Origin: a bacterium
GTDB lineage: Bacteria > ARS69
Assembly: GCA_025774805.1 (NCBI GenBank)
Contig: JALGZR010000051.1
Location: 1-39,152 of the forward strand
Direction of reading: 5' to 3'
Length of the DNA stretch: 39,152 bases
The translations under genes and the position numbers were made by a program. The notes under the pieces are model-generated. The model saw nothing but the letters and a program-made list of their open reading frames with translations, was not told the DNA's origin and did no database searches. Position 1 is the first letter of the stretch, and each line of letters starts with the position of its first letter. Shown in pieces: positions 1-39,152 of this stretch.

Positions 1-17
1 CAGATGGAGGTATGGCC

Positions 18-683
18 ATGAATCCTCTGCACTGGCTCATTAGCCAGTGCAGGCGGCCGAGAGGATTGGCTGGATGGCTCCTAGCACGGGGCATGAATAG
101 AGCTCATGCTCCGATGACGGATTGGGCACTATCTCTGATCTCGATGCAAGACTCGAGAACCGTGCTTGACATTGGATGTGGAGGCGGAGGGGCGCTTCTC
201 AAACTCTCTGAGCTTGCTCCCCAGGCAGAACTTCACGGCATTGACTACTCGCCGCAGTCTCTGGGTGTAGCTGCGCGTACCAATAGGCGGCTTATGGAAC
301 AGGGAAGAGTATTTCTTCGAGAGGCAGATGTGTCAGATCTTCCGTATGACGATGGGCGCTTCGATTTGATTGTGGCGATCAACTCCCATTATCTTTGGCC
401 AGATCTCGAAGCAGGCCTTGGCGAGATTATGCGCGTGTTGCAGCCTCGTGGGTCAGTCGCTCTGGCTGGAGGAGAATACTTCGGGGGGAAACACGACACA
501 CGCAATAGGAAACTCGCCTCAAACGGGCGCATGAACTGCCAGACACTACCTGAATTGCGTGACATTCTGTCCGAAGCCGGATACTCGGGTACGGTGATTC
601 ACGAGGAATGGAACAAGGGATGGTTCTGTGTCGTAGGCCACAAGCCTGTATTCGATGTGGAGGAAACTGCGCCTCCCACCTAA
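18..683 (+). CDS. Class I SAM-dependent methyltransferase
   Basis: Predicted cytoplasmic methyltransferase of about 221 residues, with no signal peptide or membrane segment. Motif I is VLDIGCGGGGAL, the SAM-binding glycine loop. An acidic strand end follows (HGIDYSP), then ADVSDLPYDDGRFD and the post-motif FDLIVAINSHYLW. This order is that of the Methyltransf_11/25 families; the substrate cannot be read from it. Two ATGs lie close together at 12 and 18. I prefer 18 because GGAGG at 6-10 is then 7 bases upstream, whereas it would be only 1 base from the ATG at 12. Base composition is clearly less GC-rich, with many A/T third positions, than the rest of the window. With the recombinase remnant just downstream, this suggests horizontal acquisition. 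The promoter lies outside the window. Confidence 0.85.
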   Translation: MNPLHWLISQCRRPRGLAGWLLARGMNRAHAPMTDWALSLISMQDSRTVLDIGCGGGGALLKLSELAPQAELHGIDYSPQSLGVAARTNRRLMEQGRVFLREADVSDLPYDDGRFDLIVAINSHYLWPDLEAGLGEIMRVLQPRGSVALAGGEYFGGKHDTRNRKLASNGRMNCQTLPELRDILSEAGYSGTVIHEEWNKGWFCVVGHKPVFDVEETAPPT

Positions 684-769
684 CACCTGTGACCTGCCCC
701 CGTGAATTGTACCACTCCCTAAGTGACTACCCGGCGAGCCGGAGTGGCGGCGGCCTCGTCTTTCGTGCG

Positions 770-881
770 TCAGCCAGCGGCGCGATCCGCCCCCCTCACA
801 GCCGACTCCCTCGCCGCCGGGCTGAGGTGGGTGTACCGCTGGGTCAGCGAAAGCTTGGGCTGGCGCTGTTGAGCCTAAGAA
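770..881 (-). pseudogene. Decayed 3' end of a tyrosine recombinase (integrase)
   Basis: On the minus strand, codons from about 856 down to a TGA at 772-770 read KLSLTQRYTHLSPAARES and end AVRGADRAAG. TQRYTHLSP is the hallmark of XerC/XerD-like and phage integrases and contains the catalytic tyrosine. The preceding bases (881-861) give FLGSTAP in another frame. This matches the usual LGHSSPKL box once a one-base shift and loss of the His are allowed. No catalytic core (H-x-x-R region) is found upstream, so this is a fragment, not a gene. The rest of the 684-990 gap holds no other coding signal. A TGTGACCTGCCCCCGTGA string at 688-705 resembles some IS3-family ends, but that resemblance is weak. 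Confidence 0.6.
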
Positions 882-990
882 GTGATGTTCCGTCTTTGGC
901 GCTGGGAATGGTTGACACGTCCTCTCCTCTCCGGCCAAACACGGTCCATGTGAGGCAGCTTGCCGCACACCGTCGAGCGCGGCGTGGGTC

Positions 991-2694
991 TCAGTAGTAG
1001 TACGCTCCGTCGAGGGCCGTCGATGGGTCACCGATTTCCGCGCCCCCGAGAATCACGACATGCGCAGCCCCCACCCCGTCGACGTAGACGATCGCCGCGT
1101 GGTTGAAAAACGGGGACCCTCCGGCGCCCGAGCTTCCACCGATCGTTTGGGATCCCGTGGCCCCGCCGAAGCTTCCGATCGTTCCGTCCAGATCGAAGGA
1201 TGCGTACTGGTGTTCCGTCGCGGAGCTGCCAGCTCCGTTGTACACGCCCCCGCTCACGAGGATCGTTCCGCCGGCCGCGAGCGCGGTGTGCTTCGCGACG
1301 GACTTGATGAGCGAGCTCGGGTTCTGCGTCCACGACACGGCCAGCGTGCGGTTCCGTATGTCGAGCGGATTGTAGTAGATGCGGGATGACTCGCTGTTCG
1401 AGGTGCTCGCGGAGCCGGGAGCCACCGTGCCCCCGTCGCCACCGACCACGTAGAGAGTGCCGGCAAACTGGACCGCCGCGGCGTAAGCCCGTGGTGCCGG
1501 GAGCGGCGTCTGCGCCTCCCACGGACCGAGGCGGCCGTCGAACGCAATGGGCGCCCGGTATACGCTCGCCATCGGTGCGTTCCCGCTCGTCGCCCCGCCG
1601 ATCACGTACAGCCACGAGCGGAAGAGAACGACCCCCGCGGAATGCAGCGGCTCCGGGAGCGCGTTCTCGATCCCCCAGCCCCCGACGGACCGATCGGAGG
1701 CGATCGTGGCCCGGTAAACGGAGGACTGCGGCGCGCCGGTCCCGTCCATTCCGCCGAGCACGTAGAGGTGACCGGCGTCCGTCGTGTCGACGAGCGCGTT
1801 GAACGGGGTCGCCAGCGTCATGCAGTGAAAGGCACGGGACGCGGGGAGCGAGGTCTCGGAAGCCCAGGAATGGATCGCGCCGGTGCCGTCGATCGAGGCG
1901 CGCCAGACGGCGGAGCTGGGAGAAAGACTTCCGTCCGCCCCGCCACTCACGTACAAGACGTTTGTCGTTCCCGCTTCCTCGCCGGAGAGGAACACGGCCT
2001 CGAGTCCTTGCGAGGCGGATGGAAGGGAGGTCGTGACCGTCCAATTGATCTGAGACGGGCTGAACGTCGCGCCGTCGCTGACCCGGAACGCGATTGAGTC
2101 AGTCACGCCCGTCGCAGTCTCGATCCAGACCGGCCCGTCGCCGGCGGCGTTCGGGACCGTGGTCACGATGAACTCGTCCGTCCAGTTGTCGTGGCTCACG
2201 ACGGTCGCGGCGATCTGCGTGCCACTATCGTCCGAGAACCAAACGGTGCCGCGATCCGCGAGGTCACCGAACGACTTCCCCTCGAAGATGATCGTGCTGC
2301 CGCGGATGCCACTCGGCTTCGAAACTCCGTTCACGCTCTGAAGCACCGGGCCGACGGCCCGGAAGGACTGCGGAAGGTCAGACGATTTGCCGCCGGGATT
2401 CGTCAACCGGACATCGTAGATCGAGCCGGCCGTGATCCCGTCCGGAGCGTAGGCGAGGACGGTGGTGGAGGCCGGAACCTCAACGGCGATCGCGGGAAGG
2501 CCGCTGAACGTGACGGTCGCCCCCGGGATGAAGTCGGATCCGGTGATGGCAACCTGGGTGCCGACAGTCCCGCTATCGGGAGCGAGTGAGGAGGCCACGG
2601 GCTGGAGATCGGGGCCCGCGGAGTCGTCGCCGCACCCGAAAGCCTGCGCGAGGATACCGAGAAGGATGAGAATTGTGAGAGTCGAGAACCGCAT
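991..2694 (-). CDS. Kelch-repeat lipoprotein with two IPT/TIG domains
   Basis: Predicted outer-surface or periplasmic lipoprotein of 567 residues. The N-terminus has a hydrophobic stretch ending in A-F-G-C with lipobox Cys21. Two IPT/TIG immunoglobulin-like domains follow at about 34-112 (VASSLAPDSGTVGTQVAITG) and 115-206 (GVSKPSGIRGSTIIFEGKSF). From about 214 to the end there are kelch-type blades, each with a VYRA/VWRA strand, a W-x-x-x-x-x-LP turn and an LYV(V/L)GG strand. They are typical of a beta-propeller that binds ligands or proteins; no catalytic residues are seen. The ATG is preceded by AGGAC at about 8 bases. The gene stands alone and is transcribed away from the 5-oxoprolinase gene. 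The ligand is unknown. Confidence 0.85.
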   Translation of the reverse strand: MRFSTLTILILLGILAQAFGCGDDSAGPDLQPVASSLAPDSGTVGTQVAITGSDFIPGATVTFSGLPAIAVEVPASTTVLAYAPDGITAGSIYDVRLTNPGGKSSDLPQSFRAVGPVLQSVNGVSKPSGIRGSTIIFEGKSFGDLADRGTVWFSDDSGTQIAATVVSHDNWTDEFIVTTVPNAAGDGPVWIETATGVTDSIAFRVSDGATFSPSQINWTVTTSLPSASQGLEAVFLSGEEAGTTNVLYVSGGADGSLSPSSAVWRASIDGTGAIHSWASETSLPASRAFHCMTLATPFNALVDTTDAGHLYVLGGMDGTGAPQSSVYRATIASDRSVGGWGIENALPEPLHSAGVVLFRSWLYVIGGATSGNAPMASVYRAPIAFDGRLGPWEAQTPLPAPRAYAAAVQFAGTLYVVGGDGGTVAPGSASTSNSESSRIYYNPLDIRNRTLAVSWTQNPSSLIKSVAKHTALAAGGTILVSGGVYNGAGSSATEHQYASFDLDGTIGSFGGATGSQTIGGSSGAGGSPFFNHAAIVYVDGVGAAHVVILGGAEIGDPSTALDGAYYY

Positions 2695-3202
2695 GACGAG
2701 GTCCTGCCGGGGGAGCGGTGGGAAGGTAGCGATATGGATCCGGTGACCGGGGCAGTGCCTGTGAGAGGGGTCGGCAGGTTCGGGCCCGATTTTGAGCGGT
2801 ACTTGTCTGCAGCACCCACCTATTATGTCCGCGCCTCGACCGGAACGACATGTGACACGTCACCCTCGATTCTCATCAGACCGTAACGCGTTGCCACGGG
2901 CCCGAAAGCTCTTCTCCGGGTCACGTGGTGGGGCGGCTCGGTCGCCTCGCGTGCCGAGCGGGACGACCTTTGCCGCCGGCACGATTTCGGCTTCCGTTGC
3001 GCTGATCTCGCCGCGGCAGCCGATCGTTTTGCGGGCGTCCATGAATCCCCCTCTGCGCGACGAACGCCCGGAACCGACGACGGGAATCGGACTAGCTCCG
3101 CCGGTGCCGGGCAGCTAAACTAGCGACCCCTGCCACCGCAATCCGCTCGCCCGGCACTTCCGCGATGATTCGGCGGCGGCGCCCGGCGCTCGGGCCTCGG
3201 AA
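2695..3202. other. Gene-free divergent intergenic region
   Basis: This 508-base gap separates two divergent genes and must hold both promoters. I see no convincing -35/-10 pair. A small dyad, GTGAC-AC-GTCAC, lies at 2852-2863 and could be an operator, though it is short. A 60-codon minus-strand frame (2860-3042) has a good AGGGGG ribosome-binding site, but the product looks like no family I know and its composition is that of random GC-rich DNA. I do not call it a gene. Confidence 0.4.
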
Positions 3203-6200
3203 ATGGAAGTCATGTCCGAACGTCTCGATTCTTCGGGTTGGCAATTCTGGATCGACCGAGGCGGGACCTTCACCGACGTCGTCGCGCGGCACCCGGACGG
3301 AACGCTCTCCACCGGAAAGCTCCTCTCCGAGAACCGTGATCGCTACTCCGACGCCGCCGTCGAGGGGATCCGCTCTCTTCTGCATCTCGATTCCTCCGAA
3401 CCCATCCCCGGCTCCACGATCGAGATGATCAAGATGGGGACGACGCTCGGGACGAACGCGCTACTCGAGCGCAAGGGCGAGCGAACGGCGCTCGTGACTA
3501 CCAAGGGATTCGCCGACGCGCTCCGGATCGGGTATCAGAACCGCCCGAGGTTGTTCGATCTTCAGATCGTTCTTCCCAAGCCCCTTTCGGAGGTGGTCGT
3601 GGAAGTCGACGAGCGGATCTCGGCCCGAGGAGAGATCGTCGCCGCGCTGGATCGGGAGCGGGCGCGCGAGGACCTTGTCCGTGTCTTCGAAGAAGGGGTT
3701 AATTCGATTGCGATCGTTCTACTCCACGGATATCGATTCCCAGATCACGAGCGGGTCGTGGCCGAGATCGCAAGCGAGATCGGATTCTCTCAGATCTCCG
3801 TCTCGCATCGCGTGAGTCCTTTGATGAAGCTCGTGATTCGGGGCCACACGACAGTGGTAGATGCTTACGTTTCGCCCGGATTGCGCAGCTACATCGACGA
3901 AATTGCCGGCAAGATCGGTGAGGGCACGAGGCTCCTCTTCATGCAGTCGAATGGAGGGCTCGTCGACTCTCACCACTTTCGGGGAAAGGACAGCATCCTC
4001 TCGGGACCGGCGGGAGGAGTCGTGGGAGCGGTTCGCACCGCGGCGATGGCGGGCTTCGAGAAAATCATCACATTCGACATGGGCGGCACTTCGACCGACG
4101 TTTCTCATTTCGATGGCGAGTACGAGCGCACGGTCGAGAGCTCGGTCGGCGGCGTTTCGATGCGGGGTCCCATGATGAGGATTCACACCGTCGCCGCGGG
4201 GGGGGGCTCGATTCTGTTCTTCGACGGATCTCGCTACCGCGTGGGACCCGAGTCGGCGGGAGCGGACCCGGGACCGGCCTGCTACCGGCGAGGCGGCCCT
4301 CTCACGGTCACGGACTGCAACGTTCTCCTCGGGAAGATCCGCCCCGAGTTGTTTCCGAAGGTGTTCGGTGAAGTCGGAGATCAGGAAATCGACTCCGAGA
4401 TCGTGACGGCGCGTTTCGGCATATTGGCCCGTCGCATCCGGGAAGCGACCGGCGATACGCGAAGCCCCGTCGAGGTGGCGGACGGGTTTGTGAGAATCGC
4501 CGTGGAAAACATGGCGAACGCGATCAAGAGGGTCTCGATCGAGCGCGGGTATGACGTGACTGAGTACACCCTTTGCTGCTTCGGCGGCGCCGCCGGCCAA
4601 CACGCTTGCCTCGTCGCCGAGGCCCTGGGCATGAGCCGGGTGTTCCTCCACCCGCTGGCCGGCGTGCTCTCCGCCTACGGAATGGGGCTCGCCGAGACGC
4701 GGATTCTCCGAGAGCGGGCGATCGAGGAGACGCTCACCGCAGAGCTTCCCGAGCGACTCGCCCGTGATTTCGCCGAGCTTTCGCTCGGCGCTCGCGAGGA
4801 TTTGAGAGCGCAAGGCTCTGTCGGTCAGGTTACGGTACGAGAGAGGGTGCACGTGCGTTACGAAGGCACCGACTCCGCGCTCGTCGTCGACTACGGCGAC
4901 CGCGACGGGATCCTCGAAAACTTCGAAAGGGCGCACCGGCGACGATACGGTTTCGTCGTTCCTGGCAAAGGTTGCATCGTGGAGGCGGTCTCCGTCGAGG
5001 CGATCGGGGACGTAGACACTGTCATGGATCCGATCGTGGAGCGTGTTCCCCACCGCGAGGGAGCCAAACCTTTCGCCTTCCGGCCGGTTCACACCGGCGG
5101 GCGCGATTATCTCACACCGATCTACGAGCGCCTCGCACTCGCTCGGGGGGACACAATCGAGGGCCCGGCGATCCTCATCGAGTCCAATTCAACGACCGTC
5201 ATCGAGCCGGGCTGGAGCGGAGAGGTCACGCCTCGCAACCACCTCGTGCTGACCCGGACCGGTGCGGCAGCCGTCCGCGCCGAGGTCGCGAAGAGCGTGG
5301 ACCCGGTGATGCTGGAGATCTTCAACAACCTCTTCATGTCGGTCGCTGAGCAGATGGGTTCGGTGCTGGAGAGCACTGCTCATTCCGTCAATATCAAGGA
5401 GCGTCGCGATTTCTCCTGCGCCCTATTCGACAGTGATGGGCGCTTGGTTGCGAACGCGCCGCACATGCCGGTGCACCTCGGTTCGATGGGCGAGAGTGTC
5501 CGAGCCGTCGTCGAAAGGCGCGGGACTGAGATGCGGCCCGGCGACGTGTTTATCCTCAACGATCCCTACCGCGGAGGAACGCACCTTCCAGACATCACCG
5601 CAGTCACTCCATGGTTCCACCCCTCCGAACGTAGGCCGGTCTTCTTCGTCGCCGCCCGTGGCCACCACGCAGACGTCGGCGGCATCACTCCGGGATCCAT
5701 GCCTCCGGACAGCACGACAATCGAGGAGGAAGGGGTGCTGATCGACGACTTGCTGCTCGTTCGGGAAGGACGTTTTCGGGAGGCCGAGTTCCGGCGACTG
5801 CTTGGTTCGGGATCGTGGCCGGCGCGGAACCCGGACCAGAACGTGGCGGACCTGAAGGCCCAGATCGCCGCCTGCGAGAAAGGATCGCAGGAAATCCGGA
5901 GAATGACCGACCACTACGGGCTCGACGTCGTGCAGGCCTATGTCCGCCACGTACAGGACAACGCCGAGGAGCAGGTCCGTCGCGTGTTGGGCGTTCTCCG
6001 AAACGGTTCCTTCCGCCTTTCGCTGGACGATGGGAGCGTCATCCAAGTTCAGATCACGCTCGACCGAACAATCCGGAGCGGTACCATCGATTTCACGGGA
6101 ACCTCTTCTCAGCAGCCGACGAACTTCAACGCACCGCAGGCGGTCTGCCGGGCCGCCGTCCTCTACGTGTTTCGTACGCTCGTGAACGAAAACATCCCCA

Positions 6201-6862
6201 TGAACGAAGGCTGCCTGAAGCCTCTCCGGATCGTAATCCCCCAGGGATCCCTCCTGAATCCCGACCCCCCGGCCGCGGTCGTGGCCGGCAACGTGGAGAC
6301 TTCGCAGTGCATTACCGACGCCATGTACGGGGCGTTGGGAGTTCTCGCGGCTTCTCAGGGAACGATGAACAACTTCACCTTCGGCAACGAAACTCACCAG
6401 TACTACGAGACCGTGTGTGGAGGCTCAGGCGCCGGCCCTGATTTCGACGGCGCTGACGCGGTGCACACTCACATGACGAACTCGCGGCTCACCGATCCGG
6501 AGGTACTCGAGTGGCGGCTTCCGGTCCGCATCGAGGAGTTTCGCATTCGCCGAGGATCAGGTGGCGGTGGGCGCCGTCGCGGAGGAAACGGAGCCGTTCG
6601 CCGCATCAAGTTCCTGGCCCCGATGACCGCGGCCATTCTTTCGAGCCGCCGACGCGTGGCACCGTTTGGGCTGGCCGGAGGCGAACCAGGCGCGAAGGGG
6701 GAGAACTGGGTGGAACGCGACGGAGAGCGGATCGATCTTTCCGGCACCGACAAGATGGAAATGCTAGTCAACGACGTCTTCGTGATCGAAACGCCGGGTG
6801 GAGGCGGCTTTGGCGGGATCATTTCCGAAGGGCGAACAGTTGAACGTGAGGTCATTTGGTAG
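3203..6862 (+). CDS. Fused hydantoinase/5-oxoprolinase (HyuA-HyuB)
   Basis: Cytoplasmic ATP-dependent amidohydrolase of about 1219 residues, close to the length of full 5-oxoprolinases. The HyuA half (about 1-695) starts with the actin-like phosphate loop WIDRGGTFTDVVA (D18 to D25) and has a second nucleotide motif TFDMGGTSTDVS near 290-301. The HyuB half starts near 701 (VDPVMLEIFNNLFMSVAEQM). It has NDPYRGGTHLPDIT near 790, HMTNSRLTDPEVLEWRLPV near 1089 and the Gly/Arg-rich RRGSGGGGRRRGGNG near the end. Known members open 5-oxoproline to glutamate with ATP, or hydrolyse hydantoins or acetophenone-type carboxylation substrates; which applies here cannot be told from sequence. In many bacteria HyuA and HyuB are separate proteins. 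Starts at 3203 and 3212 are both possible because neither has a good ribosome-binding site. The gene stands alone. Confidence 0.9.
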   Translation: MEVMSERLDSSGWQFWIDRGGTFTDVVARHPDGTLSTGKLLSENRDRYSDAAVEGIRSLLHLDSSEPIPGSTIEMIKMGTTLGTNALLERKGERTALVTTKGFADALRIGYQNRPRLFDLQIVLPKPLSEVVVEVDERISARGEIVAALDRERAREDLVRVFEEGVNSIAIVLLHGYRFPDHERVVAEIASEIGFSQISVSHRVSPLMKLVIRGHTTVVDAYVSPGLRSYIDEIAGKIGEGTRLLFMQSNGGLVDSHHFRGKDSILSGPAGGVVGAVRTAAMAGFEKIITFDMGGTSTDVSHFDGEYERTVESSVGGVSMRGPMMRIHTVAAGGGSILFFDGSRYRVGPESAGADPGPACYRRGGPLTVTDCNVLLGKIRPELFPKVFGEVGDQEIDSEIVTARFGILARRIREATGDTRSPVEVADGFVRIAVENMANAIKRVSIERGYDVTEYTLCCFGGAAGQHACLVAEALGMSRVFLHPLAGVLSAYGMGLAETRILRERAIEETLTAELPERLARDFAELSLGAREDLRAQGSVGQVTVRERVHVRYEGTDSALVVDYGDRDGILENFERAHRRRYGFVVPGKGCIVEAVSVEAIGDVDTVMDPIVERVPHREGAKPFAFRPVHTGGRDYLTPIYERLALARGDTIEGPAILIESNSTTVIEPGWSGEVTPRNHLVLTRTGAAAVRAEVAKSVDPVMLEIFNNLFMSVAEQMGSVLESTAHSVNIKERRDFSCALFDSDGRLVANAPHMPVHLGSMGESVRAVVERRGTEMRPGDVFILNDPYRGGTHLPDITAVTPWFHPSERRPVFFVAARGHHADVGGITPGSMPPDSTTIEEEGVLIDDLLLVREGRFREAEFRRLLGSGSWPARNPDQNVADLKAQIAACEKGSQEIRRMTDHYGLDVVQAYVRHVQDNAEEQVRRVLGVLRNGSFRLSLDDGSVIQVQITLDRTIRSGTIDFTGTSSQQPTNFNAPQAVCRAAVLYVFRTLVNENIPMNEGCLKPLRIVIPQGSLLNPDPPAAVVAGNVETSQCITDAMYGALGVLAASQGTMNNFTFGNETHQYYETVCGGSGAGPDFDGADAVHTHMTNSRLTDPEVLEWRLPVRIEEFRIRRGSGGGGRRRGGNGAVRRIKFLAPMTAAILSSRRRVAPFGLAGGEPGAKGENWVERDGERIDLSGTDKMEMLVNDVFVIETPGGGGFGGIISEGRTVEREVIW

Positions 6863-7164
6863 GCGGGCGGTATGTCGTCGCAACTCGATGACTTGTGACC
6901 TGCCCGGACAGGACTGGTCTCGAGGCTCTCGCCCAACACTCCCGAGAGGCTTCGAGTCGTTCCATCGAGTCCTCCCCGTCCCCACCTTCTGCGTCCGGAC
7001 CGCGCGGGCACCGGCGCCCGATCTCCGCCGTGAATCGAGAGGATATCGGGCAGCCGGCGGGGGAGAGGCGAGGCAACGCAGTTCCCGCCGAACCGAAGAT
7101 CGGCGCCTTGACAAAACGGGTCGTGCCTACCCACCGCGACGTGTCCGGAGGCGGCCCCCACGGC
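6863..7164. other. Gene-free convergent intergenic region
   Basis: This 302-base gap lies between the 3' ends of two convergent genes. I find no intrinsic terminator with a T-tract and no protein-like frame. TGTGACCTGCCC at 6894-6905 repeats 12 bases of the gap after the first gene (688-699); this may be chance. A TTGACA at 7109-7114 has no -10 partner and no gene downstream on its strand. Confidence 0.4.
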
Positions 7165-8190
7165 TTACCTTAAGATGACCATTCGTCGGGAGAGGTCTTC
7201 CCCGGCTACGCTGAGTCGGTAGAAGTAGAGCCCACCGGCAACGCGCTGCCCTGTCGCATCCCGACGGTCCCAGGGCACAACGTATTCCCCAGGCCGCAGC
7301 ACCGCACGCGCGAGATCGGTCACCTTGCGACCGGCGACGTCGTACACCGATACCTCTGCGAGTGCGTGCCGCGCGACGGCGAATCGTATGGAGGTCGCGT
7401 TCGAAAACGGGTTCGGCGCGTTCTGCCATAGATCGAGGTAGACCGGAGCGGCATCGCCGGACGGGGAGACGCCGGTGACCGTCGATTTCCACGCGTCGTA
7501 GGCATCTTGGAGGAGATCGATCGGGTTCTGGATCGACGTCGTATTGTTGATGTTGAGATCGAGGAAGAGGCTGGACTCGAGGTCATCGGGCCTCGCGACG
7601 CGGATGAACGCGGAGATCGCCGGTTTGTTGGGTAGGCATCGCGTGTCGGCTCCGGGTACGTTTGCCCCTTGCAGGGCCGCCATCAGCTTGTCGGCCAGTG
7701 TTCCGGAAGTTGTCAGAAACGCCTGCTCCATTGCGTCCAGGATGTGCTGGCCCAGCAGGATGTTCCCGGCGATGGCGTAAGTCGGGGCCAGATTGTGATT
7801 CTTGTAGTCGGTGCAGTTCACACCGGTGTGGCCCGCACTCCTGCCGCCTCCGACGAGATCCACGATCCCGTACTGGCGAATGGTCGGATTTCCTTGAGCG
7901 TCATTCGCGACCAGCGAGTCGATGATCGCCTCCGGGGAGAGACCCTGGTCCATGAGACTATGGGCGTAGTTCTGATTCTGAGCGCGCCACCAAGCCTGGG
8001 TGTGAATCGCGCCGAGTCCCGGGTGAACATCGCTGATGATGATGGAGCCCGCGATGCAGGAGGCTCCCACACTCCCCACTTCCTGGGTGACGGGATCCAC
8101 GGCCACCATCGAGAAGGTGGCGCCAGCCACTGACGCGCCGAGGGCCGTCATGGCGAACGAGAGAGCCATCAAGAGTGTCCATCGTCTCAT
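7165..8190 (-). CDS. Secreted DUF1028 (Ntn-hydrolase-like) protein with sorting domain
   Basis: Exported protein of 341 residues. The signal peptide ends about residue 24 (SVAGA, then TFSMVAVDP). The mature N-terminus TFSMVAVDPVTQEVGSVG is the usual start of DUF1028, a family placed in the N-terminal-nucleophile hydrolase clan. Processing here would expose a Thr or Ser at or next to the N-terminus. The domain runs to about 240 (GVVG-like turns, GRSAGHTGVNC, YAIAGNILLGQHILDAMEQA, LADKLMAALQGANVPGADTR). From about 255 there is a FlgD-like sorting module: NAPNPFSNATSIRFAVA, VYDVAGRKV, GLYFYRLSVAGEDLSRRM. GGGGAG six bases upstream supports the ATG. The substrate is unknown. Cell-surface anchoring or secretion through a type IX-like route is inferred. 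Confidence 0.85.
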   Translation of the reverse strand: MRRWTLLMALSFAMTALGASVAGATFSMVAVDPVTQEVGSVGASCIAGSIIISDVHPGLGAIHTQAWWRAQNQNYAHSLMDQGLSPEAIIDSLVANDAQGNPTIRQYGIVDLVGGGRSAGHTGVNCTDYKNHNLAPTYAIAGNILLGQHILDAMEQAFLTTSGTLADKLMAALQGANVPGADTRCLPNKPAISAFIRVARPDDLESSLFLDLNINNTTSIQNPIDLLQDAYDAWKSTVTGVSPSGDAAPVYLDLWQNAPNPFSNATSIRFAVARHALAEVSVYDVAGRKVTDLARAVLRPGEYVVPWDRRDATGQRVAGGLYFYRLSVAGEDLSRRMVILR

Positions 8191-8291
8191 GTCATTCTCC
8201 CCTGGTTGCGTCCTTGAACTGCCCCCGTGAGCTTCCCCTGTGAATAGTGAACCGCCCGGAGGCGGAGCTTTCCGGCAGAGAGGGGATCAGG

Positions 8292-10628
8292 TCACCGGAG
8301 CAGGATCACACGATTCGTCCCGGCCCCACGGTTCGTCTCCAGCCTGACGAAGTAGACACCGGAGGAGACCGGCCGTCCGAAGTCGTCCAACCCACGCCAC
8401 CGGACGTCGTGGCGGCCCGCGGGAAGGGGTTCCCGGATCAGCTGACGTACACGACGTCCGTGCGTGTCGTGGATCGTCAGTGTCACGGGGCCGGGCTGGA
8501 CCAGCTCGAAGCGCAGGTTTGTGGATGGGGCGAACGGATTGGGGAAGCCTTCCACCGACGGGACGGTAGACCCTTCGTCGAAAGCGTCACGCTCGGCCAC
8601 CGCGACGGCGGCCACCCCCCGCCGGTCCAACGCGGGATCGCCGTACAGGTTGTAGTCGAAGAGGTTCTTGTACTCGTAGTAGTGGTCGTACGCGTAGTTC
8701 TGGTGGCAGTAGCCCTTGGCGTCGAGGAGGGCGTCTCCCACCCGCCGCGGCCCGGCCGGGCCGTCTATCAGGAAGCGGTTGAACTCGTAGCAGATCGACT
8801 CCGCGCCGCCGGGAGGATCGGGCCAGTAGATGCCGACGGCGGCGCCGCGGGTGGCGCTCAGGACCGCGGCGGCGGTGCCGAATCCGGGCTTCGTGAGGAG
8901 ATCGTTCCCGAGCCTTCCGTACGGGTTCGGCTCGGGATACCCCACGTTGCATGAGATGGCGAACACGATGGAGGACGCGTCGTCCTCGAGCGACGAGGTC
9001 CTCTGAATGAAGGGAATCGACTGGATCCAGTCGGATCCGTCCGTTTCGGGAATCCCGTCGCCGTCGTCCGTCCACCACACCGTCCGGGAGGCGCACACGC
9101 ACGCCCCGTGACCGCTCCAGTTGACGACGCCGTATTGCCCGTCACGCCAGGCGGCCGTGAAGAGACTCTCGGTCATGGGATCCCAGGGGTATTCGGAGGG
9201 AGCGAGCCCCTCGTGCTCGCAGGTGCGGGTCACGGCCCAGCCCGGCATGAGATCGTCCCGGATCGGAGCCAGGCACCGGGCGCCGTCGATGCCCGGGTAT
9301 CCGTCCCCGTCCTGGTTTTCGTAGAACAGGATCGTCGACCCGTGGAGAGCCCGGTCCTTCCAGTCGCCGGTGTCGCTCTCGAAGGCGATCAGCTTGTTCA
9401 GGGTGTAGGTCACCCGAGTCGCGTTGCTCGTCGGGATCCGGCCGACCGCGATTTCGGGCATGAAATCGGGCATATCCTGGCCGTACTCGCCGGGGTAGCC
9501 GTCGCCGTCAAGATCCCAGGACTGGTCATCCGGTAAAGAAAGGTCCGCGTAGTAGGCGTCGGTGGGCGTCTCACCTCCATAGGTGTTCGGATCGTCGGGG
9601 TGGAAGCTGTGATTCGTGGGATCCGCCCAGCAGTAGCGCATCGGCACGTCGGCGAGGGTGCCGATCAGGAACACGTACTCGATGCCCCACGCCGCCTGGT
9701 ACTCGCGCAGGAAGCCCCGGATCCGGCCGGCCAGATCGGCTTCCGGTCGGCCCGCGATCTCGCTGTCGGTCGTGAGAACGAGGCGCACCGAGTGTCCGAG
9801 TGCCGTCTTCCAGCTCACGAAGTTCGACGCGTTGATGGCGGGGATCAAGCTGGAAGTGGTGACGATGACGTAGTCGTGGACCGCCCGGCGCTCGCGCGCT
9901 GCAGGCGCCTCGAAATCGTACAGAGACCGCACCTGATCGTAGTTCATGAAGAGTCGGGCGGCGGCCTCGTCGGTAGAGGGACCCAGGAGCAGGCGCGCGT
10001 CGTCGCCTTCGCCGGAAGATCCGCCCGAAGAGATGCGGTAGCGCACCCGAACGTCCGCGGCGGGGCACAGTTCGAGCCGGCCGGAGACGGGACGGTATCG
10101 GAACGGGGTGTACTCGAGCATCGCGTAAGCCACCGCACGGAGAGCGCCCGCTCCGACGAGACGTACCTGCTGAAGGGGAACGAAGGCGTCCGAGGCATAG
10201 GCGGACGCCCGGATGCGGGCTGTCTCCTCGATGATCTCCTCTCGCTCGCGGGCCACGGCGTCCTCGAAGCCGGGAGGAAGCAGGGGAGGGGTGGGTGAGA
10301 TTCGATACGTCCCCCGGACTTCGTCGAAGCGAGGGGCGACGATCTCCACGGACCCCACACGGGCTCCGGGAGGGAGCGCCACCAGGAAGCGCCGGGCCGG
10401 AATCGCGGGCGTCCCCGGGGCCGACGAGCACTCGAACCCGTCCATGCGAATCCGATGGCCATCTCCCTCGGGAAGAATCCGGAAGGAGGCCGACTCCAGA
10501 CGCACGACGATCTCACCGTCTCCGGCCGCAAGAGCTGTCCGGAGAGCGGGATCGACGCCGGCGGCGAGGAGGACGGTCGCCATCGCGGCCAGTACCGCGG
10601 GTCGGACGCCTCGTGAAGCTCCGAACAT
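8292..10628 (-). CDS. Secreted gingipain-type cysteine peptidase (C25) with sorting domain
   Basis: Exported protease of 778 residues. I start at 10628 because the ATG there has GAGGAG eight bases upstream and opens a signal peptide (MFGASRGVRPAVLAAMATVL, cleavage after about LAA). An earlier in-frame ATG at 10691 would bury it. An N-terminal propeptide-like region is followed by the C25 domain: YVIVTTSSLIPAINASNF, YVFLIGTLADVPMRYCW, EIAVGRIPTSN. The catalytic pair is His507 in NWSGHGACVC and Cys560 in VFAISCNVGYPEPN. Three Asp-rich loops (DLDGDGYPGE, DGDGYPGIDG, TDDGDGIPET) look like calcium sites. The C-terminus is a FlgD-like sorting module (GFPNPFAPSTNLRFELVQPG to YFVRLETNRGAGTNRVILLR). 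Gingipain relatives are secreted by type IX systems, so the same route is inferred. The peptide preference cannot be predicted. Confidence 0.9.
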   Translation of the reverse strand: MFGASRGVRPAVLAAMATVLLAAGVDPALRTALAAGDGEIVVRLESASFRILPEGDGHRIRMDGFECSSAPGTPAIPARRFLVALPPGARVGSVEIVAPRFDEVRGTYRISPTPPLLPPGFEDAVAREREEIIEETARIRASAYASDAFVPLQQVRLVGAGALRAVAYAMLEYTPFRYRPVSGRLELCPAADVRVRYRISSGGSSGEGDDARLLLGPSTDEAAARLFMNYDQVRSLYDFEAPAARERRAVHDYVIVTTSSLIPAINASNFVSWKTALGHSVRLVLTTDSEIAGRPEADLAGRIRGFLREYQAAWGIEYVFLIGTLADVPMRYCWADPTNHSFHPDDPNTYGGETPTDAYYADLSLPDDQSWDLDGDGYPGEYGQDMPDFMPEIAVGRIPTSNATRVTYTLNKLIAFESDTGDWKDRALHGSTILFYENQDGDGYPGIDGARCLAPIRDDLMPGWAVTRTCEHEGLAPSEYPWDPMTESLFTAAWRDGQYGVVNWSGHGACVCASRTVWWTDDGDGIPETDGSDWIQSIPFIQRTSSLEDDASSIVFAISCNVGYPEPNPYGRLGNDLLTKPGFGTAAAVLSATRGAAVGIYWPDPPGGAESICYEFNRFLIDGPAGPRRVGDALLDAKGYCHQNYAYDHYYEYKNLFDYNLYGDPALDRRGVAAVAVAERDAFDEGSTVPSVEGFPNPFAPSTNLRFELVQPGPVTLTIHDTHGRRVRQLIREPLPAGRHDVRWRGLDDFGRPVSSGVYFVRLETNRGAGTNRVILLR

Positions 10629-10770
10629 GGGTCCAGCTCCTCGCGTGGTGAGTTTTCTGCCAGGCTCGGGCAGCTCGCCCCGACCGGGCATTCAAATGGT
10701 CGATCCTTGACTCAGGAACAGTCTACCTGTGCGGAACCCAGGGAGGCAATCGCCCCGCGCCTCGATGGAT

Positions 10771-10872
10771 CGGTTTCAGGGGGCCAGGCCGATTTGCGGA
10801 AACACGTACGAGCCGGCCCGCAGCATCGTATTTCGAGAGACGCACCAGCGAGGCATCCGGCAGTGCAAAGGA
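10771..10872 (-). pseudogene. Fragment of a FlgD-like sorting domain
   Basis: Minus-strand codons read SFALPDASLVRLSKYDAAGR followed by LVRVSANRPGPLKP. This is the middle of the C-terminal sorting module seen intact in neighbouring genes (FAL-x, SVYDVAGR, LVR). After VSAN the reading continues better in the next frame as GLAP and a stop, where the family normally has NGPLAPG; that indicates a frameshift. No start, signal peptide or catalytic domain is attached. It lies 5' of the C25 gene on the same strand, so it is probably what remains of a deleted upstream gene. Confidence 0.5.
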
Positions 10873-10983
10873 GGCGTCGTCTCTTTCGATGAGGGTCCTG
10901 TCATGACCCGGAGATTCCGGCCGAGGCATTCCGTCGCTCCGTCCTCGTGATGCACTGCCCGCGCTCCTTTCTCCCTGGAGCGC

Positions 10984-11070
10984 TTGACCTTCGACGACGT
11001 CGAGGGGGTCGTCACCATCGCGACCGAAGACGATTTCGAAGGGATTACCGCTCTGGACTCGAGATTCTGA
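10984..11070 (+). pseudogene. Possible short coding remnant before the Nal1-like gene
   Basis: From a TTG at 10984, 28 codons run to TGA and read TFDDVEGVVTIATEDDFEGI and then TALDSRF. The acidic, hydrophobic-alternating composition is more protein-like than shadow frames in GC-rich DNA. There is no upstream extension (a TGA lies just before) and the GGAG ribosome-binding site is too close. It may be the tail of a lost gene. I do not recognise the family, and the call is weak. Confidence 0.2.
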
Positions 11071-11083
11071 TATGCACTACGAT
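11054..11083 (+). promoter_or_regulatory. Candidate sigma-70-like promoter of the Nal1-like lipoprotein gene
   Basis: TGGACT at 11054-11059, an 18-base spacer and TACGAT at 11078-11083 each match four of six consensus positions. Transcription would start near 11090, about 48 bases before the chosen ATG. The prediction is by eye only. Confidence 0.3.
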
Positions 11084-11090
11084 GCCCGGG

Positions 11091-11121
11091 CACGGGCCGC
11101 TCCTGTGAACCCCGGCCCGTG
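11091..11121 (+). promoter_or_regulatory. GC-rich hairpin abutting the ribosome-binding site
   Basis: CACGGGCCG (11091-11099) and CGGCCCGTG (11113-11121) form a perfect nine-base-pair stem around a 13-base loop. The last stem base is the first G of the GGGGAGG ribosome-binding site (11121-11127). Folding in the leader could affect translation of the following lipoprotein gene. There is no T-tract after it, so it is not a terminator. Confidence 0.4.
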
Positions 11122-11137
11122 GGGAGGCGAACCTCGA

Positions 11138-12304
11138 ATGAAGCGAGATACGCGCTCGATCCTGTTACTTCTCGGCGGCTGCCTGGCCGGGATTGCACTC
11201 CTCGCCGGAGGCTGCGGCGACGATCGGTCGCCGGTCGAACCGGCGTCGGACGGTCCGCAGACCGCGGCCTTCCACCAGGGACGCGTGCTGGACGTCCTCC
11301 ACGAAGACGTTCGGAACGCCATGACCATCCAGATGGCTCACACCCCCGACCTCATGGCCCGTCCGGGCATCGTGGGAACCGCCGTCGGTGTGGACGAGGC
11401 TGGCAACGTGGCCGTCAAGGTCTACCTGGAAAACGAGGAGAGCATGGTCGATCTCCCGATGGAGCTCGACGGGCTCTCCGTGGTCCCGGTCGTCACCGGT
11501 CGCATCGTCGCCCGGAAAGGCGGCGGTATGGGAATGGGATCAGGCACCAATCCCCGGGCTCCGCAGACCGCCCCCATCAAGCTCGGCACCTCCGGGGGCT
11601 GGCGCTACGATCTCGCCAACGGCTACTGCTGCAGCGGCACGTTGGGCGGGCTCGTGGAGAACGGAAGCGGTACCCAGTTCGTCCTCAGCAATTACCATGT
11701 CCTTTACGCCGACATCGTGAACGGCGGCAATGGGAGAGTCGCCGAGCCGGGAGACCCGGTGATTCAACCGGGCCTCATCGACATCGGGTGCAACGCGAAC
11801 AACGCGATCAACGTCGCCACCTTGGTGAACGGAGGAGGAAGCCTCCCGGGCGCCAACGTCGACGCCGGAATCGCCGAGGTGATTCCGGGTCAGGTCGACG
11901 CCACCGGCGCGATCCTCGACATCGGAACGCTCTCGTCGGCCACCGCCGGCGCGTACATCGGCCAAGACCTCAAGAAGATGGGCCGAACGACAGGCCTGTC
12001 CCGGGGCACCGTGGACGGTCTGAACGCAACCGTCAGCATCGGTTACGAAAACGAGTGCGCCGGCGGTTCGGCTTTCTCGGAGACCTTCACGGGGCAGATC
12101 GTCGTGACGAACGCCCGCTGCAAGTTCCTGGACGGAGGAGACTCGGGCTCGCTGGCAGTCGAGGACGTCACGACCGACCCGCGGGCGGTCGGGTTGCTCT
12201 ACGCCGGCAGCATCATCTGCAACAAGAATTCCGTGGCGGTCGCAAACCCGATCGACGACGTTCTGAACTACTTCGGCGGCGGAATGCACATGGTCGGCAA
12301 CTGA
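11138..12304 (+). CDS. Lipoprotein with Nal1-like trypsin-fold domain
   Basis: Predicted periplasmic or surface lipoprotein of 388 residues. I chose the ATG at 11138 because GGGGAGG lies 10 bases upstream and the signal peptide (SILLLLGGCLAGIALLAGGC) starts directly after it; lipidation would be at Cys26. Residues about 60-125 form a small domain (RPGIVGTAVGVDEAGNVAVK, LPMELDGLSVVPVVTG). Residues 150-388 have a chymotrypsin-like serine-protease layout: His187 in LSNYHVLY, Asp242 in NVDAGIAE and Ser336 in GGDSGSLA. This fits the bacterial relatives of plant NAL1, for which protease activity is proposed. With the triad complete, activity is plausible; the substrate is unknown. A 10-bp-stem terminator follows. 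The small domain resembles the nearby 124-residue lipoprotein at 13988-14362. Confidence 0.8.
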   Translation: MKRDTRSILLLLGGCLAGIALLAGGCGDDRSPVEPASDGPQTAAFHQGRVLDVLHEDVRNAMTIQMAHTPDLMARPGIVGTAVGVDEAGNVAVKVYLENEESMVDLPMELDGLSVVPVVTGRIVARKGGGMGMGSGTNPRAPQTAPIKLGTSGGWRYDLANGYCCSGTLGGLVENGSGTQFVLSNYHVLYADIVNGGNGRVAEPGDPVIQPGLIDIGCNANNAINVATLVNGGGSLPGANVDAGIAEVIPGQVDATGAILDIGTLSSATAGAYIGQDLKKMGRTTGLSRGTVDGLNATVSIGYENECAGGSAFSETFTGQIVVTNARCKFLDGGDSGSLAVEDVTTDPRAVGLLYAGSIICNKNSVAVANPIDDVLNYFGGGMHMVGN

Positions 12305-12335
12305 GCCCGACCACACGGAGATCAGAGGCCGAACG

Positions 12336-12366
12336 ACGGGCGCCCCTCCTCGGGCGCCCGTTCTCT
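12336..12366 (+). terminator. Intrinsic terminator of the Nal1-like lipoprotein gene
   Basis: ACGGGCGCCC (12336-12345) pairs perfectly with GGGCGCCCGT (12352-12361) around a CTCCTC loop. A G-U pair extends it and TTCTCT follows. It sits 31 bases after the stop codon at 12304. Confidence 0.8.
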
Positions 12367-12415
12367 CGGATCCCTCCGGCAGCCGGCGCGTCTCCTGGTG
12401 CCCTCGCCGGTGGCG

Positions 12416-13966
12416 TCACCAGCTCCGGGGCAGATCGCGAAAGTACTCGTGGAGCTCCCGCCGCGCCTCCCGATTGACCCGTTCGGTCCAGAGATCCACC
12501 GGATTCCGATCGTCGGTGAAGACGAGGGCGCTCCGCGTCTCGGGGACGAACCGGTTGTCCCATGCGTGGTTCATCTGGACTCCCCGCCAGTGTTCGTGCG
12601 GTCGGTCCAGGAGAGAGGAGAGGCGGGGCAGACGTTCGTACTCGTCGAACTCGAGTGCGCGCCGCGATCCCACGATCAAGACGTTGCCGACCGCGTCCGG
12701 CGGCTCCCTCGTGGGCAGGGCCAGAACCTGATCGAGGTGCGCTCCCACCGTCGCCGCCAGGGATGCGACCAGGGGATCGTCCCATCCCCAGACCTCGACG
12801 TTCACGGCCAGAACTCCGTCCCCGGCGAGTCGGGAGACCATGAGCCCGAACGATTCCAAGGTGGCGAGGTGGAAAGGAATCGACGAGCTGCCGAACGCGT
12901 CGACCACGATCAGGTCGTACGACTTCGCCGTCTCCCGAAGAAAGCGGCGTCCGTCCCGGAGGTGAACCGCGCAGTCTTCGCTCCTCAACCCGAAGTGGTC
13001 GCGAGCCACCTCCGCGACGACCGGATCGATCTCGACGGCATCGACGCGCCACCCGTGCTCCGCATACCTCTTGGCGATCGATCCGGCCCCGAGTCCGACG
13101 AGCAGCATCGAGCCGGGCCTCTCGAACAGGAAGTCGAGCACGTCGAGGGCGGCGGCGTAAGGGTGCCAAGTCCTCCAGGTGGCCGGATCGACCACGGAGT
13201 GGATTCCTCCGTCGATGAGAAGGTGACGCGCGCCCCGAGCCTCGACGACCCGGATCTCCGCGTACGGGCTCTGCCGTACGTCGAGCAGTCCGCGCGAAGG
13301 ATCCGGAGCGTCATCCGAAAGCTTTGCCATCCCGGCCGAACCGATTCCGAGAACGAGTAGCGCCGCCGTTCCCCGATCCCGCGAGCCCCCGATCCGTGCG
13401 AAGAACGCGAGCCCGCTCGCCGTCAGGAGGGCCAGACCGATGGCGTAGGTGAGGCGGCCTACGCCCATCGCGGGAATCAGGAAGAATCCCATTCCCAGGG
13501 CGGACACGACGCTCGCCACCGTGGAAACGGCGTAGAGGTTGCCCGCGGTTCGTCCCACGTGATTCAGGTCTCGGGCCTTCAGCCGAATCGCGTAGGGGCT
13601 GACCATTCCGAGAAGCGTGAGCGGCGGGGCGAAGAGAAGCGTCGCGGTGACCAGGACTGCAGCCCTCAACCCGAGCGGCTCGGCCGCGAGGAGAACGGGA
13701 TGTTCGAGAAAGGGGACCGCGAGAACCCACAGCCCGGCGGCGCCGAAGAGCAGCCCCAATCGGGAGAACGAGGGCCCGCGGTCGGCCCAGCGCCCGCCTA
13801 CCGCGTACCCCACGCTGAGGGCCGCCAGGGTCACGGTGATGAGCGCCGACCAGAGGAAGAGGCCCATCCCGTAGAACGGACCGAGGATGCGTGTGCCCAG
13901 GATCTCGAGGGCGAGCACCGCGGCGCCGGAGATGAAGACGATGACATACAGGCGAAGATCTCGCAT
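12416..13966 (-). CDS. Membrane-fused spermidine-synthase-like protein
   Basis: Inner-membrane protein of 516 residues. About seven hydrophobic helices (residues 5-215) carry the polytopic pattern of fused-MFS/spermidine synthases, with LALEILGTRILGPFYGMGLF in the first two. A spermidine-synthase-like Rossmann domain follows: GLGAGSIAKRYAEHG near 291-305, the VEIDP acidic loop at 311-315, LRDGRRFL, and IVVDAFGSSSIPFHLATLES at 353-372. Family members transfer aminopropyl groups from decarboxylated SAM or are methyltransferase-like; most fused forms are uncharacterised. Here VDAF replaces the classical D-x-x-D-P gate, so polyamine synthesis should not be assumed. The stop of the small lipoprotein gene lies 21 bases upstream on the same strand, which suggests one transcript. 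Confidence 0.8.
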   Translation of the reverse strand: MRDLRLYVIVFISGAAVLALEILGTRILGPFYGMGLFLWSALITVTLAALSVGYAVGGRWADRGPSFSRLGLLFGAAGLWVLAVPFLEHPVLLAAEPLGLRAAVLVTATLLFAPPLTLLGMVSPYAIRLKARDLNHVGRTAGNLYAVSTVASVVSALGMGFFLIPAMGVGRLTYAIGLALLTASGLAFFARIGGSRDRGTAALLVLGIGSAGMAKLSDDAPDPSRGLLDVRQSPYAEIRVVEARGARHLLIDGGIHSVVDPATWRTWHPYAAALDVLDFLFERPGSMLLVGLGAGSIAKRYAEHGWRVDAVEIDPVVAEVARDHFGLRSEDCAVHLRDGRRFLRETAKSYDLIVVDAFGSSSIPFHLATLESFGLMVSRLAGDGVLAVNVEVWGWDDPLVASLAATVGAHLDQVLALPTREPPDAVGNVLIVGSRRALEFDEYERLPRLSSLLDRPHEHWRGVQMNHAWDNRFVPETRSALVFTDDRNPVDLWTERVNREARRELHEYFRDLPRSW

Positions 13967-13987
13967 CGCATTCCGGGGGTGCGCCGC

Positions 13988-14362
13988 TCAGCGCCCGCCG
14001 CGCGGCCCGATCGGTCCCGTCTCCCTCAGGAGGACGGGGTACCCATGAACCTGCTCGGGGATCTTCCGGTGGAGCTCGGGCGTCTCCTTCACGACCATGA
14101 CCTTCAGGCAGGGGGCACCGTCCTCCGTCCGGCCCTGGTAGACACCCACGACGCCGTCGAGGGCCATCCAGCCCGGCGCGTTCTCCTTCAGCACCTCCTC
14201 GATCGGCATCGACCCATGCACCTCCGTCAGCGGACGCTCCACCGGAGCCTTCGTCCCCTCCGATCCGCAGCCGGCGATCGCCCAATCTCCGAGCGCCAGG
14301 GCCAGGATCGCCGTCGTTCGAATCCGGAGGCGGACACGCCGTCGGCGCCCTTCCACGGGCAT
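13988..14362 (-). CDS. Small lipoprotein resembling a protease prodomain
   Basis: Predicted lipoprotein of 124 residues. The start at 14362 has GGAGG eight bases upstream; an ATG further out at 14413 lacks this. An Arg-rich n-region leads to a hydrophobic stretch and the lipobox A-I-A-G-C with Cys32. The h-region carries an unusual Asp-Trp. The mature part (about 55-120) has ALDGVVGVYQGRTEDGAPCL, then LKVMVVKETPE, IPEQVHGYPV and ETGPIGPR. This matches in spacing the segment PGIVGTAVGV, VAVKVYLENEES, LPMELDGLSVVPV, TGRI in the Nal1-like lipoprotein, so both probably share a fold. Its role is unknown; a stand-alone inhibitor or chaperone-like prodomain is possible. It leads a probable two-gene operon with the spermidine-synthase-like gene. 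Confidence 0.7.
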   Translation of the reverse strand: MPVEGRRRRVRLRIRTTAILALALGDWAIAGCGSEGTKAPVERPLTEVHGSMPIEEVLKENAPGWMALDGVVGVYQGRTEDGAPCLKVMVVKETPELHRKIPEQVHGYPVLLRETGPIGPRGGR

Positions 14363-14472
14363 GCGGTCTCCCTCCCGCGCGGGCCGGAGGCCGGCCGTGA
14401 TTCTAGACAGCATTCGAAACGAGTGGCCACTTCTTTCGGGTTGCCGGATTTCCCGGTATCGTAGGCACCTCG

Positions 14473-17016
14473 ATGACTGGACTGGCCGCTCTCTTCCTGA
14501 TCCTCTCCGGCTGTGCCGCCCTCGCGTACCAGGTGGTCTGGGTCCGCCTCCTGGGCCTCACCCTGGGATCGACCGCCGCATCCGTCAGCACGGTGCTGGC
14601 CGCCTTCTTCCTCGGAATCGCGCTCGGCAGCGCGCTGGCTCCCCGGCTCGGAGCACGTCGTGATCTCCTGCGCGTCTACTTGACGCTGGAGGCGGTGATC
14701 GGTGTGTCGGGGTCGATCCTGCTTTACGTTCTCCTCGACCTGGACCGACTGATCGCCGCGCTCCCCTTCGAGCACGTTGCCTTCGAGTTCACGTTCACGT
14801 TTCTCCTGCTCCTCGTTCCGACCGTGTGCATGGGGGCGTCCTTCCCCGTGCTCGCCTCCCACGTTCTTCGCCGCCCCGGGCAGATCGGATCCGGGCTCGG
14901 CCTCCTGTACGCCGCCAACACGGCGGGAGCCGTCATCGGAGCCGCCCTCTCCGGCTTCTGGCTCATCCCCCGGTGGGGCCTGGACGGAGCCAATCTGGTC
15001 GCCGCCGGCCTCAACTTCACGATCGTCGCACTGGGAGCCGCGTTTGCTCGCGCGGGGTTCCTCTCCCCGCCCGGGGAGGAGCCTCCTTCTCCGGCGCCCG
15101 ACCGCATCGCTCTCCCGGCCGGAAGGGCGACTTCGCGACCGCGGGATCGTCGCGCCGCGCTGCTTGTTCTCGCCGTGACGGGCTTCTCCTCCATCGCGAC
15201 CGAGGTCGGTTGGACGAAGTACCTCGTCCTCTTCACGGGCGGGACGGTCTACGGCTTCGCGACGATCCTCACGGTATTCCTGGCCGGGATCGCCCTCGGT
15301 TCCTGGGCCGTCCGATCGCGTCTCGACGCCATCGAGCGTCCCCGGACCTGGCTGGTCGGTGGCCTCATCGCTCTCGGACTCTCCCTCCTCCTCACACGGG
15401 GGGCGCTGACCTTCCTGCCCGATGCGCTCGAGCTCGTGAACGGAATGGAAGGAGGGCGGGTTCCGAGATTGCTCGCACGGTTCGGGGTCGTGGCCGCGGT
15501 TCTCTCGGCTCCGACCCTCCTCTTCGGGGCGCTCTTCCCCCTCACGCTGAGCGTGTACTGCGGAGGAGCCACGGGAGTCCGGTCGCACCTCGGACGCGCC
15601 TACGCGGTCAACACGGTGGCCGGCGTCCTGGGGTCCCTGTGTGCCGGATTCTGGTTGATCCCTCGCTACGGCACGAACGCTCTCCTCACCGCGACGGCCC
15701 TGGGGACTCTCCTCCTGGCCCTCCTTCTGGTCTCCGGGATCCCCTCCCCTCGCACCCGGTTCGCCGCGGTGACGACGACTCTCGTCGGGTGCGCGATCGC
15801 GTGGATCGGCCCCGCTCTGAGCTTCGAGGAGCTGATCGGGGCGGTCCGATACCCTTGGGATGAGGCGGCCCGGTCCGGCGTCCGGCCCTCCTTTCTCTAC
15901 CTGCGTGAGGGCCGAACCGGCGTCATCAGCGTGGTCACCTACGACGGGCGGACGGCCCGGTTGCAGAACAACGGGCTCAACGAGTCCATCGTCGACCTGG
16001 ACGGCACCGGCGGCGACTCCTTGACCGAGTCCCTTCTCGGCCTCGTTCCCTGGCTTCTGCACGAGGACCCTCGGTCGTGCTTCGTCGTCGGGTACGGAGG
16101 GGGAGTGACCGTTCGCGCCCTGGAGCGGACCGATCTGGAGCGCATCCGCGTGGTGGAGCTGGAGCCGACCGTGGTCGAGGCGGTCCGCTCCGTCTGGGGG
16201 GCGCGATCCGGCCTGGACGACGAGCGGATCGAGCTCGTCTACGACGACGCCCGGCACGACCTACTCGTCGGAGAGGGAGGCTACGATCTCGTCGTCTCTC
16301 AGCCTTCCCACCCGTGGCTGGCCGGCGCGTCACCGCTGTTCACCGAGGAGTTCTTTCGACTCGTGCGATCCCGTCTCTCCGAGGGGGGCGTCTGCGGCCA
16401 GTGGCTCAACCTCTTCAACATGGACGTGACGACGCTGCGCTCCCTCACCGCCACGTTCTATGCCGTCTTCCCCCACGGCTTCACGCTGGCCGTGCCGGAG
16501 AGCGGAGACCTCCTCTTCTTCGGATCGAGATACCCCATCCGGATTCGGCCGGACCTCCTCGAGACCCGGATGACGTCTCCCGGGGTCGAACGGACCCTGT
16601 CGGCCTGCGGGATCCGCGATCGCGTCGATCTGCTCCGGCGCTTCGCCTGGTCCCGGCGCGAGGCCGTGGCCCTTTCGGCCGGAAGTCGGCGGAACACCGA
16701 TCGGAACGTCCTCTCCGAGGTCCGCCTGGCCGCGCTCAACCTGCGGCGGGATGCGGCTCCTCCCGCCGCGGAGGACCCGTACGCGTTTCTCCGCGACCAC
16801 GCCTCGTTCGACCTCGAGCCTCTCGTCGAGGCCGGAGCCGCGCCGCGAGTCCTGACCGAGGTCGCCGAGCGTCTCATCGAGCTCGACGAGCGCCGAGACG
16901 CTCGTTCCGCTCTCGAACGCCTTGCGCACTTCGACGTTGAGCAGGCGGCCGTCCTCGAGGAACGGCTGGTCGCCCGGGGTCGCGCGCGAGCCCCTGACCC
17001 GCGTTTCCCGGAATGA
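14473..17016 (+). CDS. Large fused membrane/spermidine-synthase-like protein
   Basis: Inner-membrane protein of 847 residues. Two six-to-seven-helix halves make up residues 1-465. Each has an A-(Y/T)-x-x-x-W opening (LAYQVVWVRLLGLTLGSTAA; IATEVGWTKYLVLFTGGTVY) and an LY/AYAANT repeat (YAANTAGAVIGAALSGFWLI; YAVNTVAGVLGSLCAGFWLI), so the halves look like an internal duplication. The C-terminal Rossmann domain has VVGYGGGVTVRALERT near 536, VVELEPTVVEAVRSV, and SQPSHPWLAGASPLFTEEFF near 608, where this family usually has (S/T)-(E/Q)-P-S-N/H-P-W. A helical tail follows. The family is common in metagenomes and its reaction is unproven. It is transcribed divergently from the smaller relative across 110 bases. 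The ribosome-binding site is weak. Confidence 0.8.
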   Translation: MTGLAALFLILSGCAALAYQVVWVRLLGLTLGSTAASVSTVLAAFFLGIALGSALAPRLGARRDLLRVYLTLEAVIGVSGSILLYVLLDLDRLIAALPFEHVAFEFTFTFLLLLVPTVCMGASFPVLASHVLRRPGQIGSGLGLLYAANTAGAVIGAALSGFWLIPRWGLDGANLVAAGLNFTIVALGAAFARAGFLSPPGEEPPSPAPDRIALPAGRATSRPRDRRAALLVLAVTGFSSIATEVGWTKYLVLFTGGTVYGFATILTVFLAGIALGSWAVRSRLDAIERPRTWLVGGLIALGLSLLLTRGALTFLPDALELVNGMEGGRVPRLLARFGVVAAVLSAPTLLFGALFPLTLSVYCGGATGVRSHLGRAYAVNTVAGVLGSLCAGFWLIPRYGTNALLTATALGTLLLALLLVSGIPSPRTRFAAVTTTLVGCAIAWIGPALSFEELIGAVRYPWDEAARSGVRPSFLYLREGRTGVISVVTYDGRTARLQNNGLNESIVDLDGTGGDSLTESLLGLVPWLLHEDPRSCFVVGYGGGVTVRALERTDLERIRVVELEPTVVEAVRSVWGARSGLDDERIELVYDDARHDLLVGEGGYDLVVSQPSHPWLAGASPLFTEEFFRLVRSRLSEGGVCGQWLNLFNMDVTTLRSLTATFYAVFPHGFTLAVPESGDLLFFGSRYPIRIRPDLLETRMTSPGVERTLSACGIRDRVDLLRRFAWSRREAVALSAGSRRNTDRNVLSEVRLAALNLRRDAAPPAAEDPYAFLRDHASFDLEPLVEAGAAPRVLTEVAERLIELDERRDARSALERLAHFDVEQAAVLEERLVARGRARAPDPRFPE

Positions 17017-17259
17017 ATCCGCGCCATGCGGTCTTCCGGCTCCTGGTGGAGGGATGTCGTCTTGCCACCGGCTGCATGCGACGGCCGCACACCCATTGAA
17101 GCCGCAAGAGAAAGCATGGCCAAGAGCACCGCAGTCGGACGCACCATGTGGACGGCCTTTCTGAGCAAGCTGGAGCCGGGCAGGTCCGGGCCCCGAGATC
17201 CTGAAGCCCGGATCATTTACGACAACCTGTTCCCCAGAGAACCCCGGCCGACCCTCGCC

Positions 17260-17382
17260 TTTCCGAGAACGCGCGAGCGGCTGGAGAATCGCGGTATCGG
17301 TGTCGAGGCGGTCGAGGTGTCCGAGCTGGCGAAGGCGGAGGCCGGGGTGACGTGCTGCAGCCCGGTCTTCCCGCGGCAGTAG
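17260..17382 (+). pseudogene. C-terminal fragment of a DDAH-like amidinotransferase-fold gene
   Basis: Codons read FPRTRERLENRGIGVEAVEV followed by SELAKAEAGVTCCSPVF and a stop. This is the C-terminal signature of N,N-dimethylarginine dimethylaminohydrolase and its relatives (SEL-x-KAE-x-GVTC), whose VTC cysteine is the nucleophile. The open frame can be followed back to an ATG at 17026, but the sequence before about 17260 does not look like DDAH. Only about 41 of some 260 residues remain, without the catalytic His/Glu parts. The fragment ends convergent with the FRG-domain gene. The remainder of the 17017-17428 gap has no recognised gene. Confidence 0.6.
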
Positions 17383-17428
17383 CCGGCGGCCGCCGCTTCT
17401 CCCGCGCTCCGTTGTCAGCGCGCACCGG

Positions 17429-18241
17429 TTACTGGAGCGCGTAGTGCCATCTTAACTCTCTGGCGAGACCATCCAGTTCGGGGAATACGGTCGCCTCCGC
17501 GACCCCCAGGGTGTACAGCTCCCGCCGAAAGCTCCTCGCGCTCTCCGTACGAAACCGTAATCTGTGCAGCTCGAGATGGTCGCTTCTCTGCGCCAGGTTC
17601 TCCAGTCCGTAACGTCTCCGCCCGTGAATCGTGAACACGCTCTTTTGCACCTCGACTCTCGGGTCGATGTAGGGAGGCGCTACGGGCACGGGATCGTCCG
17701 GCAAGTCATGTCCCTCGGTCAGGTAACGCAACTCGATCTCCTCGTCCTGCTCCTCCATTTGCTGGGGGTCGGCGCTGTAGATCAAGCCCTCGCCTCCCCC
17801 CGCGAGGTCCAACGAGTACGGTTCGAGGACCCAGACGCAGGGGACCCGCATCTCTCGAGGATCTCGAACCGCGAAGTACAGGGCGAGGAGCGCGGCTGCG
17901 GTCCAGTCCAACAGTCGGGTCGGCAGTCCGTAGTGCTGCATCAAGAAGTACCATTCCCAACGGGACAACCTGCGATTGCTGACGAACGGCTTGGCGCGCC
18001 GCGAAAACTCGCGGAAGATGTCCATGGCCGTGTCCGGGTCGTAGGACCACGTCTCTCGTCGATATAGACCCGGCACGAGGGGATAGCTGGATCGTCCTAC
18101 GCCACGGAACCACAGCTCCTCGGTTTCCGTTTCTCTCCGGAGCTGATCCACTGCGCGCAGGTACTCCTCGATCGTGTCGAAGGGGTCCCGGTTCGTTCGG
18201 ATTCCTCTACGGCTTCTGTGGAAAGCGATTGCCGAAGGCAT
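17429..18241 (-). CDS. FRG-domain protein
   Basis: Soluble protein of 270 residues without signal peptide. It carries a full FRG domain: the naming motif ELWFRGVGRSSYPLVPGLYR at about 41-60, and further on WYFLMQHYGLPTRLLDWTAA with LLALYFAVRD. These are the conserved core residues of the family. The domain is found alone or fused in many bacteria and phages, often near toxin-like or defence genes; its biochemical activity is not established. GGAAG lies about 10 bases before the ATG. The beta-helix gene ends 42 bases upstream on the same strand, so the two may be co-transcribed. An eight-base inverted repeat (17403-17410 with 17434-17441) spans the stop codon but lacks a T-tract. Confidence 0.85.
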   Translation of the reverse strand: MPSAIAFHRSRRGIRTNRDPFDTIEEYLRAVDQLRRETETEELWFRGVGRSSYPLVPGLYRRETWSYDPDTAMDIFREFSRRAKPFVSNRRLSRWEWYFLMQHYGLPTRLLDWTAAALLALYFAVRDPREMRVPCVWVLEPYSLDLAGGGEGLIYSADPQQMEEQDEEIELRYLTEGHDLPDDPVPVAPPYIDPRVEVQKSVFTIHGRRRYGLENLAQRSDHLELHRLRFRTESARSFRRELYTLGVAEATVFPELDGLARELRWHYALQ

Positions 18242-18283
18242 CGTCAGGGCTTCCTTTCGGGCGGATTCTCCTTTGCGACCCCC

Positions 18284-19798
18284 TCACCGCCCCCGGAACA
18301 TCGACTTGATCCGACCCCAACTTCTCGGTTCGGTGGCAATCGGCCCGCATCCGACCGGGAATGCCCCCACGAGCCCGCAGCCGGTCACTCCGGGCGGCGC
18401 GCAGGGTGAGTCGGACTGGATCGTATAGTCGCCCGATGCGGCGTCACAGAAGAGGGGATCCAGGACGAAACTCGTCGCGTCCATCGTGAACCCGTCCGTG
18501 TCCCCGGCCTCGTTCAACCAGTAGCAGTTGCATGACTCGTAGACCGCACCGACGTCGCGGATTCCGACGGCCGGGGATCCCGAGCTCTCGGTGAAGATGT
18601 TGTTGTGGACGTCCATGGCATACCCCGGGGGGTCGAGCGGCCAGATTCGGATCGCGGCGCCGGGGGGGTCCGGGTCGAGGTCGTGACAGCGGACGAAGGT
18701 GTTGCCCGTGATCTCTCCCCGCGTCCATCGGCAGTGGAGGGCCCCGAACCACATGGAGGTAATGTCGACGAACACGTTGTTCCTCACGTACGCGAAGCCC
18801 TCCCAGGAAGGACTGAGAAGCTCGACCGCTCCCGTGGATCCGGAACAGCGCTCGAACCTGCAATCCTCGACGGTGCGGGTGTTCACGTAGATGGCATAGA
18901 CCGCCCCCGAGCCGATGGAGCTATGGCCGACTCCGTCGAGGAAGGTGCAACGCCGGACCGTGCCGGACGAGTTTCCCGGCCTGATCATGTAGACCGGATG
19001 GTGGAGGCAGTGATCGAAGAGGCAGTCCTCGACCGTCGTGTGGACGGCGTCACTGAAAATGCCGCAGGGCTGTGAGTTGCCCTCGAACGTGCAGTTCCGG
19101 ACGTCGAGATAGCGCAATCCGAAACGCGCCATGATGCCGCCGCGGTTCGTGAACACGCAACCCAGCACCTCCATTCTGTTCGGGGAGGGCAAGTGCTCGG
19201 CAACGCCCACGCTCCCCCGTGTGGTGAATGTCGGGCCGCCCACCACGTCGGAGAAGGCGCAGTCGACGATGCGTGACCTGCCGGCGTTCACGGACCAGAA
19301 TCCGCCCGCCTGCTCCCCTCCGTCCACGCTCTCCACGATGCAGTCTTCGATGTGGATCCACCACGTCTCGGGCATCTCCCGCGCGAGGACGGCGGTCGCT
19401 CCCGACACTCCTTCGAGACGGAAGCCGACGATCCGGGATTCGGCGTCTCCTTGCCCCAGGGCGGCCACCAGACAGTGGACGTTCGGGCCTCCGGAGACGG
19501 CGATCGTCGTGGCGCCCGGCCCGTCCTCGGAGACGAGACTCACTCCGGGCGCAAGGAAGCCGCCGGCCGTGAGCGTGACCGACTCGGCCGGGTCGGAGAA
19601 TTCGAAGTCTCTCGAGACTTCCGTCGTGTAGGTCCCGGCGGCGACCAGCACCGTGTCGCTCACCGCCGCCGAGTCCAGTCCCGCGGGAATCGTCGGGGCG
19701 TCTCCCATGCCGTCGGGGGTGATGTACCAGGTCCGGGCGGCCGCGGAGGAGAGGGGCAGGACCAGGAAGAGCACGGCGGGCAGAGCGGAGCGAAGCAC
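18284..19798 (-). CDS. Secreted right-handed beta-helix protein with W-G-R-I-K tail
   Basis: Exported protein of 504 residues. The start is a GTG at 19798, supported by AGGAGGT six bases upstream and by the signal peptide that follows (LRSALPAVLFLVLPLSSAAA). The body has the repeated strand pattern of pectin-lyase-like parallel beta-helices (PbH1 repeats): YLDVRNCTFEGNSQPCGIFS, TVEDCLFDHCLHHPVYMI, VRRCTFLDGVGHSSIGSGAV, TVEDCRFERCSGSTGAVELL, YVRNNVFVDITSMWF. No polysaccharide-lyase or hydrolase catalytic residues can be assigned, so it may bind or structure rather than cut. The C-terminus is CGPIATEPRSWGRIKSMFRG followed by Arg. It lacks the FlgD-like module but shares the W-G-R-x-K tail with the Cys-rich protein at 20127-20867. 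Confidence 0.85.
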   Translation of the reverse strand: MLRSALPAVLFLVLPLSSAAARTWYITPDGMGDAPTIPAGLDSAAVSDTVLVAAGTYTTEVSRDFEFSDPAESVTLTAGGFLAPGVSLVSEDGPGATTIAVSGGPNVHCLVAALGQGDAESRIVGFRLEGVSGATAVLAREMPETWWIHIEDCIVESVDGGEQAGGFWSVNAGRSRIVDCAFSDVVGGPTFTTRGSVGVAEHLPSPNRMEVLGCVFTNRGGIMARFGLRYLDVRNCTFEGNSQPCGIFSDAVHTTVEDCLFDHCLHHPVYMIRPGNSSGTVRRCTFLDGVGHSSIGSGAVYAIYVNTRTVEDCRFERCSGSTGAVELLSPSWEGFAYVRNNVFVDITSMWFGALHCRWTRGEITGNTFVRCHDLDPDPPGAAIRIWPLDPPGYAMDVHNNIFTESSGSPAVGIRDVGAVYESCNCYWLNEAGDTDGFTMDATSFVLDPLFCDAASGDYTIQSDSPCAPPGVTGCGLVGAFPVGCGPIATEPRSWGRIKSMFRGR

Positions 19799-19876
19799 GA
19801 CAGCACCTCCTGTGTCTGTTGCTCCCTCGAGCCTACATCGCCGGGACCATCAGGTACAAGAACGGGCTCGAGCTCG

Positions 19877-19972
19877 CTACCTTCCCCCGAGGTACACGAG
19901 TTTCCTCGACCGGGTGACCTCGCCCGCCGTCAGCCGCGCGAAGTACGCATCGAAACGGGCCGGGCGTCGCGA
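19877..19972 (-). pseudogene. C-terminal fragment of a FlgD-like sorting domain
   Basis: Minus-strand codons end with RFDAYFARLTAGEVTRSRKL, then VYLGGR and a stop. This equals the last strands of the type-A sorting module (VYFARL-x-TG, RKLVLL) found intact in the DUF1028, C25 and DUF362 proteins here. Upstream codons (Arg/Pro-rich) do not continue the fold, and no start or enzyme domain is attached. It sits just 5' of the beta-helix gene on the same strand, as the other fragment sits 5' of the C25 gene. Confidence 0.5.
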
Positions 19973-20025
19973 GTTCAAGCGTCGCGCGTGCTCTTCGGGT
20001 CTCCTCCGTGGAGGCGCCTCCGGAG

Positions 20026-20034
20026 TGGTATACT
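20026..20034 (+). promoter_or_regulatory. Candidate extended -10 promoter of the Cys-rich protein gene
   Basis: TGGTATACT is a TGn extended -10 followed by TATACT (five of six consensus). No good -35 is visible, as often with extended -10 promoters. Transcription would start near 20041, leaving a leader of about 86 bases before the ATG. Confidence 0.4.
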
Positions 20035-20126
20035 GTGCGAGGGGTTGTCGCTCGCACTCCTCACCTCCGCTCCGGATTTTCTCACCGTGGGGACCTCGCT
20101 CTCCGCGCCGATTCGGGAGGTTCAGC

Positions 20127-20867
20127 ATGGCGACGAGGGTCTCCCGGGCGGTCCTCCTTCTCGGGGCCGTGTCCGGCCTTCCTCTCCTCGGTGCCGGCCC
20201 CGTCCACTCACAGGGATTGAGTTACGGCTGGTCGATCAGCGCGGGCGCGACCGAAGCCTACGACAACCACATCGAGTTCCCCGGAGCCAGAGTTTTCTCC
20301 TTCTACCTGTGGCTGGTCTGCGCTCCCACCGGCTCGGCCGGGATGTCCGTCGCCGAGTTCGGCCTGGCGAGCTCGGGCGGAGGCAACCTGATTCTGGAGT
20401 TCATTCCGCAGAACGGATTCCTCAACACTGGAAGCGCCACCAACCTCCTCCTCACGGTCGGGCTGTGTCCCTCGGGACCGGTGATGGCGGGGGAGATCCG
20501 CGTCCTGATCACCGAACCGGGAAACCTCTGCCTCACCACCTCGGAGGGGGGTGTCCTCGCCACGGAGGACTGCGTGATCCCGCCCCCGCTCCCCGACACC
20601 TGGCGGGGGCTCGACTTCGGCGGGGAGTTCTGCTTCCAGGGGGCCATGTGCGATTTCTTCGACGCCCCCATTCCGTGCTGCTTTCCGGACGGCTCCTGTG
20701 AGGAGATCTCGGCCCTCGAATGGGAGCAGTACTGTCTCGGCAACGGCGGGTACGCCCCGCCCGTGCAGTTCTGCTCCGACTGGAACTGCGCGCCGGTCGC
20801 CGTAGGATCGGAGCCTCCGGTTCCGCAGCCGTGGGGAAGGGTCAAGGCACGCTACCGTGTGAGGTAG
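20127..20867 (+). CDS. Secreted Cys-rich protein with W-G-R-V-K tail
   Basis: Exported protein of 246 residues. The ATG at 20127 has GGGAGG six bases upstream; longer frames have no ribosome-binding site. The signal peptide is about 28 residues (RAVLLLGAVSGLPLLGAGPV, cleavage near HSQ). The middle is beta-rich without a recognised family. Near the C-terminus is a Cys module, CCFPDGSCEEIS then YCLGNGGYAPP then CSDWNC. It resembles the short C-C-x-x-D-G-x-C repeats seen in many secreted proteins of Planctomycetes and related groups. The last residues are GSEPPVPQPWGRVKARYRVR, matching the W-G-R-I-K-x-x-F-R tail of the divergent beta-helix protein. Function is unknown. The sulfatase-like gene starts 50 bases downstream on the same strand, so one transcript is likely. 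Confidence 0.75.
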   Translation: MATRVSRAVLLLGAVSGLPLLGAGPVHSQGLSYGWSISAGATEAYDNHIEFPGARVFSFYLWLVCAPTGSAGMSVAEFGLASSGGGNLILEFIPQNGFLNTGSATNLLLTVGLCPSGPVMAGEIRVLITEPGNLCLTTSEGGVLATEDCVIPPPLPDTWRGLDFGGEFCFQGAMCDFFDAPIPCCFPDGSCEEISALEWEQYCLGNGGYAPPVQFCSDWNCAPVAVGSEPPVPQPWGRVKARYRVR

Positions 20868-20917
20868 TGGCGACCGCCCCGGTTGACCCTTTCCCGAAAT
20901 CGCGCCACGATGCCGGC

Positions 20918-22786
20918 ATGATTCGGTTGCGATTCCCATCCACCGGTCGACGGCGGCCGGTTCTCGCCTTCGCGCTTGCCGCTGCCGTCACGCTGGCCGG
21001 GTCGGCGGGGTGCGGGGACGATCGCCCCCACCCCCGAACGCTGCTCATCACGATCGACACGCTGCGCGCCGCGAGAATCGGGGCGTGGGGCGACCCCACC
21101 GCCCACACTCCCTGGCTCGACCGCATGGCCCGCCGGGGTCGGCAGTACGCGAACGCGCGGTGCGACGTCCCGTCCACGCTTCCGTCCCACAGCACTCTTT
21201 TCACGGGCGTTCCCGTCATCGCTCACGGAGTGCGCCTCAACGGACGCGTGTCGCTCGGTCCCGCCGCCCACACGCTGGCGGAGGAGATGTCCGCCGCGGA
21301 ATGGGAGACGGCCGCGATCGTGAGCACGTGGGTCCTTCGCTCCGCATTCGGGCTGGGCCAGGGGTTCGACTCCTACGAGGATCGAATCGTGACCCCTTAT
21401 CGTCGCTACGACCTCACGAACTACCCCGACTTCGAGGACGAGGAGGACATGCCGAAGGTCCAGCGGCGCGCCGAGACGACGTCGGAGATCGCGAGACGCG
21501 TCCTCGACCGGCGCCGCTCCCGGCCCCTTTTCCTGTGGGTCCACTACTTCGATCCGCACTATCCGTACGATCCTCCACCGCCGTTCAGCGCCTCCCCGCT
21601 CGGGGATCCCTACGCGGGGGAGGTCGCCTACACGGACCACTGCCTCGGGCCTCTGCTTCGCCGTTTCGAGGAGAGCGGAAACGCCGGCCACGACCGGATC
21701 GCAATCGCGGCGGATCACGGGGAGAGCCTCGGCGACTTCGGAGAGGACGAGCACGGCCTTCTCATCTATGACGCGACGATGCGCGTACCGATGGTGCTGG
21801 CCGGTCGCGGGGTGACCGCGGCAGGGTCCGTCCGGATGGAGGTCGTGACGCTGGCCGATCTCGGCGCCACGCTGGTCGCGGACCTGGCCCGGGACGAAGA
21901 AGGCGGCGGGATCGGCTCGACCTCCCCGTTCGGGCTCGGGAGAGATCTGCTCGCCTCGGCCGATCCACCCCCGGACGTGCCGATCTACGGCGAGTCGATC
22001 ACGTCTCGCGAGGATCACGCGGCGAGCGGCCTCAAGAGCCTCGTTCACGAGGGCTGGAAGTACGTGCACGCCGCTCCTCCGGAGCTCTACGACCTCGACT
22101 CCGATCCGGGGGAGCGACGGAACTTGGCGGATCGGGAGCCCCAACGCCTGGCGGCCCTCCAGCACCGGCTCCGAGCGATCGTCGCCAGGCTGCACGGCGG
22201 GGAGTGGCGCGCCGCCGGCCCGGCGCCCCCCGCGAGAAACGCGAAAGAAGCGCTCCGGGCGCTGGGTTACCTGGGGGGGACGGGAGAGTTGCCCGCAATT
22301 CCGACCGCCGAGGAGGAGATGGCGCTGGGGGGGTACAACCCCCGCGACGGCATCCGGCTCATGGTGGCCGGTCGCTACCTCTGGCGCCGGCTCTGGTCCC
22401 AGGCTGAGCACACGCTCGAGGAGTTCCTCCGCCTCGACCGCCCCGATCCGGCGACCCCGATCGGACGCAGGCTCCTCGCCATCGCGCGGAACGACCAGGG
22501 CTTTCTCTATCAGAACACCAACCGACCCGAGCGCGCTCTGATCGTCTTCGAGGAGGCGCTGCGACTCCAGCCGGACTACGAATCGGCGATGCGCGGCAAG
22601 GCGGACGCGCTTCGGCTTCTCGGTCGAAGCGACGACCTTCTCGCCTTCACCGACTCCGTTCTGGCGCAGAGGCCCCACCTCGCCTCGATGCGGGCCGCCC
22701 GCGTCATTGCGCTGGAAGCGCTCGGCCGGATGCCCGAAGCCGCAGAGGAGAGGCGGCGGATGAGATCGGCCGCCGGGAGGCGCTGA
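20918..22786 (+). CDS. Sulfatase-superfamily lipoprotein with C-terminal TPRs
   Basis: Predicted lipoprotein of 622 residues; Cys32 follows LAGSAG. The alkaline-phosphatase-superfamily domain (about 38-420) has ITIDTLR with metal-site Asp47 and a second metal motif AADHGESLGDFGEDEHG near 264-280. The active-site segment is STLPSHSTLFTG (86-97), where classical sulfatases have C/S-x-P-S-R. The nucleophile position is Thr87 and the Arg is His91, so formylglycine cannot form. This resembles the Thr-nucleophile phosphoethanolamine/phosphoglycerol transferases or an uncharacterised TPR-bearing branch more than a true sulfatase. Residues about 490-615 form TPR-like helices (LALIVFEEALRLQPDYESAM-type, with RPERALIVFEEALRLQPDYE seen). 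The start is chosen because the signal peptide follows directly. Confidence 0.8.
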   Translation: MIRLRFPSTGRRRPVLAFALAAAVTLAGSAGCGDDRPHPRTLLITIDTLRAARIGAWGDPTAHTPWLDRMARRGRQYANARCDVPSTLPSHSTLFTGVPVIAHGVRLNGRVSLGPAAHTLAEEMSAAEWETAAIVSTWVLRSAFGLGQGFDSYEDRIVTPYRRYDLTNYPDFEDEEDMPKVQRRAETTSEIARRVLDRRRSRPLFLWVHYFDPHYPYDPPPPFSASPLGDPYAGEVAYTDHCLGPLLRRFEESGNAGHDRIAIAADHGESLGDFGEDEHGLLIYDATMRVPMVLAGRGVTAAGSVRMEVVTLADLGATLVADLARDEEGGGIGSTSPFGLGRDLLASADPPPDVPIYGESITSREDHAASGLKSLVHEGWKYVHAAPPELYDLDSDPGERRNLADREPQRLAALQHRLRAIVARLHGGEWRAAGPAPPARNAKEALRALGYLGGTGELPAIPTAEEEMALGGYNPRDGIRLMVAGRYLWRRLWSQAEHTLEEFLRLDRPDPATPIGRRLLAIARNDQGFLYQNTNRPERALIVFEEALRLQPDYESAMRGKADALRLLGRSDDLLAFTDSVLAQRPHLASMRAARVIALEALGRMPEAAEERRRMRSAAGRR

Positions 22787-22869
22787 GACGGCGTAGTCCT
22801 CGAGATCTTACAGCGACGTCCGTGATGTTCCGTCCGCAGGCCTCTTGACGGCCGTGTAGGCGGGAGCCC

Positions 22870-24912
22870 CTACTCGATCTTCACCACCTTTGCCGTGGCG
22901 GTTCCGTCCGTCGTTCGCAGCCGGACGAAGTACACTCCGGGCGCCTCGGTCGTCGGTTCCCAGACGACCTCATGCGGGCCCTGAGCCAGCTCCTGGTCGA
23001 GCAGTGTCGTCACCCGCCGCCCGTCGACGCTGAAGACCGAAAGCTCCACCCTCCCGCGCCGCCTCAGGGCGTAGCGGATCGACGCGGAGGACCGAGTCGG
23101 AGAGGGCCGGATCCGCAGGCCGAGATCGACCGGGGGCGCGTTCCCCACCGACGTCCCGACGCTCGCGACCTGGCTCGCGTGGTTGAGGTACCGGTCGTAG
23201 GCCCAGACGACGACCTCGGATCCCACCTCCACGCTCAGGGTGTCCAGATCGAGGGTGAAGTCCGCGAAATCTCCCAACCGGACCTCGGGAAGAAGAACTC
23301 CGTCCACCGCGGCTTCGACCATTTCCACCTCTTCGTCCACCTCGAGGAAAAGCCGCAGGTCGTTTCCCACGACGCCGCACGCTCGCACCGAGAAGGAGGG
23401 GGGCGTGAAATCGGAGTATTCGGAATGCACCCCCGAGTTGTGAATCTCGTAGTCCTGCTTCTCGTCTCCGACTTTCGGCCCCTCGACCCGGATCAGCCGT
23501 GGATCGACGCACCCCAGCGAGTCGTTGTGCAACGTGACGAGATGGCGAATGAGCTGCGGATCGTGACCACAGAGCAACGACGCGACGGCGTCCACCGCGA
23601 TCGGGTCCCGGCCGGCCATCACGAGCCGCGCGTTCATCTGGTCTTCCGAGATGTGCGACGAGCCCTCGCAGAGCGGACCGTTCTGGATTCCCTGCAATCC
23701 GTCGAGGACCACGAAGTCCACGGGGCGGCACATGTAGTAGTCGTGGATCCAGTTGTGCAGCGGCCGTCTCTGGGAGAACGCGTACCCGTGGTTGATCCCC
23801 TGCGAGCGCTCGTTGGGATTCGGGTACCCGGGCCCGAGTCCGTAGATCGTCGGCGGGGTGGCGCCGATGCCCACGTTCTTCACCGCGCCGGTCATCCCGG
23901 TGCAGAAGTGGTTCTTGAGGACGGGCAGCGAGATGAGCACGTCCGCCTCGTAGTACAGATCGTTGAGCCAGTACCGGTTGTCCCCCTGGCTGTAGAGGTA
24001 TTTGTCCTCGGGAAGGGACACGCCGCGAAGGTAGACGGAGGTCGTATCCCACCAGTCCCCGCAGGCCTCCTCCAGGATGACCAGGCTGTCGAGTCCCGTG
24101 ATCGCGTCCCATCCGACGACCGCCATGTTCTCCGCGGTCATGCCCACTCCCGAGCCCTCGAGGAGGAAGATCGCCCCGCTCGGGTTGAGGGCGCGCACGG
24201 CGTCGACGGTCGCCTGGATCACCCGGTGATCGGTGGCGATCCCGTTGACTTCCGGGGTGAGCGGCTCACCTGCGTACGTCAAGTCCCGGGATGCGATCAG
24301 GTTCGGCTTGAGGACGACGGTGTCGCCGTCGGAGACGAGATCCTCGAGGCCGCCCGCCCTCGCGATGGCGAGGTTCACCAGGGCCGTGATCTCGGTCGCG
24401 GTGATGTCGACCGCTTGGGCCTCGACGGACTTGACCACGCCCACGACGGCCCGCGGAGTCACGGTCAGGCTGTCGCCGCTCCTCGAACGCACGACGAGAG
24501 GATCGGTCGTGGCCAGGATCCGGCTCCTCAGCCGGGAGAGGGTCGCTCCCACGGGCGAGCTGTCGATCGAGGCGCTGACGACCAGGAGCAGTCCGGCGAG
24601 GGCGCCGAGCGAAAGCGCAAGCCCGCGTCTCTCCTGCCGCCACCGGGCGACGGCCCGCCGACCGATGACGCTCGATGTGCCGATGCCGGTCAGCCAGAGA
24701 ATGAACGCCGAGGCCAGGGGAAACGCGGCCCGCTGGCACGGATAGGCGGCGCGGCTGGGCCTCGGGATCACCCTCGCGAGAAACCAGAGGAGAGAGAGAC
24801 ACCCGATGATCGGGAACGCCAGCCTTCGACCGAGTCGCCGCAGCCCGGCGGCCTTCCGCTTCGGTGCCCCCGTCTCGGTGCCGGCGGCGCTCGGGGTAGC
24901 TCGTGATCGCAT
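22870..24912 (-). CDS. DUF362 membrane protein with C-terminal FlgD-like domain
   Basis: Protein of 680 residues with AGGAGGT about seven bases before the ATG. The N-terminus has three hydrophobic segments (about 31-48, 63-76, 98-115) around VIPRPSRAAYPCQRAAFPLA, a motif I associate with membrane-attached DUF362 proteins. DUF362 spans about 155-490: VVLKPNLIAS, LLEGSGVGMTAENMAVVGWD, VLKNHFCTGMTGAVKNVGIG, DFVVLDGLQGIQNGP, MAGRDPIAVDAVASLLCGHD. The family is uncharacterised; some members are linked to iron-sulfur proteins, but no ferredoxin Cys cluster is seen here. Residues about 598-680 are a FlgD-like module (LRIRPSPTRSSASIRYALRR, GVYFVRLRTTDGTATAKVVK). Three membrane helices with no cleavable signal peptide beside a surface-type module make the topology uncertain. 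Confidence 0.8.
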   Translation of the reverse strand: MRSRATPSAAGTETGAPKRKAAGLRRLGRRLAFPIIGCLSLLWFLARVIPRPSRAAYPCQRAAFPLASAFILWLTGIGTSSVIGRRAVARWRQERRGLALSLGALAGLLLVVSASIDSSPVGATLSRLRSRILATTDPLVVRSRSGDSLTVTPRAVVGVVKSVEAQAVDITATEITALVNLAIARAGGLEDLVSDGDTVVLKPNLIASRDLTYAGEPLTPEVNGIATDHRVIQATVDAVRALNPSGAIFLLEGSGVGMTAENMAVVGWDAITGLDSLVILEEACGDWWDTTSVYLRGVSLPEDKYLYSQGDNRYWLNDLYYEADVLISLPVLKNHFCTGMTGAVKNVGIGATPPTIYGLGPGYPNPNERSQGINHGYAFSQRRPLHNWIHDYYMCRPVDFVVLDGLQGIQNGPLCEGSSHISEDQMNARLVMAGRDPIAVDAVASLLCGHDPQLIRHLVTLHNDSLGCVDPRLIRVEGPKVGDEKQDYEIHNSGVHSEYSDFTPPSFSVRACGVVGNDLRLFLEVDEEVEMVEAAVDGVLLPEVRLGDFADFTLDLDTLSVEVGSEVVVWAYDRYLNHASQVASVGTSVGNAPPVDLGLRIRPSPTRSSASIRYALRRRGRVELSVFSVDGRRVTTLLDQELAQGPHEVVWEPTTEAPGVYFVRLRTTDGTATAKVVKIE

Positions 24913-25043
24913 TTCGGGACCTCCTCTCGGGGACTCTCGGGGATCCTCTCGAGTCCTGGGGCGTGCCTCACCGTCTCGTGCGGGTGCGGCGGGATCGCCG
25001 GACCGTCCGGTCTTTCCACGGACGTTCGCGTGACCGGCAGCCC

Positions 25044-25072
25044 TTGCACGGCCAATCGACCCTATCTATGCT
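25044..25072 (+). promoter_or_regulatory. Candidate promoter of the CadC-like propeller gene
   Basis: TTGCAC at 25044-25049, a 17-base spacer and TATGCT at 25067-25072 (four of six) face the PD40 gene in the 302-base divergent gap (24913-25214). Transcription would start near 25079, giving a leader of about 136 bases. The gap must also hold the leftward DUF362 promoter, which I could not identify. No other gene is visible in it. Confidence 0.3.
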
Positions 25073-25214
25073 TACAGGGAGCACCTCGCCGCGCCCGAGG
25101 GCGGGATCCGGTTTCGGACAAGATTGCATTCGTTTTTCGTTGGGATCCCGGATCGGCGCGTGGGCGACGCGATCCGCGTCGCCGAAGCCGGGAGACAGCC
25201 CGCATGAACCGCCC

Positions 25215-27323
25215 ATGACTCCGGAAGAGGCCTTCGCGGAGTCCAAGGCCCCGTTCCGGCTCGCCGAGTGGACCGTCGAGCCGGACGCCCGGGCGGGACG
25301 GGTGGTCTCCCGCGAGGAGCTGCGCAACGCGGTCTGGGGCGAGACGGTCGTCTGTGACCAGAACCTCACTCGAGCGATCTGGGAGCTCCGAAACTCGCTC
25401 GGCGACGACCCCGAATCCCCTCGCATCATCGAGACGATCCGAAAGGGCGGCTACCGGCTGATCGCCCCCGTCACGCCGGTCGAGCCATCCGGCCTCGGCC
25501 CGACGGGCGCGGGGTCGGCGGCGGCCGCTTCGGCGGATTCCGGCCCGCCCCCCGGGGGACCTGCCGTCGGGGTCTCCCCGGTCGCGGCCCGCGGGGGCGG
25601 GCGCCGGCGACCGTCGCGCGCCCAGCTGACCGTCGCGCTCGTGGTCGTGATCGTCGCCATCGCCGCGCTCCGATTCGGCGTCGGCTCTTCGGATCGGAAC
25701 GGCGAACCGGCTTTTCTCGCAGCCGCCCCGCTCACGACCGCCCCGGGCCGGGAGCGCTATCCCGCGATCTCGCCGGACGGTACGCGAGTGGCCTTCTCGT
25801 GGAAGGGGGAGACCGGCGAGAGCTATGACATCTGGGTGAAGCAGGTGAACGCCGAGTCCCGCTTGAGGCTCACCGAGGGCAAGTACGACGAGGTCTTCCC
25901 CGCGTGGTCCCCGGACGGAAGCACGGTCGCCTTTCTGCGCGCGTCGGCGCCCCAGACGCTCTGCACCGTTCCGGCCATCGGGGGTCCGGTGCGAGAGATC
26001 GCCCCCGTCGGGCGGGGCGTGCGCGGGATCGACTGGTCGCCGGACGGGCGCTGGATCGCCTACACGTCGTATGAGGGAATGGACTCCCCGGGGGGCATCC
26101 GCCTCATCTCTCCCGAGACGGGGGAGACGCGCGTGGTGACATCGACGTCGCCCCGAAGCGCATACGACTTCTGGCCGAGGTTCTCGCCGAGCGGCGACGT
26201 CGTCGCGTTTCTTCGTTCCGGCAACCGCGTCCAGATGGACGTGTACGTGGCTCCCGCGGACGGCGGGGAGTCCCGGCGTCTCACGCACATGCTCTGCTCG
26301 ATGGCGGGCATGGATTGGGCCCTCGGCGGAGACCGACTGGTCCTCTCGGCATCCGAGGGCCAGGATCATCTCCTGTGGCTCGTCTCCTCGCGGGACGGGG
26401 CTTCGGAGCTCTTGCCGGTATCGATCGCGCCCGCCCTCTATCCGTCGGTCGCGAGTGAGAAGAGTTGTCTGGTCTACGAGACCTCATCGGTGGACCGAGA
26501 CATCTGGCGCCTCGAGCTCGGCGGGGACGGCGACGGTCACGCCGAGCCGGCGCGGCACGTCGGATCCACCCGCGTGGACTGCTGTCCCGAGTTCTCGCCG
26601 GACGGCTCCCGGATCCTGTTCCTCTCGACGCGGTCGGGCCACAAGGAAGTCTGGATCTGTGAGCGCGACGGGAGCCGGCCGCAGCGGTTGACGACGCTCG
26701 AGAGCCTTTCGGTTCGTCCGCCGCGCTGGTCCCCCGACGGCGAGCGTATCGCCTTTTCCGCGTTTCTCGGGGATCGGGCGCAGGCCTTCACCGTGGAAGT
26801 GGAGAGCGGCATCGTGCGAGCCCTGAGATCTTCGTCCCGTCAGGAGCTCGTCGACTCGTGGTCCCGGGACGGCGCGTGGCTCTACCTGCACTGCAGCGAC
26901 GATACCGGGTGGCGCGGGGAGAAGGTGCGCGCCGACGGCGCGGAGACCCTGCCGCTCGCCATCGACGGGGCGCGCGTCGTCTTCGAGACCGATCGCGGCG
27001 AGCTTCTCCACTACCGGTCGGGCGCCCCCGGCATCTGGAGATCCGTCCCCGGCGACTCGACGTCTCACCGCCTCGTCGACCCCGAGGACATGAGCGGATG
27101 GATCGATGTCACCTTCGTCCGAGATGGGGTCTTCTTCATCCGCCGGTCGGAGGAGGGGGAGGATCTGGGGTTCCACGACTATGCCTCGGGCGAGGCGGAG
27201 ACGCTCGCCCGCCTGGAGGGATTCGGGAACGCCTACCTGGCCGTCTCCCCCGACCGGCGGACGGTGCTCTTCGACCGGCCCGAGCGGGACGAGAGCGACC
27301 TGGTGTTCGTTTCCGATCTCTGA
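25215..27323 (+). CDS. CadC-like winged-helix/TM/PD40 beta-propeller protein, shortened DNA-binding domain
   Basis: One-pass membrane protein of 702 residues. The N-terminal part matches the OmpR/CadC-type winged helix: FRLAEWTVEPDA, then GRVVSREELRNAVWGE, NLTRAIWELRNSLGDD, IIETIRKGGYRLIAPV. Between EPDA (residue 25) and GRVVSREEL only Arg-Ala remains. Relatives have roughly 25-30 residues there (the RRG-x-x-V-x-LEPK-x-x-VLxxL helix), so an internal in-frame loss is likely. A Pro/Gly linker and one TM segment near 136-158 (LTVALVVVIVAIAALRFGVG) lead to a periplasmic TolB-like propeller. Its PD40 blades include ISPDGTRVAFSW, WSPDGSTVAFLR, WSPDGRWIAYTS and WSPDGERIAFSA. The start at 25215 is supported by homology more than by a ribosome-binding site; an in-frame ATG at 25068 is an alternative. 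Confidence 0.75.
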   Translation: MTPEEAFAESKAPFRLAEWTVEPDARAGRVVSREELRNAVWGETVVCDQNLTRAIWELRNSLGDDPESPRIIETIRKGGYRLIAPVTPVEPSGLGPTGAGSAAAASADSGPPPGGPAVGVSPVAARGGGRRRPSRAQLTVALVVVIVAIAALRFGVGSSDRNGEPAFLAAAPLTTAPGRERYPAISPDGTRVAFSWKGETGESYDIWVKQVNAESRLRLTEGKYDEVFPAWSPDGSTVAFLRASAPQTLCTVPAIGGPVREIAPVGRGVRGIDWSPDGRWIAYTSYEGMDSPGGIRLISPETGETRVVTSTSPRSAYDFWPRFSPSGDVVAFLRSGNRVQMDVYVAPADGGESRRLTHMLCSMAGMDWALGGDRLVLSASEGQDHLLWLVSSRDGASELLPVSIAPALYPSVASEKSCLVYETSSVDRDIWRLELGGDGDGHAEPARHVGSTRVDCCPEFSPDGSRILFLSTRSGHKEVWICERDGSRPQRLTTLESLSVRPPRWSPDGERIAFSAFLGDRAQAFTVEVESGIVRALRSSSRQELVDSWSRDGAWLYLHCSDDTGWRGEKVRADGAETLPLAIDGARVVFETDRGELLHYRSGAPGIWRSVPGDSTSHRLVDPEDMSGWIDVTFVRDGVFFIRRSEEGEDLGFHDYASGEAETLARLEGFGNAYLAVSPDRRTVLFDRPERDESDLVFVSDL

Positions 27324-27353
27324 GGTGCGCGGTGAACGAAACGCCGGAGGACC

Positions 27354-27436
27354 CTAGCCTGCATTTCTCATCAGGCTCGTGGTGAGGCGCGGCTTTGTCG
27401 CTGCCGTAGCAGAGGCTGGTGAGATATGCAGGCTAG
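27354..27436. repeat. 83-bp imperfect inverted repeat at a convergent gene junction
   Basis: The left arm is 27354-27374 (CTAGCCTGCATTTCTCATCAG) in outline; the right arm 27416-27436 is its reverse complement at 19 of 21 positions, and one mismatch is a G-U pair. Three more pairs follow inside (27376-27378 with 27412-27414). The TAG stop of the RND pump (27435-27433) lies in the right arm. The left arm begins 31 bases after the stop of the PD40 gene. No T-tract flanks either side, so a standard intrinsic terminator is unlikely; a REP-like element, a bidirectional RNA 3'-end structure or the relic of a short element are possible. Confidence 0.7.
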
Positions 27437-30400
27437 CCTTCACCCTTCCGGCCGGAGGACTTCCGGCCGGAGGAAGCCCACGCGTAGATCGTGGGCAACA
27501 CGACAAGCGTGAGCCCGGTCGCCGTGATCAGCCCCCCGATCACCACGACCGCGAGGGGACGCTGCATCTCGGAACCGCTGCCCGTCGCGTAGAGCATCGG
27601 GGTCAAGCCCAGAACGGTGGTGGCGGCCGTCATCACGAGCGCTCGGAACCGGAGTGAGCACGCCTCGATGACGGCGTCGCGCACGGGCTTTCCCCGGCGC
27701 CGGAGCTGTTCGACGAACGTGACGAGCACGGTCCCGTTCTGCACCGCCGTCCCGAAGAGCGCGATGAAGCCGACCGTCGAGGGCACGTTCACCCGCATAC
27801 CGAAGATCAGCATCGCGACCAGACCGCCGACGAGAGCGAACGGCAGATTGACGAGGACGAGGCCCGCGGAGCGGAACGAGCCGAGCGCGGAGACCAACAT
27901 CAGGAAGATCAGGAGAATGGAGAGAGGCACGACGACCCCCAGCCGCCGCATCGCCCGCTGCTGATTCTCGAACGTGCCGCCGTACTCGACCCAGTAGCCC
28001 ACGGGGAGCTCGGCCTCGAGCGCGGCCAGCCCGCGCTGCGCCTCGGCCACGAAGCCGCCGAGATCGCGACCCCGCACGTTCGCCTCGACCACGACTCGAC
28101 GCATCCCGTTCTCGCGGCTGATCTGGGCCGGCCCCTCCACACGCCGGATCGCGGCCACCTGTCCCAAAGGGACCTTGGCGCCGGTCGGCGCGGAGACCAG
28201 AATCCTCTCGATCGACTCGACATCGTGGCGCGAGTCTTCCCGGAAGCGGACAAGAACTCCGAACCGTCGCTGCTCTTCGACGAGCTCCGTCGCGACGGTT
28301 CCGCCGATCGCCGTGTCCACGATCTCGTTCAGATCGGTGAGATTCAGCTGGTAGCGCGCCATCGCTCGCCGGTCGGGCACGATCTCCAGAGAGCTGAATC
28401 CGGCGACCTGCTCGACGCTCACGTCCTCCGCCCCGTCGATCCCCCGCAGGGTGGCGCTCGCGCGGTCGGCGATCTCCTTCAGGAGCTCGATGTCGCTCCC
28501 GAAGAACTTCACGGCGACGTCGCTCTTGATGCCCGAGATGAGCTCGTTCACGCGGAGCGCGATGGGCTGACTGAAGGCGAGACGAATGCCGGGTACGCGC
28601 TCCAGCCGCTCCTGCATCGCGTCGACCAGCTCCGCCTTGCTGCGCCCGGTTCCCCATTCCGATTTCGGCTTCAGCATGATCAGGAGGTCCGTCTGCTCCG
28701 GCCCCATCGGGTCCTCGGAGATCTCCGCCCGGCCCGTCTTCGAGACGACGGTCTCGACCTCGGGAAACGTGAGGATCTCCTTTTCCAGAAATGTCGAGCT
28801 GGCGACCGAGCCGTCGAGTGCCGCATTAGGCAGTCGGACGACGTTGATGGCGATCGCGCCCTCGTCGAGATCGGGGAGGAACTCGGTTCCGAGCCGACCG
28901 GCCAGCAGAATCGTGACGACGAGGACCGTCGCCGCGATCGCCAGGGTCCACCGCCGCCGATCGAGGGCCCGGGTCAAGACCCACAGATAGGCGTCGCGGA
29001 CTCGCCGCAGCCACCGCGGCTCCCGCATCGCTTCTCCGTCCCGGAGGATCCAGGACAGAACGACCGGCACGATCGTCTGGGAGACGATCAGCGACCCGAC
29101 CATCGCGAACACCATCGTCAGCGCGAGCGGTCCGAACATCTTCCCCTCCATGCCCTCGAGCATGAAGAGCGGTACGAAGACGATCCCGATGATGAGGATG
29201 GAGAAGACGATGGGCCGGGCGACTTCGCGCACCGCCTCGAGATAGACGCTCGAAACCGGTCGGCCGCCCGTTGCGCGCAGACGGCGGGCCACGTTCTCCG
29301 TGACCACGATCGATCCGTCGACCACCATCCCGACGGCGATGGCCAGGCCCCCGAGGCTCATGAGGTTCGCGGTCACCGAGGCCGTGTCCATGAGAATGAA
29401 GGCGATCGCCGCGGTCATCGGAAGGCTGAGCGCCGCCACGAGGGCCGAGCGTAGATTGCCGATCACGAGGAACAGGACGAGAATCACGAAGATCCCGCCC
29501 TGCGTCAGGGCGCCGGACACGGTCCCGATCACGTCGCGTACGAGATCCGTACGGTCGTAGAAGACGGAGACCGTCACGTCCTCGGGAAGTGATCGATCGA
29601 TCGCCGGCAGGGCCGCCTTGACGCGCTCGACGACCTCCTTCGAGTTCTCGTCCTTCAGCATGATGACCGTACCGGCCACGACCTCTCCCTTGCCGTCCCG
29701 CGAAACGGCCCCGAGCCGGGTCATGTGTCCCTCGACGACCTCGGCGACGTCCGCGACGTAGACCGGGGTCCCGTCCTTCGAGGCGAGCACGATGTCGAGA
29801 ACGTCGCGGTCCGAGCCGAACAGGCCCACGCTGCGGATGTTCTCCTGCTCCCACTCCCTCACGAGGAATCCCCCGCCCGCGTTCGCGTTGTTCTCGGCGA
29901 CGGCAGCGACGACCTCCCGCATCGTGAGGTCGTACTTGAGCAGGGCCTCGGGATCGACGAGCACCTGGATCTGCCGGACGAGCCCGCCGAAGCTGTTGAT
30001 CTCGTTGACGCCGGCGAGGGTGCGCAGTCGCGGAGCGACCATCCAGTCCTGCAGCGTGCGCAGCTCGGTGAGGTCGCGAACGTCGCTCTCGAGCGTGTAC
30101 TGGAAGATCTCCCCGAGCCCCGTGCTGATCGGTCCGAGCTCGGGCTCGGCCCCGGGCGGCAGGCTTTCGCGGACGAGCTGGAGACGCTCGAAGACGAGTT
30201 GGCGCGCGAAGTACGTGTCGACCCGATCCTCGAAGACGATCACGACCTGAGAGAGCGCGGTCTTCGAAAGCGAGCGGACCGACCGCACGTGGGGGAGCCC
30301 ACCCATCACCGTCTCGATCGGAAACGTGATCTGCTGTTCGACGTCGAGTGGACCGAGACCCTCGGCCTCGGTGAGGATCATGACCTGCTGATTGGTCACG

Positions 30401-30519
30401 TCGGGGAACGCGTCGATCGGAAGCCGCGTCCACGCGATCACGCCGGCGATCAGGGCGAGAATCGCCCCCACGAGCACGATGCCGCGGTGCCGCAGGACCC
30501 AGTCGGACATCCGGTTCAT
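27433..30519 (-). CDS. Heavy-metal efflux RND pump (CusA/CzcA family)
   Basis: Inner-membrane proton-driven transporter of 1028 residues, the usual HME-RND length. It has the N-terminal helix (HRGIVLVGAILALIAGVIAW), the signature PIDAFPDVTNQQVMILTEAEG, two large periplasmic loops and twelve helices in two halves. In TM4 it has GLAIAVGMVVDGSIVVTENV, with a single Asp in VVDGS as in the CusA-like and HME3 branches, not the DFG-x-x-x-D pair of Zn/Co/Cd pumps. The cation therefore cannot be fixed. It pairs with the adaptor (stop nine bases upstream) and the TolC-type factor to span both membranes. It ends inside the 27354-27436 inverted repeat. Confidence 0.93.
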   Translation of the reverse strand: MNRMSDWVLRHRGIVLVGAILALIAGVIAWTRLPIDAFPDVTNQQVMILTEAEGLGPLDVEQQITFPIETVMGGLPHVRSVRSLSKTALSQVVIVFEDRVDTYFARQLVFERLQLVRESLPPGAEPELGPISTGLGEIFQYTLESDVRDLTELRTLQDWMVAPRLRTLAGVNEINSFGGLVRQIQVLVDPEALLKYDLTMREVVAAVAENNANAGGGFLVREWEQENIRSVGLFGSDRDVLDIVLASKDGTPVYVADVAEVVEGHMTRLGAVSRDGKGEVVAGTVIMLKDENSKEVVERVKAALPAIDRSLPEDVTVSVFYDRTDLVRDVIGTVSGALTQGGIFVILVLFLVIGNLRSALVAALSLPMTAAIAFILMDTASVTANLMSLGGLAIAVGMVVDGSIVVTENVARRLRATGGRPVSSVYLEAVREVARPIVFSILIIGIVFVPLFMLEGMEGKMFGPLALTMVFAMVGSLIVSQTIVPVVLSWILRDGEAMREPRWLRRVRDAYLWVLTRALDRRRWTLAIAATVLVVTILLAGRLGTEFLPDLDEGAIAINVVRLPNAALDGSVASSTFLEKEILTFPEVETVVSKTGRAEISEDPMGPEQTDLLIMLKPKSEWGTGRSKAELVDAMQERLERVPGIRLAFSQPIALRVNELISGIKSDVAVKFFGSDIELLKEIADRASATLRGIDGAEDVSVEQVAGFSSLEIVPDRRAMARYQLNLTDLNEIVDTAIGGTVATELVEEQRRFGVLVRFREDSRHDVESIERILVSAPTGAKVPLGQVAAIRRVEGPAQISRENGMRRVVVEANVRGRDLGGFVAEAQRGLAALEAELPVGYWVEYGGTFENQQRAMRRLGVVVPLSILLIFLMLVSALGSFRSAGLVLVNLPFALVGGLVAMLIFGMRVNVPSTVGFIALFGTAVQNGTVLVTFVEQLRRRGKPVRDAVIEACSLRFRALVMTAATTVLGLTPMLYATGSGSEMQRPLAVVVIGGLITATGLTLVVLPTIYAWASSGRKSSGRKGEG

Positions 30520-30528
30520 CTAACGTAC

Positions 30529-31986
30529 TCAGTGCGCGCAGCCTTCGCCCATCTTCGAGCGAAGGACGTCGGATTTGAGAAGGAAGGCGCCGGTCGTGGC
30601 GACCGACTGCCCGATCTCGAGGCCGTCGACGATCTCGATCCAGCCGTCGTCACGACGTCCCGGTTCCACCGGGCGGCGGACGAAGTACCGGTCATCCCGA
30701 CGGATGAACACGAAGTCGCGCCCCTCGTCGGAGAGAACCGCGGACTCGGGCACCGCGAGTCCGTCGCCGCCGTCACCGACCTCGAGACGCACGGTGGCGA
30801 ACATGCCGGGACGGAGCTTGCCCTCGGGGTTCTCGAGCGTGACACGGGCCTTCACGGTGCGGGTCGCCTCGTCCATCGTACGGCCGATGAAGTCCACCTG
30901 GCCGTCGAACGTCTCGCCGGGGTAGGCGCGGACCGCCACGCGGGCCGGGAGCCCGTGCTCGGCCTGGGCGCGCGTGACCGCGTCCAGATGGGACTCGTAG
31001 AGATCGACCCAGACCCAAAGCGAGTGGGTGTCTCCGAAGAGGATCAGCTCGCTGTCGAGCTCGACCCGCTCGCCGCGCACGGCGTGCATCACGAGCGCCT
31101 CCCCGGGAAACGGGGCACGCAGGAGGTGGCGTCCGGTCGCGCCGGAGATGCCGGCGGCTTCGAGGTCGGCGATCTCCGCCTCGGAGAGACCGAACCGCAG
31201 CAGCTTCTGTCGCTCCGAGTTCGATCGGATCAGCGTCGCCTCGTACGTCTGCTCGGCCTGCAGGAACTCGCGCTCACTGCTGATGCCGGCCGAGCGGAGC
31301 TCCTTCTGGCGATCGAGCGTGCGCTTCGCGAGCCGGTGCTGGGCGAGCGCATCGAGGTAGCCCGCCTCGGCTTCCGCGAGCTCGGGACTGTCGATCTCGA
31401 TGAGAGGCTCGCCGGTGCGAACGGGCTGGCCGAGGTCGATCCGGACTTCCCGAACGACGCCGGGCATGCGCGGCCCGAGATGGGCGATCTTGCTCTCGTC
31501 AAATCGGATCTCTCCCGTCAATTCGACGTCGGCCGCGAAATGGCGCGGCGCGATGGGCGCGACCTCCACCAGGCCCTCCTCGAGGAGCTCGGGCGAAACC
31601 GCGACGACACCGACCTCGTACCGGCACTCGTCGCAGGTGTGCGCGGGAATGCCGTGCTCGCAGTGGGCGGCGAAGAGCTCTTCGACGGAGCGATCGAGGT
31701 CCGAGCCCTCGCCATGATCGTGGTGGTCGTGCGAGGCTGACGCCTCCGAGGCGGCTCGGTCGTGCTCCGCGTGGCCGTAGTTCTCGTCGCTCTCGGCGTG
31801 GTCGGCTCGGTCGTGCTCGGCGTGGTCGTACTTCTCGTCGCTCTCGGCGCGGTCGGCGGAGTCCGCACGGTCGCCGCGTGCCTCTCCCTCGGACTCCGCG
31901 CCGGCCCCGCAACCGGCGAGCAGGAAGGCCGCGAGCACCAATCCGGCTGCCGGTCCGACCACGGCCCTTCTCGCATATCTAGTCAA
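30529..31986 (-). CDS. RND periplasmic adaptor (CusB/CzcB-like) with metal-binding N-terminus
   Basis: Lipoprotein of 485 residues. The start is a TTG at 31986. GGGGAG lies seven bases upstream, and the signal sequence TRYARRAVVGPAAGLVLAAF with LLAGC follows. It overlaps the TolC-factor stop by eight bases, indicating translational coupling. Residues about 35-95 are His/Asp/Glu-rich with a 17-residue tandem repeat (DRAESDEKYDHAEHDRA; DHAESDENYGHAEHDRA) and HDHHDHGEG. Then comes the Cys/His motif CEHGIPAHTCDECRYEVGVV of metal-efflux adaptors. The core has the beta-barrel, lipoyl halves (GVVREVRIDLGQPVRTGEPL) and a coiled-coil hairpin. The end, KMGEGCAH, may also bind metal. It bridges pump and outer-membrane channel and may hand over metal ions. 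Confidence 0.9.
   Translation of the reverse strand: MTRYARRAVVGPAAGLVLAAFLLAGCGAGAESEGEARGDRADSADRAESDEKYDHAEHDRADHAESDENYGHAEHDRAASEASASHDHHDHGEGSDLDRSVEELFAAHCEHGIPAHTCDECRYEVGVVAVSPELLEEGLVEVAPIAPRHFAADVELTGEIRFDESKIAHLGPRMPGVVREVRIDLGQPVRTGEPLIEIDSPELAEAEAGYLDALAQHRLAKRTLDRQKELRSAGISSEREFLQAEQTYEATLIRSNSERQKLLRFGLSEAEIADLEAAGISGATGRHLLRAPFPGEALVMHAVRGERVELDSELILFGDTHSLWVWVDLYESHLDAVTRAQAEHGLPARVAVRAYPGETFDGQVDFIGRTMDEATRTVKARVTLENPEGKLRPGMFATVRLEVGDGGDGLAVPESAVLSDEGRDFVFIRRDDRYFVRRPVEPGRRDDGWIEIVDGLEIGQSVATTGAFLLKSDVLRSKMGEGCAH
31754..31855 (-). repeat. 51-bp tandem duplication encoding a metal-ligand repeat
   Basis: Copies at 31754-31804 and 31805-31855 are identical at 47 of 51 positions and stay in frame. 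Each encodes 17 residues rich in Asp, Glu and His inside the adaptor's N-terminal region. The high identity suggests a fairly recent duplication that adds metal ligands. Confidence 0.85.
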
Positions 31987-33226
31987 TCTCGATCTCCCCG
32001 GTGAGCGCGAACAGTCGCAACGCGGCCAGGCGTGAGTCCAAGAGGGTCCGCAACAGTTCGCTCTCGATCTCGATCCGGCTACGCCGGGTATCGAGGACGT
32101 TCATGATGTCGATCTCGCCGACCTGGTACATTCTTTCGACCGCAGCCGTCGTCGCGCGGGCCTTCGGACGAATGACGTCGCGAAACGTCCGGGCCCTCTC
32201 GTAGGCGCTTGCGGCCTCGGCGTGGGTCGCCCGGACCGCCGCCTCGAGATCGGTCGCCCTCAGCTCGCGTCGAAGCTCGGCCGCGTGGACCGCGGCGAGC
32301 GCTTTCGTGATGCCCCCGCCGTTGCGACTCCAGAAGGGCAGCGTCGCCTCGAGCGCCCCGCCCCAGGTCCGGGAGTCGAGCTCCTCCTCCCGGAAGAGGC
32401 GAACCGCCAGTTCGGGAAAGCGCGCCGCCCGCGCCGACCGCAGCCGGGCGGCGGCGGCCCGGACCCGATCGCTCGCGGCCACGACCTCCGGGTGCCGGGA
32501 TCGGGCGCGTTCAACGGCCTGGTCCAACCGGGGAAGCCGGGGCAGCGCCCCGAGCTCGCCCTCGGCCCGGAACTCTTCGGGGAGCCCCGGCGCCAGCCAC
32601 AGTCGCAGGCGTTGCCGATGGACGGCCGCCTCGGACCGCGCCCCCGCCAGCTCCGCGTCCATCCGCGCCCTCTCGATATCGAGTCGGTCGAGCTCCATCC
32701 GGCGCGTCTCACCCAGGTCGACGCGGACGGTCGCGACGCCGACGAGCTCCTCGATCTGCCGAAGCGATTCCTCCAGGACCTCGAGTCGCGCCTGATCGTG
32801 CACGATGTGCCAGAACGTCTCCGCCATCTCGCGCTCGACCGCGAGACGCAGGGCTCCGGCCTCGGCGATCGCGGCGTCGCGGTCCGCCTCGACGGCGGCG
32901 ATGGCTCCGCCGCGGCCGCCGGGCCACGGCAGTGCTTGCGAGATGGCGATCTCCCAGACGTTCGCCTCGACGGGCTCCTCGAGCCCTTCGGCCCGCCCGA
33001 CTCCGAGCTCCAGCGACGGGTTCGGGATTTGCCGGGCCTCGGTCACCTCCGCGGCCGCCTCGTCGGCTTCGCGGACGGCCAGGCGAAGGGCCGGATGCCG
33101 GTCGAGAGCGTTCTCCACGTCCTCCCATCGAAGGATCGGGATCTCGTCGGCCGCCCGGGCGGGCGGCGTTGCGGCCATCAGGAGCCCGGCGGCGGCGAGC
33201 ACCGCCGTCCTGTGTTTCGCGTGCAT
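31979..33226 (-). CDS. TolC-family outer-membrane factor (CusC/CzcC-like)
   Basis: Outer-membrane channel protein of 415 residues. The ATG at 33226 has GAGGG about six bases upstream and begins the signal peptide HAKHRTAVLAAAGLLMAATP with cleavage near ARA. An upstream ATG at 33292 would mask it. Two OEP repeats show the long heptad-like helices of the family (AVREADEAAAEVTEARQIPN; VERARSRHPEVVAASDRVRA). The conserved turn ARQIPNPSLELGVGRAEG is typical, as is YQVGEIDIMNVLDTRRSRIE near the end. It is the second gene of the four-gene efflux operon. The Cys-rich protein gene ends 98 bases upstream and the adaptor overlaps by eight bases downstream. Confidence 0.88.
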   Translation of the reverse strand: MHAKHRTAVLAAAGLLMAATPPARAADEIPILRWEDVENALDRHPALRLAVREADEAAAEVTEARQIPNPSLELGVGRAEGLEEPVEANVWEIAISQALPWPGGRGGAIAAVEADRDAAIAEAGALRLAVEREMAETFWHIVHDQARLEVLEESLRQIEELVGVATVRVDLGETRRMELDRLDIERARMDAELAGARSEAAVHRQRLRLWLAPGLPEEFRAEGELGALPRLPRLDQAVERARSRHPEVVAASDRVRAAAARLRSARAARFPELAVRLFREEELDSRTWGGALEATLPFWSRNGGGITKALAAVHAAELRRELRATDLEAAVRATHAEAASAYERARTFRDVIRPKARATTAAVERMYQVGEIDIMNVLDTRRSRIEIESELLRTLLDSRLAALRLFALTGEIEID

Positions 33227-33324
33227 GGAATCCCTCGTTCTCGCGGATGAACGTACTCCGGCCGCCGGGCGCTCGCCGGCGTCGCCGGCCACGGGGCTTC
33301 GTCAGGAGTCCGCTGGGCGAGGAA

Positions 33325-33648
33325 TCAATTCCGGAGCGGGAGGTCGCTCTCGGGTAACGGGAGGAGGGCGTTCGGAGGATGGAGGTTCGCGGGAGCGGTC
33401 GGCGCCGACGGGGCCCGCATCAGGGCCTGAAGGGCGGGACCCGCCGGGCAAGAGCCGAGGTCCGGGGCCACCTTGGCCGCCACGGGTCGGACCATCGCCT
33501 CGGAACACGGGTCCTCCGCGCACTCCTCCTCGTGTCCGCAGGTGAGCCCGTCCCCGCAGTCGTCGCAGGGGTGCCCGAAGGCTCCTGCGAGGCAGAGCGA
33601 GGGGACGAGGAGGGCCCAGACGGCGACGATGGACAGGAGAACGCGCAT
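33325..33648 (-). CDS. Small exported Cys-rich protein heading the metal-efflux operon
   Basis: Protein of 107 residues. The signal sequence RVLLSIVAVWALLVPSLCLA is followed by a cluster of likely metal ligands: GHPCDDCGDGLTCGHEEECAEDPC (Cys28, 31, 37, 43, 48, with His26 and His39). The second half is Pro/Ala-rich and probably disordered. It is the first gene of the leftward operon ahead of the TolC-type factor. Similar small Cys-rich products precede some other CusABC/CzcABC operons. A metal-sensing or metal-carrier role in the periplasm is inferred from this. The ribosome-binding site is weak. No family name is known to me. Confidence 0.65.
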   Translation of the reverse strand: MRVLLSIVAVWALLVPSLCLAGAFGHPCDDCGDGLTCGHEEECAEDPCSEAMVRPVAAKVAPDLGSCPAGPALQALMRAPSAPTAPANLHPPNALLPLPESDLPLRN

Positions 33649-33704
33649 GGATCCAGTCTACGGCAGGAAGGGTGATTCTCTGAAGGACTTCTACCCGGGG
33701 GGCG

Positions 33705-33719
33705 GGCGGAAGTTCCGCC
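33705..33719. promoter_or_regulatory. Possible operator dyad upstream of the efflux operon
   Basis: GGCGGAA-G-TTCCGCC is a perfect seven-base dyad with a one-base centre, 57 bases before the start of the first operon gene. It does not match the CueR/MerR consensus. In GC-rich DNA such dyads arise by chance, so this is tentative. Confidence 0.25.
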
Positions 33720-33794
33720 GGGGGTCGGATTCCAGCCGCCGGCCGGATCGCGCGTCGGATCCGAATCGGATGGGGCCCGGGACCTGTCGGCGTC

Positions 33795-33824
33795 TTGACA
33801 CCGCCCTTTCGGGCCGATGAGAAT
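33795..33824 (+). promoter_or_regulatory. Candidate sigma-70 promoter of the activase operon
   Basis: A perfect TTGACA (33795-33800) is followed after 18 bases by GAGAAT (33819-33824, four of six). Transcription would start near 33831, about 138 bases before the GTG start. The 320-base gap 33649-33968 between the divergent operons holds no gene. Confidence 0.5.
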
Positions 33825-33968
33825 GTCGCGCGGGACCCGGTCGGAACTGCGCGGCACGGACACCTCGGCGCCGCCCATCGGCACGGTTCCGCGGCTCGAC
33901 GGCGCCGATCTCCGACCCCGGATCGGGATCCGGCCCCGTGACCCCCCATCCGCATCGGGAGAGGACGC

Positions 33969-34937
33969 GTGCGCATCTCGCTGGGTCTCGACGTGGGTTC
34001 GGTCACGACGAAGATCGCGGCCCTCGACTCCTCCGGAGAGCTCGTCTACGGGCTCTACACCCGGACCGAGGGGCAGCCGATTCCCGCGATTCAGAGGTGC
34101 CTGCAGCAGACTCGAGAGAACCTGGGGAGCGAGTGCACGGTGACGGCGCTCGGCACCACGGGTAGCGCGCGGCATCTCGCGGGCGCACTGGCCGGAGCCG
34201 ATCTCGTGAAGAACGAGATCACATGTCATGCGGTGGCCGCCACGCGGGCCGTACCCGACGCTCGGACCGTGATCGAGATCGGGGGCCAGGACTCGAAGAT
34301 CATCATCCTGCGGAACGGCGTGCCGGTGGACTTCGCCATGAACACCGTGTGCGCCGCCGGGACGGGGTCTTTTCTCGAGCAGCAGGCCAACCGCCTGAAC
34401 ATCCGGATCGAGGACTTCGCCGAGATCGCACTCGAATCCTCCTCACCGGTGAGGATCGCGGGGCGCTGCACCGTATTCGCCGAGTCCGACATGGTCCACC
34501 GGCAGCAGATGGGATACTCCCTTCCGGACATCCTCGCCGGCCTGGCCGACGCCCTCGTCCGGAACTACCTGAGCAACGTGGGGAAGGGGAAGGAGATCGT
34601 CCCCCCCGTCGTCTTTCAGGGCGGGGTCGCGGCGAACCGAGCCATCGGTCGCGCCTTCGAGACGGAGCTCGGCATCGACGTCGTCGTCCCGAACCACTTC
34701 GAGCTCATGGGCGCCGTCGGTGCGGCCGCCCTGGCGGCCGAGGGCGCGAACGGAAAGAGCGCCTTCGGTGGCTTCGAGATCGCGAACGCCCCCTTCGTCA
34801 CGCGCGGGCGCAACTGCGAGGCCTGTGCCAACCAGTGCGAGGTGATGGAGCTTCATCGGAACGGTGAGGTCGTCAGCCGCTGGGGCGACCGCTGCGGAAT
34901 GTGGTCGGAGGAGTTCGCCCCGGTCACGAGGGATTAG
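33969..34937 (+). CDS. Acyl-CoA dehydratase activase-like ATPase (HgdC/BadF family)
   Basis: Cytoplasmic ATPase of 322 residues starting at GTG (GGGAGAGG just upstream). Actin-fold phosphate motifs are SLGLDVGSVTTKIAALD at the N-terminus, ALGTTGSARHL, EIGGQDSKII and the late FQGGVAANRAI. Cys128 (NTVCAAGTGSF) and Cys167 (AGRCTVFAESD) are the ligands of the [4Fe-4S] cluster shared between two subunits. The family uses ATP to inject a low-potential electron into 2-hydroxyacyl-CoA dehydratases, benzoyl-CoA reductases or double-cubane proteins. Here a further C-terminal Cys set (NCEACANQCEV, GDRCGMW) is present, as in the large multidomain activases. It leads a three-gene operon with two companion proteins; oxygen-sensitive chemistry is implied. 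Confidence 0.9.
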   Translation: MRISLGLDVGSVTTKIAALDSSGELVYGLYTRTEGQPIPAIQRCLQQTRENLGSECTVTALGTTGSARHLAGALAGADLVKNEITCHAVAATRAVPDARTVIEIGGQDSKIIILRNGVPVDFAMNTVCAAGTGSFLEQQANRLNIRIEDFAEIALESSSPVRIAGRCTVFAESDMVHRQQMGYSLPDILAGLADALVRNYLSNVGKGKEIVPPVVFQGGVAANRAIGRAFETELGIDVVVPNHFELMGAVGAAALAAEGANGKSAFGGFEIANAPFVTRGRNCEACANQCEVMELHRNGEVVSRWGDRCGMWSEEFAPVTRD

Positions 34938-34991
34938 GGCCGTGTCCTCGGACGCGAAGCCGTCCCCGATGGTCCTCCGGGCGCACCGCCC

Positions 34992-36005
34992 ATGACGCCC
35001 CGGAGGATCGGGATTCCCCGCGCCCTCTACTTCTACGAGTTCCATCCGCTCTGGGGGACCTTCTTCCGGTCACTCGGTCACGAGGTCGTCTTCTCGCCGG
35101 AAACCACCCGGTCGATTCTCGCCGCGGGCGTGAAGGGTTGCGTCCACGACGTCTGCCTGCCCGTGAAGACCGCCTACGGTCACGTGGCCCACCTCCGCAC
35201 GGAGGTGGACTACCTCTTCCTGCCGCGAATGATGAGCATGCGGAAGGGGACGTACGTCTGCCCCAAGATCGTCGCCTTCCCCGATCTGGTTCTGAATCTG
35301 ATGGAGGACCTCCCCGAGATCCTCGATCCGGAGATCGACCTCCGCCGGGGCAAGACCCAGGAGAAGGCGCTTCACGCGGCGGGACGCCGGCTCGGAGCCT
35401 CCCGGGGCGCGCTCCGGTCGGCCTATCGGGCGGCGACCGCCGCCCAGGGCGCCCTGGAGAGCTCCCTGATCGCCGGTTCCCTGTCGGGACTGCAGAACCC
35501 GGTCGGATGCGAGACCGGCGAAACGGTCCGGCCGGCGCGACGCGCCCGAAGCTCCGGGAGCCGCTCCGGGAGAACGGTCGGGATTCTCGGGAGGCCCTAC
35601 ACGCTCTTCGACGGGCGACTCAGCTTCCGCCTGCTCGAGCGACTCGCGGCCGCCGGCATCTCCGTGCTGACCCCGCAGACCGTGCCGACTCCGGTGGCCG
35701 ATCATCAGGTGTCCCACCTGCCCCTCGACCTCTACTGGACGCTCGTCGCCGAGACCGTGGGGGTCGCTCGCCACTGGCTGCGGGAGTCGCGGGTGGACGG
35801 AATCATCTTTCTGATCTCCTTCGAGTGCGGTCCCGACTCGCTCATCAAGGTCCTGCTCGAGGACGAGCTGAAGCACTTCCCCGGAGTTCCCTACAGCACG
35901 TTCCTCTTGGACGAGCACTTCGCCGAAGCGGGCTTCATGACGCGGATCGAAGCCTTCCTCGACGTGCTGGAGGGAGCCGCCGAGAGCCGGGGCGCGGCGC
36001 GATGA
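34992..36005 (+). CDS. Activase-associated protein (DUF2229-like)
   Basis: Cytoplasmic protein of 337 residues. The start RRIGIPRALYFYEFHPLWGT and CVHDVCLPVKTAYGHVAHLR, followed by FLPRMMSMRKGTYVCPKIVA, match the region just after the ATPase part in fused acyl-CoA dehydratase activase proteins (DUF2229). The conserved cysteines (Cys-Val-His-Asp-Val-Cys and TYVCPK) and YSTFLLDEHFAEAGFMTR near the end suggest an iron-sulfur or double-cubane-type fold related to the dehydratase subunits. In many genomes this part is joined to the ATPase in one long chain; here it is separate. An Ala/Arg-rich insert lies at about 125-200. The stop overlaps the next start as ATGA. Confidence 0.8.
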   Translation: MTPRRIGIPRALYFYEFHPLWGTFFRSLGHEVVFSPETTRSILAAGVKGCVHDVCLPVKTAYGHVAHLRTEVDYLFLPRMMSMRKGTYVCPKIVAFPDLVLNLMEDLPEILDPEIDLRRGKTQEKALHAAGRRLGASRGALRSAYRAATAAQGALESSLIAGSLSGLQNPVGCETGETVRPARRARSSGSRSGRTVGILGRPYTLFDGRLSFRLLERLAAAGISVLTPQTVPTPVADHQVSHLPLDLYWTLVAETVGVARHWLRESRVDGIIFLISFECGPDSLIKVLLEDELKHFPGVPYSTFLLDEHFAEAGFMTRIEAFLDVLEGAAESRGAAR

Positions 36006-37066
36006 GAGTGTCCTTCCCCCACATGGGTGTCCTCACGCTGGCGATGAAGTCGCTCTTCGAGCGCCTCGGACAGGAGTGCCTCGTCGCTCCTCCGGTGACG
36101 CAGAAGACGGTGGCGCTGGGATCCAAGCACTCGCCCGAGCTCGCCTGCTTCCCGTTCAAGGCGACTCTGGGCACGATGATCGAGTGCCTCGAGCTCGGCG
36201 CGGACACGATCGTGATGGCGACGAGCAACGGAAACTGCCGCCTCGGCTTCTACTGGCCCGCCCAGCAGGTGATTCTCAGGAATCTCGGCTACGACTTCCT
36301 CATGCTGCCGATCAACTACGACAGCCCGCTCGGCTTCCTGGCCGAGTTCAAGCGATTCGGGGGCGGAAGTAGCTGGCCCCGGGTCCTGGCCGCTTTCCTC
36401 TTCGGACTGCGCAAGCTCCTCGCGTTCGAGGAGATCGAGGCGATCTCGATGCGCACGCGGGCCCGGGAGCGCACCCGCGGAGACTCGACAAAGGCGTACC
36501 GCACGGCGCTTCGCATTCTGGACAAGGTGACTTCACCCGGAGAGCTCGGGGCGGCGCGCCGAAAGGCGGTCCGCCGGATGCGCGAGATCGAGGTCGTGTC
36601 CGACCGCAAGGTGCCGCGGGTCAAGGTGATCGGCGAGGCCTTCATGCTCATGGAGTCGAGTCTCAACTTCCAGCTCCAGAACACGCTCGGGGAGATGGGT
36701 GTCGAGGTGGAGCGCTCGTACTGGCTGGGGCAGAGGATCATGCGGGCCATCCGCCTGGATCGAGCCGGCCGGAAGCACGCGAAGTGGGTCGAGAGGGAGG
36801 CCTATCCCTACATGCGGTACCCCGACCTGTGCACGGGATCCCAGAGCATCGGGGAGGCGATCGTCGCCGCCAAGGAGGGATACGACGGTGTCGTTCTCCT
36901 GATGCCCTTCACCTGTGCACCGGAGGTCCTCGCCCAGAGCCTCGCCTCCCGAGTCACGCGCGAGTACGACATTCCGATCCTGCCGGTCGCCATCGACGAG
37001 CACTCCGACAGCGGAGGCCTTCGGACCCGCCTCGAGGCCTACACCGACCTGCTGAAGCTCCGGTAG
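36002..37066 (+). CDS. Activase-associated protein, 2-hydroxyacyl-CoA dehydratase-like
   Basis: Cytoplasmic protein of 354 residues starting at the ATGA overlap with the preceding gene, so translation is coupled. VSFPHMGVLTLAMKSLFERL, then KHSPELACFPFKATLGTMIE, ATSNGNCRLGFYWPAQQVIL, PDLCTGSQSIGEAIVAAKEG and LMPFTCAPEVLAQSLASRVT follow the pattern of the HgdB/double-cubane-related C-terminal part of the large activase proteins. IDEHSDSGGLRTRLEAY closes the domain as in that family. The Cys in ACFPFK, NGNC and FTC are candidate cluster ligands. Together with the two upstream genes this would make one split complex. Its substrate is unknown and no acyl-CoA enzyme lies nearby. Confidence 0.8.
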   Translation: MRVSFPHMGVLTLAMKSLFERLGQECLVAPPVTQKTVALGSKHSPELACFPFKATLGTMIECLELGADTIVMATSNGNCRLGFYWPAQQVILRNLGYDFLMLPINYDSPLGFLAEFKRFGGGSSWPRVLAAFLFGLRKLLAFEEIEAISMRTRARERTRGDSTKAYRTALRILDKVTSPGELGAARRKAVRRMREIEVVSDRKVPRVKVIGEAFMLMESSLNFQLQNTLGEMGVEVERSYWLGQRIMRAIRLDRAGRKHAKWVEREAYPYMRYPDLCTGSQSIGEAIVAAKEGYDGVVLLMPFTCAPEVLAQSLASRVTREYDIPILPVAIDEHSDSGGLRTRLEAYTDLLKLR

Positions 37067-37288
37067 ATCGACGACCCGTCCGGCCCTCGTCGTCTCCTCG
37101 GCCCGGCGCCCCCCCGGCCTGCAGATCTCACCATTCACACGACGAGCTCCGTGAGGAGCGCGAAGTGACTGACTGTCGGTCCTTTCTCGACCCGCAGATC
37201 CTCGCCGAGGGATCCCGGAGCCGATCGAATGCAGGTCGGCCAGATTCCGGCCGATAGAAGAAGATGGAACCGTTCGCCGGGACTCGGG

Positions 37289-37294
37289 TACAAT
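37289..37294 (+). promoter_or_regulatory. Candidate -10 element of the two-CW gene
   Basis: TACAAT matches five of six -10 positions, 41 bases before the chosen ATG. The -35 candidate TGGAAC (37265-37270, 18-base spacer) is poor. This suggests the gene can be transcribed apart from the activase operon that ends 269 bases upstream of its ATG. Confidence 0.35.
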
Positions 37295-37335
37295 GAGTGC
37301 CAAGACTCAGGGTAATTGTCGAAAGGCCGGCAACG

Positions 37336-37662
37336 ATGTGCAACGGACTCCCGAACTGCTGGGAGATCATGGAGTGTGGACGGGAAGTCGGCGGGGCGAA
37401 CGTGAGCGAGCTCGGCACCTGCATCGCTTCGCGGATGAGCCTCGGTCATAGCTGCTGGGCGATCGCCGGCACCCTCTGCGGCGGAGTGGTCGAGGGCACC
37501 GCCGCGCAGGACGAAGGCACCTGCATCGTCTGCGAGGTCTACACCCAGTACAATCGTCTGATCGGCAGCCGGGGCAAGGACGTGGTCGTGCAGTTCCCCG
37601 ATGAGGAGAGGAAGTACAGAGCTCTTCTGGTCGCCCGGATGAAGAACCTGGCCTCCGCCTGA
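37336..37662 (+). CDS. Two-CW domain protein
   Basis: Small soluble protein of 108 residues. The ATG at 37336 gives MCNGLPNCWEIMECGREVGG, the usual start of the two-CW domain. An earlier ATG at 37297 adds 13 residues unlike the family. The second CW half is HSCWAIAGTLCGGVVEGTAA followed by CIVCEVY. The spaced Cys-Trp pairs and Cys-x-x-Cys are probable metal or iron-sulfur ligands. Such proteins are found mostly in anaerobes and sulfate reducers, sometimes beside signalling proteins; the function is not established. Its place after the activase trio fits a shared anaerobic setting, which is inference. Confidence 0.8.
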   Translation: MCNGLPNCWEIMECGREVGGANVSELGTCIASRMSLGHSCWAIAGTLCGGVVEGTAAQDEGTCIVCEVYTQYNRLIGSRGKDVVVQFPDEERKYRALLVARMKNLASA

Positions 37663-37717
37663 TCCGCGGCACTCGCCCGCCCCTTCTCCCCTCCATTCAC
37701 CACCTGGAGCGCGACCC

Positions 37718-38923
37718 TTGCCGGACGTGCCTTCCGCGTCCATCCTGGACCGTTGCGCCCGTCGATGGCCCTGTTTCGGGACCTGCCAGGTGACGACACC
37801 GAGGAAGCGATCGGAAACGCAAGACCGCGTCGGCGCCGACTCCGGCCCGCCGCCGCCCGCCCTGAGGCCCCGCTCCCTTCTCGGTGGAATGGCGCTCATC
37901 CTCGGGCTGTCGATCGCCGGCGTGGCGCTCGGGGCCGTGGGGAGAGAAGGGCTCGACGCCTTTCGCACCGCTCCCTCGCCCCGCGTGGGCTTCCTCGCCG
38001 CGGCCTTCGGGTGTGCCGTGACGGAGATCGCGCTGGCCGCGTGGCGGCTGCACGTTCTCGCGAAACGACTCGCGCCGGGAATCACCTACCTCGATTGCGT
38101 GCGGGCGCATCTCGGAAACATGTGTCTGTCCGGTCTCACGCCCGGTCTGTCGGGCGGAGGAGCGGCGCAGCTCTTTCTCCTGGCGCGCGCGGGCCTTGCT
38201 CCCTCGCGAGGCGCGGCGCTCGTCGGACTCAACTTCCTCGCCTCCTCGGTGGTGCTCCTCTTGGGATCCGTCTCGGCTCTGTACTTTCTCGCCGACGATC
38301 TTCCCGCCTGGCTGCGCCGGTCGACGGCCGGCACGGCCGTGATTCTCGCCGTGGCCCTCGTGGGGGGCGGGGTGCTCCTGCTCCGGAGGGACGGGCCGCC
38401 CGCCCTCCGCGTCTCCCCGGAGAGCGGAGACACCGGAGGGCCGGGGTGGCTCGTCGCCCTCCGCCGAACGGCGGGGCGGGCGCGCGACTTCCTTCAGGGC
38501 TCCCTCGCCGCGGCCCGCGCTCTTCCGCGCCGGTACCCGGGGACGGTCGCGGCCCTGCTCCCGTTGACCGCCGCGGCGTTCACGATGCGGGCGGCCACGG
38601 CGTACGCCGTCTTTCGCGCGTTCCAGGAGTCGGGGTATCTCTCCGAGCTCATCACTACCCTGATCATTCTCATTCTCGCGCTCTTCTTCGCTCCCACGCC
38701 GGGGGCGAGCGGGTTCGCCGAGGCGGCTTCGACCGCCTACCTCGTGGGTGCTCTGGGCCCGGCGAAGAGCGTCGGGTTCGTGCTCTACTGGCGGCTGCTC
38801 ACGCTGTATTTGCCCGTGGCGATCGGAGGCGCCGTCGTACTTCACCGGCTGGACCTCGAGGTACGAAACGCCGCAAGTCGGGATCGGAGCCGAGACCGGA
38901 CCGACCTTTCCTCGGGGGTGTAG
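37718..38923 (+). CDS. Flippase-like LPG-synthase-TM (UPF0104) membrane protein
   Basis: Polytopic inner-membrane protein of up to 401 residues. After a polar N-terminus about eight helices follow from near 55 (LLGGMALILGLSIAGVALGA). Family motifs include AAWRLHVLAKRL, YLDCVRAHLGNMCLSGLTPG, GGGAAQLFLLARAGLAPSRG and FFAPTPGASGFAEAASTAYL near the C-terminus. The family contains the transmembrane half of lysyl-phosphatidylglycerol synthase and putative lipid-linked precursor flippases; no aminoacyl-transferase domain is present. The TTG at 37718 has GGAG eight bases upstream. A GTG at 37793 is an alternative that would shorten the loosely conserved N-terminus. Confidence 0.8.
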   Translation: MPDVPSASILDRCARRWPCFGTCQVTTPRKRSETQDRVGADSGPPPPALRPRSLLGGMALILGLSIAGVALGAVGREGLDAFRTAPSPRVGFLAAAFGCAVTEIALAAWRLHVLAKRLAPGITYLDCVRAHLGNMCLSGLTPGLSGGGAAQLFLLARAGLAPSRGAALVGLNFLASSVVLLLGSVSALYFLADDLPAWLRRSTAGTAVILAVALVGGGVLLLRRDGPPALRVSPESGDTGGPGWLVALRRTAGRARDFLQGSLAAARALPRRYPGTVAALLPLTAAAFTMRAATAYAVFRAFQESGYLSELITTLIILILALFFAPTPGASGFAEAASTAYLVGALGPAKSVGFVLYWRLLTLYLPVAIGGAVVLHRLDLEVRNAASRDRSRDRTDLSSGV

Positions 38924-38951
38924 AGGCCCGGCCGGCCCGCTCCGGTGCTTC

Positions 38952-38980
38952 TTGACACTCGGAATCGCCCGAACTAGCCT
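38952..38980 (+). promoter_or_regulatory. Candidate promoter of the thymidine kinase gene
   Basis: A perfect TTGACA (38952-38957), a 17-base spacer and TAGCCT (38975-38980, three of six) face the thymidine kinase start 115 bases further on. Confidence 0.4.
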
Positions 38981-39095
38981 GATCCTCCGGCCCGGTTCGT
39001 CGTGTGCTCTCAGGGAAGCGGACTGCTCCCGAGGCAGGGGGAGCGGGGGGCCGACACGGCTCGGGGATAGATTCTTCAACGGGCGGGAGAGTGGC

Positions 39096-39152
39096 GATGT
39101 ATCGATCATCCTCCGTCGTCGGCGATACCGGCTGGATCGAAGTCATTTGCGG
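39096..39152 (+). CDS. tdk: Thymidine kinase, class II, 5' end only
   Basis: The first 19 codons, cut by the window end, read MYRSSSVVGDTGWIEVICG. In bacterial type II thymidine kinases the sequence GWIEVICG leads directly into the P-loop (usually PMFSGKT or SMFSGKT), so the fit is strong although short. The enzyme phosphorylates thymidine with ATP in the salvage pathway. GGGAGAG lies five to six bases upstream of the ATG, and a TTGACA promoter candidate lies further up. Confidence 0.75.

Follow-up and report, generated by a model that had tools for sequence, protein, structure and literature searches.

Two secreted proteins with a common C-terminal tag

The window, which is the whole stretch of 39,152 nucleotides that was analysed, encodes two secreted proteins that end in the same short motif, here called the tag, and two proteins with a different C-terminal module that serve as a contrast. 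The features are as follows.

7165..8190, minus strand: DUF1028 protein with an FlgD_ig-like tail, for contrast (DUF1028 1e-35; FlgD_ig 8.8e-4)
8292..10691, minus strand: C25 (gingipain-type) peptidase of the FlgD_ig tail class, for contrast (Peptidase_C25 8e-36; FlgD_ig 2e-7, residues 735-788)
18284..19798, minus strand: secreted right-handed beta-helix protein of 504 aa, tagged (Pfam Beta_helix 3.8e-17 and DUF5123)
18287..18322, minus strand: C-terminal tag of the beta-helix protein, SWGRIKSMFRGR (core from W to R 18293-18319; genome pattern match 18294-18319)
20127..20867, plus strand: secreted Cys-rich protein whose core is a cohesin-like beta-sandwich; it belongs to a tagged multi-copy family (22 by iterated HMM)
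20832..20864, plus strand: C-terminal tag of the Cys-rich protein, WGRVKARYRVR (core from W to R 20832-20858; genome pattern match 20832-20857)

The beta-helix protein terminates in GPIATEPRSWGRIKSMFRGR directly before its stop codon. The Cys-rich protein, for which the best start placement was 20127 and whose stop codon ends at 20867, terminates in PPVPQPWGRVKARYRVR; its tail sequence, up to 20864, is PWGRVKARYRVR. Both tails are present in the sequence as an earlier note on this DNA had described them, and the note was also correct that both proteins have signal-peptide-like N-termini (MLRSALPAVLFLVLPLSSAAA in the beta-helix protein) and lack the FlgD-like module of other exported proteins encoded nearby. 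In a Pfam search FlgD_ig was found in neither of the two, while it was found in the C25 peptidase and in the DUF1028 protein, the latter match, at 19.6 bits, lying under the curated 27-bit cut-off. The same search found no Pfam domain in the Cys-rich protein.

An FRG-domain protein (17429-18241, minus strand) is encoded immediately downstream of the tagged beta-helix gene. Elsewhere in the window, a membrane-bound spermidine-synthase-like protein (MFS and Spermine_synth; 14473-17016, plus strand) is adjoined by a second spermine-synthase-like protein on the opposite strand (12416-13966, minus strand).

Frequency, placement and conservation of the motif

The 5.1 Mb genome was searched with a degenerate codon pattern that encodes W-G-x-[ILVM]-K-x-x-[FY]-R. 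There were 48 matches to W-G-x-[I/V/L]-K-x-x-[Y/F]-R in the genome, compared with 0 for the reversed control pattern, and when the stretches around the matches were translated, the motif lay within 10 residues of the stop in 47 of the 47 recovered reading frames. These counts indicate that the motif is not a product of chance. The earlier note had placed it exactly at the C-terminus, which held in part: the Arg is the last residue in 33 of the 47 tails of this genome and in 118 of all 136, while both window proteins continue for two residues beyond it and are slightly atypical, since most tails stop there.

In the other genomes the motif was C-terminal in 110 of 111 frames. One internal-looking copy, followed by 169 residues, occurs at L091:873-2034 and may be a read-through or a joined frame. 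No internal copy was found among 528 called genes, the background for the window's own genome being about 0.8 Mb of stretches; the motif is not as common elsewhere as at C-termini, contrary to one alternative that the earlier note had raised.

With a position-specific score built from the 136 tails, 46 matches at C-termini scored above 20 bits, no match fell between 10 and 20, and the weaker ones were never C-terminal. Because no scores fell between 10 and 20 bits, the tag signal is sharply defined. W, G, K and R were invariant, and Y or F was present throughout, in the 136 tails, although these tails had been selected by a regular expression that specified W, G, K, F/Y and R. Positions that were not selected were also conserved, namely E at -4 (2.3 bits), [S/T] at -1 (2.2 bits) and L at +6 (2.1 bits), with further preferences for V or P at -5 to -8 and for I over V or L. 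The consensus ahead of the motif was P-[VT]-[PSA]-V-[ED]-x-x-[ST]-W-G, so that the Pro/Glu-rich stretch noticed before the two window motifs is not general. The only degenerate tags found were W-A-x-x-K variants, with W-A in place of W-G, of which there were 5 in the window's own genome and 14 in the genome G002.

Proteins that carry the tag

Grouping of the protein bodies by BLAST, after the last 22 residues had been removed, divided the carriers of the window's own genome into 24 unrelated groups, and there were 49 groups overall. The carriers in this genome included beta-helix proteins, the cohesin-like Cys-rich family, propellers and many orphans. Tandem arrays of paralogs were frequent among tagged genes, for example at L103 (nine), L129 (five) and L117 (four), and also at L128, L048 and L078.

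Signal-peptide-like starts, as called by a simple and crude script, were found in 34 of 43 carriers versus 82 of the 267 other genes that random stretches contained (Fisher p=2.6e-9), an enrichment for which the earlier note had proposed to test. About nine of the 47 carriers in this genome had no predicted signal peptide; several of these resemble misplaced starts or contig edges, and several have an evident signal peptide at an alternative start. None of the 136 tails contained a membrane segment: mean hydropathy over 19 residues peaked at 1.55 in the final 60 aa, under the threshold of 1.6.

Comparison of the 136 carriers with NCBIfam gave a match to choice_anch_V over the cut-off (L096), one to choice_anch_J near the cut-off (L044), a ScyF-like match that was strong but below the equivalog cut-off (L100), and a partial match to rhombosortase- and myxosortase-dependent M36 proteins (L114). 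In other lineages, bodies of two of these kinds, choice-of-anchor and ScyF-like, carry different sorting tags. The families listed for the 136 carriers (the best 25 of 34 in NCBIfam and 25 of 36 in Pfam) included no tail model and no CTD or FlgD_ig model.

Independence of the tail from the protein body

An iterated HMM assigned at least 22 tagged proteins to the family of the Cys-rich protein. In an alignment of 21 members with a mean column identity of 30%, the W, G, K, Y and R of the tail were invariant, and the sole other invariant column was one Gly of the core. The stretch ahead of the tail ranged from absent to more than 80 residues. Members of this family of small, cohesin-like secreted proteins, which has several copies per genome in this bacterial family, were found at 20127-20867 of the window and at L035, L037, L048, L053, L063, L065 and L066.

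The AlphaFold model of the Cys-rich protein contained a confident beta-sandwich at about residues 33-140, for which the top Foldseek matches were cellulosomal cohesins (E 3.9e-5, TM-score by target about 0.55-0.6). The last 12 residues had pLDDT <50 and included a helix (236-242) that lies outside the confident core. The model of the beta-helix protein (pTM 0.82) ended in a low-confidence linker followed by a short helix at residues 494-502, exactly at WGRIKSMFR. In both models, the tail is predicted to be a short, low-confidence helix outside the fold, and with bodies that differ this speaks against the notion, also considered in the earlier note, that the tails are conserved only through a common fold. 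The helical moment of the core was 0.51, versus 0.40 +- 0.19 for shuffles, and the strand moment was 0.55; because the helical moment is barely above the shuffles and not above the strand moment, it lends weak support to an amphipathic helix.

A homolog of the beta-helix protein in the same genome (L063:3885-7661) ends in an FlgD-type tail instead, which indicates that the two tail classes can serve similar bodies.

Distribution across genomes

A strict DNA pattern that included the stop codon was scanned over 84,980 species, with one genome each. It matched 44 stretches, all of them in Eisenbacteria or in close or unnamed lineages, labeled Eisenbacteria, UBP1, Effluviviaceae, 'Latescibacterota', Krumholzibacteriia, 'Gemmatimonadota DHS20C21' and unnamed MAGs. 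DHS20C21 is evidently the same as G002, from the family of the window's own genome, because the match coordinates are identical. The sole match in Krumholzibacteriia (L110) is a doubtful short frame.

There were 15 to 80 copies per genome in 23 of the 25 strict-pattern genomes, compared with 0-1 for the control. Five genomes of the window's own GTDB phylum contained 20 to 50 copies each, most of 47 Eisenbacteria contained at least 10, and the distinct genomes with at least 10 copies numbered 51. A subgroup of Eisenbacteria had 0-3 copies, with none in G038, G060 and G064, the last of which is a small genome; G038 is nevertheless listed with relatives rich in the tag. These three tagless genomes keep SprA-like, PorV-like and, where searched, FlgD-type proteins. 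The single copy in G008 (L096) belongs to a true carrier, whose body is of the choice-of-anchor V kind, and genomes with few copies may thus have retained the machinery. In the open-access journal literature that was searched, nothing on such a tag was found, and no paper linked Eisenbacteria with type IX secretion, a sorting signal or a C-terminal motif.

Search for a partner of the tag

A sortase- or rhombosortase-like partner, which the earlier note had proposed to look for, did not emerge. Sortase (PF04203) was absent from the window's own genome and present in only 2 of 31 genomes, and rhombosortase (TIGR03902) was found over the cut-off in 0 of the 31. Exosortase (PF09721) was found in many or most of the 31, including the window's own genome, and was missing from the tagged genomes G002, G004 and G010 while present in the untagged G038 and G060. 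Exosortase EpsH genes are widespread, with one at G000:C15:28624-29394 and others in 20 further genomes. All three enzymes were rejected as the partner, because in the 31 genomes they were either absent or not distributed together with the tag. LPXTG, PEP-CTERM, GlyGly-CTERM and MYXO-CTERM signals consist of a motif, a membrane helix and a basic cluster (PMC3237569, PMC11980579). Since the tails have no membrane segment, and the enzymes searched for are absent or do not track the tag, the tag is not of any of these types.

Components of type IX secretion were found in every genome tested. SprA was present in 31 of 31 (27 over the cut-off), including all 19 tagged genomes tested, with a partial SprA in G038, and PorV/PorQ was present in 31 of 31 with 6-18 copies each. 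FlgD_ig (PF13860) proteins numbered from 60 to more than 150 per genome in the ten genomes searched, G000 among them. From this abundance of FlgD_ig outside the Bacteroidota, together with SprA, type IX secretion looks to be a main export route here. SprA and PorV/PorQ were rejected as the factor that distinguishes tagged genomes, being equally present in nearly untagged relatives; FlgD-type tails are likewise present in relatives that lost the tag, and the gene order around sprA was common to tagged and nearly untagged genomes. No subfamily in a tree built from 70 PorV-like sequences was common to all five tagged genomes and absent from the five nearly untagged ones. Weak PorV-like matches confined to tagged genomes, which included a related barrel pair in G000 and G001, were in no case common to all of them. 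The tagged genes were dispersed, with many different cargo bodies, and no family of non-tagged neighbors recurred beside them in three or more genomes.

Comparison with known C-terminal signals

In the PEP-CTERM/exosortase, GlyGly-CTERM/rhombosortase, MYXO-CTERM/myxosortase and LPXTG/sortase systems, as with the tag, a short region of homology is confined to the C-terminus, occurs on dozens of unrelated Sec-exported cargoes per genome, and is restricted to certain lineages. The cargo bodies are also partly of the same kinds (choice-of-anchor, ScyF-like). However, those signals are tripartite, whereas the tag lacks a membrane helix and stops with the motif. The type A CTD (TIGR04183), the type B CTD (TIGR04131) and FlgD_ig tails of type IX secretion resemble the tag in being C-terminal, in accompanying a Sec signal peptide and in occurring on many cargoes, and the SprA translocon and PorV-like proteins occur in tagged genomes too. 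The difference is that type IX CTDs are folded domains of 40 to >200 aa, Ig-like or beta-sheet, while the tag has about 9-16 residues and no fold of its own. Choice-of-anchor proteins (choice_anch_J, _V, _C) are bodies paired with a lineage's own C-terminal anchor, and some of those found here end in the tag, but that naming covers the body and not the tail.

Possible function of the tag

The tag has the layout of a sorting signal that the earlier note had recognized, in that it is C-terminal, is carried by exported proteins with unrelated bodies, and is separate from the FlgD-type tail. Judged from these sequence features, it is very probably a sorting or anchoring signal of exported proteins. 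The explanation that best accounts for the whole is a linear C-terminal sorting signal read by a receptor, forming a second class beside the FlgD-type tails, and we consider it likely. Tagged proteins would cross the inner membrane via Sec, as their signal peptides suggest. Once they are in the periplasm, their final 9 to 16 residues, ...P-V-x-V-E-x-x-[S/T]-W-[G/A]-x-I-K-x-L-Y-R-COOH, would be read as one unit by a dedicated receptor, perhaps as a short amphipathic helix with W, I, L and Y on one face and K and R on the other. The receptor would then pass the folded cargo across the outer membrane or dock it on that membrane. Type IX secretion accepts more than one signal class via different shuttles (PMC12618676). 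If the tag does sort or anchor proteins, the favored and most economical exit, put forward tentatively, would be through the type IX translocon SprA by way of a candidate adaptor, comparable to the shuttles of type A and type B CTDs. The earlier note's view of a second C-terminal class for exported proteins is well supported by inference, and a second export or attachment route is inferred from it, the partner search having returned no gene.

The tag might instead be a type IX signal reduced to a minimum, a third CTD class that shares the SprA/PorV machinery of the FlgD tails and needs no new dedicated component. SprA and 6-18 copies of PorV/PorQ accompany the tag in all tagged genomes, basic and aromatic or hydrophobic residues close both classes of tail (those of the FlgD class finish like KMVLLK), and in models Prevotella CTDs of just 40-51 aa bind PorV (PMC11969387). 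However, even the shortest known CTD is about three times as long as the tag, the tag has neither an Ig-like or beta-strand domain nor CTD motifs (GxY and others), and G060, along with G038 with its partial SprA, keeps SprA, PorV and FlgD-type proteins yet has lost the tag, so this is a conceivable reading but not one we would lean on. It is rather unlikely that the tag is a docking peptide on proteins secreted by another route, binding a surface receptor or scaffold non-covalently in the manner of dockerin and cohesin. Its strictly C-terminal, invariant and short form after a flexible, low-confidence linker would suit such a peptide, as would the dispersal of the genes and the variety of cargo bodies, but no receptor family was found, and the first residue of the core is as strict as the last, which a processing or export reader would explain equally well.

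Two further explanations are highly improbable. One is that an exosortase, rhombosortase or sortase recognizes the tag as part of its type of signal; in favor are the presence of PF09721 in many of these genomes, including the window's own, and cargo that resembles that of PEP-CTERM and MYXO-CTERM. These enzymes need a hydrophobic helix (PMC3237569, PMC11980579), which was present in the last 60 residues of 0 of 136 tails, and neither the near absence of sortase and rhombosortase nor the distribution of exosortase agrees with it; in its plain form this explanation is refuted by the missing membrane segment. Even less probable is a tail without any role in sorting that was spread by mobile or duplicated gene ends, or one that is a conserved part of a single fold. 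Several tagged genes are indeed tandem paralogs, but there are 24 unrelated bodies in one genome, the residues are strictly conserved across several phylum-level lineages, and the tail lies outside the fold in both models. Spread without a role is strongly contradicted because neutral sequence would not hold W, G, K, Y and R over such a distance.

The receptor-read sorting signal may belong to an undescribed system for outer-membrane export or surface attachment in Eisenbacteria and related phyla, parallel to type IX secretion, with a code of about 14 residues that is free of a membrane helix and is read by a putative receptor, though we propose this with caution. All the short C-terminal sorting codes in the comparison depend on a membrane helix, and the signals of type IX secretion are folded domains. 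A strict code of nine residues that has no such helix, borne by dozens of exported proteins in each genome, would point to a receptor or translocation adaptor still to be found in several uncultured phyla, and a gene that co-occurs with the tag is a clear target for the search. The tag can also be used at once as a rule to predict part of the surface proteome in bacteria where most such proteins are unnamed.
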